Source: Flavobacteriaceae bacterium Ap0902 (GTDB lineage: Bacteria; Bacteroidota; Bacteroidia; Flavobacteriales; Weeksellaceae). Taken from it: a stretch of DNA of 64,000 nucleotides. Of the stretch, positions 1-64,000 are shown piece after piece. Numbering within the stretch: position 1 is the first letter of the stretch; each line of letters opens with the position of its first letter. The position numbers and the translations under genes are program-made. The stretch lies in NCBI GenBank assembly GCA_009835005.1, contig WTFG01000001.1, forward strand, positions 124,001-188,000, written 5' to 3'. The notes below the pieces were generated by a model that ran no database searches, had not been told where the DNA came from, and worked only from the letters and a program-made list of their open reading frames with translations.

Positions 1-14
1 TCTACTAAATCAAA

Positions 15-593
15 TTAAAAATCCTTTAATTCATGGTATAATGGATACACTGGTAATCCCATCACCGTGTAATAAGACCCCTCCATTCTCTTAACCCCTA
101 TATATCCAATCCACTCTTGGACTCCATACGCCCCAGCCTTGTCCAGAGGCCTATATTTATCTACATAATAATCAATTTCTTCTTGTGAAATTTTGCCAAA
201 AGTCACTTGTACCGTGTCAGAGAAAATTCTATGTTTTTCTGGACTAAAAATCCCGACCGAACTTATAACCGTATGTTTGTTATTCTGTAGATTGTAAATC
301 ATTTCCTTGGCTTCTTTGATGCTCCGTGGCTTCTCCAAGGCTCTTTCATCCTTCCAAACGATGGTGTCCGCGGTGATTAAAATGTCATTGGGCTGCCAAT
401 TTTGGTATGCCTCTGCTTTTTTATGGCATAAATAGGCTGTAATCTCTTCTCCTTTTAAATCTGTGGGATAAGACTCATCTACATGCAAAGGCATGGTCAT
501 AAAGCTAATGTCTAAACCTTTTAGTAATTCTTTTCTTCTTGGCGATTGTGATGCTAATATAATGCGGTGATTTTTGAACTTATCTGCTAACAT
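15..593 (-). CDS. maf: Maf family nucleotide pyrophosphatase
   Basis: The 192-residue length is usual for the Maf/YhdE family, which hydrolyses non-canonical or surplus nucleoside triphosphates (dTTP/UTP type) to monophosphates in the cytoplasm as house-cleaning enzymes. Visible family motifs are the N-terminal ASQSPRRKELL (about residues 15-25), the acidic ITADTIVW segment (about 72-79), PLDKAGAYGVQ (about 149-159) and the C-terminal GSYYTVMGLP. The ATG at 593 precedes the first motif by the usual distance. It is the first gene in the window and reads leftward; the next gene in the direction of transcription lies outside. The assignment is strong; which nucleotide it prefers is inference from the motifs. 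Confidence 0.93.
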   Translation of the reverse strand: MLADKFKNHRIILASQSPRRKELLKGLDISFMTMPLHVDESYPTDLKGEEITAYLCHKKAEAYQNWQPNDILITADTIVWKDERALEKPRSIKEAKEMIYNLQNNKHTVISSVGIFSPEKHRIFSDTVQVTFGKISQEEIDYYVDKYRPLDKAGAYGVQEWIGYIGVKRMEGSYYTVMGLPVYPLYHELKDF

Positions 594-691
594 TTATCAT
601 GTAATTGGATTATAAATATATATGGCATATTGTTTGAATAATTGTAAAATGAACACATAACAAATGATGTTCGTCCTCATGTTTAAAACTT

Positions 692-727
692 CATTCGTGC
701 CGAACAATCGGCACGAATGTTTTTTTT
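692..727 (+). terminator. Strong intrinsic-terminator-like hairpin
   Basis: A perfect 12-bp stem (692-703 with 708-719) with a 4-base loop is followed directly by an eight-base T run on the + strand. On the - strand, where folB would need a terminator, the bases after the stem are only AAGTTTT. Both flanking genes read leftward, so the orientation fits a + strand transcript that I cannot otherwise identify, or an imperfect bidirectional terminator for folB. Confidence 0.7.
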
Positions 728-791
728 ATTCAATACGCTTATACAATCTTTAATTAAAATTAATTACCCTGCTATTTAAGAAGAGATTATT

Positions 792-1157
792 CTAATGGTA
801 CGTTTGATTGAAGATTACACTCACTTTTTCTACGTTCCCACCCATGGGTGGATTTAATTTAGAGACTTTGACCTCTGCGAATTTAATCATCGGAATCTCT
901 GCTCCTACACGATTGAGTATTCTTAGGGCAACGGTTTCTAATAATTTAGACCTTTTTCTCATCTCCTGATGTACGATCTTATTCAAATGAACATAATCCA
1001 CTGTGTCGGATAGATTGTCGCTCTGGGCCGATTTAAGCATATCTGCGTGTACTTCTATATCCACAGTATATTCTGACCCAATTAAACCTTCCTCATCCAT
1101 ACAACCGTGATTGGTATGAATTTGAATATTTTCTATTATTATTTTTTGTAATGGCAT
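792..1157 (-). CDS. folB: Dihydroneopterin aldolase
   Basis: FolB converts 7,8-dihydroneopterin to 6-hydroxymethyl-dihydropterin plus glycolaldehyde in folate synthesis; the family forms octamers in the cytoplasm. The 121-residue protein has the family's layout: IENIQIHTNHGCMDEEG at the N-terminus, then the EYTVDIEV strand, SDTVDYVHL, the active-site-region ETVALRI, and the C-terminal KLNPPMGGNVEKVSV. The ATG at 1157 is supported by the start of the first beta strand immediately after it. A TACATTTG -7 box lies 18 bp upstream (1176-1183). No other folate genes are in the window. Confidence 0.93.
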   Translation of the reverse strand: MPLQKIIIENIQIHTNHGCMDEEGLIGSEYTVDIEVHADMLKSAQSDNLSDTVDYVHLNKIVHQEMRKRSKLLETVALRILNRVGAEIPMIKFAEVKVSKLNPPMGGNVEKVSVIFNQTYH

Positions 1158-1175
1158 ATCATTCTATTGTGAATT

Positions 1176-1183
1176 CAAATGTA
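1176..1183 (-). promoter_or_regulatory. Putative -7 promoter box of folB
   Basis: Read on the - strand this is TACATTTG, which matches the Bacteroidota -7 consensus TAnnTTTG; the folB ATG is 18 bp downstream. I see no matching TTG at -33, so support is moderate. Confidence 0.45.
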
Positions 1184-1194
1184 AAGGTTTTAGG

Positions 1195-1505
1195 TGAAAG
1201 AAGGAAGGGAAGTTTTTTGGGAGAAGAAGATAGAAAGAGAAAAGAAGAAAGAAAATAGACTGTTTGCTTAACTCTTGCTACTTAAATCCTGCTCCTTCCT
1301 AGCCCTGATTGACGTGGAAATCCTTTTATAGCTATCCGCTGACAAATAGCGACGAAAAAGAACGACCTAAGGAAGTTCCTTTTTCTAGTGTATTTGTAAG
1401 GATAGATAGAAAAGATTGGAACAGAAAGCAGGAAATAGCTCCTTATAATAGACTTGATACTTATGACCAGATTCTTGATACTTAAATATAGATACTTACT
1501 ACTAG
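1195..1505. repeat. Degenerate 7-bp-periodic array around a structured repeat
   Basis: Outside 1301-1444 the sequence is built from 7-base units. On the - strand, 1445-1505 reads as units such as AAGTATC, AAGAATC and AAGTCTA at steps of seven, and 1265-1300 as AAGGAGC, AGGATTT, AAGTAGC, AAGAGTT, AAGCAAA. On the + strand 1225-1260 gives AGAAGAA, GATAGAA, AGAGAAA, AGAAGAA. An open frame through this stretch (1282-1584) overlaps the tRNA and the repeat and is not a gene. Similar heptamers occur at 35724-35850 and around 9462-9920. Confidence 0.6.
1301..1444. repeat. Structured intergenic repeat, copy 1
   Basis: This 144-bp element has a second copy at 54127-54270 in the same orientation, about 85% identical by eye. 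It folds as one long interrupted hairpin: AGC with GCT and CCTG with CAGG at the outer ends; AATC(C)TTTT with AAAAGATT (1410-1417); CTATCC (1332-1337) with GGATAG (1400-1405); ACAAATA (1342-1348) with TATTTGT (1391-1397); and AAAAAGAAC (1355-1363) with GTTC(C)TTTTT. The other copy changes both arms of the CTATCC stem together. Which strand, if either, is transcribed is unknown. Confidence 0.75.
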
Positions 1506-1510
1506 CCCAA

Positions 1511-1543
1511 AAATAAAAAACCCAATACAAGTTGTATTGGGTT
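1511..1543 (-). terminator. Terminator of tRNA-Phe
   Basis: On the - strand, a 10-bp stem (1534-1543 with 1519-1528) with a 5-base loop is followed by a T-rich tail (1511-1520). It begins 10 bp after the tRNA 3' end, as expected for an intrinsic terminator. Confidence 0.85.
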
Positions 1544-1552
1544 TTAACGGTG

Positions 1553-1625
1553 TGGTGCCTCCAGGAATCGAACCAGGGACACAAGGATTTTCAGTCCTTT
1601 GCTCTACCAACTGAGCTAAGGCACC
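1553..1625 (-). tRNA. tRNA-Phe (GAA)
   Basis: A 73-nt cloverleaf on the - strand: acceptor GGTGCCT/AGGCACC, D arm with AGCTCAGTTGGTAGAGC, anticodon stem AAGGA/TCCTT enclosing the loop CTGAAAA with anticodon GAA, and a T arm with GGTTCGATTCC. The discriminator is A and the 3' CCA is not encoded. It has its own promoter and terminator. Confidence 0.96.
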
Positions 1626-1645
1626 GCCTTAATTAAATTGGAATG

Positions 1646-1675
1646 CAAATATAATATATTAATCTAACTCTCCAA
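1646..1675 (-). promoter_or_regulatory. Promoter of tRNA-Phe
   Basis: On the - strand TTG (1673-1675) and TATATTTG (1646-1653) are separated by 19 bp, matching the Bacteroidota -33/-7 promoter pattern. The -7 box ends about 20 bp before the mature tRNA 5' end. Confidence 0.7.
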
Positions 1676-1682
1676 ATGTTTT

Positions 1683-1889
1683 TTAAGTTTTACTATTAAT
1701 TTTCTCTTTGTATACCTGATACCGCACGAAAATTATGCTCAATATTAATCCACATATACCAGCGCCTATGACGAGCCATTGGTATAGGTTGTCCTCTGAA
1801 AATAATCCAACTTCAAAATTCATGTTCATCACGCTATATACTATGGCTGCAATGAATATGAGTGATAGGATGTAAAAGAAATTCTTCAT
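1683..1889 (-). CDS. Small two-helix membrane protein, function unknown
   Basis: I do not recognise a family. From the ATG at 1889 it encodes 68 residues that begin MKNFFYILSLIF. There are two predicted membrane helices (about residues 3-21 and 37-56) joined by an acidic loop, and the C-terminus is Lys-rich. The reading frame stays open to 1904, but the ATG at 1889 puts a typical short charged start before the first helix. A TATATTTG -7 box (1894-1901) lies only four bases upstream of this ATG, so the transcript may be leaderless. It sits between tRNA-Phe and the MarC-family gene, both on the same strand. Confidence 0.6.
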   Translation of the reverse strand: MKNFFYILSLIFIAAIVYSVMNMNFEVGLFSEDNLYQWLVIGAGICGLILSIIFVRYQVYKEKINSKT

Positions 1890-1910
1890 CCTGCAAATAT
1901 ACAATAGTTT

Positions 1911-2492
1911 CTATAATTGTTCTATGAGGTAACTAAGATTTGCGGTGAATAGCCTTATGGATATGGCTAAAAGGATGATTCCGAAAACTTTCTCAAATAC
2001 ACTGAGAATGCCTGGTTTTAAATAGGTTTCTAGTTTGTTAGCGAATTTGAGGACTAGATATACTAATATCATGTTCAATAGGATGCCTACAATGATGTTC
2101 TCTACATAATATTCTGCCCGTAGGGATAGTACGGTGGTCAATGAGCCGGCACCGGCAACAAGCGGGAAAGCGATAGGCACTATGGATACTGTAGAGGGCT
2201 CTTCTGTCTTATGAATTTCTATTCCAAGTATCATCTCTAGTGCTATGAAGAATAATACAATGGCTCCTGCTACGGCAAAGGAATAGACGTCTATTCCTAA
2301 TAAACCCAGCATCCGTTCTCCTAGGAATAGAAACATGATTAATAATACGCCTGCTACAATGGTGGCTTTTTCTGATTGTATGTGTCCTGCTTTTTTGCGT
2401 AGGTTTACAATCAATGGGATGCTACCCATGATGTCTATGACTGCGAATAATACTAAAAAACAGGATAATATTTGTTCAAAATCTAAATGCAT
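1911..2492 (-). CDS. MarC family integral membrane protein
   Basis: The 193 residues fit the MarC/YchE family (about 200 residues, six membrane helices). The N-terminal segment ILSCFLVLFAVIDIMGSIPL and the central IAFPLVAGAGSLTTVLSL correspond to the two repeated helix-breaking Pro/Gly motifs of the family. The substrate and physiological role of MarC proteins are not settled; the old link with multiple antibiotic resistance is not supported for most members. A TAATTTTG -7 box lies at 2513-2520, about 20 bp upstream of the ATG. It is oriented with the Bat operon to its right but appears to have its own promoter. Confidence 0.88.
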   Translation of the reverse strand: MHLDFEQILSCFLVLFAVIDIMGSIPLIVNLRKKAGHIQSEKATIVAGVLLIMFLFLGERMLGLLGIDVYSFAVAGAIVLFFIALEMILGIEIHKTEEPSTVSIVPIAFPLVAGAGSLTTVLSLRAEYYVENIIVGILLNMILVYLVLKFANKLETYLKPGILSVFEKVFGIILLAISIRLFTANLSYLIEQL

Positions 2493-2512
2493 TCTTTCTA
2501 ATTATAAGAGTG

Positions 2513-2520
2513 CAAAATTA
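2513..2520 (-). promoter_or_regulatory. Putative -7 box of the MarC-family gene
   Basis: TAATTTTG on the - strand matches TAnnTTTG and lies 20 bp from the ATG at 2492. No clear -33 TTG is visible. Confidence 0.4.
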
Positions 2521-2547
2521 GTAATTATTATAGAGAAGAAAATTGTT

Positions 2548-4317
2548 TTACGATTTTTTTATTGAATCGTTAACCATTTGTTGATATTCAAGATATAAAT
2601 CTTCTAAGGAATCATCTGTAGATACGCCAGAATAGCGTCTTAATTGATTTTTCCTATGAAGTGTCTCCCATCGTTGTATGAAGGTGTCTGACATGCGCTG
2701 CGATAGTAACTCACTGGCTTGTGATTCATTATAAATTATATCTTCTTTTTTACTTGCAAATAGGGTGACGATTTTATTTAATATGGTGGAGGATATAGTG
2801 GTGAATTCCTGTTCTTTTTTATGATTTTTGGCGATTTCTAACTGCTCTAAAAGATTTTTTAAATCGGCTATAATTTCTTTTTTATCTAATGAGTTTAATC
2901 CGTCTTGGATATCGGTCTTTTTATTTTTCTTATGGCGTAAATAAAAGAATAGAAGTATCCCAAGTACTGGAATGAATAAAAACCAATACCAATTTTTATT
3001 AGATTTTTCTTGGTTGTTAAATTGGGGTAAATCTGGTATGGTGATAATATCTTTTACTTTATTATTAATTCGCTGTACAGTATTGTTGCTCAGCGTATCT
3101 GGGGTGGAATCATTGACTAAGTTGACTGTATCTGCTAACAACTGGTTTTGAGAGACTGGATTGCCTTTGACGTCTATTTCTTGGGCTGCAGTGGTAATTG
3201 TTTCATATTCCTCTGTTTCTGGATTAAAGAATGTAAAAGTGAATGGGGGTATGGTATATTGTCCTCCATTTTGTGGAACTATGATATAACGGTCTACAAT
3301 TTTACCTTTTTCTCCTGTGGCTGTGGTTTTATAGGCATTGCGTCTCTTGGGTGGATAAATTTCTAAATCCTTGGATAATTTTAATTCTGGTAGCTTGATA
3401 CTAGAGAAATTACCTTCGCCTATTAATTCTATCTCATAGTTTGTGGCTTGCTCTACTTCTAATTGCGTATCATCTAATATGGCATTTAATTTAAAGTTTC
3501 CTACGGCTCCTGTAAAACTAGCAGGTGCATTGTGAGGTAAATCTTTTACGTTGACAATTAATGGTTTGGTCTTGAGTAATACAATTTTTTCATCAAATAA
3601 ATCTATGGGAATGGCGAGCCGAATTTTAAATGCTGGAATTTTAATTTGTCCTGTTTGGGTGGGCATTAATTGAAATTGAGCAATATCTTCTGATACATAG
3701 ACTACTCCATCTATGACTTGCTGTTGGAAATTACGTTCTTGATTTTTAGATAATTGTATCACTTGAAAACCAGAGATACCAGGTACTTCTATCTCTGATC
3801 TTCTTCTTAATAAATCATAACTTTTAGCATATAATTTGACGTCTGCTATGATGGGCTGATTGGGATATACCTCATCTTTAGAAAGGATTAACGCCATCTG
3901 TACGTTAGATTGTGTTCTAGCTGCTTTTTCCTGTCTATGATTCTTAGAAACTTTAATAGTGATGCTATTAGATTCATAAACTGCATCATCTATCTTAACC
4001 TTGGCTGGTTCTAAAACATATTTTCCTGGTTTTTGAACAAATAGCACGACTGTTTCTACATATTGTCTGGTTAATTGTCCATTGGAATAGGATATATTGG
4101 TACCACTGTTTCTTCCCAAAATTTGAAATCCTTTGAAATTAGGTAAGACTACATTGCTAATGTTAATGTCATTTTCTGCTGTAATTACAAAACTTATTTG
4201 CAGGCGATCACCTGCATTTAATTGGGTTTTGTCTGCTACAGCCTCAAAAGAAACTTGGGCTGTGACAAATATACCACCCATCATTAAAAACAAATATGTT
4301 AGTAATTTCGTAGACAT
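2548..4317 (-). CDS. batD: BatD-type oxygen-tolerance membrane protein
   Basis: Last gene of the leftward Bat operon. From the ATG at 4317, which overlaps the preceding stop as TAATG, it encodes 589 residues; an in-frame TTG at 4323 is a less likely start. It has a signal peptide ending in VTAQ (about residue 20), a long beta-rich periplasmic region of repeated immunoglobulin-like segments (LNAGDRLQISFVITAENDI is typical of BatD), one membrane helix near residues 440-460 followed by basic residues, and a cytoplasmic helical tail of about 120 residues. Bat proteins are linked to aerotolerance in Bacteroides and to virulence or stress elsewhere, but the biochemical role is unknown. The family call is strong. 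Confidence 0.88.
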   Translation of the reverse strand: MSTKLLTYLFLMMGGIFVTAQVSFEAVADKTQLNAGDRLQISFVITAENDINISNVVLPNFKGFQILGRNSGTNISYSNGQLTRQYVETVVLFVQKPGKYVLEPAKVKIDDAVYESNSITIKVSKNHRQEKAARTQSNVQMALILSKDEVYPNQPIIADVKLYAKSYDLLRRRSEIEVPGISGFQVIQLSKNQERNFQQQVIDGVVYVSEDIAQFQLMPTQTGQIKIPAFKIRLAIPIDLFDEKIVLLKTKPLIVNVKDLPHNAPASFTGAVGNFKLNAILDDTQLEVEQATNYEIELIGEGNFSSIKLPELKLSKDLEIYPPKRRNAYKTTATGEKGKIVDRYIIVPQNGGQYTIPPFTFTFFNPETEEYETITTAAQEIDVKGNPVSQNQLLADTVNLVNDSTPDTLSNNTVQRINNKVKDIITIPDLPQFNNQEKSNKNWYWFLFIPVLGILLFFYLRHKKNKKTDIQDGLNSLDKKEIIADLKNLLEQLEIAKNHKKEQEFTTISSTILNKIVTLFASKKEDIIYNESQASELLSQRMSDTFIQRWETLHRKNQLRRYSGVSTDDSLEDLYLEYQQMVNDSIKKS

Positions 4318-4856
4318 TACCAATCTTTTTGTTTTCTACCTAATTGAGATTTATTCTCACCCATCATCAAACGCCTTTGTGTGTTTTGTTCTTGTTTCTT
4401 CAATGATTCTAAAATCTGATTATAACGCTGTTGTTGTAAATCGGTGCCATTTTTAGGATTTCCTTCTTTGTCATTGCTACCTTCTTGCGTTCTAGGTTGT
4501 TGATCACTGCTACCAGCTCCGTCTTCTCCTCTATTCCTACCATCCTCTTGATTGGATTGTTGTTGACTTTGGTTTTCCTCTGATTCTTGCTTGCCTTCCT
4601 CTGATTCTTCTCCGTCCCGATCAGCTTCGCCTTTATCATTATCTTGGTCTTTTTCTTCTTCTATTTTTTGTTTAAGGGCTTGTAATTTGGGATTGTCTGG
4701 ATATTTCTCTAATCCCTCTCCTATAATACGCAAAGCTTCATCTGATTTTGAATTGACATATTCATTTGCAGAATCTATGAAATAGTCATCTGCACTTTGG
4801 CTATAACCTGCAATCAGAAAATAAAAGAACGCTATGAAAAATAAAATCTTTTTCAT
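4317..4856 (-). CDS. Exported BatC-like helical protein with acidic low-complexity linker
   Basis: 179 residues with a signal peptide ending near GYSQ (about residue 20). A single TPR-like helical pair follows (SANEYVNSKSDEALRIIGEG...NPKLQALKQK, about residues 30-65). Then comes a linker of about 75 residues made almost entirely of E, D, Q, N, S, G and K, and a C-terminal Gln/Arg-rich helix containing YNQILESLKKQEQNTQRR. The start overlaps the stop of the next gene upstream as ATGA (4853-4856), and its own stop overlaps batD as TAATG, so translation is probably coupled through the operon. It probably serves as an adaptor between the Bat VWA proteins and BatD; this is inferred from position only. 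Confidence 0.75.
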   Translation of the reverse strand: MKKILFFIAFFYFLIAGYSQSADDYFIDSANEYVNSKSDEALRIIGEGLEKYPDNPKLQALKQKIEEEKDQDNDKGEADRDGEESEEGKQESEENQSQQQSNQEDGRNRGEDGAGSSDQQPRTQEGSNDKEGNPKNGTDLQQQRYNQILESLKKQEQNTQRRLMMGENKSQLGRKQKDW

Positions 4857-5539
4857 TTAAGTTGAATCGTATCTAATATAATTACTTCATTTAATTTATC
4901 CATATAACTTTGGAAATGTAATACCGTAGAATCCTTTTCTAACGCCGATTTCATCGTATCATACGCTTTCAAGAATTTACCTTCTCTTGCTTGTGCGTCA
5001 GCCTTGGCTTTCATCTGCTTCGCAAAGTCTGAGGGTTTTGGTAAATCTGGTGGATTCTGGTTACGTTGCTGATTATTAAGCAATTTCTTTGCCAGAGCGA
5101 AATTGTATCTGGTTTGATTATCTGATGGATTATTTCTGAGGGACTTTTTATAGGTCTCTATAGCCTCTTTGTATTGCTTTTTTTGCATATAAGCATTTCC
5201 CAAATTATGATAAGCATGAGCCTTTGTCTCTTTGTCTAGAGCTGCTTTGGCTGCTTTGGTATAGTGTGTAATGGCCTGGTCATACTTCTTTAATTCATAA
5301 TAAGTGTTCCCTAAATTATAATTCCCTTTGAGCGAAGATGGCGTTTGCGCTATTGCCCGTTCATAGGATGCCCGTGCCTTGTCATATTCTTTTTGTAAAT
5401 AATAAGCATTGCCTTTTTGAATAGCCTCTTTCTCTTCTAAGGTTTGAGCCCAAGAAAAATTAACATTGGATAAGCATAAAAAAATAATTAAAATATAAAG
5501 TTGCTTCAAATATTTTGGTTTAATCAACAAGTTATTCAC
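4853..5539 (-). CDS. batC: BatC, exported TPR protein
   Basis: 228 residues starting at GTG (5539). A hydrophobic segment at about residues 14-31 ends in FSWAQ and should direct export. Three to four tetratricopeptide repeats follow: GNAYYLQKEYDKARASYERA, then GNYNLGNTYYELKKYDQAI, then AYHNLGNAYMQKKQYKEAIE, and NQTRYNFALAKK. TPR proteins in this operon position are called BatC and are thought to scaffold the VWA proteins. A TAAATTTG promoter-like box overlaps the short gap after batB (5544-5551), so an internal promoter is possible. The repeat evidence is clear; its partner proteins are inferred from operon context. Confidence 0.85.
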   Translation of the reverse strand: MNNLLIKPKYLKQLYILIIFLCLSNVNFSWAQTLEEKEAIQKGNAYYLQKEYDKARASYERAIAQTPSSLKGNYNLGNTYYELKKYDQAITHYTKAAKAALDKETKAHAYHNLGNAYMQKKQYKEAIETYKKSLRNNPSDNQTRYNFALAKKLLNNQQRNQNPPDLPKPSDFAKQMKAKADAQAREGKFLKAYDTMKSALEKDSTVLHFQSYMDKLNEVIILDTIQLK

Positions 5540-5553
5540 AACGCAAATTTAAC

Positions 5554-6582
5554 TTATAATCTCTTAAAATACTTTTTATCAGGTGTTAAAGTATATATAA
5601 AGAAAAATAAAATAGATACTACCAAAAACCATTGGTATTGTTGTTTTTTGTTAAAAGTTGATATCTCAGATTCCGCATTTTTCTCTAACATATTTACTTG
5701 GCTGCGTACTGTTTCTAATGTTTTATCAATGCTTGTCATCAGGGTATAACTCCCATTGGTTTGTTCTGCTATATTTCTTAACTCTTCTCCATGAAAGCTG
5801 GTCATAACTGTCTTACCATCATCATCTTCCTTGTATCCGAGGTCCCAGCCATCTGTATCTGTCATAGGTATAGGTGAGGGTTGTGTTTTCCCTACCCCAA
5901 TCGTGAAAATATCTACTTGATTGTCTTTGGCATAATCAATCGCATCCCCTATTCTTTTCTCATGATCTTCTCCATCAGAAATTAAAATAATAGCTTTACT
6001 CACATTGGGTGAGTTTCCTAATAAATTAACACTCTCTATAATAGAACTACTCATGTTAGTCCCTTGGTTCCACAAAAGATTGGTATCAAAAGTGTCTATA
6101 TAGCCATCTAGTGCAGCATAATCACTGGTGAGCGGAGCCACTGTATAGGCTTCCCCAGCAAATACCACAAGCCCTACTCTATCACCTCCTAGGGTTTCTA
6201 TATATCTTTTGATGAATTGTTTGGCTTTTAATAATCTGCTTGGCGCAATGTCTTCTGCATTCATACTATTAGAAAGGTCTAGTGCAAAAACCATGTCTAT
6301 ACCTTCCCGTTTCATCGTCTGTTCTTCCTCTCCCCACAGCGGACCCATAAGTGCCAAGGTTAAAAAGAATAAACTGATGATTAAGAATATAAATTTAAGA
6401 TTAAGCCAAGAGGATTGTTCTTGCCCAAATATGGCACTATCTAACCCACTATCTGCAAATTCTTTTCTAATCTTTTTTCTCCAAGATTGTAAATCAATCA
6501 ATAAATAGGCAATTACCCCAACGAGTAAAAACACCAAGGCAAACCAAGGTTTATCCCACGATATGTTGGGAAATTCTATCAT
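5554..6582 (-). CDS. batB: BatB, VWA-domain membrane protein
   Basis: 342 residues with two N-terminal membrane helices (about 12-28 and 58-77), a von Willebrand factor A domain and one C-terminal helix. The metal-ion-dependent adhesion site is intact: DLSNSMNAED (about 97-106), the Thr of QGTNMSSS and the later ISDGEDHE. The arrangement of helices and VWA domain matches BatA/BatB. It follows batA after two bases and precedes batC by 14 bp. BatA and BatB probably form a membrane complex together with MoxR; the substrate is unknown. Confidence 0.9.
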   Translation of the reverse strand: MIEFPNISWDKPWFALVFLLVGVIAYLLIDLQSWRKKIRKEFADSGLDSAIFGQEQSSWLNLKFIFLIISLFFLTLALMGPLWGEEEQTMKREGIDMVFALDLSNSMNAEDIAPSRLLKAKQFIKRYIETLGGDRVGLVVFAGEAYTVAPLTSDYAALDGYIDTFDTNLLWNQGTNMSSSIIESVNLLGNSPNVSKAIILISDGEDHEKRIGDAIDYAKDNQVDIFTIGVGKTQPSPIPMTDTDGWDLGYKEDDDGKTVMTSFHGEELRNIAEQTNGSYTLMTSIDKTLETVRSQVNMLEKNAESEISTFNKKQQYQWFLVVSILFFFIYTLTPDKKYFKRL

Positions 6583-6584
6583 AA

Positions 6585-7589
6585 TTAGGTTAATTGTTTA
6601 AAAATTAATGTTCTCAAGACCACATTCAATGTCAAGAAAAATAAGGCATAGAGCAAGATACTCCTAAAATACTCATCATAGGTGTAATATTTAATCTCAT
6701 TAATTTCTGATTTTTCTAATTGATTAATTTCATTATATATCTCTTGTAGTTTGTCATTATCTGTGGCTCTAAAGTATAGCCCATTGGCTTTGCCTGCTAT
6801 ATATTCTAGCATGTTTTCATCTAATTGGAAAAGTCTTTGAGGATAATGTTCATAACCACGTGGCAGCGGTATAAATCCTGTGGTACCAATCCCAATCGTA
6901 TAGACTTTGATGTCCTTATCCGCTGCGATTTGTGCTGCATCCTCTGGGCTTATATAAACCATATTTTTACCATAATCCACGGGACTTTCCCCTCCATCTG
7001 TAATTAAAATTACAACCTTACTCTTGGCTTTAGAATGTTCTAAATGATTGATAGCCGTGGCTAATCCAATCCCTATGGCCGTACCTGGTTCTAATTGGTC
7101 TGTCTTTAGGTTCCTAATGGAATTTACCATGACGCCTCTATCTGTGGTTAAAGGCACGCTGGTAACAGCTTCTCCAGAATATACTACAAGACCAATCCTA
7201 TCTGATTTTCTATTAATCACAAAGTTCTCTGCCACCTTTTGCAAAGCTGCTAATCTATCTGGCTTTAAATCTCTGGCAAGCATACTCAATGATACATCTA
7301 CCACCATCATAATATCTACCCCTTCATCTGATTTAACCGCCGTGCTCACATTGACTTTCCGTGGTCTTGCCATGGCTATAATCAATAGAGAGAGAACCAA
7401 TATGTTTAAAAAATTAAGCAAAGGTTTAATCCATTTATAAAAACCTTCTTCCTCTCCAAAAGCTTTGATAGAAGGGGATTTCATGGGATTAATCGTTTGG
7501 TTCTTAAAGGCCAAACGCCAGAACAATATTACTGGAATCAGGAATAAAAGAAGTAAAAACCAAGGATTTTCAAATTCAAAATTGCTCAT
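6585..7589 (-). CDS. batA: BatA, VWA-domain membrane protein
   Basis: 334 residues with N-terminal membrane helices (about 10-26 and 58-75), a VWA domain with the full metal site DVSLSMLARD, GTAIGIGLA and ITDGGESP, and a C-terminal helix ending in LNVVLRTLIF. It is paralogous to its downstream neighbour batB, which is the usual tandem arrangement in Bacteroidota. Its ATG overlaps the stop of the preceding gene as TAATG at 7589, which suggests coupled translation. Confidence 0.9.
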   Translation of the reverse strand: MSNFEFENPWFLLLLFLIPVILFWRLAFKNQTINPMKSPSIKAFGEEEGFYKWIKPLLNFLNILVLSLLIIAMARPRKVNVSTAVKSDEGVDIMMVVDVSLSMLARDLKPDRLAALQKVAENFVINRKSDRIGLVVYSGEAVTSVPLTTDRGVMVNSIRNLKTDQLEPGTAIGIGLATAINHLEHSKAKSKVVILITDGGESPVDYGKNMVYISPEDAAQIAADKDIKVYTIGIGTTGFIPLPRGYEHYPQRLFQLDENMLEYIAGKANGLYFRATDNDKLQEIYNEINQLEKSEINEIKYYTYDEYFRSILLYALFFLTLNVVLRTLIFKQLT

Positions 7590-8605
7590 TAACTTCTATC
7601 TATTTTTCTGATTTTTTCTGAATCATCTATGCTTGGAATATGGTCTGGCAAAGTTTCATCCAAAACAGGCCTTGTTCTATTAATAATCTCTTCTATCCAT
7701 GCTCTATAATGCGCATGTTTCTCTGCAGAGGGTACTTGTCTTGCATATTTAGTGAAGTCTGCATCTTTTAAAAATTTAGAAAATTCCACAGATTCCTCTG
7801 CCGTCAAATAATCCTTTTGTCGCATGACCTCTGCTAAATCTGAACTTAATAAAGCCATAGCCGGGAAATCAAATCTCCGTTGAAAATATCTTCTAATAAT
7901 AAAACTCAAATCAGAATAAAATTCATAATATTTCTCCTTATCAACATATTGCTCTTTGTCTAGTTTATCCAAATTATCCAGTGCCTCTTCATAGGGTGGT
8001 AATAGGGGCGTACTTATATATTTCTGTCTTTTCTTTTCTCTATAATATAGCCATATAATCAATAGGATAATTAAAATAAAGAGAACCCCTGCTACGATAT
8101 AATAAATATATTGTTTATTGCGTTCCCACCAGGTAATATCCTGTTCCATAATGGGTTTGATAGAAAATAATCCTTGTTGATTCTCATCTACTTCTACATC
8201 TTGGATACTCAAAGTAAAGGGTTTGCTCAAATATGTTTCACCATCTATCGTGATAGGCAATCCTTTGATTAAAAATTCTCCAGGTTCAAAACCCGTAAGC
8301 GTAATATTTTGGATAATGTTTAAGTTTCTACCTCTTTGTAGGCTATCCATTTTTACTGCAGAAACTTCTATATAATGTGATAGAGAATCAGATAATTGGG
8401 GCATTTCCACTACCCTATCGCTATCCACTGTAACGGTGATATTCAGCGCGGCGGTATCACCAATCATAATCCTTTCTGGATTTAATTCTGTATAGATTTG
8501 TGCAGAAGACGAAATCACCCAGAAACACAGCCATAAACCTAGAACTTTTTTAAAATTTAAAAGTTGAATGCCATACGTGCTAATGTTAAATGATTTATGC
8601 TGCAT
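7589..8605 (-). CDS. Bat-operon membrane protein, BatD-like
   Basis: 338 residues with an N-terminal hydrophobic segment (about 20-36, ending in SSSAQ), an extracytoplasmic beta-sandwich region of about 120 residues (PERIMIGDTAALNITVTVDSD), a strong membrane helix near residues 165-188 and a cytoplasmic helical C-terminus. The layout resembles a short BatD or the DUF4381-type proteins that sit between the DUF58 and VWA genes in MoxR operons. It starts 11 bp inside the DUF58 gene and ends in overlap with batA. I infer a structural role in the same membrane complex. Confidence 0.65.
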   Translation of the reverse strand: MQHKSFNISTYGIQLLNFKKVLGLWLCFWVISSSAQIYTELNPERIMIGDTAALNITVTVDSDRVVEMPQLSDSLSHYIEVSAVKMDSLQRGRNLNIIQNITLTGFEPGEFLIKGLPITIDGETYLSKPFTLSIQDVEVDENQQGLFSIKPIMEQDITWWERNKQYIYYIVAGVLFILIILLIIWLYYREKKRQKYISTPLLPPYEEALDNLDKLDKEQYVDKEKYYEFYSDLSFIIRRYFQRRFDFPAMALLSSDLAEVMRQKDYLTAEESVEFSKFLKDADFTKYARQVPSAEKHAHYRAWIEEIINRTRPVLDETLPDHIPSIDDSEKIRKIDRS

Positions 8606-9461
8606 GATGACTTCTAAAATAATTCAATAATGCTTTTATATAGTCATCATCTGTTCTGATTTCTATCGTGCCTGCTCCCGCTTTAGAAAAATTCTCTAAA
8701 AATTGATTATGAACTTTTCTATAATAATTTTCATAATACTTTCTCACTTTTGGGGATGCCGTGTTAATCATTCTCATCTCTCCTGTCTCATTATCTATCA
8801 CATTCACCAAGCCAATATTGGGTAAAAATTGTTCTTTTTCATCATATACCCTAATACCTGTAACATCGTGTTTGTTCGCGGCTATCTGTATAGATTTCTG
8901 GTAATTAGAATCTGTGAAATCAGATAAGATAAAGGTGATTACTTTTCTTTTTTGGGTTCTCAACATAAAATCAATAGCGGTGCTTAAATCGGTTTTGGAA
9001 TGTTTGGGTTCATATTCCACCAATTCTCTAATGATTCTAAGCACATGGAACCTCCCTTTGCCTGGTGGCAGATATAATTCTACCTCATCAGAGAATAGAA
9101 TCAGCCCTACTTTATCATTGTTGGCAATAGAAGAAAATGCCAACGTAGCACATATCTCTGCTACCGTTTGTCTTTTGGATTGTTTGCGGGTTCCAAAGTT
9201 TTGAGAAGCACTAATATCCACCAAAAGCATTAAAGTTAATTCTCTTTCCTCCTCAAAAACCTTCACATAAGGCTCATTAAACTGAGCTGTCTTATTCCAA
9301 TCAATATTTCGTACATCATCCCCAAATTGGTAAGGTCGCACCTCAGAAAAAGTCATCCCTCTACCTTGAAAAGAACTATGATATTCACCCATAAAAAGAC
9401 TATTGGTCTTTCGCTTGGTTTTAATCTCTATCTGGCGTACTTTTTTAAGGATTTCCTTCAT
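8595..9461 (-). CDS. DUF58 family protein (MoxR-associated)
   Basis: 288 residues of the DUF58 family, soluble and VWA-like. The diagnostic block is present: FSEVRPYQFGDDVRNIDWNK (about residues 38-57), then ELTLMLLVDISASQNFG with the remnant metal site DISAS. Members are nearly always encoded beside MoxR ATPases and VWA proteins, as here, and are thought to be substrates or adaptors of MoxR. In this genome a four-helix-bundle gene separates it from moxR, and the ATG at 9461 follows directly on an array of 7-bp repeats (9462-9510). Confidence 0.9.
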   Translation of the reverse strand: MKEILKKVRQIEIKTKRKTNSLFMGEYHSSFQGRGMTFSEVRPYQFGDDVRNIDWNKTAQFNEPYVKVFEEERELTLMLLVDISASQNFGTRKQSKRQTVAEICATLAFSSIANNDKVGLILFSDEVELYLPPGKGRFHVLRIIRELVEYEPKHSKTDLSTAIDFMLRTQKRKVITFILSDFTDSNYQKSIQIAANKHDVTGIRVYDEKEQFLPNIGLVNVIDNETGEMRMINTASPKVRKYYENYYRKVHNQFLENFSKAGAGTIEIRTDDDYIKALLNYFRSHHAA

Positions 9462-9510
9462 TATTGGTTTATGGTGATTAGTGTTTGGTTTAATGGTTTA
9501 TGGTTTAAAG
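9462..9510 (-). repeat. Heptamer array between the four-helix-bundle gene and DUF58
   Basis: On the - strand this reads as TAAACCA, TAAACCA, TTAAACCA, AACACTA, ATCACCA, TAAACCA in phase with a 7-bp period, ending at the DUF58 start codon. The similar period on the other side of the inserted gene (9874-9920) suggests the two tracts are related to how the gene came to lie here. Confidence 0.65.
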
Positions 9511-9873
9511 ATTGTCTTGGTTACTTTTTTTGAGGTTACTTAGCATTTTTGCAATGATTAATGATTCATCTTTTACTTTTGTCAGCTCCTTCTCATTCAC
9601 AAACTTGAATTCAAACGATATAATAGCCTGATTGACCAGTTCCATCAAACTACTATAAGCCATGGTATAAAAATGGTTCTTGTCTTTAGAGGTTTGTCTA
9701 GCCGATCCTTCTGCAATGTTAGAAGACACAAATAGTGCACATCTTCTCATTTGGCTAATTAAATTATATTTTTCTTCTGTTGGATAGTTGTTAGTAAGTT
9801 TAAAAATAAAACAGTATAAATCTTTACTTCTCTGCCAAACATCAAGCTTTTCAAAATTAAATATGATACCCAT
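9505..9873 (-). CDS. Four-helix-bundle protein (S23/IVP family)
   Basis: 122 residues. Family marks are FEKLDVWQRSKDLYCFIF (about 6-23), the central EKYNLISQMRRCALFVSSNIAEGSAR with the diagnostic NIAEG, and a C-terminal helix pair. The family was first found encoded in intervening sequences of 23S rRNA but is common as free-standing genes in Bacteroidota; its function is not established. Here it interrupts the moxR-DUF58 pair, which are normally adjacent, and is bracketed by heptamer repeats on both sides. This looks like an acquired gene. It is on the same strand as the operon, so read-through is possible. Confidence 0.85.
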   Translation of the reverse strand: MGIIFNFEKLDVWQRSKDLYCFIFKLTNNYPTEEKYNLISQMRRCALFVSSNIAEGSARQTSKDKNHFYTMAYSSLMELVNQAIISFEFKFVNEKELTKVKDESLIIAKMLSNLKKSNQDNL

Positions 9874-9920
9874 AAACTGCTATCTAATAACTATATACTA
9901 TAAACTCTCAACCTTAAACT
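9874..9920 (-). repeat. Heptamer array upstream of the four-helix-bundle gene
   Basis: On the - strand the sequence before the ATG reads AGTTTAT, AGTATAT, AGTTATT, AGATAGC, AGTTT-ATG in strict 7-bp phase. It lies between moxR and the four-helix-bundle gene. Confidence 0.6.
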
Positions 9921-9924
9921 AAGT

Positions 9925-10923
9925 CTAAGGTACTGGTATTTTATTCACAATTCTATCTATAATCATATCAGAATTAATTCCCTCTGCCTCTGCCTCATAG
10001 GTGATTCCGATTCTATGTCGCAATACTTCTTTTATTACTTCTCTCACATCCTCTGGTGTTACAAAAGATCTGTTACGCAAAAAGGCATGTACTTTTGCAG
10101 CTTTAGCCAAACTGATACTACCTCTTGGTGAAGTCCCAAAACGAATGTAATTCTCTAAATCGGTTAACATAAAATCTTTTGGATAACGTGTTGCAGCTAC
10201 AAGATCTAGGATATACTGTTCTATCTTCTCATCCATATAGATTTTCTTCACGACTTGTCTCGCTTTTAAAATCTGTTCTTTTTGCATGATTTGATTTACC
10301 CTAGGAAAAGTTTCATTGATATTGTGGCGCATAATTTCCTTTTCTGCTTCATAGGCAGGATAAGTAATGATAGATTTGAGCATAAATCTATCTATTTGTG
10401 CCTCTGGTAAAGGGTAAGTACCTTCTTGCTCTACAGGATTTTGCGTTGCCATCACCATAAAAGGTTCTTCTAGGCGAAAGGTTTCATCCCCAATGGTCAC
10501 TTGTCTTTCTTGCATAGATTCTAGCAACGCAGATTGCACTTTGGCTGGCGCACGGTTAATCTCATCTGCCAAAATAAAATTAGCGAAAATAGGTCCTTTT
10601 TTAATGGTAAAATCATTCTCTTTGATATTATAAATCAAAGTACCTACCACATCTGCAGGCAATAAATCGGGGGTAAACTGAATACGGGAAAACGCTCCAT
10701 GGATTGCCTCTGAAAGGGTTTTAATCGCAAAAGTTTTAGCAAGACCAGGAACCCCCTCTAATAAAATATGCCCATTGCTCAACAGGGCAATTAAAAGGCT
10801 TTCTACCATTTTTTCTTGCCCAAAAATTACTTTTTTTAATTCATCTGATAATTGATGAATAATGCGACTTTCCTCCGCCACTATATCGTTTAATTCCTGC
10901 AAATCATGCGCAGTCAATGCCAT
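9925..10923 (-). CDS. MoxR-type AAA+ ATPase
   Basis: 332 residues of the MoxR family, a cytoplasmic AAA+ chaperone that acts on VWA-domain partners. Walker A is GVPGLAKT (about residues 54-61), Walker B is ILADEINRAPAKVQSALLES with the DEIN signature, sensor 1 is MATQNPVEQEGTYPLPEAQIDRF split across the central region, and a lid domain with RHRIGITYEAEAEG ends the protein. It is the first gene of the leftward Bat operon and should energise assembly or remodelling of the BatA/BatB complex. Confidence 0.93.
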   Translation of the reverse strand: MALTAHDLQELNDIVAEESRIIHQLSDELKKVIFGQEKMVESLLIALLSNGHILLEGVPGLAKTFAIKTLSEAIHGAFSRIQFTPDLLPADVVGTLIYNIKENDFTIKKGPIFANFILADEINRAPAKVQSALLESMQERQVTIGDETFRLEEPFMVMATQNPVEQEGTYPLPEAQIDRFMLKSIITYPAYEAEKEIMRHNINETFPRVNQIMQKEQILKARQVVKKIYMDEKIEQYILDLVAATRYPKDFMLTDLENYIRFGTSPRGSISLAKAAKVHAFLRNRSFVTPEDVREVIKEVLRHRIGITYEAEAEGINSDMIIDRIVNKIPVP

Positions 10924-11045
10924 AAATGTATTATTAATTTAGAATATCTTAGAATATCAAAGTTCGTTAATCCAAGTGGTTATTGACAAAATTTGTTCCA
11001 CTAATGCTGTTAATAAGTGCTAAAGTAGGTTTATGGCTAATATTT

Positions 11046-11573
11046 TTAAACCAATCCCTCATAAACGGTCTTATAAAGCTCCTCCATTACTTCCTCATAA
11101 TTATCTATTTCATCATTAGCCATGAGAAACAAAGTCAAAGGATCTTTCTCCAACGCATAGGCTGGCTGTACATGATTTTTATCTATAATGGTGAAACCAT
11201 TTCGCTCATAAAATTTAATTCTACGGGTTGCCATTTCGCCATAATCATTGGGTTCTGTTTCTAATAAAACAAGCATATTATCTTGAATTAAATGCTCCAA
11301 GACCTTCTCTCCTATTTTCTTTCCTCTATGGGTTGGGAAAACTTCAAAATGTTCAATAAAAATAGCATCATTCAAATCCCAAGTGACAATGTAGCCAACA
11401 TATTCATCATTCAATAAAATAGAATTAATATTGGATTTAGAATGATTCACCAAATCATAAAATTGCTGCTCACTTCTTCTTTCTGCTGGTGGAAAGGCCT
11501 CTATATAATGCTCGTAAATCTGTTTTAAAACGGAATCTTCTTTTTCTATAATAGGTTGTAAAATAATAGACAT
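11046..11573 (-). CDS. GNAT family N-acetyltransferase
   Basis: 175 residues with the GNAT fold: an N-terminal helix with AFPPAERRS (about 29-37), the central strand VGYIVTWDL, the acetyl-CoA binding motif A in FEVFPTHRGKKIGEKVLEHL (the Q/RxxGxG/A region is RGKKIG), and the C-terminal FYERNGFTII. The substrate cannot be told. A TAAATTTG -7 box lies at 11602-11609, about 30 bp upstream. It is a single gene between moxR and the GLPGLI island. Confidence 0.85.
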   Translation of the reverse strand: MSIILQPIIEKEDSVLKQIYEHYIEAFPPAERRSEQQFYDLVNHSKSNINSILLNDEYVGYIVTWDLNDAIFIEHFEVFPTHRGKKIGEKVLEHLIQDNMLVLLETEPNDYGEMATRRIKFYERNGFTIIDKNHVQPAYALEKDPLTLFLMANDEIDNYEEVMEELYKTVYEGLV

Positions 11574-11636
11574 AACAAGGTTTTATACATAACTAACCAT
11601 GCAAATTTAAAGCCTTAATGCTTTTAAAATTGGATT

Positions 11637-14279
11637 TTAAAAAGAAAAAGCTATGCCTGCTAAGAACTGTCTTGGACGTAAATTAAAATTAGATTCTATC
11701 ATCTGATAATCATTGATGATAAGATTGCGGTAATTTTGGGTGTTTAAAACATTGTTTAATCTAAATTTTAAATCTACTTTATATTTCTCTATTGTGTAGT
11801 TATAAACAAAATCTAAGAAATAAAAATCTTCTTTTTGTGTATTAACTTCATTGATTATCCACTGGTTCTTTATCGCCAGGTATTGATTATCTGTTGGATA
11901 TAAGAAAAAATTAAAATGATGCTCTAATTGATTAAAGGAAAATGTTGTATTTAAGTATTCATTGGTATAATTAGATATATTTAACTTATAATCTATATGA
12001 AACCAATCGGTGATATCTTGTTCTAATTTAGCGCCATACCCAATTAATTCGTTATCAGATTGTATGAAAGCACCGTTTAAAACACGCTCTGATGTTCCAA
12101 AATTATAGGAACCTAAAAGTGATACATTGGTACTTGTTTCCCCAATATATTTACTGATTTTAGTAGCAATTTGGTGATTTTGGCTTTGATTATCTCTTTC
12201 TATCGCCAACAAGGTTGCAGAACCATCTGCGCTGACGTCTGTCTGATATAATAAATTCTTATCTGTTTGGCTATAACCATAAGTGAGGTGTGCAAAAAAC
12301 GATTTGAGTGGATTTTTATAATATAAGCCACCATTCACGTTAAAGCGATTGTCTTCTGGTATAATGCCATTTACTTTTTGCAAACTGCGATAGTTGTGCA
12401 ACATATAACTTTGGTATATATTGTCAATGCCTCCTATGGCTTGTTTATAGCCCGTTGCTATGGTATAACGCCAATAAGCAGATGGCTCATAAGTGAGGCT
12501 AAAACGGGGTTGTATTGTTAGAAAGTTCTTGTCTAGTGTGGTATTAGATTGTTTATAATCTATATTAAACCAATGATAATGCACTGGTAAAGACAGATTT
12601 CCTTTAAACTTTTGATTTTTATAATTGATTTTTAATTCGGTATAGATTTTATTTCTATTCCAAACCATTTCATTTTGGAATACTGCATTTGTGATTAAAT
12701 TCTTATCTGTATATATTTCTGAATCTAATTGTTGATAATCTAATGTAAAACCTATTTTTGGGATAAAAGTAAATTTCTTGAAGCCTTTGGTGATTTGAAA
12801 GGAATTATCTGTAATTAGTTTATTATGATTCACTTTTTGCAAAACCTCACCATAGGGGTTTCCATTATTTAATAAAGTTTCAAAAACGCCTGGCAACACT
12901 TTTAACTCCTGTGGTGCATGGAAGTAGGCAGAACTAGAATGAAAGGAAATTAATTGTTTACCTACAGGAAATACCGCATTTAATTTGTTGGCTACCTTAA
13001 AATGCTTATCACTCAAATCTTGTTTGATTGCTTCTGTATTACGCTCTAAAATACCGTCTGCTGCACTCCATTGAGATTGAATATTCAATTTATTTTTTAA
13101 ATATGTCTTTTTGTTGTTTTTTTCTAAAATAATATCAGCATTCAGGCGGTTGTCTATATTTCTATTCTGGGTGTTTTCTTCTAATAGGATATCTCCCGCT
13201 GGCGTATAAAAAATGCTATTGGTTTCACTGGATAAAGTCTGATAATCGTTGAGGTAAGACAAATTAACTTTGAGTTGATAAGCCTTATTTAATTTTTCTA
13301 AAATATTAAGCGATAGTAGATGAATATTGTTGTCTAGCCATCGGCTTTCGTCTATCATCGGGGTAGCCGGTGATAAAACATTCACCCATTGATTAGGCTC
13401 TGCATTCACACTTGGGTTAAATAAATCATCTATGGTAAGCGCATTTAATTGCCTTGTGATATCGTCTCCAATATTATTGGATTGGTAACTCCCAAGAAAT
13501 TGACGTTTCCCAGTGAATAGCATCGGCGTAACATTGGCCTCCCATAACAATGGACTAGCTCCAGCGGCCAATTCTGCGCTTCCTGTCATCGTTACAGCGT
13601 TTTTGAGTTTAATGTTGATGGCCGCACTTTCAGAATAAACCAAACTGTCTAAAATCTTAATCGGTTGATGATTTTCTAACACCTGAACTTTGGCTACTTT
13701 ATCATAATGCAGGTTATCGTTGGCCAGATTATATTTACCCTCTAGCAAGTCTAAGTTTTCTATATAATACTTATTGATTGGTTTTCCTTGATATAGAATT
13801 TGACCATTTTCTTGCACCTCCATGCCTGGCATTTTACTAATCACATCGCCAATAGAGCGATCTTGTTCACTAGCAAAAGCCTTTACCGCATAATTGAGCG
13901 TATCTCCTTTTTGGGTTATGGGAGAAGATTTTACGACAATTGCCTTTAATTCTATCGTTTCTGATGATAAATAATAAGTTAAATCCTGACTTTTATTTTC
14001 TATCACTTCCTTTACCGGTCCATAGCCCATAGAACGGATATTCAATTGTAATTGAAGCGCATCACTTTCAACCGTTATAGCAAAATTACCCTTACTATCG
14101 GTAATGGCATAAGACAGGATCTGGTCTGTATTCTCTATTGTAATGGTAACACTCGCCCCAGAAATCGCTTTATCCCCATTCTCCGAATAAACGGTGCCTT
14201 GAATGGTGGATTGGGCTTGTAAAAAGGATAAGGAAGAAAGAAATAAAATCAATATAGATTTATAGGATTTTGAGAACAT
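11637..14279 (-). CDS. TonB-dependent-receptor-like outer membrane protein next to GLPGLI genes
   Basis: 880 residues: signal peptide (about 1-22, ending LQAQ), a carboxypeptidase-regulatory-like beta domain (about 24-105, GTVYSENGDKAISGASVTI), a plug-like region with DVISKMPGMEVQENGQILY and KYYIENLDLLEGKYN, then a long beta-barrel with many aromatic alternating strands ending in FLAGIAFSF, the typical C-terminal Phe of outer-membrane barrels. I see no TonB box. It is the last gene of the GLPGLI array, 28 bp after the nearest GLPGLI gene, and probably exports, imports or binds the product of that array. Cargo is unknown. Confidence 0.82.
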   Translation of the reverse strand: MFSKSYKSILILFLSSLSFLQAQSTIQGTVYSENGDKAISGASVTITIENTDQILSYAITDSKGNFAITVESDALQLQLNIRSMGYGPVKEVIENKSQDLTYYLSSETIELKAIVVKSSPITQKGDTLNYAVKAFASEQDRSIGDVISKMPGMEVQENGQILYQGKPINKYYIENLDLLEGKYNLANDNLHYDKVAKVQVLENHQPIKILDSLVYSESAAINIKLKNAVTMTGSAELAAGASPLLWEANVTPMLFTGKRQFLGSYQSNNIGDDITRQLNALTIDDLFNPSVNAEPNQWVNVLSPATPMIDESRWLDNNIHLLSLNILEKLNKAYQLKVNLSYLNDYQTLSSETNSIFYTPAGDILLEENTQNRNIDNRLNADIILEKNNKKTYLKNKLNIQSQWSAADGILERNTEAIKQDLSDKHFKVANKLNAVFPVGKQLISFHSSSAYFHAPQELKVLPGVFETLLNNGNPYGEVLQKVNHNKLITDNSFQITKGFKKFTFIPKIGFTLDYQQLDSEIYTDKNLITNAVFQNEMVWNRNKIYTELKINYKNQKFKGNLSLPVHYHWFNIDYKQSNTTLDKNFLTIQPRFSLTYEPSAYWRYTIATGYKQAIGGIDNIYQSYMLHNYRSLQKVNGIIPEDNRFNVNGGLYYKNPLKSFFAHLTYGYSQTDKNLLYQTDVSADGSATLLAIERDNQSQNHQIATKISKYIGETSTNVSLLGSYNFGTSERVLNGAFIQSDNELIGYGAKLEQDITDWFHIDYKLNISNYTNEYLNTTFSFNQLEHHFNFFLYPTDNQYLAIKNQWIINEVNTQKEDFYFLDFVYNYTIEKYKVDLKFRLNNVLNTQNYRNLIINDYQMIESNFNLRPRQFLAGIAFSF

Positions 14280-14306
14280 ATATTAAAAAAATGATTGATT
14301 TTAAAT

Positions 14307-15161
14307 TTATCTTTTAATCCAAATCATATCCTTTTCTATTGGATTATCATGGTTTAATATCCACTCTTTTACCTTTTCATCCATACTATCCATTATATCT
14401 TTTTGACTAATTGTTTTACCATTAAAACTTATCGATGCCATGGGTCCACCATTTTCTATGCGATTTTGCATTGCAAGCGAAGGTTTTTTGAGCAACTTCT
14501 TTTTGTAAGTTATTAAAGCATTTCTTTTGATTTCGGTAGATTTGGGTAACACTATTTCTTCCTCTGTTTGTGTAAAACTTTTAGCTACAAAACTATAGGC
14601 ATTATCTGCAGAACTAACTTCTAATATGAGCCCTGGTAAACCTTCAAATTTGTATGGCCCGTCCGATATAGGAATATCATGGCTAAACCAAGCAACCCAT
14701 TCTCTATCACCTAATGTAGTAATTGCTTTTTGAGTTTTGTAACCTAGGATATCTTTGGTTTCTGCTTTGATTTTCCAAGATAAGTCTTCTGAATAAGAAT
14801 AGGAATAGGTATCGCCTAAAATTTTTTCATAAAACAAATTAGAATCTTTTGTTGTTTGTTTATAAAAAGCAAAGTTAAATCCATAATCTGGTGCTTCTAT
14901 AACTTGTGAATAATCTAAGGTTCCTGCTTTTACTTGATCATTATATTTTTTATAATAAGCCTTAATTTTTTCTTCACCTAAATTCTGAAAATAAGAAACT
15001 TGATGGGTATAATCTATAAGTAATTTTACCTCTTCTGATACCTCTTTATCACTATTCAACTTAGGTTGATATTCTAAATTATATATTACCTGGTACTGCT
15101 GTGCAGAAATCAAAGTAGTAAATAATAAAATCCCTAAGGTTATATATCTTCTTATTCCCAT
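14307..15161 (-). CDS. GLPGLI family exported protein 1
   Basis: 284 residues with a signal peptide ending LISAQ (about residue 20) and the family's name-giving motif in GPYKFEGLPGLILEV (about residues 170-184), preceded by the usual WVAWFSHDIPI strand. GLPGLI proteins (TIGR01200) are confined to Bacteroidota and have no known function; they are exported and often encoded beside TonB-dependent-receptor-like proteins, as here. The start overlaps the end of the neighbouring GLPGLI gene by 10 bp, so the two are co-transcribed. Confidence 0.9.
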   Translation of the reverse strand: MGIRRYITLGILLFTTLISAQQYQVIYNLEYQPKLNSDKEVSEEVKLLIDYTHQVSYFQNLGEEKIKAYYKKYNDQVKAGTLDYSQVIEAPDYGFNFAFYKQTTKDSNLFYEKILGDTYSYSYSEDLSWKIKAETKDILGYKTQKAITTLGDREWVAWFSHDIPISDGPYKFEGLPGLILEVSSADNAYSFVAKSFTQTEEEIVLPKSTEIKRNALITYKKKLLKKPSLAMQNRIENGGPMASISFNGKTISQKDIMDSMDEKVKEWILNHDNPIEKDMIWIKR

Positions 15162-15868
15162 TCAAAAGCAATTTCTAAATTGGTTCTTTTTTGTTCTGTC
15201 ATAGTATTGTTGGGGTTTTGTGCCAACATTTTTTTCAACTCTTCTGATAATCCATAAGCCTTTTCTGGATAAAGGGTATAGGGAAGAAATTCTGTTTCCT
15301 CGCCAAAAGGACTTACAACTATATCATCTGTTTTCTCTAAACTCTCTAAAACCCATTTGGCGTTTCCATCTGTAGAATAAGCCTCATAAACAATCCCTGG
15401 AATTCCTACAAACTTCCATAAGGGTAGAGATATATCCCCTTTTTCATACCATAGAACATAGGTTCTACCTCTAAAGGTGGTGGTAGCGATATTAAAAATC
15501 TTACCATTAACTTCTTTGGTTTCATTGGAAAACTGATATTGAATTTTGGGAATTTTTTCTTTAAAAGAATATTCTTTGCCTATTTTATCATGGATATAAA
15601 AAATACCATTTTGTACAAATAATTTATACTCAAAATTATAGTCGTTAAACTTTGTAAAATAACCTTCTGCTTGTTTAGGATCAATGCTTAAATCTACTTT
15701 AGTTGTATATAAAGTTCCATTTTGGTCTTTCACTACTTTGGCATTAAATACACGAGGTTCTGATAATGTCATGTATTCTTTAGAAAATGTATAATTTGCT
15801 TGTAAGGTTTCTTGACCTTCTAATGAAAATGATAAAAAGACTATAAGAAATAAGACTTTTGTTTTCAT
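15152..15868 (-). CDS. GLPGLI family exported protein 2 (divergent motif)
   Basis: 238 residues with a clear signal peptide (MKTKVLFLIVFLSFS, cleavage near EGQ). The family core is recognisable but altered: LPLWKFVGIPGIVYEAYS replaces the usual GPYKFxGLPGLI. The strand before it, TYVLWYEKGDI, also matches the family. It is the most divergent of the four GLPGLI proteins in this array. It overlaps the next GLPGLI gene by 10 bp and lies about 70 bp downstream of a small exported-peptide gene. Confidence 0.82.
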   Translation of the reverse strand: MKTKVLFLIVFLSFSLEGQETLQANYTFSKEYMTLSEPRVFNAKVVKDQNGTLYTTKVDLSIDPKQAEGYFTKFNDYNFEYKLFVQNGIFYIHDKIGKEYSFKEKIPKIQYQFSNETKEVNGKIFNIATTTFRGRTYVLWYEKGDISLPLWKFVGIPGIVYEAYSTDGNAKWVLESLEKTDDIVVSPFGEETEFLPYTLYPEKAYGLSEELKKMLAQNPNNTMTEQKRTNLEIAFEWE

Positions 15869-15938
15869 ATGTGTATAAAATTTTAAAAATCGCTCATAAA
15901 ATAATATAAACGACTAGTATAAACAATTGGAGAAATTT

Positions 15939-16208
15939 TTAATCACATGATGCCGAAGCAAGCATTGCATATCCTCTTCCTCTACATTCTCCCTCACTAT
16001 TTGCAGGTGCATATGAATAGCCAACAAGTCTATCCCCACAATAAATTCTAATCTCACACCAACCACCAACTAAATCGTATTGCTGATAGATATACTCCGT
16101 TTCATTATTAGCATTTTCATTGACTTTGTCAAAATTAGTTACTTCTCCTGTAGAAGCAAAAGTTAAAGTCCCGATGAGCATTACTGCTCCAAATAATAAT
16201 TTTTTTAT
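15939..16208 (-). CDS. Small exported Cys-containing peptide A, apparent AUA start
   Basis: No known family. The first ATG (16181) would give 80 residues beginning MLIGTLTFASTGEV, with only a stub of a signal peptide. Nine codons further upstream in the same frame an ATA (16206-16208) gives IKKLLFGAVMLIGTLTFA, a textbook signal peptide with lysines and a TFA cleavage site; a TAA stop lies two codons before it, so no ATG is available. The mature part (about 70 residues) has four cysteines (WCEIRIYCG, GECRGRG, SASCD). Peptide B at 17234-17463 has the same leader codons but an unrelated mature part. The coordinates given assume the AUA start. Confidence 0.6.
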   Translation of the reverse strand: MKKLLFGAVMLIGTLTFASTGEVTNFDKVNENANNETEYIYQQYDLVGGWCEIRIYCGDRLVGYSYAPANSEGECRGRGYAMLASASCD

Positions 16209-16236
16209 GTTTTATATTTTTTTAGTTAAACATACC

Positions 16237-16244
16237 CAAACTTA
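16237..16244 (-). promoter_or_regulatory. Putative -7 box of peptide gene A
   Basis: TAAGTTTG on the - strand matches TAnnTTTG and lies about 30 bp before the AUA codon. The identical box and surroundings occur before peptide gene B, which supports function. Confidence 0.5.
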
Positions 16245-16369
16245 ATAATTAATAATTAATAATAGAAATTTTTATTTATTAAATTATATAAATACTTATT
16301 AATTATTATTTTTTTAATTATTTAAATTATTATTTAAGCATACTATAATTTAATAGAATATTACGCGAA

Positions 16370-17173
16370 CTAGTTTAGTTCTATAGCGATATTCTCGCTA
16401 TTTACGTTCTTTTTCACTCTTCTATGGTGTTTTTCGTCTATTCTATCTAATAATTCTTGTGGATTACTCTTAAAATTAGATTTAATAAGAATAAAATCTT
16501 TCCTTTTTACCTCATTTAAAACATGGGTCGAATTTCTTAATACATTTTCAACATCAATTGTATGTCCTATATTTAGTAATTCAAAATCAAAAAGATTATC
16601 AACATCATGCAATTTTATAATTAAACCTGGTAGACCAGCAAATTTATAAGGACCATCGGGAATCGGAATTTCTTCTGCATAATAAGCAATCCATTTTCTT
16701 CCTTTAAAATCTATTGTGGCTTTACGTGCTTTAATCCCGTTAATAGAGTCTATTTCATTAGTAACTATCCAATTATTAGGAAGATTTTCTGTATAAATAT
16801 AATTTTCTTTATACACTTTTTCGTTATGAGATAATTGTCCTTTTATAGGATAATTCTTTGCAATTTTATAATTTATTTTAGTACGGTAATTTGCTAAATT
16901 AATATTATTTAAAAGCGACCCAGGCATTAAATTATCTTCATTTTTCTTTGCTTCTAAAAGCAAAGAATCTAAACGGCTAGCACCTAAACTAGTGAAAGTA
17001 GATATAGAATCTCCTACTTTTAAAATCATGGTTTCTGAACGCTCTTTATCCAAATCTAAACTATCATACTTATAAGTGTATTGGTAAGTGATTTCATATT
17101 GATACTCAAATGCACTATTTTCTTGACCCGACAAGCAAATAGAAAATAATATAAATAATAAATTAAATCTCAT
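16370..17173 (-). CDS. GLPGLI family exported protein 3
   Basis: From the ATG at 17173, which gives the signal peptide MRFNLLFILFSICLSGQE, it encodes 267 residues; the frame stays open upstream to 17212 but without a sensible start. The family core is intact: WIAYYAEEIPI followed by GPYKFAGLPGLIIKLHD. The C-terminus ends in IAIELN, as does GLPGLI protein 4 (NAIELN), and the DNA following both genes is nearly identical, which shows that gene plus peptide was duplicated as a unit. Confidence 0.88.
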   Translation of the reverse strand: MRFNLLFILFSICLSGQENSAFEYQYEITYQYTYKYDSLDLDKERSETMILKVGDSISTFTSLGASRLDSLLLEAKKNEDNLMPGSLLNNINLANYRTKINYKIAKNYPIKGQLSHNEKVYKENYIYTENLPNNWIVTNEIDSINGIKARKATIDFKGRKWIAYYAEEIPIPDGPYKFAGLPGLIIKLHDVDNLFDFELLNIGHTIDVENVLRNSTHVLNEVKRKDFILIKSNFKSNPQELLDRIDEKHHRRVKKNVNSENIAIELN

Positions 17174-17233
17174 ACAATTAATAGATTTAAAAATACCTTG
17201 TTCTATTGACAAGGTTTTTTAATTAACATTAAA

Positions 17234-17463
17234 TTAACCACAAAAATATTGATCACCAGCTACGGCATCTTCGAGTCTTTCTTGTTCTGTTGCTCCACAA
17301 GCCATGCCATCTAAACCGCATGTGTATTCGAACATCACACATTCCTCTTCTGCTTTATCAGCTTTAAGATCCTTGCTTTCTTTTTGGTTTTCTTTTACTT
17401 CTCCTGTAGAAGCAAAAGTTAAAGTCCCGATAAGCATTACTGCTCCAAATAATAATTTTTTTA
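17234..17463 (-). CDS. Small exported Cys-containing peptide B, apparent AUA start
   Basis: Sister of peptide A. The first ATG (17437) would give 67 residues, but the same in-frame ATA-AAA-AAA-TTA-TTA leader (17461-17463 for the ATA) precedes it, with an upstream TAA in the same place, giving the leader IKKLLFGAVMLIGTLTFA. The mature region of about 59 residues is acidic and carries four cysteines (EECVMFEYTCG, GMACG, QYFCG), with no visible similarity to peptide A beyond STGEV at the cleavage site. It lies between two GLPGLI genes. Function is unknown. Confidence 0.6.
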
Positions 17464-17492
17464 TGTTTTATATTTTTTTAGTTAAACATACC

Positions 17493-17500
17493 CAAACTTA
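17493..17500 (-). promoter_or_regulatory. Putative -7 box of peptide gene B
   Basis: TAAGTTTG on the - strand, in a segment that is almost base-for-base the same as the region before peptide gene A. Confidence 0.5.
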
Positions 17501-17629
17501 ATAATTAATAATACAAATTTTTATTTATTTAATTACATAAATACTTATTAATTATTATTATTATAACTATTTAAATTACTATTTAAACATAATACAATTT
17601 AATAAAATATAGATTTATTCAACCTTGGG

Positions 17630-18442
17630 TTAGTTTAGTTCTATTGCGTTATTTCTCTGCTTTTTGCCTTGTTTTTTTAATTTTTTTAAGTCTCCAGCGT
17701 CAATATCTATGGTTATGCCTAGCTGTTCTAAAGATTTTAATGGATTTTCTTCAAAATTGCCTTTAACCTTTTTAAATTCTTCTAATGTTACTTTATTCGC
17801 ATCCAAGGGAATTTCATTCATGGTTTTATCTGTGACTTTAGAGAAGCGTTGCAATGTATAATCATAGTGGTTTTTATCATCTGTGATTTTCACAATTAAT
17901 CCAGGTAAACCATAAAACTTGTACGGTCCTTCTGGAATAGGTATTTCTGAAGTAAACCACGCTGTCCACTGTCTTCCGCCATACTGTAATGTCGCTTTTT
18001 GACTTTTAAAACCTAAAACTTCTTTTTGCTCTTCTTGGATTTCCCATTTAAAGTCACTAAAAGGTTGATTATATACGTAATGGGTCTTTAAAACTTTTTC
18101 TAGGACACTAATATTTTTATCCAAATAATTCTTGTAAATCTTCTCTTTAAAATAAAATTTTGGTAATCTATCTTTCTGAGTCAATAAACTCATTTTTTCT
18201 TCCATGCTTTGCAAAGAATTAAGAATAGAATCCCTGATTAAATGATTTTCACTTAAAAACATAGATCCAGTATCCCCTAATTGTAAGAGCATCATTTCTG
18301 ATTTTTGGCTATTGACATCTGCAGAATCTTGTTGAAAAGTCAATAAATATCTTGCTTGGTATTTTATTGCTTGTTGAGCATTTATCGTGCTAATAGCAAT
18401 GAAAAATGTGAATAGAAAACTTATATTCAATTTATATTTCAT
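17630..18442 (-). CDS. GLPGLI family exported protein 4
   Basis: 270 residues with a signal peptide ending ISTINAQ (about residue 22) and an intact family core: QWTAWFTSEIPI followed by GPYKFYGLPGLIVKITD (about residues 167-183). Its Lys-rich C-terminus ends NAIELN. It is the first gene of the leftward array (GLPGLI 4, peptide B, GLPGLI 3, peptide A, GLPGLI 2, GLPGLI 1, outer membrane barrel protein). The 150 bp between it and the divergent lipoprotein gene must hold its promoter; I see no convincing -7 box. Confidence 0.9.
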   Translation of the reverse strand: MKYKLNISFLFTFFIAISTINAQQAIKYQARYLLTFQQDSADVNSQKSEMMLLQLGDTGSMFLSENHLIRDSILNSLQSMEEKMSLLTQKDRLPKFYFKEKIYKNYLDKNISVLEKVLKTHYVYNQPFSDFKWEIQEEQKEVLGFKSQKATLQYGGRQWTAWFTSEIPIPEGPYKFYGLPGLIVKITDDKNHYDYTLQRFSKVTDKTMNEIPLDANKVTLEEFKKVKGNFEENPLKSLEQLGITIDIDAGDLKKLKKQGKKQRNNAIELN

Positions 18443-18593
18443 ATTTAATTTGGTTAAACTTTAAAACTTATAAGGCTCAATATAGATAATTTTATTTAAA
18501 GTTAAATTATATTCAACTTTCATTATCTTTTCTAGAAACTTCCATTATCCTAAATTCTCCTTAACTTTAACCTTTAAATTAAATCCTTTTGAT

Positions 18594-18848
18594 ATGAAAT
18601 ATTTAATTGTTTTATCTTTAACTTTATTGGCTTTAACTTCTTGTAAAACAGGTTGGAGCGTAGAGGAACAACAACAATATATTAATGATTGTATGGCGAT
18701 GGCTGGTAGTGTAGAAAATGCAGAAGCTATTTGTGATTGTGGGCTACAACAAGCCATGGATAGATATGAAACCAAAGAAGAAGCAGAAAAGGCTGTACAA
18801 GCCATGACAGAAGAAGAGTTACAAGCACTCTTTGCAGAATGTATGTAA
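18594..18848 (+). CDS. Small lipoprotein with Cys pair
   Basis: 84 residues. The N-terminus MKYLIVLSLTLLALTSC is a lipoprotein signal with a lipobox (LTSC, Cys 17). The short mature part contains NDCMAMAG, the pair in AICDCGLQQAMDRY and a final Cys (FAECM), with helical, acidic surroundings. Similar small lipoproteins with a CNC/CDC-type motif are common in Bacteroidota, but I know of no function. It reads away from the GLPGLI array, followed 56 bp later by the OsmC-family gene. Confidence 0.75.
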   Translation: MKYLIVLSLTLLALTSCKTGWSVEEQQQYINDCMAMAGSVENAEAICDCGLQQAMDRYETKEEAEKAVQAMTEEELQALFAECM

Positions 18849-18904
18849 TGTGAGTTACACTCACTATGCTTGAATATCCTCAACTTTGAATAAAAATTAA
18901 AACG

Positions 18905-19342
18905 ATGGCACAAGAACATACTTATCAAGTACGCGTAAAATGGGAAAATGATAGAAAAGGAACTTTATCTTCTGAGGTTCTAAATGATAATATTACTATT
19001 GCTACACCGCCAGAATTTAAGAAAGGAATGGCTGGGATTTGGTCTCCAGAACATTATCTGCTATCGGCTGTGAATGGCTGTCTTATGACTACATTTCTTG
19101 CAATTGCAGAAAACTTTAAGCTTGAATTTAAATCTTTTGATTCAGATTCAGAAGGGAAATTAGGCATGGTAGATGGTGTTTATATGATGAGTGAAATCAC
19201 GCTAAAACCAACGGTAGTTATTACCAAAGAAGAAGATCGTGAATTAGCAGAAAAAGTTTTACAAAAATCAGAGAAAGCATGTTTAATTTCTAATTCTGTC
19301 AAGTCTAAAGTAGATATGATTACCAATATTATCGTTGAATAA
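18905..19342 (+). CDS. OsmC/Ohr family peroxide-reducing protein
   Basis: 145 residues of the OsmC fold. The two reactive cysteines of the family are present: Cys 59 in SAVNGCLMTTF and Cys 126 in EKACLISNSV. OsmC/Ohr proteins reduce organic hydroperoxides in the cytoplasm using these cysteines. This one lacks features that would separate OsmC from Ohr or YhfA-type members, so no symbol is given. A hairpin that can end transcription follows at 19373-19404. Confidence 0.88.
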   Translation: MAQEHTYQVRVKWENDRKGTLSSEVLNDNITIATPPEFKKGMAGIWSPEHYLLSAVNGCLMTTFLAIAENFKLEFKSFDSDSEGKLGMVDGVYMMSEITLKPTVVITKEEDRELAEKVLQKSEKACLISNSVKSKVDMITNIIVE

Positions 19343-19372
19343 GAATATTAAATATAAATTATATATATAAAA

Positions 19373-19404
19373 CAAACCCCTTTGCATCGCTGTAAAGGGG
19401 TTTG
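19373..19404. terminator. Bidirectional terminator between convergent genes
   Basis: A perfect 11-bp stem (CAAACCCCTTT, 19373-19383, with 19394-19404) and 10-base loop lies between the converging OsmC gene and metallophosphoesterase gene. The - strand exit is followed by TTTTATATAT, a good U tract; the + strand exit is weaker. Confidence 0.75.
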
Positions 19405-19434
19405 ATGGTTAAATATTGAAATTTTAAAAATAAT

Positions 19435-20868
19435 TTAATCTCTAAATAAATTTTCTGAATCTAATACTTGTTCTGCAATAGAAATACTAGAGAATCCTAC
19501 TTCTAATACTTGACCCATATAATCCTCAAAATAAGCAAGGTTTAACTTATGAAATCCTTTTTCTAAGGCTACTTTGTTCTCTCTTCTTCTAGCACTATGA
19601 CCACCATCATTATCAACTATAACTTGATTATCGATAGATAAAACAGCACCATCATCAGAATAAATATAAAAGTTGTAATAAGCGGTCTCTGGTGCATAAA
19701 AGTACCCAGAAAATTGAAAAGCGTAGTGATCTTCTTGTTCTGCCTCATCGATATGAATTGTAGATACCACACCCGTTTTCTTAGCCTTTAAGTTTTTAAT
19801 ATCCGCTACTTTCTCTGCATTTCCTTCATAGTAAGTATAAGCTAAACCTCTATTTTTTGGCGTTATATTTTGAGCTTTTAATACTTTGGTATCTTCTTTA
19901 ATTGGCGATAGACCTGCTGGGTAATAATATTCAAAATCGGTTTTCTTTGGTGTTGAAATATGGGTAGAAAATGAAAATTGATTTTCCTTTAAGGTAATTA
20001 CTCTTCCACCTCGTTCTAAGGTTCCATAAGCATCTGTACCGGTTACATTACCAAAAGCTAAGGCTACGTTTTTATAAACACCAATGTAATTATCATCATG
20101 ATCATGCCCTACAAATACACCCATCACATCTTTTTGGGTAGCAATCGCTGCAAATAAACCCGAGTTAATCTCTGAACTCGCCACGCCATCGGTTTCTCTT
20201 TTTTCACCTACTTTTTTGGAATCCATATCGATATAATCATACTCTTTGAGCGGAATATGAAAAAACATGACAGAAGGTAAAACTTTGTTTCCGTTGTTTA
20301 ATTTATATTGATTACTAGTCGATTGATACCAAGCAATTTGATCTTGTTTAATCCAATCATACGTTCCCAACATTGGGTTCTTTACATAATCATGACTATC
20401 TACGAAATAAAGAACAGCAGCGGCTTTGTTTTCATTATGACTTAGGATTGGCTGAGCGAAGTTTAATACACCAGAAACTTCTCCCTTTTCACCGATGAAA
20501 TAAGGTTTCTTACGCAAGGTTTGATAAATATCTTCTTTAGATAAATCATGTTCTTCATCATGGTTTCCAAAGGTCACTGTCCACGGAATTTCAAAAGGTG
20601 CTAACACCTCAGCGAGTTGATTCCAGCCATCTAGCGCTGGATTGGCTGTGATGATATCCCCGGTAAGCACAATGAAGTCTGGATTTTCTTTAATAATGAC
20701 AGCTTTCATCGTTTCAAACGTCTCAAAAGAGGTTTTAGAAGTAGGATTGTGATGCGTATCTGTGAATTGTAGGATTTTAAATTCTCCTTGTTCATCAAAC
20801 CTCAACGTATTGATTTGTGCTTGTAAGAAGGTACCTATAAGAATAAATACGAAAGTTAATTTTTTCAT
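19435..20868 (-). CDS. Exported calcineurin-like metallophosphoesterase with PA14 domain
   Basis: 477 residues with a signal peptide ending TFLQAQ (about 17). The metal-binding motifs of the calcineurin-like phosphoesterase fold are all present: DTHH (37-40), GDII (70-73), GNHDEEHD (101-108), and GHDHDD (about 254). The catalytic part resembles Dcr2/purple-acid-type phosphatases. Residues about 370-465 form a PA14-like beta domain (FSGYFYAPETAYYNFYIYS, DDGAVLSID), which often binds carbohydrate. Its ATG overlaps the stop of the upstream phosphatase gene as ATGA (20865-20868), so the two enzymes are co-expressed for hydrolysis of phosphate esters outside the cytoplasm. Confidence 0.88.
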   Translation of the reverse strand: MKKLTFVFILIGTFLQAQINTLRFDEQGEFKILQFTDTHHNPTSKTSFETFETMKAVIIKENPDFIVLTGDIITANPALDGWNQLAEVLAPFEIPWTVTFGNHDEEHDLSKEDIYQTLRKKPYFIGEKGEVSGVLNFAQPILSHNENKAAAVLYFVDSHDYVKNPMLGTYDWIKQDQIAWYQSTSNQYKLNNGNKVLPSVMFFHIPLKEYDYIDMDSKKVGEKRETDGVASSEINSGLFAAIATQKDVMGVFVGHDHDDNYIGVYKNVALAFGNVTGTDAYGTLERGGRVITLKENQFSFSTHISTPKKTDFEYYYPAGLSPIKEDTKVLKAQNITPKNRGLAYTYYEGNAEKVADIKNLKAKKTGVVSTIHIDEAEQEDHYAFQFSGYFYAPETAYYNFYIYSDDGAVLSIDNQVIVDNDGGHSARRRENKVALEKGFHKLNLAYFEDYMGQVLEVGFSSISIAEQVLDSENLFRD

Positions 20869-22652
20869 TGATTTTGAATTTTTAATGCTTGTAAAATTTT
20901 GTGAAATATTTCATTATTTTCATAAACCCCTTGAAAGGTTGAAGAACTTGGTCCATAAGCAAAAACAGGAACCATAACCCCCGTATGATCGTGGGTAGAG
21001 AAATCGCCTTCTAATTCATGATCATGCAGTTGACCATGTGGTAAAGTAAGCCCTCCTGTCTCGTGATCTGCGGTGACAATTACCAAAGTCTCACCATTTT
21101 CATCGGCAAATTGAATCGCTTTTTGAATGGTATGGTCTAAATCGATGGTTTCTTCTGCAACACCTTTTAAATCATTTAAATGACCAAAATTGTCTATTTG
21201 TGCTCCTTCTATCATCATAAAGAATGAATCATCTTTCAAATAATCTAGAGCAAAACTTGTAGCCTTAGGTAATAAATCTCCTCTCCCTTCTCTGATATAC
21301 GGAAGACTGTTTTCTCCTGCAAAAAAAGCTATTTTATTAGCTGATTGAGACAAATTGGTAATCGTGTCAACTACTGTAAATCCTTTTTCTTCTAAAGCTT
21401 CATTAAAACCATTTTCTCTAAAGAATCTTCTATCACCTCCCATAAAAAAGTCCAAATCACTTTGTATTAAATCTTGAGCAATTTCATCCTTCATCCCTCG
21501 ATCTCTCACATGAGCATAGAAATCTGCTGGGGTAGCACCTGTTATTTCATCGGTAGTGAGAATAGCGGTTTTAAAGCCTTCTTTGGATAAGATTTCTACC
21601 AGATTTGGTTGCGCTTTATAATCAACATCTACGCCAACCGCTCTATTATTGGTTTTCTCTCCCATAGCTATGGCGGTGCCTCCTGCGGCAGAATCTGTGG
21701 TATAATCGTTGGCTGAATTGGTTTTACTAAAGCCTATACTTTTAAATTGATTCAAAATCATATCTGGACAAAAGATAGTGGCACTAGAAATCTGTGCTTG
21801 TCCCATCCCATCGCCAATAATTAAAACCACATTTTTGATTGGTTTGTTAGCATTATCTGATTGGTAAGTAGGCTGGTAACGGGTAACCCCACAAGGAATT
21901 TGAACCGTGTTTCGTTTTAAATTTTTAAAATATGCCTCTGCTTTTGCTGGTTGATCTGTCCCTATATAATCTACGCCTAATTGATCAAGCGCATACCAAC
22001 CTGATTTGCTATCTGGGTTGTTCCAAAAACGGATCGGTAATCTTCGGTTTTTGGCTTTTTCTATAATCTCTTTTAAAGCTATATTTTCTCTGGTCACGAT
22101 TTTTCCCTTCCCATTCCAGACGGAATAATTGGCAAAATCTAAACTAAGCATCGCTATTTTAGATAAATCTGTAGGAATTTCATCAGATTGCCAATCAAAG
22201 AAAATGTGATTAGGATAATCATTGTAATTTTTAAAATCGGGTCTATTTCCAGAGATTATCAATTTAACGCCATTCGGATTATTTGGATAAAAATTAGATT
22301 GATAAGGTTTTAATGCTTTAATTATTGCCTGTAAAGTAGTTTTTGCCTCAGATTTAATATCTATCATCCATTGAATTTCTCTGGCTTCCATCACATGATA
22401 TTCAAACACCTGCATGATTGGATATAGATATAGTTGTTCTAAAGTTTTATTGGGTTGAATGCTTTGCTCTTCATGCGCTACAAATAATTTCCCATCTTTT
22501 AAAAATACATCAGTTTCTATAGAAGTTGCTCCATGGGCATAGGCTTCCCAAAAAGGTACGGTTTGCTGATAATCATTGTGGGAATGAATTTGAGATTGTG
22601 CAAATGATGAAGTGTAACATAAGAGCAATACACTTAATATTTTAAATTTCAT
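20865..22652 (-). CDS. Glycerophosphodiesterase-like / alkaline phosphatase fusion
   Basis: From the ATG at 22652 (signal peptide MKFKILSVLLLCYTSSFAQ) the protein has 595 residues and two enzyme domains. Residues about 20-250 are a phosphodiesterase TIM barrel of the GDPD/PI-PLC type, with SHNDYQ and the metal motif ETDVFLKDGKLFVAHE. Residues about 275-595 are an alkaline phosphatase with IIGDGMG, the nucleophile-containing TTDSAAGGTA, MIEGAQIDNFGH, TADHETGG and a final THDHTG. One polypeptide could thus release phosphomonoester from a phosphodiester and then free phosphate. It lies downstream of SusC/SusD. The frame is open to 22715 but lacks an export signal at that start. Confidence 0.9.
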   Translation of the reverse strand: MKFKILSVLLLCYTSSFAQSQIHSHNDYQQTVPFWEAYAHGATSIETDVFLKDGKLFVAHEEQSIQPNKTLEQLYLYPIMQVFEYHVMEAREIQWMIDIKSEAKTTLQAIIKALKPYQSNFYPNNPNGVKLIISGNRPDFKNYNDYPNHIFFDWQSDEIPTDLSKIAMLSLDFANYSVWNGKGKIVTRENIALKEIIEKAKNRRLPIRFWNNPDSKSGWYALDQLGVDYIGTDQPAKAEAYFKNLKRNTVQIPCGVTRYQPTYQSDNANKPIKNVVLIIGDGMGQAQISSATIFCPDMILNQFKSIGFSKTNSANDYTTDSAAGGTAIAMGEKTNNRAVGVDVDYKAQPNLVEILSKEGFKTAILTTDEITGATPADFYAHVRDRGMKDEIAQDLIQSDLDFFMGGDRRFFRENGFNEALEEKGFTVVDTITNLSQSANKIAFFAGENSLPYIREGRGDLLPKATSFALDYLKDDSFFMMIEGAQIDNFGHLNDLKGVAEETIDLDHTIQKAIQFADENGETLVIVTADHETGGLTLPHGQLHDHELEGDFSTHDHTGVMVPVFAYGPSSSTFQGVYENNEIFHKILQALKIQNQ

Positions 22653-22747
22653 AGGGTGAGAATAATATGGTTTTAAATGAAAAATGAGCCTGCCTTTTTT
22701 AAGGACAGGCTCCATAAATAAAAACTAAATAAAGGTTTTTATGTGCC

Positions 22748-24313
22748 TTACCAACCTTGATTTTGTGAAATGCCTGAGGCTCTAACTACTTCTGTTGGTA
22801 TAGGCCACACATTCATATATGATGGATCAAAATTTCTGGATTCCCAAATCACCTCCGAATCATCTACTAAAGGCGAAGCTGCATTCCCGTGTAATGGTTG
22901 TGCATACACTTTTTGAGCATCACCCCACCGAACTAAATCAAAATGTCTATTAGAAAATTCTCCTGCTAATTCTACTCTACGTTCGTGCTTTAAATCATCC
23001 ATGGTAGCTCCCATAATAGGCTCTAATCCCGCACGATTTCTAACTAAATTAATTTCCATATCACCACTTTGACCTATCATAATCTTAGCTTCTGCTTGCA
23101 TTAATAACACTTCTGCAAATCGCATTAATGGCACATTGTATAAAGTCGTAGGATCATTACCGTCTGTATTCACATAGTTACCTACAGGATCTTCTAATCC
23201 AAATTCATACATATATTTATTGAATTGGTATCCCGATTTTGAATTCTCTGAGGTATAAATTTTTTCTTCTCCAAAGTATGGAAACTTATCTCCCCAAGCA
23301 AGAATAGTAACTTTACGTCTCGCATCGCTATCTTCAAAAGCTTCATATAACTCTCTTGTTGGCATGTAATAACCCCAACCATTATATTTACCCCAACCTT
23401 TGTTTTCTAAGACAATACCTGGTAATTTACTACCTCCATTCAATCCAGAATTCACAGACCATATATACTCAGATCCCCAATTTTCTAAATAACTGTGTAA
23501 TCTCCTATAATCCTCTTCTGGATTATTGGTATCTACTAAGGCTCTATTAGAAGGTGAATTGATAATCTTCTGGGTATACTCTATCACCTTTTCATACTTA
23601 GAGGTATCATATTGTGCCCAATATAGGTATGCTTTGGCTATATAAGCCCAAGCTGCATCTTTATGAGGTCTACCATAATCAGCAGGATCCATTTCATTAA
23701 AATATTGAAGTTTTTCTGCAGCTATTTCTAAATCAGAAATTAATTGAGAATAATTATCTATAACACTTGCTGGTCTTTTAAATGATCCAGCTGGCTCATT
23801 CATATTTTCTTCTGTAACGATTGGTACACCTCCACTTTTATCATCACCATACGTATGTGCTAACCAAAAGTAATGGAATGCACGCATAAAATAAGCTTCT
23901 CCTAAAAGTCTATTCTTTAAAGTTTCATTTTCAAATGCTACATTCGGTACATTAAATAATACATCATTACATCTTCTAATAATCTTGTATGATTGTGGAT
24001 ACATCCAATAAGTATAGCCTTCTGTGCCATTCACATTAAAGTTTTTGATGTTATCTGCTTCTCCCTTGGTACGCCCAGTTACCATATCATCTGAGGCATT
24101 AATATACCAAAAGAAACCTCTTGCAAACATATCTTCATCATCCATGTAATCGTATATTGAGTTAACACTCTTGATGGCATCATCTTCTGTCTTCCAAAAG
24201 TTATCATAAGTTGAGCCGCTTTCTGGTTCTAAGTCTGTGAAATCATCACTACAGCTAGTAGATAAGAAAGCTAAAGTTCCTAGAAATATTGATTTTATTA
24301 AATACTTTTTCAT
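22748..24313 (-). CDS. SusD/RagB family surface lipoprotein
   Basis: 521 residues. Lipoprotein signal with lipobox LSTSC (about residue 21), followed by the typical SusD N-terminus DFTDLEPESGSTYDNFWKTE with DAIKSVNSIYDYM, TPR-like helices in the middle (LLGEAYFMRAFHYFWLAHTYG), and a C-terminus with MRFAEVLLMQAEAKI, LKHERRVELAGEFSNRHFDL and a final NQGW. SusD proteins form the lid of SusC channels and capture the nutrient. It is 13 bp from susC and upstream of the phosphatase genes, so the nutrient is probably a phosphate ester rather than a plain glycan; that is inference from context. Confidence 0.93.
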   Translation of the reverse strand: MKKYLIKSIFLGTLAFLSTSCSDDFTDLEPESGSTYDNFWKTEDDAIKSVNSIYDYMDDEDMFARGFFWYINASDDMVTGRTKGEADNIKNFNVNGTEGYTYWMYPQSYKIIRRCNDVLFNVPNVAFENETLKNRLLGEAYFMRAFHYFWLAHTYGDDKSGGVPIVTEENMNEPAGSFKRPASVIDNYSQLISDLEIAAEKLQYFNEMDPADYGRPHKDAAWAYIAKAYLYWAQYDTSKYEKVIEYTQKIINSPSNRALVDTNNPEEDYRRLHSYLENWGSEYIWSVNSGLNGGSKLPGIVLENKGWGKYNGWGYYMPTRELYEAFEDSDARRKVTILAWGDKFPYFGEEKIYTSENSKSGYQFNKYMYEFGLEDPVGNYVNTDGNDPTTLYNVPLMRFAEVLLMQAEAKIMIGQSGDMEINLVRNRAGLEPIMGATMDDLKHERRVELAGEFSNRHFDLVRWGDAQKVYAQPLHGNAASPLVDDSEVIWESRNFDPSYMNVWPIPTEVVRASGISQNQGW

Positions 24314-24325
24314 TGCTTTTAATTT

Positions 24326-27300
24326 TTAGAAATTAACATTAAATCCAAAAGAATAAACCTTTGATAATGGATATTGTCCGTTATCTAAACCAATTCCTCC
24401 TACCTCTGGATCCATACCAGAATAATCTGTAATCGTGAATAAATTCTCTGCAGATACATAGATTCTAGCTTGGTTTAACCATTCAGAAAATTTTGGAAGG
24501 GTATAACCAATTGTTACGTTTTTAAGCCTTACATATGACCCATCTTCTAAATACCAATCTGATGCTTTACCGAAGTTTTGATTATCATCTTTGGTACTAA
24601 TTCTAGGAATATTCGATCCTTTATTTGATGGAGACCATGCATCTAATACTCGGCTATCTAAGTTAAATCCGTTTAATGAAGCATTATAAGTTTCAAATTT
24701 AAATGCATTGAAAACCTCGACTCCTGAAACTCCTTGTACTAAAGCTTTAAAATCAAATCCTTTGTATTCAAATCCTAAATTAACAGCATAAGTAAAGTCT
24801 GGATTATAACTTCCTTTATAGACTTTATCCTTATTATCTATAGTACCATCACCATTCACGTCTTTAAACTTGATATCTCCTGCTTGTGCATCTGGTTGTA
24901 TCAAATTACCATTGCCATCAACATAGTTATTTACCTCTTCTTGTGATTGAAATAATCCCATATGTGGAATCAAAAAGTAACTATTTAAAGCTCTACCGAT
25001 TCCTGTTTGAAATGGGTATAGAACCCCTCTCACGTTGTTGCCATGAGCGATGTAATCAATATCACCGATTGCGTATCCATCAAGGTTGACTAATTCATTG
25101 GTATTGAAATTTAGATTAGCACCAATATTATAGTTGAAGATTCCCGTTTTACCTAAATAATTAGCACTGAATTCATACCCCGAATTCTTAACTTCTCCAC
25201 CATTTACTTTAGAAGCATCCAATCCAATATGATGATCTGGCAATCCATCTAGAATTAAATCTTCTGTAATCTTCTGATAATAGTCAAATGTAAAAGTTAA
25301 ACTTCTTTGAAATAGTTCTGCATCCAATCCGACATCATATGACGTAGTCTTTTCCCATGTAATTTCTGGATTTGATTGTAAAGCGGCATATACTCCTTGA
25401 TAATCATACGTACCTTCTGATCCTAAAACTACGTTTCCTCTACTTAGGGGAACATCATATGGATATGCTGATAAAGGATATACATTACCTAATTTACCCC
25501 AAGACCCTCTAACCTTTAATTCATTGATGAACCCAGAGTTAAAGAAATCTTCTTTAGAAATTCTCCATGCACCAGAAAATGCAGGGAATACCCCTGTTTG
25601 GAAATCATCTTCTGGATTCGCTTTAGAGGTTTCATCTCTTCTAATAGAAGCGGTAAAATAGTATCTTTTATCATAATCGTACATAAGCCTACCAATTACA
25701 GAATTAAATCTTATAACATTATGCGTATTTATAGGTGTATCATATAATTCTCCAGCAGCTGACATAAACTGATTGAAAGGCTCTTCACTACTAAAGTCTC
25801 TCCCTTGTTGATAAGAATAATCATATATCTCTTCTTGTGCAGAGTGAATAGCGGTAATATTAATGCTATTTTTGCCCAAAGTCTTATCGTAACTCAACTG
25901 ATTATCCCATGTCCATCTACTAGATTCAGAGTAAGATTCATGCAGATAATTTTGCGCATCTGTTCTACCAAGTTCTGGAATACGAGGTACAAAACGCTTG
26001 TAATGGTTATTTTCTATATTATATCCGATAGTAGATTTTGCTGTAAGTCCATCTATAATTTCATAAGAAATATAACCTGTACCATTAAAATTCTTAAGAG
26101 GACTTGTTGTTGTAGGTCGCAATAATTGAGCAACAGGATTATAAACCTCTCCATAAGCACCTGCATAATCTACGAGTTCATAAGGTACTGTTCCATGAAA
26201 GTTACCTTGATCATCATATACGGGTGCTGCGGAAGGCATCCACATGGCATTCAATATTGTTCCAGAATACCCACTATTGGTATTCGTTCCTTTAGCATCC
26301 GAATGAGAATAATATAAATTAACTCCTGTTTTCAAGTTATCCGTGATATCAACATCACCTTTTGATCTTACAGCTAATCTTTTAAAATCAGTTCCTAATA
26401 AAATTCCTTCTTTGTTTACATATTCTACAGAGGTAAAATAATTAAGATTATCCGTAGCCCCACTCATATCAGCGCTAACTCTATTCATTACCCCAGTTCT
26501 GAATATTTCATCTAACCAGTTAGTCCTTGTTATTTGACCCCATGGGTTATCACTTGCTAAATGAGCTGGATTAGGTTGTCCACCAGCATTTTGTGCTGCG
26601 AGTATATAAGTATCTGCTTGTTGCTTAGCATTTAATGATGTAGGTAAATTATTTACTTGATTAAATGAAGTACTTACATTCAAATTAATTTGAGCTTTTC
26701 CTAGTTTACCACTTTTAGTATTAATTACTATAACACCACCAGCTGCTTGGGCTCCGTAAATAGAAGCTGCCGCTGCATCTTTCAAAATTGATACATTTTC
26801 TATATCAGTAGGATTAATAGCTGGTCCGCTATAAGGTACACCATCAACTACATATAAAACAGGTTCTGTATTAAAAGTACCCTTTCCTCTAATGGTAATT
26901 TCTGGACTTGCCGTAGGATCTCCTCCTTGACTCAAAATAGTAACACCTGCAATATTACCTTGCAAGAATTCACTTAAGTTGGTTACAGGACGATCAGAAA
27001 TGGTTTCTAAATTTTTAACTTGACCTACGGCTGTTGATAAATCTGCTTGATCTACATTACCATAACCAATAGCCACCACATCATTCAAGCGAAATTGAGT
27101 TGGGTCTAGGGTAATCATCAGATTATCATTTGCAGTATAGCTCATAGAGGTAGAAACACCGTCTATACTCATAATGTTTAAAATACCAGCATCTGCTGTA
27201 AGATGTAAATTAAAATTTCCATCTGCATCTGTCATGGTTGTTTCTTGTGGGTTTTCAACAGAGGTTACTTCTGCATAAGCAACAGGCTCTTGAGAATCAC

Positions 27301-27385
27301 CCAACACTACCTTTCCTTTTACATCTACTTGTGCCAATGCATACACAGCAAATAAAAAAATAGGTAAACATAGTAGTTTCTTCAT
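24326..27385 (-). CDS. SusC/RagA family TonB-linked outer membrane transporter
   Basis: From the ATG at 27385 the protein has 1019 residues: signal peptide ending YALAQ (about 19), carboxypeptidase-regulatory-like domain (about 20-95), the SusC plug with GYGNVDQADLSTAVGQV, ITIRGKGTFNTEPVLYVVDG and DAAAASIYGAQAAGGVIVI, then the 22-strand barrel ending in SFGFNVNF. It pairs with SusD to import nutrients too large for porins. A TAATTTTG -7 box lies at 27423-27430 with no -33 element, which fits dependence on an activator; the large sensor gene just upstream is the obvious candidate. Confidence 0.94.
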   Translation of the reverse strand: MKKLLCLPIFLFAVYALAQVDVKGKVVLGDSQEPVAYAEVTSVENPQETTMTDADGNFNLHLTADAGILNIMSIDGVSTSMSYTANDNLMITLDPTQFRLNDVVAIGYGNVDQADLSTAVGQVKNLETISDRPVTNLSEFLQGNIAGVTILSQGGDPTASPEITIRGKGTFNTEPVLYVVDGVPYSGPAINPTDIENVSILKDAAAASIYGAQAAGGVIVINTKSGKLGKAQINLNVSTSFNQVNNLPTSLNAKQQADTYILAAQNAGGQPNPAHLASDNPWGQITRTNWLDEIFRTGVMNRVSADMSGATDNLNYFTSVEYVNKEGILLGTDFKRLAVRSKGDVDITDNLKTGVNLYYSHSDAKGTNTNSGYSGTILNAMWMPSAAPVYDDQGNFHGTVPYELVDYAGAYGEVYNPVAQLLRPTTTSPLKNFNGTGYISYEIIDGLTAKSTIGYNIENNHYKRFVPRIPELGRTDAQNYLHESYSESSRWTWDNQLSYDKTLGKNSINITAIHSAQEEIYDYSYQQGRDFSSEEPFNQFMSAAGELYDTPINTHNVIRFNSVIGRLMYDYDKRYYFTASIRRDETSKANPEDDFQTGVFPAFSGAWRISKEDFFNSGFINELKVRGSWGKLGNVYPLSAYPYDVPLSRGNVVLGSEGTYDYQGVYAALQSNPEITWEKTTSYDVGLDAELFQRSLTFTFDYYQKITEDLILDGLPDHHIGLDASKVNGGEVKNSGYEFSANYLGKTGIFNYNIGANLNFNTNELVNLDGYAIGDIDYIAHGNNVRGVLYPFQTGIGRALNSYFLIPHMGLFQSQEEVNNYVDGNGNLIQPDAQAGDIKFKDVNGDGTIDNKDKVYKGSYNPDFTYAVNLGFEYKGFDFKALVQGVSGVEVFNAFKFETYNASLNGFNLDSRVLDAWSPSNKGSNIPRISTKDDNQNFGKASDWYLEDGSYVRLKNVTIGYTLPKFSEWLNQARIYVSAENLFTITDYSGMDPEVGGIGLDNGQYPLSKVYSFGFNVNF

Positions 27386-27422
27386 GTGATAATTTTTGAA
27401 TTTGTTTGGTGGCAAATGTGTC

Positions 27423-27430
27423 CAAAATTA
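27423..27430 (-). promoter_or_regulatory. Putative -7 box of the SusC operon
   Basis: TAATTTTG on the - strand, about 38 bp from the susC ATG. No -33 TTG is visible, so activation by an upstream-bound regulator would be expected. The 125 bp up to the sensor gene end (27431-27555) would hold such a site; I cannot define it. Confidence 0.45.
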
Positions 27431-27555
27431 TCTCTTTCCTAGGGGTAATTATATTGCATATAAGGAGTAAAACGCTTTCAAAATGGTATCATATATGGGA
27501 AAATAGAGGTAGTATTCTTTCATTAAAGTTGGCTTAATTTTAAGTTTACTTTAAC

Positions 27556-30500
27556 TTAACCTATACCCTCATCACTTTGAAATTTCTTAGGACTTTTACC
27601 ATAGGTTTTCTTAAATACTTTAGTAAAGTATTTAGGATCTGCAAAACCTAATTCGTAAGCAACTTCTGCAATATTCAAAGAGGTTGTTAATAATAGATTT
27701 TTAGCTCTACTCATTTTTAGATTCAGAATGAATTCTGAAGGGGGAATATCCAATACTTCTTTAAAAATCCGATAACATTTAATCGTAGAGATACCAAGCT
27801 CTTCACATAGTTCTTTCACATTAAATTGGCTATCACTCATTTTATTTTGAATAATGCTCACAGCCTCTTTGATTATCGCTTCATTTTGCGTTTGTGTAGA
27901 TTCTAAAAAATCATGGTCTAATGCCATATATAATTTCTGCTTTTTAAAGTCAATTTTCTGATGATTTAAAAGTTTATCCACCTTCTTTTGCACATAGCTA
28001 TGGGTTGCTGGTAATTGAATCATATCATCGATTCCTAATTCTATGGTTTGATCCTCTTTATCAAAACTAATATCTTCAGAGATATAAACTATCTTGATTT
28101 CTGGATGCTTTTTATTCAATTTAGTGACTAATTTATAAACATTTTCGCCTAAGTTTTTGTTATAAATAAAAACGAGTTCTATGGGCAAGCTTTTAATAGC
28201 AGATAAGACTAAACCCTTGTCTGGCTCTATAATAACATTTGCATCAACCCCCTTAAATAACTGATTTACAATTATATTATCCGTTTTATTAGCCCAAATT
28301 AATAAGGTAGGTTTATTCTTATCTATTTGAGTCTCTAGTTCCAAATGCATCCAATTTAATTTGGCATGCTCCATAGATTCTTCTGATAAAAGAATTGGTT
28401 TATAAGTCATTGTAAAGCTACAATTATCGTGATTTTGGTGAATAGTAGCTTTAATATTCAATAGTGCGGCAATTTTTTTACATGCTTGGTAATAAGGACT
28501 GTAATGTTCTATATAATAAAGATTTTTGCTTAATAATTGATTAGTCCAATTAAGTTTTATACTTAATTCATGTTCACCAATAGTGTACTGTATATCCAAT
28601 ATATTATTGTTAAAGGGATATTTGGTGATATCTGTAAACAAATATTTGAGAAATAATTTGTAATAGAGTAAATCTATAGAAACCCATAGAGGTTGCGTAT
28701 TTTTAACCAAATTAAACTTAATATTAGATACCTCTAGTTTCGCTATAATTTCATTAAATATAGCTTCAGTAGCATTTTCTATTTCAACTGCATAAGGTTG
28801 AAGTTTATGGTTTTTGTCAATTTTACTCAAATAATCAACAGCAATAATTTTATTTAAAAGTTGATTAATCTCACGTTGGATTTTGTCGGCGTTATTAACA
28901 TCAATATTTTTAATAAAATGAAGAATTTTATTCAATGGTTTTTTATACTCATTCACCAAATAAGCATTAAATTTATCCATCTCCATAGATTCTGTTTTCA
29001 ACTGCGCATGTAATTGATGTAAAGCTTCTTTTTGTGCTGTAATCTTAGCATTCTTTTCAATTAATTCTTGATTCTTAACACTAATTTCTTTTTTCTGAAT
29101 TGAAATCTCCTCTACCCTTTCTTTAATCTTATTTTCTAATATACGTTCTCTCTGCAATTGTTTTTTTCTCTTTTGAATAAGGATAATCACCAGGGATGTA
29201 ACCAGCAGTAAAAAGAGCAATAAATAGAAATATAAGGATTGCCAAAATGGTTTTTGAATCAATAAATTATGCTCCACTACATATTCTTGATTTCTCCCAT
29301 TTTTAATTTTAAAGATATAATTGCCTGCTGGTAAATCCTGATACGTAATATCTAATCTTTCATATCCTGTAACATGCCAAATATCATCATAACCTTCTAA
29401 TTTATAATAAATTTGGTTCCCATTAGAATCTCCATAAAAAGTGGGATCTATAGTATATATCACATTATTCTGGTCATAAGGTTTTTCATAATCTGTAATG
29501 GGTTGTTTTTGATCAACATATAACTTAATAATAGGTAAATCCTCTTCTAGATTTATATTATCAGGATTAAAATAATTAAGCCCATTTACACCCCCAAAAT
29601 ACATGATGCCTTTATGATCTATCGTATAGGCACCTTCAGAAAATTCTGCCGCTTGCAAACCCTCTTGTCCAGAATAAATATAAGTAGCATACGTATTGGT
29701 ATCTATCATAGCCAATCCATCTGTGGTACTCACCCATACTTGATGGTCATGACCTATGATTCCATAAATCAAGTGGCTCTTTAATCCATTTGACTCTGTA
29801 ATTTTTTTTACAATTTTATTCTCATTCTTATCATAGATCACTAGACCTCCCAAGGTTCCCATCCATAATCGGTCATTGGCATCATCATACCATAAGCTAT
29901 AGACATTTTTATCTGGAGAATTATTATCTTTTAATATGGATTGTGTCTTATTATTTTTCAAAGCAATCACACCACTATTTTCAGTGGCAATATATAGTGT
30001 GTTATTAACTTCAATTAGATCTCTCACATGGTAGTTATTCAACGTTGATTGTCCAGGGAAAGTTAAAAATCGATTTGTCTTTAAATCTAACAGTGCTACC
30101 CCACCCCAACAAGCTACGTACAACTGTTGATTATCCGTTTCATAGAAACCATAATTACGATTATTAGGAAATAACGCATGATTTTCTGCCTCAAAATAGG
30201 TGATTTTACCATCCTTATACCTGATAAATCCCGCATAAGTGCCTATTAAAATACTCCCATCAGAAGTGGTGGATAATGATCTGATTTTATTCCATGCTGG
30301 ATTTTCATTACCTCTGGGAATAATAAATTTCGAATAAATACGAGCACCTTTCCTTTTATAAAATAAACCTTCATTATAATACCCGAGCCAAATTTGGTCT
30401 TCTGTATCTACAGTAATAGCTCGAATGGTTTCATTGGGCAGATTAGGATTATTTTCTGGATGATGCGTTGTATAGAAAACAGATTCAGAATTTTTATAAA

Positions 30501-31260
30501 CCCTACTTAATCCTCCATCTTTAGTTCCTATCCATATATTTTGAAAAGCATCTTCTTTGATTGCTGTAATCTCATTGGATTCTAAACTAAACTTGTCATA
30601 AGGATCATGGGTATAATGCTGTATATCTTCCTTTTGAAGATCCAAAATATGATCAGACGGAATATAAAATAATCCTTCGCGACGCGTTCCAATCCACAAA
30701 TTACCATAAGAATCCTTTAAATAACTTACCCATTGTACCGTTGGATAATAAGATTGAAATATCGCTTTCCATGGTTGTTTATTCTCGAATAAATTACAAT
30801 TTATGCAAGGTACAAATTGATCCTTTGAGAAAGTATAGTACTTATTCTCGATTTCAACCAGAACACTTTTGTTTTTAGAAAGTCCAATATCATTTATTTT
30901 GCGCTCAAATGAATAATTGGTAAAAGAGCGGTCTGGATTAAAACGACTTATTTGATTTCCCTTGCTATATATCCATAGCCTTTGATCTATATCTTTTACT
31001 ATTTTATAAACAAAGTTATTGGCAATAGAAGTTGAATCATCCTGTATATGTTTATAATTAAAGAACTCATGCCCATCGTAATAATTGAGCCCATCCCAAG
31101 TAGCAATTACCAATCCACCTTGGGTATCTACCCCAATAGAATTGATGCTATTATTGGATAAACCATCTTCTACCGTATAGGTTTTGAACTTTAAATTCTG
31201 TGCCGATACAGCCGTACAAAACAAATAAAATATAGATACAAGAAAAATTTCAAAACGCAT
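27556..31260 (-). CDS. Hybrid two-component-type sensor with AraC domain, phosphorelay residues lost
   Basis: 1234 residues arranged like a Bacteroidota hybrid two-component system: signal peptide, about 14 beta-propeller repeats (LWIGT, IWIGTKDGGL, LWMGTLGGLVIYD) to about residue 560, a Y_Y_Y domain, a membrane helix near 670-690, a coiled coil, a kinase-like region, a receiver-like region and a C-terminal AraC helix-turn-helix (about 1135-1230, NVKELCEELGIS and IAEVAYELGFADPKYFTKVF). The kinase His block, usually SHEFRTPL, reads VNEYKKPL; the N box and glycine boxes are gone; the receiver strand reads IELVFIYNKN with no phospho-acceptor Asp. It probably controls the neighbouring SusC operon by ligand-driven conformational change; that mechanism is inference. 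Confidence 0.85.
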   Translation of the reverse strand: MRFEIFLVSIFYLFCTAVSAQNLKFKTYTVEDGLSNNSINSIGVDTQGGLVIATWDGLNYYDGHEFFNYKHIQDDSTSIANNFVYKIVKDIDQRLWIYSKGNQISRFNPDRSFTNYSFERKINDIGLSKNKSVLVEIENKYYTFSKDQFVPCINCNLFENKQPWKAIFQSYYPTVQWVSYLKDSYGNLWIGTRREGLFYIPSDHILDLQKEDIQHYTHDPYDKFSLESNEITAIKEDAFQNIWIGTKDGGLSRVYKNSESVFYTTHHPENNPNLPNETIRAITVDTEDQIWLGYYNEGLFYKRKGARIYSKFIIPRGNENPAWNKIRSLSTTSDGSILIGTYAGFIRYKDGKITYFEAENHALFPNNRNYGFYETDNQQLYVACWGGVALLDLKTNRFLTFPGQSTLNNYHVRDLIEVNNTLYIATENSGVIALKNNKTQSILKDNNSPDKNVYSLWYDDANDRLWMGTLGGLVIYDKNENKIVKKITESNGLKSHLIYGIIGHDHQVWVSTTDGLAMIDTNTYATYIYSGQEGLQAAEFSEGAYTIDHKGIMYFGGVNGLNYFNPDNINLEEDLPIIKLYVDQKQPITDYEKPYDQNNVIYTIDPTFYGDSNGNQIYYKLEGYDDIWHVTGYERLDITYQDLPAGNYIFKIKNGRNQEYVVEHNLLIQKPFWQSLYFYLLLFLLLVTSLVIILIQKRKKQLQRERILENKIKERVEEISIQKKEISVKNQELIEKNAKITAQKEALHQLHAQLKTESMEMDKFNAYLVNEYKKPLNKILHFIKNIDVNNADKIQREINQLLNKIIAVDYLSKIDKNHKLQPYAVEIENATEAIFNEIIAKLEVSNIKFNLVKNTQPLWVSIDLLYYKLFLKYLFTDITKYPFNNNILDIQYTIGEHELSIKLNWTNQLLSKNLYYIEHYSPYYQACKKIAALLNIKATIHQNHDNCSFTMTYKPILLSEESMEHAKLNWMHLELETQIDKNKPTLLIWANKTDNIIVNQLFKGVDANVIIEPDKGLVLSAIKSLPIELVFIYNKNLGENVYKLVTKLNKKHPEIKIVYISEDISFDKEDQTIELGIDDMIQLPATHSYVQKKVDKLLNHQKIDFKKQKLYMALDHDFLESTQTQNEAIIKEAVSIIQNKMSDSQFNVKELCEELGISTIKCYRIFKEVLDIPPSEFILNLKMSRAKNLLLTTSLNIAEVAYELGFADPKYFTKVFKKTYGKSPKKFQSDEGIG

Positions 31261-31268
31261 AAAAACAT

Positions 31269-31296
31269 CAAAAGATGCAAATTAATGCATCTTTTG
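31269..31296 (-). terminator. Terminator of pgk
   Basis: A perfect 11-bp stem (CAAAAGATGCA, 31269-31279, with 31286-31296) and 6-base loop lies just after pgk and before the sensor gene. The tail on the - strand is TGATGTTTTTATG. Confidence 0.7.
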
Positions 31297-31332
31297 TTCT
31301 AAAAATGTAATTCTATATCAAGTTAACGTTAA

Positions 31333-32526
31333 TTATTCCTCCATCGCAGCTACTCCTGGAAGTTTAATTCCCTCTAAACTTTCTAGCATGGCTCCACCTC
31401 CAGTGGATACGTAACTTACTTTGTCTTCAAAACCAAATTTCTTAACTGCCGCCACAGAATCACCTCCTCCTACCAGAGAGAAAGCACCATTTTTGGTAGC
31501 ATCACCTATAGCATCACCTATAGCCTTGGTACCTGTAGCAAAATTATCAAATTCAAACACCCCTACTGGTCCATTCCACAAGATAGTTTTAGAATTCTTA
31601 ATAACATCAGAAAATTGTTCTATAGATTTTGGTCCAATATCAAGCCCTTGCCATCCTTCTGGAATTTCATTTACACCTACAATCTCTGTTTTAGCACCAT
31701 TATTAAAATCATCTGCAGCAATGACATCAACAGGTAAATGTACTTGTACATTTTGTTCTTCTGCTTGTTTTAATATATCCAACGCTAAATCTAATTTATC
31801 ATCTTCTACAATAGAATCTCCAATTTCACCTCCTTTCGCCTTAATAAAGGTAAATGTCATACCTCCACCTATAATTAAATGATCTACAGCAGGTAGAATA
31901 TTATCTATGATAGTGATTTTAGAAGATACTTTGGCACCTCCTAAAATAGCTGTTACAGGTTTTTCTGAATTATGAAGAACTTTATCTATCGCTTTTAATT
32001 CCTTTTCCATCAACATACCAAAACATTTATGATCCTCATCAAAATATTTGGCAATTACAGCAGTAGATGCATGCTTGCGGTGTGCTGTCCCAAAGGCATC
32101 GTTGATATAGAAATCTCCCAATTTGGCTAATTGTTCTGCAAAATCCTCATCGCCTTCTTCCTCTTCTTCTCTAAAGCGCATATTTTCTAACATCAACACA
32201 CTTCCTGGTTTTAGAGCAGCTACTTTTCTCTGAGCGTCCTCACCTACTACATCATCTGATACTTCTACTACAATGCCTAATTCATCTGATATAGCTTCTG
32301 CAATATGCTTTAAAGACAATTCATCTTTAGCCTCTCCTTTTGGGCGACCCAAATGTGTCATTAATATAACAGAACCTCCGTCTTCCAAAACTTTCATAAT
32401 CGTAGGTTTGGCAGATTTGATACGGGTTTTATCTGTAATGTTTAAATCCTTGTCTTGTGGAACATTGAAATCTACACGGATTAAAACCTTCTTATCTTTA
32501 AAATTAAAATCTTCTATTGTTTTCAT
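31333..32526 (-). CDS. pgk: Phosphoglycerate kinase
   Basis: 397 residues, the usual bacterial length. Pgk moves the phosphate of 1,3-bisphosphoglycerate to ADP in glycolysis. Recognised motifs are [11 protein letters not shown] (about 14-24), THLGRPKGE (about 56-64), [38 protein letters not shown] and the C-terminal GGGDSVAAV and [18 protein letters not shown] box at 32546-32553 lies 20 bp before the ATG. It stands alone, ended by its own hairpin. Confidence 0.97.
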
Positions 32527-32545
32527 ATGCTGCGTTTGTATTCTA

Positions 32546-32553
32546 CAAATATA
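32546..32553 (-). promoter_or_regulatory. Putative -7 box of pgk
   Basis: TATATTTG on the - strand matches the Bacteroidota consensus and is 20 bp from the ATG. Confidence 0.55.
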
Positions 32554-33051
32554 CGGATTGTATTAGATTAATTTCTTCTAAAAGGATTTCAACTTTCAAC
32601 ACCTCTATTTATTTATATAATTGAAAAAAGAAATTTTAAAAAAAGAAAAATAATGATAATAATGCTTTGTTGATATGTTGATATTTATAGTAGTTTTAAT
32701 TTTATTATAAATATTTCAACAAGTTTTTAAATTTTAAATAATTGATAAATAAATATATAGTAGGTTATTAACAAATTAAAAAACCACTTATTCATAGCTA
32801 ATTGTAAATAACTTTAATTCAAAATATTCCTGATAACTGGTGAATAATTCGTCAACTAAAAACAATAAAAAAATTTGGTTTGAATTGTGTATTTTTGACA
32901 TTGAAAATTTAATTGAGAAAGTCAAGGAGAATATGTAAAAAGTTTTAAACTTTAGTTAAACTTTAATTAACAATTTGGTTACATTATATCTCTATTGATA
33001 GACAAATATTTACGTAAAATTTACATTTAACATTGTTGAAAACTATAAATT
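32554..33051. other. AT-rich divergent intergenic region, about 500 bp
   Basis: No gene, RNA or strong terminator is visible between the divergent pgk and rpiB. The stretch 32640-32725 contains repeated TGTTGA units eight bases apart and an imperfect inverted repeat (TTGATATTTATA facing TATAAATATTTCAA) that resembles the stretch at 51417-51510. Near-matches to DnaA boxes (TTATTCATAG, TTATTAACAA) occur, but none is exact. Confidence 0.4.
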
Positions 33052-33483
33052 ATGATGATAGCTTTAGGATCAGATCATGCAGGATTTGAATTAAAAGAAA
33101 AAATAAAAACTTTATTAACGGACAAAGGTTTTGAGGTTGAAGACTTTGGGACGTTTTCAACAGAGAGTGTTGATTATCCAGATTATGCCCATCCAACCGC
33201 GAGTGCTGTTGAAAATGACAAGGCAGAATTAGGTATTTTATTATGTGGGAGTGGAAATGGTGTGGCGATGGCAGCCAATAAACACCAAGGGATAAGAGCT
33301 GGAATTGCTTGGACCCCAGAGATTGCTAGTTTAACAAAACAACATAATGATGCCAATATATTGGTATTGCCTGCAAGATTCATTAGTGAAAAAGAAGCTT
33401 ATGCTATTGTGAATGCTTATCTAGATGCACATTTTGAAGGAGGTAGACACCAAAGACGAGTAGATAAAATTGCGTGTAGCTAA
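33052..33483 (+). CDS. rpiB: Ribose-5-phosphate isomerase B
   Basis: 143 residues of the RpiB/LacAB family, which interconverts ribose 5-phosphate and ribulose 5-phosphate. Motifs: IALGSDHAGFELKEKI at the N-terminus, the phosphate-binding and catalytic LLCGSGNGVAMAANK (the Cys is the catalytic base), the AWTPEIASLTKQHNDANIL block, and the C-terminal FEGGRHQRRVDKI. Two ATGs are adjacent at the start; either would give a normal N-terminus. It is 83 bp upstream of rnr on the same strand. Confidence 0.95.
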   Translation: MMIALGSDHAGFELKEKIKTLLTDKGFEVEDFGTFSTESVDYPDYAHPTASAVENDKAELGILLCGSGNGVAMAANKHQGIRAGIAWTPEIASLTKQHNDANILVLPARFISEKEAYAIVNAYLDAHFEGGRHQRRVDKIACS

Positions 33484-33566
33484 ACGATAAACGTATTAAA
33501 TGCAACTTTAGAACGAATTTTGCTAGTATCCATTTAGATTCAAAAGATCTATTAAATAATTATTAC

Positions 33567-35723
33567 ATGTCTAGAAATAAAAAAAGAAAACATAAAAATT
33601 CTTCTAAGGAACAAGGATATAAACAAACTGCGCATAAGATTTTACGTTATTTGTTGAAGTATCCTAACGATCAAATGAATTATAACCAAATTGCTTCTGG
33701 TTTGCAGTTCAGAAACCCCAGAGAAAAAGACCACTTAATAAAAGTATTGACCAAATTATTGGCTAATAAACAAATTATAAAAGTTGATAAAGGAACTTTT
33801 CAATTAAACTTAGAAGACAATACCGCTATTGGTAAAATAGATTTTGCCACTTCTGGTGCTGCTTATGTTTCTGTAGATGGAATAGAAGAGGATATCTATA
33901 TACCCAAAGGACAATCCAAGAATGCCTTGCAAAATGATATGGTGAGAATCATGCTCCACCCTGCCTCTGGTAGGCGGCGAGAAGGTAGTATTCTAGAAGT
34001 AATTCAGCGTAATAAGACTGAATTTGTAGGTACTTTAGAAATTGCAAAGGATGGCAAATATGGTTTTGTAAATGTAGATCAAACCTCTCTACATGTAGAT
34101 ATATTTATTGGTAAAAAGAATTTAGGCGATGTACCAGACGGGTATAAAGTAGTAGCCGAAATCATTGATTGGCCAGAGGATGCAGATTCGCCTTTTGGTA
34201 AAATTATAGAAGTTCTTGGTGAACCAGGGGAACATGATGTAGAAATGCATGCGATCTTGGCTGAGTATGGATTGCCTGCAGATTTTCCTGAAGAAGTAGA
34301 AAAAGCAGCAAATGAATTAGATACTACTATTAAACCAGAAGAAATCGCGAAACGTAGAGATATGCGTGAGGTTACGACTTTCACGATAGATCCCGCAGAT
34401 GCGAAGGATTTTGATGATGCATTGTCTATTAGAAAAATAGAAAACGGTAACTGGGAAATAGGGGTGCATATTGCCGATGTAGCACATTACGTGCAACCAG
34501 GTTCTATCATAGATCAAGAGGCATATAAACGTGCCACTTCTGTATATTTAGTGGATCGCGTAGTACCGATGTTACCAGAAATTTTGAGTAACAATGCATG
34601 TTCTTTAAGACCTAATGAGGAGAAATATACTTTCTCTGCAGTTTTTGAAATGGATGACAATGGGAAGTTAATTAAGGATTGGTTTGGACGTACGGTTATC
34701 TATTCTGATAGAAGATTCTCTTATGAACAAGCGCAGGAGATTATAGAAGGTAAGGATGATGATTTGAAAGAGGAAATTTTGACGCTGGATCGTTTAGCCA
34801 AAAAATTAAGAAAGAAAAGATTACAGAACGGAGCCATTAGTTTTGATAAAGTTGAGGTAAAATTCAAGTTAGATGAGGAAGGTAATCCAGTTGGTGTTTA
34901 CTTTAAAGAAAGCAAAGATGCCAATAAGTTGGTAGAGGAATTTATGCTACTGGCCAATCGCAAGGTTTCTGAATTTGTAAGTTTAGACAAAAATGGTAAA
35001 GACAATGGTAAAACGTTTGTTTATCGTATTCACGATGATCCAAAACCAGATCGATTAAAGAGTTTACAAGATTTTATTAAACAATTTGGCTATACTATCA
35101 AGATTGGAAATCGTAAAGAAACCACCAATTCTATCAATCAACTTTTAAAAGATGTAAAAGGAAAAGGGGAGGAGAACATGGTAGAGACCTTGGCGATGCG
35201 TTCTATGTCTAAGGCGATTTATTCTACAGAAAATGTGGGACACTATGGGCTCGCTTTTGAATATTATTCTCATTTTACTTCACCCATTAGACGTTATCCA
35301 GATGTGATTGCACATCGTCTATTACAACATTACTTGGATGGCGGTAAATCACCCGATGCACAGCCTTATGAAGAGGATTGCGAACACTGCTCCCAAAGAG
35401 AACGATTGGCCACCGATGCAGAACGGGATAGCATTAAGTATATGCAAGTTAAGTATATGGATGACCAAGTAGGAGAGGAGTTTGATGGTTTAATCTCTGG
35501 AGTTACAGAATGGGGTATTTATGTAGAACTGCCTGAATCGCGTGCAGAAGGTTTGATTAAATTGCGTAATATCAGAGATGATCATTATGTGTTTGATAAA
35601 ACTAACTATGCTATCATAGGGCAAAAAAATAAGAAAATGTATCAACTTGGGGATAAGATTCGAGTGAAATTAACTAATGCTGATTTGTTAAAAAAACAAT
35701 TGGATTTTCAACTATTGAGTTAG
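33567..35723 (+). CDS. rnr: Ribonuclease R
   Basis: 718 residues of the RNB family, a 3'-5' exoribonuclease that degrades structured RNA. Order: an N-terminal winged-helix segment rich in Lys, cold-shock-like OB domains (about 75-220, VSVDGIEEDIYIPKGQ), the RNB catalytic domain with TIDPADAKDFDDALSI (about 270-287) and HYGLAFEYYSHFTSPIRRYP, and a C-terminal S1 domain starting GEEFDGLISGVTEWGIYVE. The end is followed by a terminator embedded in 7-bp repeats. Confidence 0.95.
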   Translation: MSRNKKRKHKNSSKEQGYKQTAHKILRYLLKYPNDQMNYNQIASGLQFRNPREKDHLIKVLTKLLANKQIIKVDKGTFQLNLEDNTAIGKIDFATSGAAYVSVDGIEEDIYIPKGQSKNALQNDMVRIMLHPASGRRREGSILEVIQRNKTEFVGTLEIAKDGKYGFVNVDQTSLHVDIFIGKKNLGDVPDGYKVVAEIIDWPEDADSPFGKIIEVLGEPGEHDVEMHAILAEYGLPADFPEEVEKAANELDTTIKPEEIAKRRDMREVTTFTIDPADAKDFDDALSIRKIENGNWEIGVHIADVAHYVQPGSIIDQEAYKRATSVYLVDRVVPMLPEILSNNACSLRPNEEKYTFSAVFEMDDNGKLIKDWFGRTVIYSDRRFSYEQAQEIIEGKDDDLKEEILTLDRLAKKLRKKRLQNGAISFDKVEVKFKLDEEGNPVGVYFKESKDANKLVEEFMLLANRKVSEFVSLDKNGKDNGKTFVYRIHDDPKPDRLKSLQDFIKQFGYTIKIGNRKETTNSINQLLKDVKGKGEENMVETLAMRSMSKAIYSTENVGHYGLAFEYYSHFTSPIRRYPDVIAHRLLQHYLDGGKSPDAQPYEEDCEHCSQRERLATDAERDSIKYMQVKYMDDQVGEEFDGLISGVTEWGIYVELPESRAEGLIKLRNIRDDHYVFDKTNYAIIGQKNKKMYQLGDKIRVKLTNADLLKKQLDFQLLS

Positions 35724-35850
35724 TAAGAAAATATAAGTATCAAGTAGCAGGTATTAAGTATCAAGAGCAAAGTAGTAAGATTAGCGTCTTATGGCTTTGC
35801 TTTTTTTAGTATCAGATAGTAAGTATTTAGAAGTAGGGTTTGAGAATTAA
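35724..35850. repeat. Heptamer-phased tract around the rnr terminator
   Basis: After the rnr stop the + strand reads as AAGTATC, AAGTAGC, AGGTATT, AAGTATC, AAGAGCA, AAGTAGT in 7-bp phase, then the terminator, then AGTATC, AGATAGT, AAGTATT, TAGAAGT. The unit is the same as that found on the - strand at 1445-1505. Confidence 0.6.
35766..35807 (+). terminator. Terminator of rnr
   Basis: AGCAAAG (35766-35772) pairs with CTTTGCT (35795-35801), enclosing a second stem TAAGA/TCTTA, followed by a T run to 35807. It lies 43 bp after the rnr stop. Confidence 0.8.
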
Positions 35851-35893
35851 ATCTTTATGCTTTTGTTCTTGTTCTCGAATAGCCTATATCTCA

Positions 35894-36712
35894 TTACCAG
35901 CTACCACTAGCTCCACCACCACCGAAGCCACCGCCACCGAAGCCGCCAAATCCTCCACCGCCAAAGCTTCCTCCACCACCGAATCCACCAGAACGTCCTG
36001 GCCAAGAACTTCTACCAAAGTCAGTAAAAATTACGTCACCAAAAGTGCTTCTTCTGCCACGGTTTCCACCTTTGCCACCGCCAGGGTTGTTTCTGCTAAT
36101 AAGATAAAAAACTAAAAACATAACACCTACCAAGAAAAGAAAGCCTAAGATGTCTATGATATTAGAATTATCTCTGCTATCTTCTACAAAAGTTCCATCT
36201 AAAACACTAAATATTGCGTCAACACCTTCATCTAACCCCTTATAATAATTTTTTTGTTTAAAAAAAGGAATAATAACGTTATCTATAATTTGTCGGCTTC
36301 TGGCATCGGTCATAAATTCCTCTAGGCCAAACCCATTTTGAATGGCAATTTTACGGTCTTCTGCACTCATTAAAATTACCAATCCATTGTCTTTGTCTTC
36401 TTGTCCAAAGCCCCATTTATGAGCCCATTGAGCCGCTAAAAAGTTAGGATCTTCTCCCTGTAAAGATTGTACAATTATGACGCCTATTTGCGTTGAGGTT
36501 TTATTCTCATAGGTAATTAACTTTTGGTTTAAGGCTTGTGTTTCACTAGGTGTTAGAATCGCATGGTCTGTATAGTCAAAAACTAGGCTTTGGTCAGATT
36601 TAGGTCTTGGCGGAATATTGTATTGTGCCCTGGCATGGTTGCATAAGAATAACAGAACCAAGGTAAAAACAACCAATGGTTTGGGTATAATATGTTTAGA
36701 TTGTTTAATCAT
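35894..36712 (-). CDS. Exported TPM-domain (YgcG-type) protein with Gly-rich tail
   Basis: From the ATG at 36712 (signal peptide ending NHARAQ, about residue 30) it has 272 residues. The TPM domain spans about 45-165 (VFDYTDHAILTPSETQALNQ, GVIIVQSLQGEDPN, ALVIL-like VILMSAEDRKIAIQNGFGLE). A membrane helix follows (IIDILGFLFLVGVMFLVFYLI), and the C-terminus is a run of Gly, Ser and Phe (GGGGFGG type). This is the YgcG layout. Its start overlaps the upstream TPM gene by eight bases. With LemA next to it, a role in membrane-associated protein quality control or photosystem-like repair has been suggested for relatives; here it is unknown. Confidence 0.85.
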   Translation of the reverse strand: MIKQSKHIIPKPLVVFTLVLLFLCNHARAQYNIPPRPKSDQSLVFDYTDHAILTPSETQALNQKLITYENKTSTQIGVIIVQSLQGEDPNFLAAQWAHKWGFGQEDKDNGLVILMSAEDRKIAIQNGFGLEEFMTDARSRQIIDNVIIPFFKQKNYYKGLDEGVDAIFSVLDGTFVEDSRDNSNIIDILGFLFLVGVMFLVFYLISRNNPGGGKGGNRGRRSTFGDVIFTDFGRSSWPGRSGGFGGGGSFGGGGFGGFGGGGFGGGGASGSW

Positions 36713-37145
36713 AAGTGATTTCGTCTGAAAGTTCATTTTTGTCGTCCACATCAAGTGGGAAATGTTCTTTCATTATAACCCCTACATTTTGTATCCCAGC
36801 CCGTATTCCTTCTACGATATTTCCATCTGCAAAATGCTTTTGCATGATATCTCTGGTAGATTCCCAAAAATTATCAGGGACTACTTTGTCAATCCCTTCA
36901 TCCCCATAGATAGAAAAAGTTTTAGAGCCTGTAGAAATATGTAACAACACCCCATTATGATATTTGGTATTGTGCATGTGTAAATCAGCGAAAACCTTTT
37001 TAGCAGCATCTAAACCGCCATTATCTGGATTTTTACTGATATGCACACGAATTTCCCCAGAGGTCATATTTTCTGCATCTCTTATGGCCTCTACAATTTT
37101 ATGTTCTTCTTTTTCTGTGAAATATAAAGGATTTTTGTCTGCCAT
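36705..37145 (-). CDS. TPM-domain protein without signal peptide
   Basis: 146 residues, essentially one TPM domain (FTEKEEHKIVEAIRDAENM, SGEIRVHISKN, HNGVLLHISTGSKTFSIYGDEGID, and the GNIVEGIRAGI helix). I see no signal peptide or membrane helix. Its ATG overlaps the lemA stop as TAATG, and its end overlaps the second TPM gene, so the three genes lemA-TPM-TPM form one coupled operon, which is a common order in Bacteroidota. Confidence 0.85.
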   Translation of the reverse strand: MADKNPLYFTEKEEHKIVEAIRDAENMTSGEIRVHISKNPDNGGLDAAKKVFADLHMHNTKYHNGVLLHISTGSKTFSIYGDEGIDKVVPDNFWESTRDIMQKHFADGNIVEGIRAGIQNVGVIMKEHFPLDVDDKNELSDEITYD

Positions 37146-37759
37146 TATCTATTGAATTCGTCACGAACACTTGGTGCAACATCAGCCCCACGTACTGCCT
37201 CAAAAGGTGCCTTTGTTTCAAATCCTGTAAAACTAGCTACAATGTTGTTTGGCACTTTACGCACCTCATTATTATAAGCTTGTACTGCTTCATTGTATCG
37301 GTTACGTGACACATTGATTCTGTTTTCTGTCCCTTCTATTTGGGCAGATAAATCACGGAACTGTTCCGTAGCCGTAAGCGTTGGATAATTCTCTTGTAAG
37401 AAGTTCATTCTACCCAAGAAAGCTTGATTCAATTCCTCTTGTGCCTCTTGGAATCGGGCAATATTTTCTTCTGTTAAATTATCCCCGTCTAGTTGTATAG
37501 AGGCCGCTTGTCGTCTAGCTTCTATTACATCTGTTAGCGTTCCTCTCTCAAAATCAGCAGCTTGATCTACAGTGGCAACAAGATTACCAATAAGGTCATT
37601 TCTTCTTTGATAATCTGTTTGTACATTACCCCAAGCATTCTTTACGTTTTCATCTTGTGTAATGAAACCATTATAAACCCTGGTACCCCAGAATGCAGCG
37701 ATAGCAACGATAGCGATGATGGCAATTAAACCGATTCCTAAACATCCTCCTTTTTTCAT
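37145..37759 (-). CDS. LemA family protein
   Basis: 204 residues with one N-terminal membrane helix (about 6-24) preceded by Lys and a Cys-containing stretch (MKKGGCLGIGLI), then the LemA helical domain with the conserved ENVKNAWGNVQTDYQRRNDL (about 37-56) and the NRINVSRNRYNEAVQAYN block. LemA proteins are membrane-anchored with the helical part outside or in the cytoplasm depending on species; their function is unclear. It is the first gene of the LemA-TPM operon. Confidence 0.92.
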   Translation of the reverse strand: MKKGGCLGIGLIAIIAIVAIAAFWGTRVYNGFITQDENVKNAWGNVQTDYQRRNDLIGNLVATVDQAADFERGTLTDVIEARRQAASIQLDGDNLTEENIARFQEAQEELNQAFLGRMNFLQENYPTLTATEQFRDLSAQIEGTENRINVSRNRYNEAVQAYNNEVRKVPNNIVASFTGFETKAPFEAVRGADVAPSVRDEFNR

Positions 37760-37836
37760 AAGTTTATTTTAAAATTTAAATTTTCAAACTCAAATATGAT
37801 GCAGTTTTTTCAAAGACTACTATTATTTGATTTAAA

Positions 37837-39354
37837 TTAATGAAAAAATGCTTCTATGGCATCATAATGGGTTACACAAAAATATCCAATTATTCCTAGA
37901 ACCAATGTATAAGGCAACGCCATCTTTACCATTCTACCGTAAGAAAGATTAATCAAGGGAGCCAAAGAAGAGGTTAATAAGAATAAAAAAGCTGCTTGCC
38001 CATTAGGCGTTGCCACACTAGGTAGGTTGGTACCAGTATTGATAGCAACAGCTAATACATCCATGTGTTCCTTGGTAATATGCCCTTTTTGGAATGCATC
38101 AAAAACTTCATTGATATATACAGTGGCAACAAAAACATTATCACTAATCATAGAGAGTAAACCATTTGCTGCATAGAACATACCTGGTTGTTTTTCAAAC
38201 GGTAAAAGGAGTACTGCATCAATGATTGGCTTGAATAAATGCTGATCATGAATCATCGCTACTACTACAAAGAATACAACCAATAAAGCGGTAAATGGAA
38301 GGGCTTCTTGAAAAGATTTACCCAAGCTATGTTCATCTATTATTCCCATGAAAGAAGTTTGCAATATTATGATTGCTAGTCCTATAAAACCTACTGGTGC
38401 TATATGCAAGGCTAATCCTGCCACTAAAAGTATCGCAGCAATACCTTGAACAATTAAACCAATTTTCTCTTGGTGCGTTCTTTTTTCATCTTGTTCCTGT
38501 GTATAAGCTTCTATAATTCGTCTTGCTACAGGTGGTAACTTCTCACCATAACCGAATATTTTAGTTCTCTCTAAAATTAATGTAGTAGCTAATCCACATA
38601 TAAATACAGGGACGGTAACAGGTGCCATATGGGTAAAGAAATTGATAAAATCTTCTCCCATTTTTTCTCCAATCAATAAGTTTTGAGGTTCACCTACTAA
38701 AGTCATAACACCCCCTAGGGCAGTACCTACAACCCCATGCATAATTAAACTTCTTAAAAAAGCACGAAATTTTTCTAAAGTTTCTCCACTCAATTCTTTT
38801 CTATCTTCTTTTCCACTTTCATCATAATCTGCCTCTGGACTTGAATGAATTTTATGATAAACCCCATAAAATCCTACACATACACTTATCAACACGGCAG
38901 TTACCGTAAGCGCATCTAAAAAGGCCGAGAGCATGGCTGCAATCATTACAAAAAGAAAAGATAAGGCCAGTTTAGATTTAACTTTCACAAAAACTTTACT
39001 AAAAATGTACATGAGGAGCGGTTTCATAAAATAGATTCCTGCCACCATAAACATCAATAATAAAATTACCTCTAGGTTAGCATCCACTTCATGATAAGCG
39101 TTTTCTGGTGTAGTAAGACCCAAGATGATGATTTGGATGGCTAATAAACCACCAGACTGTAAAGGATAGCACTTGAGAGCCATTGCTAATGAGAAAATAA
39201 ACTCACCAATAAAAAGCCATGCAACAATGGTTTTCGCATGATGCTCATCCATCATCATAGGTAAACCAAAAAATAAAATTACATTTAGAACCAAGAAGCC
39301 AATCATGATTGATTTAAACCATGTTGGGCTATTACCAAGGAAATATTTAAACAT
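37837..39354 (-). CDS. nhaB: Na+/H+ antiporter NhaB
   Basis: 505 residues, the NhaB length, with about 12 membrane helices. Recognisable NhaB blocks are the N-terminal [52 protein letters not shown] and [22 protein letters not shown]. NhaB expels Na+ in exchange for protons and works best at neutral to alkaline pH. A perfect 9-bp inverted repeat (39358-39366 with 39386-39394) sits a few bases upstream of the ATG and may affect translation. Confidence 0.93.
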
Positions 39355-39357
39355 ATC

Positions 39358-39402
39358 AATACAATTTTAGAGTTGCAAGATACGCAATTGTATTTTTTTT
39401 TG
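39358..39402. promoter_or_regulatory. Hairpin just upstream of nhaB
   Basis: AATACAATT (39358-39366) and AATTGTATT (39386-39394) can pair over a 19-base loop. On the + strand a T run follows, which looks like a terminator with no gene to end. On the - strand the stem ends three bases from the nhaB ATG and could mask the start site. Confidence 0.4.
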
Positions 39403-39505
39403 AATATTAAATTTTCAAGGAATCTAGGACAATGAAAATTTCATAAATTCTCAAAACTTTTTGTGGAAGCAAGTGCAATTAATGCAAACTCTTTGAGGGA
39501 TTAAA

Positions 39506-41704
39506 TCAATCACCCAACTCTAATTGATTTTTTACGAGATTATAATAATTACCTCTACTTTTAACTAGTCTATTATGATTACCTTGTTCAACGACTTTTC
39601 CTTTATCCAAAACTATAATATTATCGGCTTTTTTTACTGTTGATAGACGATGAGCAATAATTAATACTGTTTTACCTTTAAAAAATGATTGTAAATTATC
39701 ATGAATAATTTTTTCATTTTCTGCATCTAACGCACTTGTTGCTTCATCAAAGAAAATGTAATGAGGATTTTTATAAACGGCTCTCGCAATGAGTAAACGT
39801 TGTCTTTGTCCTCCTGATATTCCATTTCCAGAGGCTCCTATTTTTGTTTTTAATCCTAGAGGCAATGATTGTATAAAGGCTTGGATATTTGCAATTTTAA
39901 TGGCAAAATCTATTCTTTTGTAATCTATAGTTTCATCGCTTGTTGCTATATTTCTTTCTATCGTGTCAGAAAAAATATAACCATCCTGCATCACTACTCC
40001 AGTATTTTCTCTAATGCTTTTAGGAGATATAGAAAGAATATTATCGTAGTTATAGAATATTTTACCTTGGGTAGGATTATAAAATCTTAATAAAAGTTTC
40101 ATAAGCGTAGTCTTCCCACTACCACTTGCACCAACAACAGCGGTAACTTTGCCTTCAGGTATTAGCAAATCTATGTCTTTTAAAATATAGGGGGATTTTG
40201 GTCCTTCATACTGAAATGATAAATTCTCAAGGCGAATTCCTTTTGAAATGCCATTAGGCGAAAAGTCTTCTACAATATTAAGATTTTTTAGCTTGCTAGA
40301 GTTTGCAGGTATAATTTCTTCTTCGTTAGGTTTGTTCTGTACCTCATTCAATCTTTCTAAACTTAATTTTGCATCTTGTAAGGAGCGGAAAAAATTCACC
40401 AATTGATTGACAGGCGAATTCATTTGCCCTATGATATAAGAAATTGACAAAAGCATCCCCAAAGTCATTTCTCCTTTTACCACATAATTTGCTGCTAGAA
40501 AAGTAACTAATATGTTTTTTAATTGGTTTATAAATTCGAAACCTGATAATTGAAATTGGTTCAGCTTGAGAATTCGAATATTAGTTTTAAATAATTTTTG
40601 TTGAATGGCCTCCCATTCTATTCTTTTAAACTCTTCAAATTGATTAAGTTTCATTTCTGTAACACCATTCAGCATTTCATAAATAGACTCTTGATTCTCT
40701 GAATGTTGTTGAAATCTGTAATAATCTAAAATTTTACGCTTCTTTAGCCAATAATAAGACCATCCGATAGATAGTGCAGTAAGTAGAAAGTAAACGATTA
40801 AAATTTTAATATCGTAATACCAGAGTACACCAAAGAATACAGAAAAAGTAATGATTGAAAAAAATGTAGTTAAACTTTGTGAGGTAAGGAAATCCTCTAT
40901 TCTATCATTGTCTTGGATGCGTTGGTTAAAGTCTCCCATTGTTTTGGTATCAAAAAACTTGATAGGGAGTTGAAGTATTTTCTTTAAAAAACTAGAAATA
41001 ATATCAATGCTTAAATGTGTACCTACATACAGCATCATCCAATTTCTAAAAACCTCTATGGTAATGGAACCAAGAAAAACGCCTAATTGTGACAACAGAA
41101 TAATAAAAATAAAGTTGAGGTCCTTAGCATTTACGCCCTTGTCTATTAATGCCTCTGTTAAAAACGGAAAAATTAAGGTGAGTCCACTGCCTAGAAGCAA
41201 TAGAAAAAACATGATAATTAGTTGCTTCTTATAAGGATTAAGATGCTGTAATAAATATTGAATAGATAATTTTTCTTCTTTGGGAGGAACTAAATTTTCA
41301 AAATCCTGTGTAGGGTTTAAAAACATAGCAACACCTTTATCTTCCTCTACACACCAAGATTTTTTAAATTTACCTATTGATAGTTTTATGATACCGTGCG
41401 CAGGATCGACTAGATGAAATATTATTTTATTAGAAAAAATGGACTGCGATATTTTAAAAAGGATTACAAAATGATTTTGATTCCAATGGAGAATGCAAGG
41501 AAATAAAGGCTTTTGTTCTATTAACTTAGAAATAGAAAGTTTAACCGATTGTGTTTCAAATCCTATTTTTTGTGCGGCCTCATCAATCCCCAATAAAGAA
41601 ACTCCCTCCCGAGTAATAAAAGCGTTTTCTCTTAAAAAATCAATAGGATATTTTTTACCAAAATGTCTTACAACCATAGCAAGGCATGCTGGACCACAAT
41701 CCAT
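39506..41704 (-). CDS. Peptidase-C39 ABC exporter, 5' end frameshifted
   Basis: 732 residues in the intact frame. A C39 leader peptidase comes first, with catalytic Cys 3 in MDCGPACLAMV, His in HWNQNHFVILF and Asp in LVDPAHG; then six membrane helices (about 155-430); then the nucleotide-binding domain with Walker A GASGSGKTT, signature GISGGQRQR, Walker B IFFDEATSA and switch IIAHRLSTV. Such exporters cleave double-glycine leaders of bacteriocins or RiPPs and export the core. The gene starts abruptly at the catalytic motif. An upstream ATG at 41738, overlapping the maturase stop as TAATG, reads MAFNFPSPK and then leaves frame at five A residues (41711-41715). The conserved Gln before the Cys is missing from the annotated frame. 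Activity is therefore doubtful. Confidence 0.85.
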   Translation of the reverse strand: MDCGPACLAMVVRHFGKKYPIDFLRENAFITREGVSLLGIDEAAQKIGFETQSVKLSISKLIEQKPLFPCILHWNQNHFVILFKISQSIFSNKIIFHLVDPAHGIIKLSIGKFKKSWCVEEDKGVAMFLNPTQDFENLVPPKEEKLSIQYLLQHLNPYKKQLIIMFFLLLLGSGLTLIFPFLTEALIDKGVNAKDLNFIFIILLSQLGVFLGSITIEVFRNWMMLYVGTHLSIDIISSFLKKILQLPIKFFDTKTMGDFNQRIQDNDRIEDFLTSQSLTTFFSIITFSVFFGVLWYYDIKILIVYFLLTALSIGWSYYWLKKRKILDYYRFQQHSENQESIYEMLNGVTEMKLNQFEEFKRIEWEAIQQKLFKTNIRILKLNQFQLSGFEFINQLKNILVTFLAANYVVKGEMTLGMLLSISYIIGQMNSPVNQLVNFFRSLQDAKLSLERLNEVQNKPNEEEIIPANSSKLKNLNIVEDFSPNGISKGIRLENLSFQYEGPKSPYILKDIDLLIPEGKVTAVVGASGSGKTTLMKLLLRFYNPTQGKIFYNYDNILSISPKSIRENTGVVMQDGYIFSDTIERNIATSDETIDYKRIDFAIKIANIQAFIQSLPLGLKTKIGASGNGISGGQRQRLLIARAVYKNPHYIFFDEATSALDAENEKIIHDNLQSFFKGKTVLIIAHRLSTVKKADNIIVLDKGKVVEQGNHNRLVKSRGNYYNLVKNQLELGD

Positions 41705-41737
41705 TTGATCTTTTTGGGGAAGGAAAATTAAAAGCCA

Positions 41738-41950
41738 TTAATCCGTAATTCTAGTTAAAAACGTGTCTAATACAACCTTCTTTTTCTTATTTTCATTAAA
41801 ATCGTAAACGCAATAATCCCTGCCCTCATTTTCCATAGCTACCTGAGAACAGCCACCTCCACATAATGGCAAAATACTACATGTTTGGCAGGGCACGTTT
41901 TTGAACTTTCCAGACATTCTTTTTTCAAAAATACTATTCCATTTTAGCAA
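41738..41950 (-). pseudogene. Remnant of a SPASM-domain peptide maturase
   Basis: About 70 codons remain. They contain the SPASM cysteine pattern VPCQTCSILPLCGGGCSQ followed by a further Cys in RDYCVY, which ligates auxiliary iron-sulfur clusters in radical-SAM-type RiPP maturases. No radical SAM core (CxxxCxxC) lies upstream; the frame is closed by TAG just before LLKWNSIFEKR. The stop overlaps the old start of the exporter as TAATG, showing an ancestral maturase-exporter operon. The body of the gene has been deleted. Confidence 0.75.
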
Positions 41951-41984
41951 CTAAAGCGCTAAAATTCTTTTCTGAATTGTTCAT
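41934..41984 (-). pseudogene. Short leader-like ORF fused out of frame to the maturase remnant
   Basis: The ATG at 41984 opens a 16-codon frame, MNNSEKNFSALVAKME, which stops inside the maturase remnant in another frame. Charged and amphipathic N-termini of this kind are found in RiPP precursors, and a precursor gene would be expected at this place in the operon. I infer that a deletion joined the 5' end of the precursor gene to the 3' end of the maturase gene. The reading as a precursor leader is not proven. Confidence 0.4.
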
Positions 41985-42122
41985 AATTTAAAATTTAAAA
42001 TATATAATGTAAGATAAAGTTTTACTACATAAAACACTTCATTGGTAGTAGCTTGCAAGCTTAATTAAATTGCTTTTCTTTAACATTGCGCACTGTTAAA
42101 TAATCGGCATTTTAAAATTGGT

Positions 42123-44501
42123 TTATTCGGTTCGATTCTTTTCTTCTTTGTTTCGAATGTTTCTTTTTTCCAGATTCATTTTTTTACCTATGTTGTAAAG
42201 AATACCTATAGAGAAATATTGCTCATCATAATAATTTATAAAAGAATTCTTCATTTGATTGGAATAAGTGGTATACTTAGTACCACGTGGATTAATTAAA
42301 TCTTGAAAATTTAAACTAAAGATTAATCGTTTATTGAGTAACAACCATTTAACTGATGCATTCAATTGTAAATCATCAGAATTATAATCTAAATAATCAA
42401 CCCCCCTAGTTAATAGCCAAAGATTAGTGTTTAAGAAAAGGGTTTTATCATTATTCAGCGTTAGATCATTAGATATACTTAATTCACCACCCCATCCGCT
42501 TAAATGTTCAAGTGTTTCGGGTATCTTGGAACTTGTATCGCTATAATACACATCAGCAGAGGCGTTGAGAACCCACCATCTAACGGGCCTAATTACAATA
42601 TTCTGAGTAATACCAAACATTTTATTTACGATGAAGTTAAGAGGAATCACCTGTTTGACTTTAGAATTGGCATCAATAATTGTGACCTGTTCAAATTCAT
42701 TGTCAGTATAGGAATAATAAATATTAGTTATTAGGTTATCTTTAAAAGTGTATTCAAATTCTATATTATCTGTGAACGCAGGCTGTAAAAAAGGATTACC
42801 TTCTGAATATGAATAAGGATTATTGACAAACCTAAAAGGATTAAGATATTTAAAGTTTGGTCTTGATATTCTTCTTCCGTAATTAAGACTAAGCGAATGA
42901 TTATCATTATGTATGTAACCAATATAAAATGTTGGAAATATTTTTGAATATTCAATTGTATTAATTTGGTTCAATGTACTGGAAAAGCCTTCAGTTTGGG
43001 TAAGTTCATATCTTAATCCTAGTTTGGCATTTAATTTCGAGAAAATTTTTTTTTGGCAACTAATATATAAAGCTTGTGTATTTTCCTTGTAAACAAAATG
43101 ATTGCTAAAGCTTGGGTTTAAAGTTTCGCTATTACGGACAATATCAAAATATTTAAAAACATTATCTGTTTCAGTAAGCGATAACTTTACCCCATACGTC
43201 AATTCAGACCAAACGTTGGGGTGTTCCATATCTATATTTATTGAATAGTTTTGAATATCTTGTATACCATAATTTCTTGCTTCTTCTAAGCTATTAGGAA
43301 TTGGCTGATTAATTGGTGAAAATGATTGTGTACTAAAAAACCGATTTCGTTTATTTTTATAGTTAAAATAATTAATATCCAAAGATAGTCTTCTGCTTAG
43401 GTTATCCATATCATAAGCAATATGATAATTAAAATTATTAAGCTTCTTTACATATTTGTTCGTTCCTATAGTGCTTATTAGAAAATCATATCCGTTATTT
43501 AAGTTATTTGTTAGAAAGGTATTATCAATTTCTTTTATTGTAGGTTTGTTCGTGATATAATTATATATTAAGCCATTTGATATGTAATCATTAATTTTAT
43601 AGTCTAAACCAATTCTACCAGAAAAAGCATTCGAAAAATTTCTTCTATTTATTACTTCATGCCATGTTTGGTTAGGGTAAAAAATCTTGCTCATTTCCTT
43701 TGGGACAGAAGAGCCCTTAGTATAACTTATTGCCGTATAAAACTTAAGTCTACTTCTCTTTATATTAAAAGAAACTCCTTCATTGATTTTAGAAAAAGTT
43801 GCTTTCCGATAGATGCTTCTGATTGATGCATTCCAAATATAATTTTTATATTTTTTAAGTATAATGTTGACCAGACCACTATTACCTTCAGCACTATATT
43901 TCGCAGGCGGATTTGAGATTACTTCTATGCTTTGTATGTTTTCGGCTGCAATTGTTTTAAGATAAGTAGTTAAATCTATCCCAGACATTGGCACAATTCT
44001 GTCATTAATTAAAACCATAATACTACCTTTTCCAGTCATAGATATTTCATCATTTTGTACTCTTATTCTAGGGGTAAGTCTTAAAATATCTAGTCCATCG
44101 CCACCCGTAGCCGCAACAGAATTTTCTACATTAAAAACTAACCTATCAACTTTTTGTTCAATTAATTTTTTCTTCCCTTCAACAATAACATTATTTAGTG
44201 CTATGGAGGAAGGCTTGAGTTGAATGGTTCCTAAATCAGCTATATCTGGATAAAGCTTTTTAACTTCATAACCCAAATAATTAATTTCTATATAAAAAGA
44301 TTTCTCAGATTCAACTTGTATAGAAAAAAATCCATTATTATCTGACCAAGTAGATTGTAGAACTTTATCCTCAATGCTATCCTTTGTTGATACTTCTGCA
44401 TACGCAATGGGTAAATTGTTTTCATCTATTACTTGTCCAGTGTAGGTTTGTGAATAGGAAATAATTCCTAAAAAAAGTAATAAGTATTTAAAAAATTTCA
44501 T
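42123..44501 (-). CDS. Outer membrane beta-barrel protein, TonB-receptor-like
   Basis: 792 residues: signal peptide ending IISYSQ (about 18), a carboxypeptidase-regulatory-like domain (about 19-105, TGQVIDENNLPIAYAEV), a plug-like domain (ATGGDGLDILRLTPRIRV, VLINDRIVPMSG, AAENIQSIEVISNPPAKY, GLVNIILKK), then a barrel with LGLRYELTQTEGF and LNYGRRISRPNFKYLNPF, typical of the outer membrane beta-barrel family often found with peptide-export clusters in Bacteroidota. The C-terminus is a basic tail rather than the usual Phe. It lies between a small lipoprotein gene and the RiPP remnants and may have served in peptide export or immunity. Confidence 0.82.
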   Translation of the reverse strand: MKFFKYLLLFLGIISYSQTYTGQVIDENNLPIAYAEVSTKDSIEDKVLQSTWSDNNGFFSIQVESEKSFYIEINYLGYEVKKLYPDIADLGTIQLKPSSIALNNVIVEGKKKLIEQKVDRLVFNVENSVAATGGDGLDILRLTPRIRVQNDEISMTGKGSIMVLINDRIVPMSGIDLTTYLKTIAAENIQSIEVISNPPAKYSAEGNSGLVNIILKKYKNYIWNASIRSIYRKATFSKINEGVSFNIKRSRLKFYTAISYTKGSSVPKEMSKIFYPNQTWHEVINRRNFSNAFSGRIGLDYKINDYISNGLIYNYITNKPTIKEIDNTFLTNNLNNGYDFLISTIGTNKYVKKLNNFNYHIAYDMDNLSRRLSLDINYFNYKNKRNRFFSTQSFSPINQPIPNSLEEARNYGIQDIQNYSINIDMEHPNVWSELTYGVKLSLTETDNVFKYFDIVRNSETLNPSFSNHFVYKENTQALYISCQKKIFSKLNAKLGLRYELTQTEGFSSTLNQINTIEYSKIFPTFYIGYIHNDNHSLSLNYGRRISRPNFKYLNPFRFVNNPYSYSEGNPFLQPAFTDNIEFEYTFKDNLITNIYYSYTDNEFEQVTIIDANSKVKQVIPLNFIVNKMFGITQNIVIRPVRWWVLNASADVYYSDTSSKIPETLEHLSGWGGELSISNDLTLNNDKTLFLNTNLWLLTRGVDYLDYNSDDLQLNASVKWLLLNKRLIFSLNFQDLINPRGTKYTTYSNQMKNSFINYYDEQYFSIGILYNIGKKMNLEKRNIRNKEEKNRTE

Positions 44502-44512
44502 ATAATTCGTCG

Positions 44513-44725
44513 TTATTCTTCATCTTCAACAGGTGGGTCCACCTCAACACCTTCTGAATCAAGGGTATCATTTAATTTTATACTATCTATTTTTATACTA
44601 TTTTTCAATTCTATTTTATCGATAACCTTATTATCATATTCTAAAGGACTATCATCATCTATACAGGCGTATGTAGCCATAAAAAACAAGATTATACCTA
44701 TTTTTACTATTCGGTTGATTTTCAT
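44513..44725 (-). CDS. Small acidic lipoprotein
   Basis: 70 residues. The N-terminus MKINRIVKIGIILFFMATYAC is a lipoprotein signal with lipobox TYAC (Cys 21). The mature part is only 49 residues and acidic, with a repeated KIDSIKLNDTLDS-type pattern and the ending DPPVEDEE. It sits 11 bp upstream of the outer-membrane barrel gene and is probably co-transcribed. No family recognised; an immunity or partner role for the barrel protein is conceivable but unsupported. Confidence 0.65.
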   Translation of the reverse strand: MKINRIVKIGIILFFMATYACIDDDSPLEYDNKVIDKIELKNSIKIDSIKLNDTLDSEGVEVDPPVEDEE

Positions 44726-44899
44726 ACATTTGATTTTAACTTTTATAAAAGTATGAAACTAGGAATACAATGGATGCTCTGATGATAGAAACTATTGCTA
44801 TGTTTATAAAAAGATTAAAAAGCCCAAATTATAAAAGAATAATTACCTTAATATCAGTTATATAAGAATGCATTGCCCATATTGTAAATTCAGTGTAGA

Positions 44900-46645
44900 A
44901 TGAAATTACCTATAACTTTTTTATTACAGATATTATCGATAGGGATTTTTCTATGGGTAAACCCTCTATTGGGGCAAAAAAAAGAGACGGATGTTTTGTC
45001 TTATCAAAGTTTTAAAGCGGAAATCAAACATTTAGCATTGGCTCATGATAAGAACAGATTTCAAAAAATAGATGATTATATAGCCTATGCGAAATTAACC
45101 CAAGACCCGCTAATCCTTTGGGGAAGTTATGATATTGCCAGACTGTATGGCAAACCAGAATTGGATACTGTGTATTGCGATAGCATGATATGGATTGCAA
45201 AAAAAGGTTTAGATTCTTTAAAAATTGCAGATAGTTATGTTGCTAAAGCTATGCATCTAGAGTTAGATTATAAATATAAAAGAGCGTTAGATGCTTTAAC
45301 TCAAGCAGAAGAATATTTGTCAAATTCTACCAATAATTTGTATGTAAAAAATTCTATCCATTATACCAAAGGTCTGATTTATGAAGAGATGAATGAAGTT
45401 GCTAAAGCCAAGGAATATTTAAATAAAAGCTATCAATTCTTTAAAAATAATCATAAACCTAGTAATCATACCGATTACAATCTGTATTATCTTTTAAGTC
45501 TAAGTCATATTGCCTCTATTAGCGCTTATTTGAAAAATGATTCTCTTTCAAAAGCCTATAATCAAGAATTAAGTAAAATAGTTGAAAATGAAAATTATCT
45601 ATTTCATAAAAATGTTATCCCAATAAACGCAGGTATTAATCATTTTGTTCAAACAAGATATGATAGTGCGATTATTAAGTTAAATCAATCTTTAAATAAT
45701 CAGACTCCTAATTCAGGAGTGCATTTAACAGAGCATTATTATATAGGATTAAGTTATTGGTATAAGAATCAAAAAGAAAAAGCCCTTCCGTACCTTCTGT
45801 ACATAGACAGTGTGTATAAAGCAAATCATAAACTTCCACAAAAATTTCGTCCTACCTACGAAAGGTTGATTGATTATTACCACGATAAACAAGATGCAGA
45901 AAAGCAATTGTTTTATGTAAAGAAGTTGTTGGCTTTGGATAAAAGTTTTGAACGTGATTATAAATATATTCTTCCGCAGTTAGAAAAAACCTATACAACG
46001 CAAAAATTAGAAGAAGAAAAGGCCTATTTACAGAATCTTTTAAAGGAAAAAGACTACAAACAATTTTGGTTGGTGGGAGGTGCATCTCTCGTAATCATCA
46101 TATTACTGATTTGTGGAGTTCTTCTTTTTATACGCAACAAAAAATTAGACCAGAATTTTAAAAAATTAGAAGAACATTATCATAAACAATTGGATCAAAA
46201 CACGAAATTCATATCCCAAGCGGAGGATCCAATGCAACAAGAAACTATTGCAGAAAAAATGCAATATAAGTCTGAGGCAGAAAACTTGGGAATGAGCGAG
46301 AATGTATATGCTTTGATCACTGATTATTTACAGAATTTTGAATTGAATAAAGGGTATTTAGATAAAAACTTGAATCAACAAAAAATGGCAGAGAAAATCG
46401 GAACGAATTCTACCTATTTATCTAAGGTTATTAACTATCAAAAGAACATGAACTTTAGTGCCTACATTCATCAATTAAGGATAGAAGATGCAACCAAATC
46501 CCTTTATTTTGGGAATGAAAGAAATCTATCTGTTCATAAAATAGCAAAAAAGCATGGATATAATTCAGAAAAGACTTTTGTAAGAGAATTTAAGAGAATC
46601 AATGGAATGACACCTGTTCAGTTTTTGAAAAGAGTTAAAGCCTAA
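44900..46645 (+). CDS. TPR-membrane-AraC family transcriptional regulator
   Basis: 581 residues: a signal-like N-terminus (MKLPITFLLQILSIGIFLW), an extracytoplasmic helical TPR region (about 40-370, with ALDALTQAEEYL and GLIYEEMNEVAKAKEYLNKS), a membrane helix near 393-413 (FWLVGGASLVIIILLICGVLL), a coiled segment, and a C-terminal AraC helix-turn-helix (about 475-580, QQKMAEKIGTNSTYLSKVIN and VHKIAKKHGYNSEKTFVREF). This one-protein membrane regulator is common in Flavobacteriia. It is divergent from the lipoprotein/barrel operon and may control it; the 174-bp gap between them would carry both promoters. Confidence 0.87.
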   Translation: MKLPITFLLQILSIGIFLWVNPLLGQKKETDVLSYQSFKAEIKHLALAHDKNRFQKIDDYIAYAKLTQDPLILWGSYDIARLYGKPELDTVYCDSMIWIAKKGLDSLKIADSYVAKAMHLELDYKYKRALDALTQAEEYLSNSTNNLYVKNSIHYTKGLIYEEMNEVAKAKEYLNKSYQFFKNNHKPSNHTDYNLYYLLSLSHIASISAYLKNDSLSKAYNQELSKIVENENYLFHKNVIPINAGINHFVQTRYDSAIIKLNQSLNNQTPNSGVHLTEHYYIGLSYWYKNQKEKALPYLLYIDSVYKANHKLPQKFRPTYERLIDYYHDKQDAEKQLFYVKKLLALDKSFERDYKYILPQLEKTYTTQKLEEEKAYLQNLLKEKDYKQFWLVGGASLVIIILLICGVLLFIRNKKLDQNFKKLEEHYHKQLDQNTKFISQAEDPMQQETIAEKMQYKSEAENLGMSENVYALITDYLQNFELNKGYLDKNLNQQKMAEKIGTNSTYLSKVINYQKNMNFSAYIHQLRIEDATKSLYFGNERNLSVHKIAKKHGYNSEKTFVREFKRINGMTPVQFLKRVKA

Positions 46646-46651
46646 TGGCGA

Positions 46652-47722
46652 CTATCTATAAATCACCCCCGCACTAGAATCTCGACTTGCACCCGTCACA
46701 GATTTCAGTATATTGGTTTGGTTTTGAAGTTTTAAATAACCTAAAAGAGCAAAAACCAAGGCTTCTTTATAATTTAATAATTGATTATCTGCGATGATGA
46801 TTTCTGCATGGGTTTGATTTTGAATGGTTTGCATAAGAAATTTATTCAGGGCACCACCACCGGAAAATAAAACTTTCTTAAAATTATTTTGGTTGAGTAC
46901 CTGCGCGATTTGATAAGCTGTATGTGCTGTGAAGGTCGCCAAAATATTTTCAGGAGATTGATGATGATTTTTGAGCATCGGGAATATTTTCTTTTCTACC
47001 CATTCCCTGCCGAGGGATTTGGGACCTAATTCCTTATAAAAGGCTAAATCATTTAACTGTGAAAATAAATCAAGTTGTATGTTGCCTCTTTCAGCAATTT
47101 TTCCTTCTGCATCATACGGTAATCCAAGATGGGCTGCGTAATAATTCAATACATAATTAACAGGTGCCATGTCAAAGGCTATGCGATTCCCTTCCTGATT
47201 ATCAAATGAAATATTGGCAAAACCACCTAAGTTAATGCAAGCATCATAGTCCGAGAATAATATTTTATCTCCTATGGGAACGAGTGGTGCTCCTTGGCCT
47301 CCCAAAGCGACGTCTTGGGAACGGAAATCACAAATAACCGGAATATTGGTGATGGCTTGTATATGTGCACCGTGGCCAATTTGCAGGGTAAAACCTTTTT
47401 TGGGCTGATGGAAAACGGTGTGGCCATGACTTGCAATGGCATCAATATACTCTAATTGGTGTTTTTGAATAAATAATTGGACTTGTTCCCCTATGTATTG
47501 CCCATAATAGGCATCTAATTGTATTAAATCTTGCCCGTCTAATAGGTGAGCATCTTTTAATTTTTTACGCCAATGTTGGGTATAGGGAATACAATCGGTG
47601 GCAATCCATTCCCAATCGATTGTATTTTGGTTTTGATTAAATTTTACACAGGCTAAATCTAAACCGTCTAATGAAGTACCCGACATGAGTCCGATCAGAT
47701 TTTGGGAGGTCGATTGAGGCAT
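46652..47722 (-). CDS. anmK: Anhydro-N-acetylmuramic acid kinase
   Basis: 356 residues of the AnmK family, which phosphorylates and opens 1,6-anhydro-MurNAc for peptidoglycan recycling in the cytoplasm. Motifs: GLMSGTSLDGLDLACV (about 11-26), ASHGHTVFHQP, DFRSQDVALGGQGAPL and the later LGREWVEKK and VLFSGGGALN. It is followed by murI (57 bp upstream in coordinates of transcription), so two cell-wall genes lie together. Confidence 0.95.
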   Translation of the reverse strand: MPQSTSQNLIGLMSGTSLDGLDLACVKFNQNQNTIDWEWIATDCIPYTQHWRKKLKDAHLLDGQDLIQLDAYYGQYIGEQVQLFIQKHQLEYIDAIASHGHTVFHQPKKGFTLQIGHGAHIQAITNIPVICDFRSQDVALGGQGAPLVPIGDKILFSDYDACINLGGFANISFDNQEGNRIAFDMAPVNYVLNYYAAHLGLPYDAEGKIAERGNIQLDLFSQLNDLAFYKELGPKSLGREWVEKKIFPMLKNHHQSPENILATFTAHTAYQIAQVLNQNNFKKVLFSGGGALNKFLMQTIQNQTHAEIIIADNQLLNYKEALVFALLGYLKLQNQTNILKSVTGASRDSSAGVIYR

Positions 47723-47779
47723 GATTTAAGATTTGTTTTAAGAATGAAAAAGACAAAATTTAAACTATTCTAAAGTTGA

Positions 47780-48580
47780 TTAATGAAGCGGTTTTAACTT
47801 TAATTCCACTTCTCTACCAAAGAATCTTTTAGCCAATTTTTGAAAGTTTTTGGTGATATCAGAAACATAGAACGAATACGTTGGATTTCCTTCTGCACAC
47901 ATTTCATTTTTTACTAAAATATTTTTTAATGCATGTGCCACAGTAAGTGGAGAGTTAATGACCTCAACTTTCCCCTCGTAATAATCTACAATTTCCTTTT
48001 CTATGAGTGGATAATGCGTACAGCCCAAAATGATGCTATCAATATCTTTTAACTTTCTATTGGATAGGTAATTTTCTATAACGGCTTTGGAAATTTCCGT
48101 ATTGGCTAAACCTTCCTCTATCACGGGCACAAATAGTGGTGTCGCCAATTCTTGCACTTTGATATGGCGATTAAATTGGCGGATGCTTTTTTTGTAAATT
48201 CCGCTATATACGGTGGCTTTGGTGGCAATAACACCCATTTTTTGATGAAATCCATAAGCGGCCTTTTCTGCCACAGGCGTTATCACGTCTAATACAGGTA
48301 TCTGATGAGGTTCTGCAACAGATTTTATTTCATCTAAAGCATTGGATGAGGCTGTGTTACAAGCAATGATAATAGCCTTGCAATTTTGCTCTACCAAGAA
48401 TTGCGTAATATTTTTGGAGTATTGTTGTATCACCTCTGGAGATTTATTCCCGTAGGGTAAATGCTTAGAATCACCGTAATAGATGATATTTTCATGCGGT
48501 AAAACTTTTTTAATTTCTCTTGCAATGGTGAGCCCACCAACACCCGAATCAAAAATACCAAGAGGTCTAGAATCACTCAT
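47780..48580 (-). CDS. murI: Glutamate racemase
   Basis: 266 residues; makes D-glutamate for peptidoglycan. The N-terminal substrate loop IFDSGVGGLTIAREI (about 9-23), YYGDSKHLPYGNKS, and the two catalytic cysteines in IIACNTASSNAL and LGCTHYPLIE are all present. A TAAATTTG -7 box (48585-48592) lies only four bases upstream of the ATG, so the message is probably leaderless. Confidence 0.96.
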   Translation of the reverse strand: MSDSRPLGIFDSGVGGLTIAREIKKVLPHENIIYYGDSKHLPYGNKSPEVIQQYSKNITQFLVEQNCKAIIIACNTASSNALDEIKSVAEPHQIPVLDVITPVAEKAAYGFHQKMGVIATKATVYSGIYKKSIRQFNRHIKVQELATPLFVPVIEEGLANTEISKAVIENYLSNRKLKDIDSIILGCTHYPLIEKEIVDYYEGKVEVINSPLTVAHALKNILVKNEMCAEGNPTYSFYVSDITKNFQKLAKRFFGREVELKLKPLH

Positions 48581-48584
48581 GCTG

Positions 48585-48592
48585 CAAATTTA
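48585..48592 (-). promoter_or_regulatory. -7 box abutting the murI start
   Basis: TAAATTTG-CAGC-ATG on the - strand. The same arrangement, TATATTTG-CAGG-ATG, precedes the small membrane gene at 1889. Confidence 0.5.
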
Positions 48593-49711
48593 CACAATAA
48601 AGAGTTCTGATGCGATACCGTCTGCAAAAAACCTATAGGCTGGATTTAAAAACACTTTGTTATCTTTTTGTGTCAATTTTTCTTGGGCAATTAATTGGGC
48701 AACACCTTTTTGCCATGCTATAAAAAGATCTTCTGGTATGCTGTTTTGTAGGTCTGTTAGGTCTATGCCATAAACGGTACGCAGACCAATCATGGTAAGT
48801 TCATTCAAGATATCTTTGGGGCTTAAAACCTCTACTTCTTCTGGCAATTGTTGGTTTACTATAGATTGAACATATTTGGTGTTGTTAGCGATATTCCAAC
48901 TTCTAGACTTTAAATCAAAGGAATGCGCAGAAGGTCCAATGCCTACATAAGGTTTCCCAAGCCAATACGCAGAATTATGCTTGGAATGAAATCCTGGTTT
49001 CCCAAAATTAGAGATTTCATAATGTCCAAAGCCATGCTGAGTTAAAGTTTCCACCAGCATATTAAACTGATTTTGTTGTTTTTCATCATCCACAGGGTGC
49101 ACCTTTCCAACTTTGATTTGGTGTTTCAATGCAGTTTTGGATTCAATGGTGAGGGCATAAGAAGATACATGCGGAACTTGTAGGGCAATGGCTTTTTCTA
49201 AATTAGCCTTCCACATGGCATCCGTGGTAGTAGGTGAACCATAAATTAAGTCAATGGTTATATTCTCAAAGCCTGTATCTTGGCTTCTTTTGATGCTGGC
49301 GTCTGCTTCTTGTGCATTATGCGCCCGATTCATCAACTGTAAATCTTCATCAAAAAAAGATTGTACGCCAATAGAAAGCCGATTGATAGGTGTCTGGGCT
49401 AATTCATTAATTTTAGATTGGCTTAAATCATCTGGATTAGCCTCAAGCGTGATTTCTGCATCGCTTTTAATTTCAAATAAACTTTCTATTTGTTGAAAGA
49501 TTTGATTCAGTTCTTTGTCATTTAAAACGGAAGGTGTTCCGCCCCCAAAATAAATGGTTTCTAGCGGAGCCGTGATTTGATGTTGCCTTAAAACCAATTC
49601 TTTACATATCGCATCCACCATATCCGATTTATTCTTCATTAAGGTAGAAAAATGAAAATTGCAATAACTGCATTGTTGTTTACAAAAAGGAATATGGAGA
49701 TATAAATGCAT
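48590..49711 (-). CDS. hemW: HemW-type radical SAM protein (heme chaperone)
   Basis: 373 residues. The radical SAM motif is HIPFCKQQCSYCNFHF (Cys 10, 14, 17), followed by ETIYFGGGTPSVLND, LEANPDDLS and NRLSIGVQSF. The HNSAYWLG block is the HNxxYW signature that separates HemW from coproporphyrinogen oxidase HemN. HemW binds heme and may insert it into cytochromes. This copy is intact. A second, broken copy of its first 60 or so codons and promoter lies at 51000-51323, beyond the DpnI-type genes. Confidence 0.94.
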   Translation of the reverse strand: MHLYLHIPFCKQQCSYCNFHFSTLMKNKSDMVDAICKELVLRQHQITAPLETIYFGGGTPSVLNDKELNQIFQQIESLFEIKSDAEITLEANPDDLSQSKINELAQTPINRLSIGVQSFFDEDLQLMNRAHNAQEADASIKRSQDTGFENITIDLIYGSPTTTDAMWKANLEKAIALQVPHVSSYALTIESKTALKHQIKVGKVHPVDDEKQQNQFNMLVETLTQHGFGHYEISNFGKPGFHSKHNSAYWLGKPYVGIGPSAHSFDLKSRSWNIANNTKYVQSIVNQQLPEEVEVLSPKDILNELTMIGLRTVYGIDLTDLQNSIPEDLFIAWQKGVAQLIAQEKLTQKDNKVFLNPAYRFFADGIASELFIV

Positions 49712-49780
49712 TGGTTTTTTGATCGAATTTAGGTTTACAAAATTAGTTTAATTATTCTTAGGAATTTAGGATTGAAGTTT
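49457..49780. repeat. Long direct repeat, copy 1 (5' end of hemW)
   Basis: About 324 bp covering the first 85 codons of hemW, its promoter and some upstream bases. It matches 51000-51323 at about 95% by eye in the same orientation. The two copies bracket the dpnI-dpnD cassette. Confidence 0.9.
49738..49745 (-). promoter_or_regulatory. Putative -7 box of hemW
   Basis: TAATTTTG on the - strand, 26 bp from the ATG; the box is retained in the duplicate copy. Confidence 0.45.
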
Positions 49781-49904
49781 TGAAAACATTTAAATTTCCC
49801 TATATTAATCATGAAAATAATGTTTGTAATAAATAATGTAATTTTACAGAAATGGTATTTAATCCAAAGATTTTCAGAAAGTAAAAATTCTTAAACTATA
49901 AAAT

Positions 49905-50681
49905 GTGAACTTATCTTTTAATATAAAATTAGCCAAAAGTTACTCAAGTAACTCTCAAATTGCAAGAGTTTTAACTGAAAATTGGGTTAAAATAAATGGG
50001 TATTGTCCAGACTGTGGTAATTTTTATTTAAGAGAATTTACGAACAATCAACCTGTGGCCGATTTCTATTGCGAGTACTGTCGTAGTGAATATGAACTAA
50101 AATCGAAGAAAAGTAATACTGTAGGAAAAAAGATTGTTGATGGAGCATATTCAACTATGATAGAAAGAATTAATTCCGATAATAATCCTAATTTTTTCTT
50201 TTTAACTTATGATGAAGTTAAGTGGGAAGTAAAAAACTTTTTAATTATTCCAAAGTATTATTTTACATCAGAAATTATAGAAGAAAGAAAACCTTTATCA
50301 ATGAATGCTAAAAGGGCAGGATGGATTGGATGTAATATAAATATAAGCAAGATACCTCTAAATGGTAGAATATATTTAGTTAAAAATTCTGAAATTATAC
50401 CAAAAGATGAGGTTATTGGAAAGTGGAAAGAAACTGAATTTTTGAAGTTAAAAAAGGGTTCTTCAAAGGGTTGGATTTTAGATATTATGCGATGCGTTGA
50501 CTCTATCCCAAATGATATTTTCACGTTAAAGGAAATTTATAAATTTGAAGCGGACTTAAAGTTAAAATATCCCGATAATAATTTTATAAAAGATAAAATT
50601 CGTCAGCAATTACAAATTTTAAGAGATAAGGGATTAATTGAGTTTCAAACTAGAGGTGTATATAAAAAAATTATAAAATGA
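49905..50681 (+). CDS. DpnI-type methyl-directed restriction endonuclease
   Basis: 258 residues that align with DpnI along their whole length from memory of that sequence. The zinc-binding Cys pairs are 34/37 (YCPDCG) and 56/59 (YCEYC); the PD-(D/E)xK active site is Asp 53, Glu 64, Lys 66 in VADFYC and YELKSK, the same positions as in DpnI. The blocks NPNFFFLTYD, KRAGWIGCNI and the C-terminal winged helix IRQQLQILRDKGLIEF are also shared. DpnI cuts GATC only when the A is methylated. The GTG start at 49905 gives the DpnI N-terminus; an ATG two bases upstream is out of frame and stops at once. No methyltransferase is nearby, as expected. Confidence 0.93.
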   Translation: MNLSFNIKLAKSYSSNSQIARVLTENWVKINGYCPDCGNFYLREFTNNQPVADFYCEYCRSEYELKSKKSNTVGKKIVDGAYSTMIERINSDNNPNFFFLTYDEVKWEVKNFLIIPKYYFTSEIIEERKPLSMNAKRAGWIGCNINISKIPLNGRIYLVKNSEIIPKDEVIGKWKETEFLKLKKGSSKGWILDIMRCVDSIPNDIFTLKEIYKFEADLKLKYPDNNFIKDKIRQQLQILRDKGLIEFQTRGVYKKIIK

Positions 50682-50875
50682 GTGCGAAACTTTATAAAAT
50701 TGAGATACAAGAAATTTTATCTAGACTAGTCGAAATAGAGGCAAATGATAAGGAAGAAGCAATATCTAAAATAAAGAAAATGTATCATGACGAAAAAATC
50801 ATTCTTGATAGTAGTGACTATATAACTACAGAGATTTTTGAGTTTAAGTATTCCACAAATGAACCAAAAAAATAG
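50678..50875 (+). CDS. DpnD/PcfM-like small protein
   Basis: 65 residues. The pattern YKIEIQEILSRLVEIEANDKEEAI followed by a hydrophobic KIILDSSDY matches, split here across two blocks, the small DpnD/PcfM family, named after the gene next to the DpnI gene in pneumococcus. It overlaps the endonuclease stop as ATGA (50678-50681). Its function is not known. Its presence shows that a complete DpnI-DpnD cassette was acquired. Confidence 0.82.
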   Translation: MSAKLYKIEIQEILSRLVEIEANDKEEAISKIKKMYHDEKIILDSSDYITTEIFEFKYSTNEPKK

Positions 50876-50999
50876 AATTAATTAAATCATAAATTAATTA
50901 GATTTTACAGTTATTTCAATAGATTCTGGATGTTATCGGTAAATTGTTAATTTGAATTAATTTCAAGAATTTGAAAAGGTTTTTAAGCAAAGAATATCT

Positions 51000-51323
51000 T
51001 GCATCGCTTTTAATTTCAAATAAACTTTCTATTTGTTGAAAGATCTGATTGAGTTCTTTGTCACTTAAAACGGAAGGTGTTCCGCCCCCAAATAAATGGT
51101 CTCTAGCGGAGCGTTGATTTGATGTTGCCTTAAAACCAATTCTTTACATATCGCATCCACCATATCCGATTTATTCTTCATCAAGGTAGAAAAATGAAAA
51201 TTGCAATAATTGCATTGTTGTTTACAAAAAGGAATATGAAGGTATAATTGCATTGGTTTTTTGATCGAAATTTAGATTGACAAAATTAGTTTAATTATTC
51301 TTAGGAATAGAGGGTTGAAGGTT
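51000..51323. repeat. Long direct repeat, copy 2
   Basis: Second copy of 49457-49780, with roughly 13 substitutions and two single-base indels by eye. It forms the far border of the dpnI-dpnD insertion. Confidence 0.9.
51065..51253 (-). pseudogene. Truncated duplicate of the hemW 5' end
   Basis: Begins like hemW (HIPFCKQQCNYCNFHF, KSDMVDAICKELVLRQHQI) but a one-base deletion in the run of A residues after the ETIY block shifts the frame, and the sequence leaves hemW entirely at 51000. It retains the hemW promoter box. Confidence 0.9.
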
Positions 51324-52285
51324 TAATTGATTTTAGAGTAATGTATAAAATTTTTAAATAATTGAATTAAAATTAGATGCTGAATCAAGTTCCTTTAGAC
51401 TTGTAATGTAAAATAAAAATTAAGAAAAATGATAATAATAATGGATTGTTGGAATGTTGAGTAACTTTATTATTGAAAATAAAAAAGTTATCAATATTTC
51501 AATAATCAAAAAGAGAATAAGAGTTTAAGTACACTACTATCGAGTTCGAGTTTATAAATCATATGCTGATTCAGGCTTAAACTCTTTTTCATCATCCAAT
51601 CTCAAATAGAAATTAGGGTAGAACCCATTATTAAGGAATAGAGTTACATGATGAATTATTCTCAGCATGACACACGTTTATAAAAACGTTTAATTTATTA
51701 TGCGCTGTCCCCTTCAACTTGACTCAAGGTCTCAAATAAAATTTCTGTTCATTTTGGTTTGACCCAAAACGAACCAATTGCGAAGCACATCACGAATACC
51801 ATTAAAAATAAATAAAAAAGAACATGAGTAAAAGGTCAAGAAGACTTTCAAATGTTTTGCCAGAGGCAACGTCAAAATTTCTAAAATTGAAATCCCAGCG
51901 CTTTACCAACCACGTCAATTTATTAACGAAAATTTGACTAAACATAAAAAGCCTTCATTGGCTTCGAGTAAAACATTTCCGTTTTATAGATTCGTATTGA
52001 CTTTAATCGTAAATGTCAGAACGGAGGGAAATGTTGTTTTATATGTTTAAGAATTTTTGGCTAGCGACTATGAGGCTGGCTAAAGGGCTGGCAGCAGTCA
52101 AAAACTTCTGGTGCCTTGGCAAAACATTCTAAGACAACTTGATTTTTTGTTTCTTTTTTATCAAGAAAAAAGAAAGGAATTTGAAGTTTAAATGTATACT
52201 TGTTTCATCAAAGCAAAATGAGCATTATCCAATCAACTTAACTTATAGATTAGTAAAAACACAAAAAATATAAATCAAGAAACTT
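51324..52285. other. Gene-poor region of about 1 kb
   Basis: I find no supported gene. Short frames occur (36 codons from the ATG at about 51825; 39 codons from the ATG near 52012), but neither resembles a family I know. 51417-51510 carries repeated TGTTG units and an inverted repeat (ATTATTGAA/TTCAATAAT) like the pgk-rpiB gap. CTTGAT and ATCAAG near 52136-52166 enclose a T-rich stretch and could form a terminator-like hairpin. The region may be decayed accessory DNA that entered with the dpnI cassette. Confidence 0.4.
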
Positions 52286-52293
52286 TACTTTTG
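52286..52293 (+). promoter_or_regulatory. Putative -7 box of the MFS gene
   Basis: TACTTTTG matches TAnnTTTG and is 17 bp from the ATG at 52311. Confidence 0.5.
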
Positions 52294-52310
52294 CAATCTA
52301 AACCGACACC

Positions 52311-53555
52311 ATGCCCACATTAGATAAGAAGAAACCTATCGAACTTTTTGTAATTCCTGAGTTTAGGAATTTAATGTCTGGTAGATTTATGCTGATTATG
52401 GGATTGCGTATGATGGGTGCCTTGGTAGGTTGGTGGATTTATCAATTAACGGGAGACCCCTTCAGCATTGGATTAATCGGTTTGGCAGAGGTAATCCCAG
52501 CTGTGAGTTGTGCTCTGTTTGCAGGTCATGTGATAGATAATACAGAAAAGAAAACCCTGTTATTGATTTGTGTATATGGTTATTTATTGGTTGCTGGATT
52601 TCTGTTTTATTTGGCTTGGGCAGAAGACCATGGATTCACCAAAAAACAAGTAACCTACGCCATCTATGGCGCGATATTTTTAACAGGAATTACCCGCTCA
52701 TTTATTGGGCCCATTGTGCCTTCTATGATTCCTAGGGTGGTGAGCATGACTAATTTACCACCTGCGATTACCATCAATCAAGCCACTTTTTTAGGTGCTT
52801 CTGTTGCTGGACATGCAATAAGTGGTTTTTTAATTGCTTGGTTTGAGATTGAGGGTGCACTTTTGTTTATTATGGCACTAATCTTTGCTGGATCTATGTT
52901 CTTTTGGTTTATCAATGCGCATCCCTCTGAGGTTGAAAAGGGAAAAGTAAATATGTTCCAAAGTATCAAAGAGGGGATTGTATATATCAAAAACACCAGA
53001 GAATTGATTGGTGCGATGACACTGGATTTGTTTGCTGTGCTTTTTGGTGGGGCGGTAGCGATGGTGCCTGTGTATGCCACGGACATTTTGGATGCGGGGG
53101 CTCAAGGTTTTGGAATATTAAATGCGGGTACCGATATCGGGGCAATTTTGGTAATTAGTCTTTTGACCTTTTTCCCATTGAATAAAAACCAAGGTAAAAT
53201 CATGATTGGTTGTGTCGCAGGATTTGGTGCTTGTATCATTATTTTTGGTCTCTCAACTTTCTTCTGGTTATCCTTTTTTGCCTTAATGCTAAGTGGTGTT
53301 TTGGATGGAATAAGCATGGTGATTCGGGGAACGATTATTCAATTAAAAACACCAGATCATCTGCGAGGTCGGGTAATGAGTGTGAATACTATTTTTGTGA
53401 GTTCTAGCAATGAGTTAGGACAGTTTGAATCTGGTTTGGCGTCTCGTTTATTAGGCGTGGTGCCGTCGGTGGTTTTTGGTGGAACGATGACTTTGCTCAC
53501 AGCGACTACGGTTTGGTTTAAATTCCCTAAACTTCGCAAGATGACTTATAAATAA
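52311..53555 (+). CDS. MFS transporter
   Basis: 414 residues with about 12 membrane helices. The EntS-like/MFS_3 type is suggested by the N-terminal FRNLMSGRFMLIMGLRMMGALVGWWIYQ split over the first helix, the loop GHVIDNTEKKTLL in the place of the MFS G-x-x-x-D-R-x-G/R-R motif between helices 2 and 3, and the C-terminal DHLRGRVMSVNTIFVSSSNELGQFESG block. Substrates of this group include siderophores and drugs; the substrate here is unknown. A good -7 box precedes it. Confidence 0.88.
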   Translation: MPTLDKKKPIELFVIPEFRNLMSGRFMLIMGLRMMGALVGWWIYQLTGDPFSIGLIGLAEVIPAVSCALFAGHVIDNTEKKTLLLICVYGYLLVAGFLFYLAWAEDHGFTKKQVTYAIYGAIFLTGITRSFIGPIVPSMIPRVVSMTNLPPAITINQATFLGASVAGHAISGFLIAWFEIEGALLFIMALIFAGSMFFWFINAHPSEVEKGKVNMFQSIKEGIVYIKNTRELIGAMTLDLFAVLFGGAVAMVPVYATDILDAGAQGFGILNAGTDIGAILVISLLTFFPLNKNQGKIMIGCVAGFGACIIIFGLSTFFWLSFFALMLSGVLDGISMVIRGTIIQLKTPDHLRGRVMSVNTIFVSSSNELGQFESGLASRLLGVVPSVVFGGTMTLLTATTVWFKFPKLRKMTYK

Positions 53556-53615
53556 GGTTTTAATAAAAACCAATATATTATAACTTTAACTTTTAGATTA
53601 AAATGAAGTCACTTT

Positions 53616-54032
53616 ATGAAAAACATTATCTTATTATTCTCTATCAGCAGTTTAATATTCTCTTGTGAGCATCAAAAAGATAAAAAGGTCCAAAGTGTAC
53701 AAGAACAAAATATGGAACCTAAAACTTCTGGTCAAATAGAATCAGCGCCAAAAGTAGAACATATTACTATTAAAAATACAGAAACTTATGTCTATAATTT
53801 GGGAGGATTTGGAGATGAGGAAGGTGCTTTTGTAGGAAAAGAGCCTAAGCACGCAGAGGTGAGTGAAATGAGCAGAGATGAGAAATTGATTTATATATTA
53901 TACACCTATAAACCGACAAAAGGATTTGTAGGAGCGGATGAAGTAGAGTTGGTGACCATGAGAGGCTCGAGTGGAGATGCTTATAATCCTGATTCTGAAA
54001 TCATCATTCTGAAATTTAATGTGATTGAGTAA
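53616..54032 (+). CDS. Hypothetical lipoprotein
   Basis: 138 residues. The N-terminus MKNIILLFSISSLIFSC is a lipoprotein signal (lipobox IFSC, Cys 17), followed by a Lys/Gln-rich linker. The remaining 85 residues look like a small beta domain (VYNLGGFGDEEGAFV, KLIYILYTYKPTKGFVGADEVE, IIILKFNVIE), as in eukaryote-like or calcium-binding folds, but I do not recognise a family. It stands alone between the MFS gene and the structured repeat. Confidence 0.6.
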   Translation: MKNIILLFSISSLIFSCEHQKDKKVQSVQEQNMEPKTSGQIESAPKVEHITIKNTETYVYNLGGFGDEEGAFVGKEPKHAEVSEMSRDEKLIYILYTYKPTKGFVGADEVELVTMRGSSGDAYNPDSEIIILKFNVIE

Positions 54033-54126
54033 TTATATTTTTCAAATAAAATTCTAAATCTTGATATCAAAAATTACCTCAAACAATTCATAATTCCCAA
54101 AACTTCGCAAGATGCCGTTTATAAAT

Positions 54127-54270
54127 AGCCCTGATTGTAGTGGAAATCCTTTTTTGCTAAACCGTGAACAAATAACGACGAAAAAGAACGACCAAAGGAA
54201 GTTCCTTTTTCTAGATTATTTGTAAGGTTTGGGATAAAAGATTGAAACGAAAAGCAGGTTCCTGGCTCTT
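54127..54270. repeat. Structured intergenic repeat, copy 2
   Basis: Second copy of 1301-1444. The long hairpin is preserved: the CTATCC/GGATAG stem becomes CTAAACC/GGTTTGG, with changes on both arms, while ACAAATA/TATTTGT and AAAAAGAAC/GTTC(C)TTTTT are unchanged. AGCC at the start can pair with GGCT at the end. It ends 16 bp from the stop codon of nth. Confidence 0.75.
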
Positions 54271-54285
54271 AAATATTACTTTATA

Positions 54286-54930
54286 CTATTTCAAACTGTT
54301 GATAAAACTTTTTCTACCAATGGTTTTGGTGATGATATCTTTTTCTAATCTGTAACCTCTGGCTGGGGAATATTCTCTGCCGTAATAGATGATTTGCAGG
54401 TGTAATTTGTTCCATAATTCTCTGGGGAATAGTCTTTTGGCATCGCGTTCGGTTTGTTCTACGTTTTTACCATTAGAAAGATTCCAGCGCCACATAAGGC
54501 GATGTATATGCGTGTCTACGGGGAATGCGGGCACGTCAAAGGCTTGTGCCATCACCACAGAGGCGGTTTTGTGCCCTACGCCTGCCAGGGCTTCTAAATC
54601 TGTGAAATTCTGGGGGACTACGCCGTCATGCCTATCCATTAATTGATTGGCCATGAGGTGTAAGTTCTTGGCTTTGTTGTTGGTGAGTCCTATGCCTGTG
54701 ATGAGTTCCTTGATTTCCTCTGACGCTAATAGTGCCATTTTTTCTGCATTGTCTGCAACTTCAAATAAACCAGGCGTAATTTCATTGACTTTCTTGTCCG
54801 TTGTTTGTGCAGATAGCGCCACGGCAACCAAAAGGGTAAAGGGGTCTTTATGCGTTAAGGCGGGTTCTACAGAAGGATAAATTTCTTCTAGGGTGTCTAT
54901 TACAAATTGAACTTTTTCTTTTTTGGTCAT
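54286..54930 (-). CDS. nth: Endonuclease III without iron-sulfur cysteines
   Basis: 214 residues from the ATG at 54930. The helix-hairpin-helix motif LAGVGHKTASVVMAQ contains the catalytic Lys, and FPVDTHIHR carries the catalytic Asp, so glycosylase and lyase activity on oxidised pyrimidines are expected. The C-terminal four-cysteine 4Fe-4S loop of E. coli Nth is absent; instead the tail reads YYGREYSPARGYRLEKDI and continues without Cys. The frame stays open far upstream to 55419 across the start of the DAHP synthase gene, but that extension is not Nth-like. A TAATTTTG -7 box lies at 54967-54974. Confidence 0.93.
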   Translation of the reverse strand: MTKKEKVQFVIDTLEEIYPSVEPALTHKDPFTLLVAVALSAQTTDKKVNEITPGLFEVADNAEKMALLASEEIKELITGIGLTNNKAKNLHLMANQLMDRHDGVVPQNFTDLEALAGVGHKTASVVMAQAFDVPAFPVDTHIHRLMWRWNLSNGKNVEQTERDAKRLFPRELWNKLHLQIIYYGREYSPARGYRLEKDIITKTIGRKSFINSLK

Positions 54931-54966
54931 TGATCTTGGCTTGGTAAATGAATGATTGCGTTGTTT

Positions 54967-54974
54967 CAAAATTA
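54967..54974 (-). promoter_or_regulatory. Putative -7 box of nth
   Basis: TAATTTTG on the - strand, 36 bp from the ATG at 54930. Confidence 0.4.
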
Positions 54975-55158
54975 AGACTTTTTGGGTGGAATAAATATTG
55001 TAAAGGATAAAAAGTATTTTTAGTGGTAATTTTACAAAGAGAAAAAGTATATTTAAAAAAAGTGAAAATTTCTGTGATTGCATTGTATATAGCAAGAATG
55101 TAGTTGGATAGGATGAATGAACATGGATTGAATCGCAGAAATGAGTTAATTTTATTTT

Positions 55159-56232
55159 ATGGAAACAAAGAATTGGATCAAGGATTTTAATAATCCTTTG
55201 ATGATAGCGGGCCCATGTAGCGCAGAAAGTGAATTGCAAATGATGACGATTGCAGAGCAAATGCCTAAGGATGTAGAGATTTTTCGTGCGGGGATTTGGA
55301 AACCTAGAACCAAGCCTAATTCCTTTGAGGGTGTGGGTGCCATTGGGCTTAATTGGTTGAAGCGTGTGGGCGATGAATTTGGTATTAAAACGACGACGGA
55401 GGTGGCTACGGCGAATCACGTGAAGTTGGCGTTGGAATATGATATAGATATTCTATGGATTGGGGCTAGAACTACGGTGAATCCTTTCCAAGTGCAAGAA
55501 ATTGCAGAGGCTTTGCGTGATACAGATAAAATTGTGTTGGTGAAAAATCCTGTGAATCCTGATTTGGAATTATGGATTGGGGCTTTGGAGAGATTAAATC
55601 AACAGGGCATCAAGAATTTAGGGGTAATTCATAGAGGGTTTTCTACTTATAAAAAAGATAAATATAGAAATCAACCGCAATGGCAGATTGCTTTAGATTT
55701 CAGAAATCGTTTTCCTGATATTCCGATTATTGGGGATCCTTCTCATATTGCTGGTACAAGGGATTTAATAGAGGAGGTTTCACAAAAGGCCTTTAATTTT
55801 GGTTTTGATGGGTTGATGGTAGAAACGCATCATAATCCAGATGAGGCTTGGTCTGATGCTAAACAACAGATTACACCCCACCGTTTACAAGAGATCATGG
55901 AGCATTTGCAAGTAAGGTCGGTAAATGATGAAAATCAAGATTATCACCAAGCGTTAGAAGTTTACCGCAATCAATTGGATGACAAGGATAGACAAGTGCT
56001 GGAGATGTTATCTGAACGTATGCGTATTGCAGAGGAAATTGGTGAATTAAAGAAAAAACATAATATTACGGTGTTTCAGCCTAAAAGATGGGGAGAGATT
56101 AGAGATTATATGCATGAATTAGCCCATAAATATGGATTAACGCCTGAATTTATAGAGGAATATTTGGCCGCGGTACACCAAGAATCTATCAAAGTACAGA
56201 ATAGCGTAATGAATGAAAACATAGACTCATGA
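55159..56232 (+). CDS. Bifunctional DAHP synthase / chorismate mutase
   Basis: 357 residues. Residues about 10-260 are a type I-beta DAHP synthase (MIAGPCSAESELQMM, GIWKPRTKPNSFEGVG, LVKNPVNPDLELWIGALER, GDPSHIAGTRDLIEE), which condenses PEP and erythrose 4-phosphate at the entry of the shikimate pathway. Residues about 265-350 are an AroQ-type chorismate mutase (YRNQLDDKDRQVLEMLSERM, EIGELKKKHNITVF), which leads to prephenate. The fusion is widespread in Bacteroidota and allows feedback through the mutase domain. It overlaps rsgA as ATGA. Confidence 0.94.
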   Translation: METKNWIKDFNNPLMIAGPCSAESELQMMTIAEQMPKDVEIFRAGIWKPRTKPNSFEGVGAIGLNWLKRVGDEFGIKTTTEVATANHVKLALEYDIDILWIGARTTVNPFQVQEIAEALRDTDKIVLVKNPVNPDLELWIGALERLNQQGIKNLGVIHRGFSTYKKDKYRNQPQWQIALDFRNRFPDIPIIGDPSHIAGTRDLIEEVSQKAFNFGFDGLMVETHHNPDEAWSDAKQQITPHRLQEIMEHLQVRSVNDENQDYHQALEVYRNQLDDKDRQVLEMLSERMRIAEEIGELKKKHNITVFQPKRWGEIRDYMHELAHKYGLTPEFIEEYLAAVHQESIKVQNSVMNENIDS

Positions 56233-57164
56233 AAGGTTTAGTCACAAAATCTACGGGTAGTTGGTACACGGTGAGAGATGAAAACGGTAATGACTACAAG
56301 GCTAGAATTCGGGGTAAGTTCAGGCTAGATCAAATTAAACATACCAATCCACTTGCGGTGGGGGATTATGTAGAAATTGATTTGGATAAAGATGATATCG
56401 CAGTGATTACCGATATCCATCCCAGACAGAATTACCTGATTCGTAGATCTGTGAATTTGTCTAAAAAAACGCATATTATCGCTTCTAATATAGAGTTGGC
56501 TTTCTTAATCGCCACCGTCTCTAACCCAAGAACTTCTACAGGATTTATTGATCGATTCCTAGTAACTTGTGAAGCTTATCAAATTCCTATTATGCTTGTT
56601 TTTAATAAACTCGATGAATGGCAAGAGGAAGAAAAAGAAATTCATGAGGAAATGAAAGGGCTTTATGAATCTATCGGCTATGAAACCATGGCAGTATCTG
56701 CGCTAGAAGGTCAAGGAATGGATGATTTAAAATCTAAATTAATTGATAAAGTGAGTTTGGTGGCAGGTCATTCTGGCGTTGGTAAATCTACTTTGGTCAA
56801 TGCCCTTTCGCCTGATTTAAACTTAAAAACCAAAGGCATTTCTGGGTTTAATAAAAAAGGACAACATACGACTACTTTTGCCCAAATGTATGAATGGCCT
56901 TTTGGGGGATATATCATCGATACGCCTGGGATTAAGGAATTTGGTCTGGTAGATATGGCCAAAGAAGAAGTGCAAGATTATTTTCCAGAGATTTTTGCCT
57001 TAAAAGAGGAATGTAAGTTTTATAATTGTATACATACCATAGAGCCTAAATGTGCTGTGCGCAAGGCGGTGGAAGATGGGGATGTGGCCACCAGTAGGTA
57101 TGAAAGTTATTTAACGTTTTTAGAAGAAGCAGAAGCGTATGAGAGCGATTATTCAAAGGGTTAA
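56229..57164 (+). CDS. rsgA: Ribosome small-subunit GTPase A
   Basis: 311 residues of the circularly permuted GTPase RsgA, which assists late 30S maturation. An N-terminal OB fold (about 1-70, TKSTGSWYTVRDENG) is followed by the GTPase with the G4 motif NKLDEW before G1 GHSGVGKST and G3 DTPG, as the permutation requires. A C-terminal zinc finger CKFYNCIHTIEPKC completes it. Its end overlaps the dtd start by 26 bp. Confidence 0.96.
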   Translation: MKGLVTKSTGSWYTVRDENGNDYKARIRGKFRLDQIKHTNPLAVGDYVEIDLDKDDIAVITDIHPRQNYLIRRSVNLSKKTHIIASNIELAFLIATVSNPRTSTGFIDRFLVTCEAYQIPIMLVFNKLDEWQEEEKEIHEEMKGLYESIGYETMAVSALEGQGMDDLKSKLIDKVSLVAGHSGVGKSTLVNALSPDLNLKTKGISGFNKKGQHTTTFAQMYEWPFGGYIIDTPGIKEFGLVDMAKEEVQDYFPEIFALKEECKFYNCIHTIEPKCAVRKAVEDGDVATSRYESYLTFLEEAEAYESDYSKG

Positions 57165-57594
57165 ACGTGCGAGTGTCACCGTTGAAGAGCAAGTGATTGG
57201 TAACATCAATCAAGGACTTTTAGTTCTAATTGGTTTTGAAGCCGAAGAAAATCAAGATGATTTTGACTGGATGATTAAGAAAATTACGCAATTAAGAATC
57301 TTTAATGATGCAGAAGGAGTGATGAATCTTTCCCTTCTAGATATCAAGGGTGAGTTGCTGGTGGTGAGTCAATTCACGCTACATGCAAACAGCAAAAAAG
57401 GGAATAGACCTTCTTATATACGTGCCGCAAAGCCTGATGTGGCGATACCCTATTATGAGAAATTTGTTCAAGAAATTCAGCAATCCGCCCCCACTAAAGT
57501 ACAAACAGGAGAATTTGGAGCAGATATGCAAGTATCGTTATTGAATGATGGGCCTGTGACGATAATTTTAGATTCAAAACAAAAGGATTTTTAA
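57139..57594 (+). CDS. dtd: D-aminoacyl-tRNA deacylase
   Basis: 151 residues; removes D-amino acids (and glycine from tRNA-Ala) from mis-charged tRNA. MRAIIQRVKRASVTVEEQ at the N-terminus, the active-site strand VVSQFTLHANSKKGNRPSY and the C-terminal NDGPVTIILDS with the Gly-cisPro motif are all typical. The ATG lies within the last codons of rsgA, so translation is probably coupled. Confidence 0.95.
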   Translation: MRAIIQRVKRASVTVEEQVIGNINQGLLVLIGFEAEENQDDFDWMIKKITQLRIFNDAEGVMNLSLLDIKGELLVVSQFTLHANSKKGNRPSYIRAAKPDVAIPYYEKFVQEIQQSAPTKVQTGEFGADMQVSLLNDGPVTIILDSKQKDF

Positions 57595-57619
57595 TCTAAG
57601 ATTGCTTTTAAAGTAGCGT

Positions 57620-58108
57620 TTAATGCTTACGCAATACGGTGGCATAGAACAGGGTTATCAATGTTCCGAAAAGAAATAACAAGAAGGGGAAAAACCAGAG
57701 GCTATTGCTCAGGGTAAAAACGCTGGCTATGCTAGAATCCATCTTTAAGGTTTCTACTAAATAAATTTGTAGGTTTTCTAAATAGTTGGGCGTTACCAAT
57801 TGATGAATGACGAATTGAATAGGAATATTCAAAAGCGTGATTAAAATCGTAAGGGCCATTCCAGAATTAAAAGCATGTTTAAACTTAAAACGCTTTTTGA
57901 ATCGGTGGCTTCTTTTGTTAAAAAAAAATAGTAAATAACAAACCATGGCTGGAATCAGGAATAGAGAAGTAAAGAATAAGTGATTTTCAAAGTTTTTGAG
58001 TTCATGCCAACCTGCTTCCACTTCTATGACTGCCCATAATAGGAATACCAGAGTGAAAATAAGCGCCCACCAAATCTCATACTTTGTCCAATAGCGTCTG
58101 CTAAACAT
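57620..58108 (-). CDS. DUF4199-like membrane protein
   Basis: 162 residues with four predicted membrane helices (about 12-29, 43-62, 80-100, 136-158) and a basic loop NKRSHRFKKRFKFKHAF between helices 2 and 3. Length and topology fit the DUF4199 proteins common in Bacteroidota, of unknown function. It lies 17 bp after metG on the same strand and may be co-transcribed with it. Confidence 0.6.
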   Translation of the reverse strand: MFSRRYWTKYEIWWALIFTLVFLLWAVIEVEAGWHELKNFENHLFFTSLFLIPAMVCYLLFFFNKRSHRFKKRFKFKHAFNSGMALTILITLLNIPIQFVIHQLVTPNYLENLQIYLVETLKMDSSIASVFTLSNSLWFFPFLLFLFGTLITLFYATVLRKH

Positions 58109-58125
58109 AATTAAAAATACATCAA

Positions 58126-60159
58126 TTAAACTATTTGCGAACCGTTTTCTACCTCATCTTCTGGATTTACAAATGTTAATTTACCATCGGGCTTATCTGT
58201 AAATAATAACATCCCTTGGCTTTCTACCCCACGAATTTTGCGAGGGGCTAGGTTTACTAAAACTGTACATTTTTTGCCAATCACCTCTTCTGGAGAAAAA
58301 CTTTCTGCAATGCCAGAAACAATGGTTCTTACATCAATCCCTGTATCCACCTTTAATTCTAATAATTTATCTGCTTTTTCTACCTTTTTGGCTTCTAAAA
58401 TGGTTCCCACCCGCATATCGATTTTTTGAAAATCATCAAACGTGCATTCTTCTTTCTCTGGTTTTGCGTTAGGGTTGGTCATTTTATTTTTGAGTTTAGT
58501 TTCCTTTAATTTATTCAATTGATTTTCAATGGCTTCATCTTCTATTTTTTCAAATAAAAGTTCAGATTTATTGATTTGATGACCAGCATGGATATAACGA
58601 TCAGCTGTGATGAGATCATTCCAATTGCTTTTTTCTAAGCCAAGAATAGAGAGCATTTTATCTGCTGCATTTGGCAAGAATGGTTCTGCTGTTTGCGCTA
58701 ATAAAGCGACTATTTGCGCTGCCGCATTCATGATGGCTGGTACCTTTTCTGGCTCTGTTTTAATCTTTTTCCAAGGCTCTTGTGCTTGCAAGAATTGATT
58801 TCCTAATCTCGCTAGATTCATAAATTCTGCTAGCGCATTTCTAAATTCGAACTTTTCTAGATATACGCCTATTCTCTTAGGAAATTGGTGGAGGTCTTTT
58901 AACTCTTCAAAGGTTGCTGAAGCCTCTGGTACTTTTCCTTCATAATATTTATCCGTCAATACCATGACACGGTTAAAGAAGTTTCCTAAAATACCTACGA
59001 GTTCAGAGTTATTTTTGGTTTGAAAATCCTTCCAAGTGAAGTTATTATCCTTGGTTTCTGGCATATTGGCTGTTAATACAAAACGCAATACATCCTGTTT
59101 TCCAGGGAAATCTTCTACATATTCATGTGCCCAAACGGCATGATTTCTAGAGGTAGAAATTTTATCATTTTCTAAATTCAAGAATTCATTGGCTGGTACA
59201 TTGGTAGGTAATATATAATCGCCATGGGCTTTTAACATCACAGGGAATATCACACAATGAAACACAATATTATCTTTCCCGATAAAGTGAATTAACTCTG
59301 TGCTCTCATCTTGCCAATATGGTTTCCAATCCTTTCCATTTTCTTCTGCCCATTTTTGGGTAGCAGAAATATAACCTATGGGCGCATCAAACCAAACATA
59401 TAAGACTTTACCTGCGGCATCATCCAAGGGTACTTGCACGCCCCAATCTAAATCTCTGGTCATCGCTCTAGGCTTTAAACCATCATCTAACCAAGATTTC
59501 ACTTGTCCAAGCACATTAGATTTCCAATCGCCTTTGTGCTCTTCTACGGCCCATGCTCTTAAAAAGTCTTCATATTGATCAAGAGGAAGTGACCAGTTTT
59601 TAGTTTTTCTTAAAACAGGTTTGTTTCCGCTCAAGGCAGACCTAGGGTTGATCAGCTCACTAGGGCTTAGCGTGGTACCACATACCTCGCATTGATCCCC
59701 ATACGCATCTGGGTTACCACAATTAGGGCATTCCCCAATGATATATCTATCTGCTAAGAATTCCCCAGCCTCCTCATCATAATATTGTTCTGTCACAGCC
59801 TCTTCAAAAATTCCTTTCTCATAAAGGTTCATAAAGAAATCTGCCGCATTCTTGTGATGATGCTTAGAAGAAGTTCTATCATAAATGTCAAAAGTGATTC
59901 CTAATTCCTCAAACGTGCTCTTAATTTGCTCATGGTATCTATCTACAATGGCTTGTGCTGTGGTACTTTCTTTTTTGGCACGAATCGTCACAGGGATTCC
60001 ATGCTCATCAGAACCACCTACAAACAACACATCTTCTCCTTTTCTCCTTAAATATCTAGCATAAATATCCGCGGGAATATAAACACCAGCCAAATGTCCA
60101 ATATGAATAGGACCATTCGCATAGGGTAGGGCAGAGGTAATTGTGTATCTTTTTGACAT
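58126..60159 (-). CDS. metG: Methionyl-tRNA synthetase
   Basis: 677 residues, the long MetG form. The HIGH motif is in [12 protein letters not shown], the zinc knuckle is [18 protein letters not shown] (about 144-161), the KMSKS loop appears as KISTSR, and residues about 575-677 form the C-terminal tRNA-binding/dimerisation domain ([20 protein letters not shown]). It charges initiator and elongator tRNA-Met. A TAACTTTG -7 box lies at 60183-60190. Confidence 0.97.
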
Positions 60160-60182
60160 ATTTTCAAGAATAAGCTAGAATA

Positions 60183-60190
60183 CAAAGTTA
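60183..60190 (-). promoter_or_regulatory. Putative -7 box of metG
   Basis: TAACTTTG on the - strand, 23 bp from the ATG at 60159. The rest of the 300-bp gap up to the GNAT gene shows no gene or RNA I can name. Confidence 0.4.
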
Positions 60191-60413
60191 ATAAGATTTG
60201 TAAAATTCTCTTTTGATTAACGCATTTTATTTGATAATTATATTTAAGACGCTAGAAAACGAATAATTAATAGCATGCTTATATGTGAAAATTGTTTTTG
60301 AGATATCGTTTAATTATAAAGCATTATTCTTTTTAATAATTTAATATACTTTTAATAGGACTTATGCTATGGATAGCGTATATTGTTGATTATAAAACGT
60401 ATGTATAATACAA

Positions 60414-60444
60414 TTGATTCATTTTTGTAAATTTTTTAACTTTG
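60414..60444 (+). promoter_or_regulatory. Promoter of the small GNAT gene
   Basis: TTG (60414-60416) and TAACTTTG (60437-60444) are 20 bp apart, fitting the Bacteroidota -33/-7 pattern; the ATG is at 60460. Confidence 0.6.
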
Positions 60445-60459
60445 GTAAAAACAATAATT

Positions 60460-60741
60460 ATGGCAAAATATAAAGTAGAACATGTGAGTAAAAGAAGGTT
60501 TGAACTTCAAAATCAAGAAGGCAAAACAGTAGGTTACATGGATTATCATGAGGGCGTTGGCAGCTTACATTTTGATTTTGTCTATGTAGATCCTTCTTAT
60601 AGAGGTGAGAAAGTAGGAGTAGAAATTGTGAAGGAAGGAATCAAGATGGCCAAAGAAAGGAAGTTGAAACCTCAACCCATCTGTAGTTATGCCGCAATTA
60701 TCATGAGACGTAATAAATGGCCAGAGGAGTTTGTAGGATAA
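60460..60741 (+). CDS. Small GNAT-fold acetyltransferase (YjdJ/Gcn5-like)
   Basis: 93 residues from the ATG at 60460, chosen over an in-frame TTG 18 bp upstream because the promoter box lies over that TTG. The short GNAT form is recognisable: strand pair VGYMDYHEGVGSLHFDFVYV, motif A in YRGEKVGVEIVKEGIKMA (acetyl-CoA pyrophosphate loop RGEKVG), and the C-terminal KPQPICSYAAIIMRRN with the conserved Cys. Proteins of this size acetylate unknown substrates. Confidence 0.82.
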   Translation: MAKYKVEHVSKRRFELQNQEGKTVGYMDYHEGVGSLHFDFVYVDPSYRGEKVGVEIVKEGIKMAKERKLKPQPICSYAAIIMRRNKWPEEFVG

Positions 60742-60757
60742 ATTTTGAACATAAAAT

Positions 60758-60783
60758 AAGCCACATTCTCTAAAACATGGCTT
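60758..60783 (-). terminator. Terminator between the GNAT gene and tRNA-Arg
   Basis: AAGCCA (60758-60763) can pair with TGGCTT (60778-60783) over a 14-base loop; on the - strand it is followed by ATTTTATG, so it may end the tRNA-Arg transcript. Confidence 0.5.
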
Positions 60784-60796
60784 TGATTCTATCTTG

Positions 60797-60870
60797 TGAC
60801 CGCGGAAGGAGTCGAACCCTCAACCTTCAGAGCCGTAATCTGACGCTCTATCCAATTGAGCTACGCGGCC
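60797..60870 (-). tRNA. tRNA-Arg (ACG)
   Basis: A 74-nt cloverleaf on the - strand: acceptor GGCCGCG/CGCGGTC (one G-T pair), D arm AGCTCAATTGGATAGAGC, anticodon stem TCAGA/TCTGA around the loop TTACGGC with anticodon ACG (read as ICG), T arm GGGTTCGACTCC. Discriminator A; CCA not encoded. Confidence 0.96.
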
Positions 60871-60882
60871 GTAATAGGATTG

Positions 60883-60909
60883 CAAATATATAAATAATTT
60901 TGAATTCAA
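60883..60909 (-). promoter_or_regulatory. Promoter of tRNA-Arg
   Basis: TATATTTG (60883-60890) with TTG (60907-60909) on the - strand, 16 bp apart. On the + strand a TAATTTTG box (60895-60902) for the divergent binding-protein gene overlaps it. Confidence 0.6.
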
Positions 60910-60921
60910 CCCTTTACAAAG

Positions 60922-62001
60922 ATGAAAAACTTCACACTTCTTATCATGATGCTTGCCATCATTATATCATGCAAAAAAGAAACGACAGCCCAACCGCCCA
61001 TTCAAAGCAATGTATCTATTCCATTAACGTATGCCTCTAGTTTTAGATTAGATAGTACGGACAACGCATTAACATATACCATCATTAATAATGGTATGGA
61101 AAAGAAAATAACTATTCATTATGATCAATTGCCTTTTGAGAATGTAGTCACTACCTCTGCCTCTGCGGTGGCATATTTGGATGCTTTGGATGAGGTAGAT
61201 AAAATTAAAGGAGCTTATGATACCAATTGGATTTATAATGAAAATTTGCATCGTCAAGTTGAAAATAAAGAAACCCAAGATTTAGGAAATTCCAACGGAA
61301 TGGAGTTAGAACAACTTTTGCAACTGAACCCTGATGCAGTAATGGTTTTTTCTGATCCGAATAAAACCCAATTGTATGATCAATTAGAAGAGAACGGTAT
61401 TCAGATTATTTATGTGGATGAATATTTGGATCAAACGCCACTGGGCAGGACAGAATATTTAAAATTCTATGGATTATTGACGGGAAAGTATGAACAAGCC
61501 AATGAATTATTTAATCAAATAGAAAAGGATTACACTACTTTAAAAGAAAAAGTAAATTCAGTGGAGCATAAACCTACCATTCTCGCCAATGTGATGCGTG
61601 GGGATATTTGGTATTTACCAGGTGGGAAGAGTTTTTCTGCGCAATTCTTTGCAGATGCTGGCGGTGATTATCTATGGAAAGAAGACACCACAGAGGGTAG
61701 TATTAATTTAGATTTTGAACAGGTCTATGACAAAGCAAAAGATGCAGAATTTTGGTTGAATGCTTCTGATTATAAAACAATCTCTCAATTAAATGATGCG
61801 CATAAAAATCATCGCTGGTTTCAGGCATATAAGGAAGGAAACGTTTATTCCTTTGCCAAAAGAACCAATGAAAATGGAGCCAATGATTTTTTTGAAACAG
61901 GAACCGTGAGACCTGATTTGGTTTTAAAGGATTTAATTTCTATCCTGCATCCAGAGGTGCTGCCAGATCATGAATTATATTTTTATCAGAAATTGGAATA
62001 A
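60922..62001 (+). CDS. ABC-transporter periplasmic binding lipoprotein (BtuF/FhuD type)
   Basis: 359 residues. Lipoprotein signal with lipobox IIISC (about residue 16). The two-lobed class III binding-protein fold linked by a long helix is visible: VVTTSASAVAYLDALDEVDKIKG split over the first lobe, NGMELEQLLQLNPDAVMVFSD, IQIIYVDEYLDQTPLGRTEYLKFYG, the helix YEQANELFNQIEKDYTTLK and the second lobe with ADAGGDYLW. Ligands of this class are vitamin B12, heme or iron-siderophores; no permease or ATPase gene lies in the window. A -7 box (60895-60902) precedes it. Confidence 0.87.
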   Translation: MKNFTLLIMMLAIIISCKKETTAQPPIQSNVSIPLTYASSFRLDSTDNALTYTIINNGMEKKITIHYDQLPFENVVTTSASAVAYLDALDEVDKIKGAYDTNWIYNENLHRQVENKETQDLGNSNGMELEQLLQLNPDAVMVFSDPNKTQLYDQLEENGIQIIYVDEYLDQTPLGRTEYLKFYGLLTGKYEQANELFNQIEKDYTTLKEKVNSVEHKPTILANVMRGDIWYLPGGKSFSAQFFADAGGDYLWKEDTTEGSINLDFEQVYDKAKDAEFWLNASDYKTISQLNDAHKNHRWFQAYKEGNVYSFAKRTNENGANDFFETGTVRPDLVLKDLISILHPEVLPDHELYFYQKLE

Positions 62002-62113
62002 TCTTATTGAAGAGAATTAATTTACTGTGCTTAAATAGATTAAGTTTAGGTTAAGAAATGATGCTGATAGTATAAAGTTGTTTGCAATAGGGTAGTTTTG
62101 GTTAAAATTAAAA

Positions 62114-62525
62114 ATTTCTAGAAATTCAAAAGACTTTATCAGTATTAATTGGGGAGATTTTCATCATGTTTTCTTTGTATGGGATAATCGCTTTGACTAT
62201 GGTTATGCTAATCTTTACTTTGAGGGGGATTTAATTAATATGCTAGAAGAAAATAGAAATAATTTAATCATTAATACTTTTAAGTGCTACATTTTTAGAT
62301 GTTCATCACAATGTTATGGCACTAAAATATCGAGAGCATATAGCAAGAGTATTGCAAGACATTTATCCGACTATGACAAACGACCAAGCTGATGCCCTGG
62401 CTTGGCTTGGATTAGAAGGAACAATTCCTTATGAAGAACAAGTAGAAGCAAACCCAAATTTTGAAAATGAAATCAACCAAAACGTTCAGAGTGCTTTGCA
62501 GAGCTTTCCTCAGAATTGTCCTTAG
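62114..62525 (+). pseudogene. Decayed coding fragments, possibly a polymorphic-toxin tail
   Basis: Two frames look like real protein but lack a start. From about 62114 to 62281 one frame reads SKDFISINWGDFHHVFFVWDN and then RFDYGYANLYFEGD and LINMLEENRNN, with no ATG before it. In another frame 62265-62525 reads LDVHHNVMALKYREHIARVL, DIYPTMTNDQADALAWLGLEG and ends SFPQNCP; the first ATG in that frame is 62316 (69 codons). The second resembles the helical ends of RHS-type toxin proteins (YV.IA..L....LAW.GL). I read the stretch as leftovers of a toxin/immunity module. Confidence 0.45.
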
Positions 62526-62901
62526 TTGTGTCATTCTCTCTGTACTAAGTTGCCACAAAATAGACAAAGATACAAGTAAAACAAGAAAGTCTTTTTTGTT
62601 ATATTTTAATGATCGAGATACAATTACGTATAGAAATGATGGAGGATTGTTGCGTTTACGTGACACATTTCAAATAATTCCTTATTATTGGAAGGCTGGA
62701 AATAGATATCGTATTGGGCCAAATCATTTATTTGAACATAAGCCTGAGCACTATATAAAATATTTACCCAAAGATTCTTTTGATAATTATGAGAAAGTAA
62801 AAGTTCCTTGGAAGGGATTTAATATAGCTATATTAGACTTATCAAACTCAGATTCTGCATATATAGTCACGGTAGATTATATGTATAACCTAGTTCAATA
62901 A
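62467..62901 (+). CDS. Hypothetical lipoprotein, possible immunity-type protein
   Basis: From the ATG at 62467, 144 residues. An N-terminal hydrophobic segment ends in a lipobox (LSVLSC, about residue 29). The mature part contains LLYFNDRDTITYR and further beta segments. Its 5' end overlaps the toxin-tail-like fragment by about 60 bp. It shares the YFNxxDT motif and size with the next gene, which suggests two diverged copies. Function unknown. Confidence 0.55.
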   Translation: MKSTKTFRVLCRAFLRIVLSCVILSVLSCHKIDKDTSKTRKSFLLYFNDRDTITYRNDGGLLRLRDTFQIIPYYWKAGNRYRIGPNHLFEHKPEHYIKYLPKDSFDNYEKVKVPWKGFNIAILDLSNSDSAYIVTVDYMYNLVQ

Positions 62902-62929
62902 TGAGCAAAGAAGTATGAAAACAGATGTA

Positions 62930-63412
62930 ATGAATAAAAAAAGAATAATTCTCGTCCTATTGTTTATGTTGGGCATAAGTCAGTTTTCTTCCCAAGAAAC
63001 ACAAGCCTTAAGAGAAAAAAACGATACGGTTTATATTTACTTTAACCCCAAGGATACGACAGTATGTAAATTAAAAATAGGAAAAGGCATGTTAGGAAGC
63101 CTCGTTGGTAAAAAAGATACGATTGTCGATAGACCTTTTTATAGAAAGCACCAGTTAAAAAAAAACACATCATTGTATCAAAAAGGGGATATCAAGTTTA
63201 GTTTATGTGGTATTAAGGCAGGATACGTTTACAGAAAAGAAAAACATAAAAGTTATTTAATAGAAGATTACACCCAGTTAAAACTAAGGAGAATAGAGAC
63301 TTCTTTTGATTTTTCTGATGTTCATCAAAAAACTAAATTTATAGTAGAACTGTTATGTGATAAGGTGGCAAGCTTGTATGAAGTTGAGAGTGGAATTCAA
63401 GTAAGGGAATAA
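62930..63412 (+). CDS. Hypothetical exported protein, relative of the previous gene
   Basis: Start chosen at the ATG at 62930 (MNKKRIILVLLFMLGISQFSS), giving about 160 residues; an ATG at 62915 is also possible. The N-terminus is a signal peptide. The mature part begins NDTVYIYFNPKDTTVCKLKIG, shares the YFNxxDT motif with the neighbour and has two further Cys residues (SLCGIK, ELLCDK). No family recognised. Confidence 0.6.
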   Translation: MNKKRIILVLLFMLGISQFSSQETQALREKNDTVYIYFNPKDTTVCKLKIGKGMLGSLVGKKDTIVDRPFYRKHQLKKNTSLYQKGDIKFSLCGIKAGYVYRKEKHKSYLIEDYTQLKLRRIETSFDFSDVHQKTKFIVELLCDKVASLYEVESGIQVRE

Positions 63413-63438
63413 AAAGCATTAATCTTAATTATTAAACG

Positions 63439-63918
63439 ATGGAAAGTTATACTATAGCCAGAGTTGTTCACATTGTAGCCATTGTCCTATGGATTGGGGG
63501 AGTCGCTATGGTAACAACTGTCATTATACCTGCTGTCAAAAAGATGAAAAGTAAAGAGGATAAGAATACGACTTTTGAAAAAATAGAAGGACGGTTTGCG
63601 TTGCAAGCTAAAATCACAACCTTGATTACCGCACTTTCTGGTTTTTACATGTTATATGTGTTAGATGCATGGGATAGATATTTGGATTCCAAATATTGGT
63701 GGATTCATGCCATGACATTGGTTTGGCTTATATTTACATTGATATTATATGTATTAGAACCGCTAGTTTTGCATAAATTATTTAAAAGGTATGCAGAGAA
63801 AAATCCAAACAAAACGTTTAACATCATACACAGATTACATTGGGTATTATTAATTCTGAGTATGTTAACAATTATGGGTGCGGTGGCAGGGAGCCATGGA
63901 CTTTTCTTTTTTGATTAA
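63439..63918 (+). CDS. Four-helix integral membrane protein (CopD/DUF2269-like)
   Basis: 159 residues with four membrane helices (about 6-28, 53-73, 87-110, 132-152). The His of RVVHIVAIVLWIGG at the start of helix 1, a second His (YWWIHAMTLVW) in helix 3 and a third (IIHRLHWVLL) near helix 4 resemble the heme- or copper-binding His of CopD-like and DUF2269 proteins. Function is unknown. It lies 26 bp after the preceding gene. Confidence 0.7.
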   Translation: MESYTIARVVHIVAIVLWIGGVAMVTTVIIPAVKKMKSKEDKNTTFEKIEGRFALQAKITTLITALSGFYMLYVLDAWDRYLDSKYWWIHAMTLVWLIFTLILYVLEPLVLHKLFKRYAEKNPNKTFNIIHRLHWVLLILSMLTIMGAVAGSHGLFFFD

Positions 63919-63961
63919 TTATTCAAAAAAGGTCATTATAAATGTCAAGAAATTTGTTCTA

Positions 63962-64000
63962 ATGGTTGCTTTAGTGATTTTCTCCCATCTTTTTTTGCAT
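63962..64000 (+). CDS. Possible start of a further gene (cut by window end)
   Basis: After the preceding stop the frame from the ATG at 63962 reads MVALVIFSHLFLH and is still open at the end. The hydrophobic start would suit a membrane or exported protein. The evidence is only 13 codons. Confidence 0.2.
   Translation, partial: MVALVIFSHLFLH

Follow-up and report, generated by a model that had tools for sequence, protein, structure and literature searches.

The array lies on the minus strand of the window (the whole 64-kb stretch of DNA analyzed), between positions 11637 and 18442, and runs in the order GLPGLI-1, peptide-2, GLPGLI-2, peptide-1, GLPGLI-3, GLPGLI-4 and receptor. The gene content given in a preliminary description of this DNA, i.e., four GLPGLI proteins, two small Cys-containing peptides and a TonB-receptor-like protein on one strand, is present in full. 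The alternation of GLPGLI proteins and peptides proposed there applies in the form of peptide-led units but is not strict, as GLPGLI-3 and GLPGLI-4 stand in tandem: a lone GLPGLI gene is followed by two such units (peptide and GLPGLI; peptide and two GLPGLI) and then by the receptor. GLPGLI-1 (17630–18442, 270 aa) is the first gene. GLPGLI-2 (16370–17173) comprises 267 aa from the ATG at 17173, the start in the ORF list being a TTG at 17212. GLPGLI-3 (15152–15868, 238 aa) is short and divergent with the motif GIPGIV, and overlaps by 10 bp with GLPGLI-4 (14307–15161, 284 aa). The array ends with the receptor (11637–14279, 880 aa). Its flanks appear ordinary (GNAT and OsmC according to Pfam; BatD/DUF58/MoxR-like genes by reading of the sequence), and a peptidase-type ABC exporter is absent from the array.

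All four GLPGLI proteins pass the curated 50-bit cut-off of TIGR01200, with 190, 158, 54 and 155 bits for GLPGLI-1 to GLPGLI-4, and the genome contains ten TIGR01200 matches in total. To our knowledge, this large Bacteroidota family (TIGR01200 / Porph_ging PF09697) has no known function. Tandem copies are common in the family, as in the window. The two tandem proteins have counterparts in another locus, L050: GLPGLI-3 is 42–46% identical to its genes 5509 and 7816, and GLPGLI-4 is 43–45% identical to 6171 and 8599. In L050 as well, the GLPGLI-3 counterpart lies 3′ of a type B peptide. An ABC ATPase together with a membrane protein was seen in L050 alone, in its last unit.

Peptide-2 (17234–17464, 76 codons) consists of a Sec-type leader, a pro-region and a core with four Cys (EECVMFEYTCGLDGMACGATEQERLEDAVAGDQYFCG), while peptide-1 (15939–16208, 89 codons) has the same leader followed by an unrelated mature part, GGWCEIRIYCGDRLVGYSYAPANSEGECRGRGYAMLASASCD, of type B, also with four Cys. 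Reading frame and relatives place the starts of the peptides at (I/M)KKLLFGAVMLIGTLTFASTGEV, 5′ of the ATG codons given by a simple ORF caller, which are internal. The start codon is ATA in both window peptides and ATG in the relatives, with an in-frame TAA two codons 5′. Signal peptides were assigned by a simple hydropathy rule and conservation, not by SignalP; the leader thus delimited is a hydrophobic Sec-type sequence of about 20 aa ending in ..TFAST. The leader DNA of the two window peptides is identical at 68 of 69 nt, and the DNA next to it on the upstream side does not differ. The duplicated segment spans 17396–17516 (leader 17464–17396, TAAGTTTG at 17500–17493) and 16140–16260 (leader 16208–16140, TAAGTTTG at 16244–16237), both with approximate outer edges. 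The mature DNA, in contrast, is 49% identical, compared with 47% for shuffled sequence. This contrast recurs within five other loci (L050, L059, L110, L118 and L119), where leader DNA identity amounts to 0.70–0.95 and mature parts are mostly near shuffle level. Judged from these alignments, leaders are conserved and mature parts are swapped or hyperdiverged. In L059, the two downstream GLPGLI proteins are 77% identical despite peptides of different types.

Exactly four Cys follow the leader in 42 of 57 peptides, and the mature peptides are acidic, with a mean net charge of −5.6. The commonest core reads C-V-x-V-T-L-S-C-G-x2-G-x2-C-G-x-T-...-C. The type A core of peptide-2 is shared across Bacteroidota (alignments A3/A4), type B (WCEIRIY...) occurs in the window and L050, and a two-Cys SCG type in L059, genome G150 and a Prevotella plasmid. 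No family match was obtained in a Pfam/NCBIfam scan of the window peptides and seven relatives. Orthologous peptides of Chryseobacterium are under purifying selection.

Because both window peptides start with ATA, their expression in the window genome is uncertain. A third candidate peptide in this genome (G000:C2, L056) has its leader out of frame with the mature part, and a fourth small exported ORF (G000:C12, L055) lacks Cys, precedes a GLPGLI gene and adjoins a protein that resembles SdpB (E 2.8e-9 to TIGR04033, under the family cut-off). In this genome, decay or weak translation of the system is possible. SdpB was dropped as a component, as it accompanies a single GLPGLI locus and none of the 19 other SdpB loci examined contains GLPGLI.

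The occurrence of such pairs elsewhere was assessed in both directions. A GLPGLI search yielded 73 named loci from many Bacteroidota genera and some MAGs labelled Chlorobiota, to which the window was added (n = 74); an initial alignment of GLPGLI proteins (A1) proved too diverse for use as a search profile. A small ORF was counted as a peptide if it had a signal sequence and two or more Cys and ended no more than 200 bp upstream of the gene. Such peptides precede 47 of the 103 GLPGLI genes at the head of a run (46%) and 10 of 573 other genes (1.7%), with a Fisher p of 1e-33 that overstates independence because the loci are related and were picked by similarity to the window GLPGLI proteins. 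None of the 49 GLPGLI genes placed directly after another GLPGLI gene has one. In the reverse search, a Cys-core peptide profile was run against two sets of genomes, one of 395 from the phylum and one of 396 from the order, GLPGLI not being a criterion. In 12 out of 12 genomes with a full-length match (the window's own excluded; G245 matched by the leader-plus-core profile only), a GLPGLI ORF lies directly downstream on the same strand, though only about ten of these matches are independent, as G044 is in the profile and the L275 peptide is identical to the profile member L108. A match in G260 (23 bits, internal stop, no GLPGLI) was taken as chance. The Cys-core profile (A4) replaced a leader-containing one (A3) that gave many leader-only matches, and a first scan of genome contigs with the peptide alone had given no match. 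According to the preliminary description, a lack of such peptides next to GLPGLI genes in other genomes would refute it; they are decidedly present, and the pairing is far above chance.

Its generality is more limited. In an evenly drawn genome sample, only six of 54 GLPGLI genes have a recognizable peptide and the other 48 have none, while a receptor-sized gene lies 3′ of GLPGLI in most of these loci (exceptions: G150 and G021). The claim that GLPGLI proteins carry or are paired with specific peptides therefore stands in that the pairing is real, widespread and specific, but fails as a general rule for the family. Since most evenly drawn GLPGLI genes lack a peptide, the pairing represents a specialization of a GLPGLI–receptor core; judged by gene content, a peptide is often added to this core pair. 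The receptor, which was proposed to handle the product, does end the array but need not be peptide-specific, as it adjoins GLPGLI with or without peptides.

Peptides and GLPGLI proteins also co-vary. Their distances are correlated (Mantel r = 0.60, p = 5e-4, n = 41), and remain so given receptor distance (partial r = 0.40, p = 5e-4, n = 24). Strict one-to-one recognition is not required, though, as in two Psychroflexus species the DNA of GLPGLI and of most of the receptor is identical, while the mature peptides are 41% identical. The helical lid of GLPGLI was considered as the specificity region; it was suggestive in L059 and in L110 against L119, but across all 30 pairs lid divergence does not track peptide divergence (rho = 0.19, p = 0.32). 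A terminator-like hairpin is found in 30 of 52 peptide–GLPGLI gaps, compared with 0 of 17 GLPGLI–receptor, three of 19 GLPGLI–GLPGLI gaps and 28 of 99 gaps between other same-strand genes, as expected if the peptide is made in excess of its carrier. In the window, it lies 3′ of peptide-2 at 17184–17218 (minus strand; AAAACCTTGT..ACAAGGTATTTTT) and is absent after peptide-1. A shared promoter was rejected, the Bacteroidota −7 box TAnnTTTG not being enriched upstream of peptides (12 of 54 against 9.9 expected).

GLPGLI-1 and the receptor were modelled. The AlphaFold2 model of GLPGLI-1 (pLDDT 93) most closely resembles the N-terminal bowl domain of PNGF-II (Z 15.7), followed by VioE, LolA, an ependymin-related protein and RseB half-barrels (Z 7–9, RseB/MucB being among the matches); the latter matches are weak singly and derive their weight from mutual agreement. 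GLPGLI is hence predicted to form a half-barrel of the LolA/RseB type. LolA and RseB act in the periplasm as carriers or sensors, but sharing a fold with LolA/LolB, RseB and VioE does not show a function. In Pfam, only Porph_ging and PNGase_F-II_N were matched, and the proteins do not belong to the LolA or RseB sequence families. Among these fold relatives, GLPGLI matches in sequence only the N-terminal domain of PNGF-II, which likewise has no known function (PMC9522356). The C-terminal tail NNPIEL is nearly invariant. In the open-access literature searched, we found no description of paired exported peptides beside GLPGLI. One paper reports that PhoP of Riemerella anatipestifer controls several GLPGLI genes (PMC9603813); other open-access mentions, judged by title, concern capsule regulation and genome re-annotation.

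For the receptor, the model (pLDDT 88.8) comprises an N-terminal domain, a plug and a barrel of about 22 strands, with FhuE, FhuA, FecA and BtuB as top PDB matches in Foldseek, which points to a TonB-transporter fold. The N-terminal extension is of the CarboxypepD_reg type (PF13715, 38.8 bits; PF13620, 32.7 bits). The Pfam Plug model does not match the window receptor and is weak in two of 40 relatives. Receptor alignment A8 omits two members of A7, of which one is a GH2 enzyme and the other a doubtful protein from Chryseobacterium. TonB transporters normally import. Oar, a TonB-dependent transporter of Myxococcus with the same combination of CarboxypepD_reg domain, plug and barrel of about 22 strands, is required for secretion of the protease PopC (PMC6434023). 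That system has no GLPGLI protein, and for the window receptor cargo and direction are only presumed and the Plug profile barely scores.

A minimal version of the set is found on two Prevotella corporis plasmids (7.9 and 12.3 kb), which encode a 61-aa peptide (ending in VTTSCGKVAYIDTDRTTVENTMEQVMDIDRVLCGN) together with a GLPGLI protein and a receptor of 860 aa. On the 7.9-kb plasmid, these lie in line, and the annotation otherwise contains only replication and mobilization genes, an addiction pair of the YoeB type and two small ORFs without a name. Its GLPGLI gene spans the record start and is absent from the gene table; it was identified in the sequence of this plasmid, which is collinear with that of the 12.3-kb one. 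A plasmid search with one chromosomal four-Cys peptide gave no match. The same three-gene order occurs in Flammeovirga (L289) and G022 (L051). Peptide, GLPGLI and receptor, as far as gene order tells, are a compact movable set in many Bacteroidota. A GLPGLI–receptor pair of Parabacteroides adjoins a divergent sensor kinase/regulator pair and has no peptide.

Gene pairing, leader/mature modularity, co-variation, the post-peptide hairpin and the mobility of the compact set are apparent from the comparisons. The reading that we favor, at somewhat short of an even chance, is that GLPGLI serves as a periplasmic carrier of its cognate peptide and works with a shared Oar-type TonB barrel, the peptide likely moving outward. 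Each unit would yield a Sec-leader peptide that is small, acidic and of the disulfide type. Made in excess of its carrier, this peptide would cross the inner membrane by Sec and acquire its disulfides. The GLPGLI protein of the unit would then bind and carry its own peptide in the LolA/RseB-like half-barrel and hand it to the TonB-dependent Oar-type barrel common to all units, through which the peptide would most likely leave the cell or be displayed. Fold, Oar-like receptor, co-variation and gap hairpins together favor excess peptide, Sec export, binding by GLPGLI and hand-over to the barrel; the predicted carrier-like fold and the co-variation also agree with the earlier carry-or-pair claim. 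The two-way pairing, the plasmid set and purifying selection on the peptide also count in favor of this reading. The even-draw rate (six of 54), the Psychroflexus pair, the lid result, import as the norm for TonB transporters and the non-ATG starts were counted against the carrier model. The more inclusive proposal of an undescribed mobile three-part peptide traffic system, with constant leaders, variable mature disulfide peptides, dedicated GLPGLI carriers and TonB-powered Oar-type export, is possible but doubtful.

Tight one-to-one gene pairs in arrays of duplicated units, with a conserved leader and a swapped mature part, would also suit a bacteriocin with its immunity protein. The peptide would then be a toxin, the downstream GLPGLI protein a periplasmic protein that sequesters it, and the barrel an exporter or a guarded uptake receptor; peptide-less GLPGLI genes could be orphan immunity genes. 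Carriage by a very small plasmid that also encodes an addiction module, the single unit beside an SdpB-like protein (SDP toxin pathway), and a size and four Cys like those of bacteroidetocins (PMC6671954) fit as well. We nonetheless regard this as rather unlikely, as the peptides are acidic and have a leader of the Sec and not of the GG type, the link to SdpB occurs once and is not repeated at the other SdpB loci examined, most GLPGLI–receptor pairs lack any peptide, and selection on the Chryseobacterium orthologues is purifying rather than diversifying.

An uptake role, unlikely in our judgment, would make the peptide a released scavenger of a metal or small molecule that returns loaded via the TonB transporter to GLPGLI as binding protein. 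The units conserve neither an export route for free peptide nor inner-membrane uptake genes, and several mature types sharing little beyond two to four Cys would be odd for one ligand, even though the importer-like receptor fold, the acidic, Cys-rich peptide and the constant GLPGLI–receptor core agree with it. Periplasmic signalling, in which the peptide regulates a GLPGLI–receptor complex or an envelope-stress response with GLPGLI as RseB-like sensor, appears quite improbable: RseB/MucB are among the fold matches, and PhoP control in R. anatipestifer and the Parabacteroides two-component locus point the same way, but the latter lacks a peptide, and unit multiplication with swapping of mature parts is unlike a fixed signal. 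Finally, small exported genes might lie near GLPGLI by chance or common neighborhood without a functional link, as most GLPGLI genes have no peptide; the two-way enrichment, the co-variation and the minimal plasmid already contradict this, and it is very improbable.

Among known systems, the SDP toxin system (SdpABC) resembles the present one only through the one GLPGLI/peptide locus of the same genome with an SdpB-like protein, outside the window array. Bacteroidetocins are peptides of about 40 aa with four Cys from Bacteroidota, encoded in operons with a 15-aa GG leader and a peptidase-ABC exporter (PMC6671954). Phylum, size, Cys number and operon setting are shared with the GLPGLI-paired peptides, which differ by a Sec-type leader in place of the GG leader of about 15 aa, GLPGLI and a TonB barrel. 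The paired, co-varying peptide is the first candidate partner of the GLPGLI family and provides its first directly testable hypothesis, for which the plasmid set is a ready three-gene construct. If the carrier reading is true, it would give GLPGLI a first function, as periplasmic peptide carrier, add a second case of an outward-working TonB transporter, and mean that a major phylum of the gut, the mouth and the environment secretes peptides of a new class.

In the Psychroflexus genus, the GLPGLI gene and most of the receptor gene are identical between the loci of two species (L071, 9447-12350, versus L079), while the peptide and the flanks differ; this segment of L071 is a recombination tract. 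Array peptides are broken by in-frame stops at position 1484 of locus L119 and around position 7450 of locus L110, which suggests birth-and-death turnover of the peptides in these arrays. Both peptide genes of the window carry ATA (at 17464 and 16208) at the place where relatives have ATG.

Two further GLPGLI loci of the window's genome have their own particularities. On contig C2 (L056), a third peptide-like frame, FMCSVTLIVGSGTATGYDHGDTLEAACHAATDNAM, lies 5' of a GLPGLI gene (9125-9913), with its leader out of frame. On contig C12 (L055, 6884-8294), SdpB-like and single-TM proteins that recall the SDP toxin pathway are encoded between the GLPGLI gene and its receptor. Thioredoxin-like proteins within or adjoining GLPGLI clusters (L076, 9116-10255; L057, 9224-9787) possibly have a role on the peptide cysteines. 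Moreover, ABC transporter genes are located immediately 5' of GLPGLI at two distant loci (L050, 10371-11618; L288, 3055-5193), and a small lipoprotein-like gene with Cys adjoins the arrays of two species (window, 18594-18848; L050, 1521-1769).

In genus g35, small ORFs of 102-114 aa occur in tandem at a spacing of ~370 bp (genomes G052, G225, G229, G261, G300, G370 and others), and the peptide profile matched them in the leader part only. Locus L176 (9600-14886) encodes three small exported peptides with Cys, of which two have leaders that are nearly identical. After each peptide comes a protein of 361-379 aa; two of these partner proteins were scanned, and both are 6-bladed beta-propellers (DUF5128). 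This locus is a parallel array of peptide plus partner.
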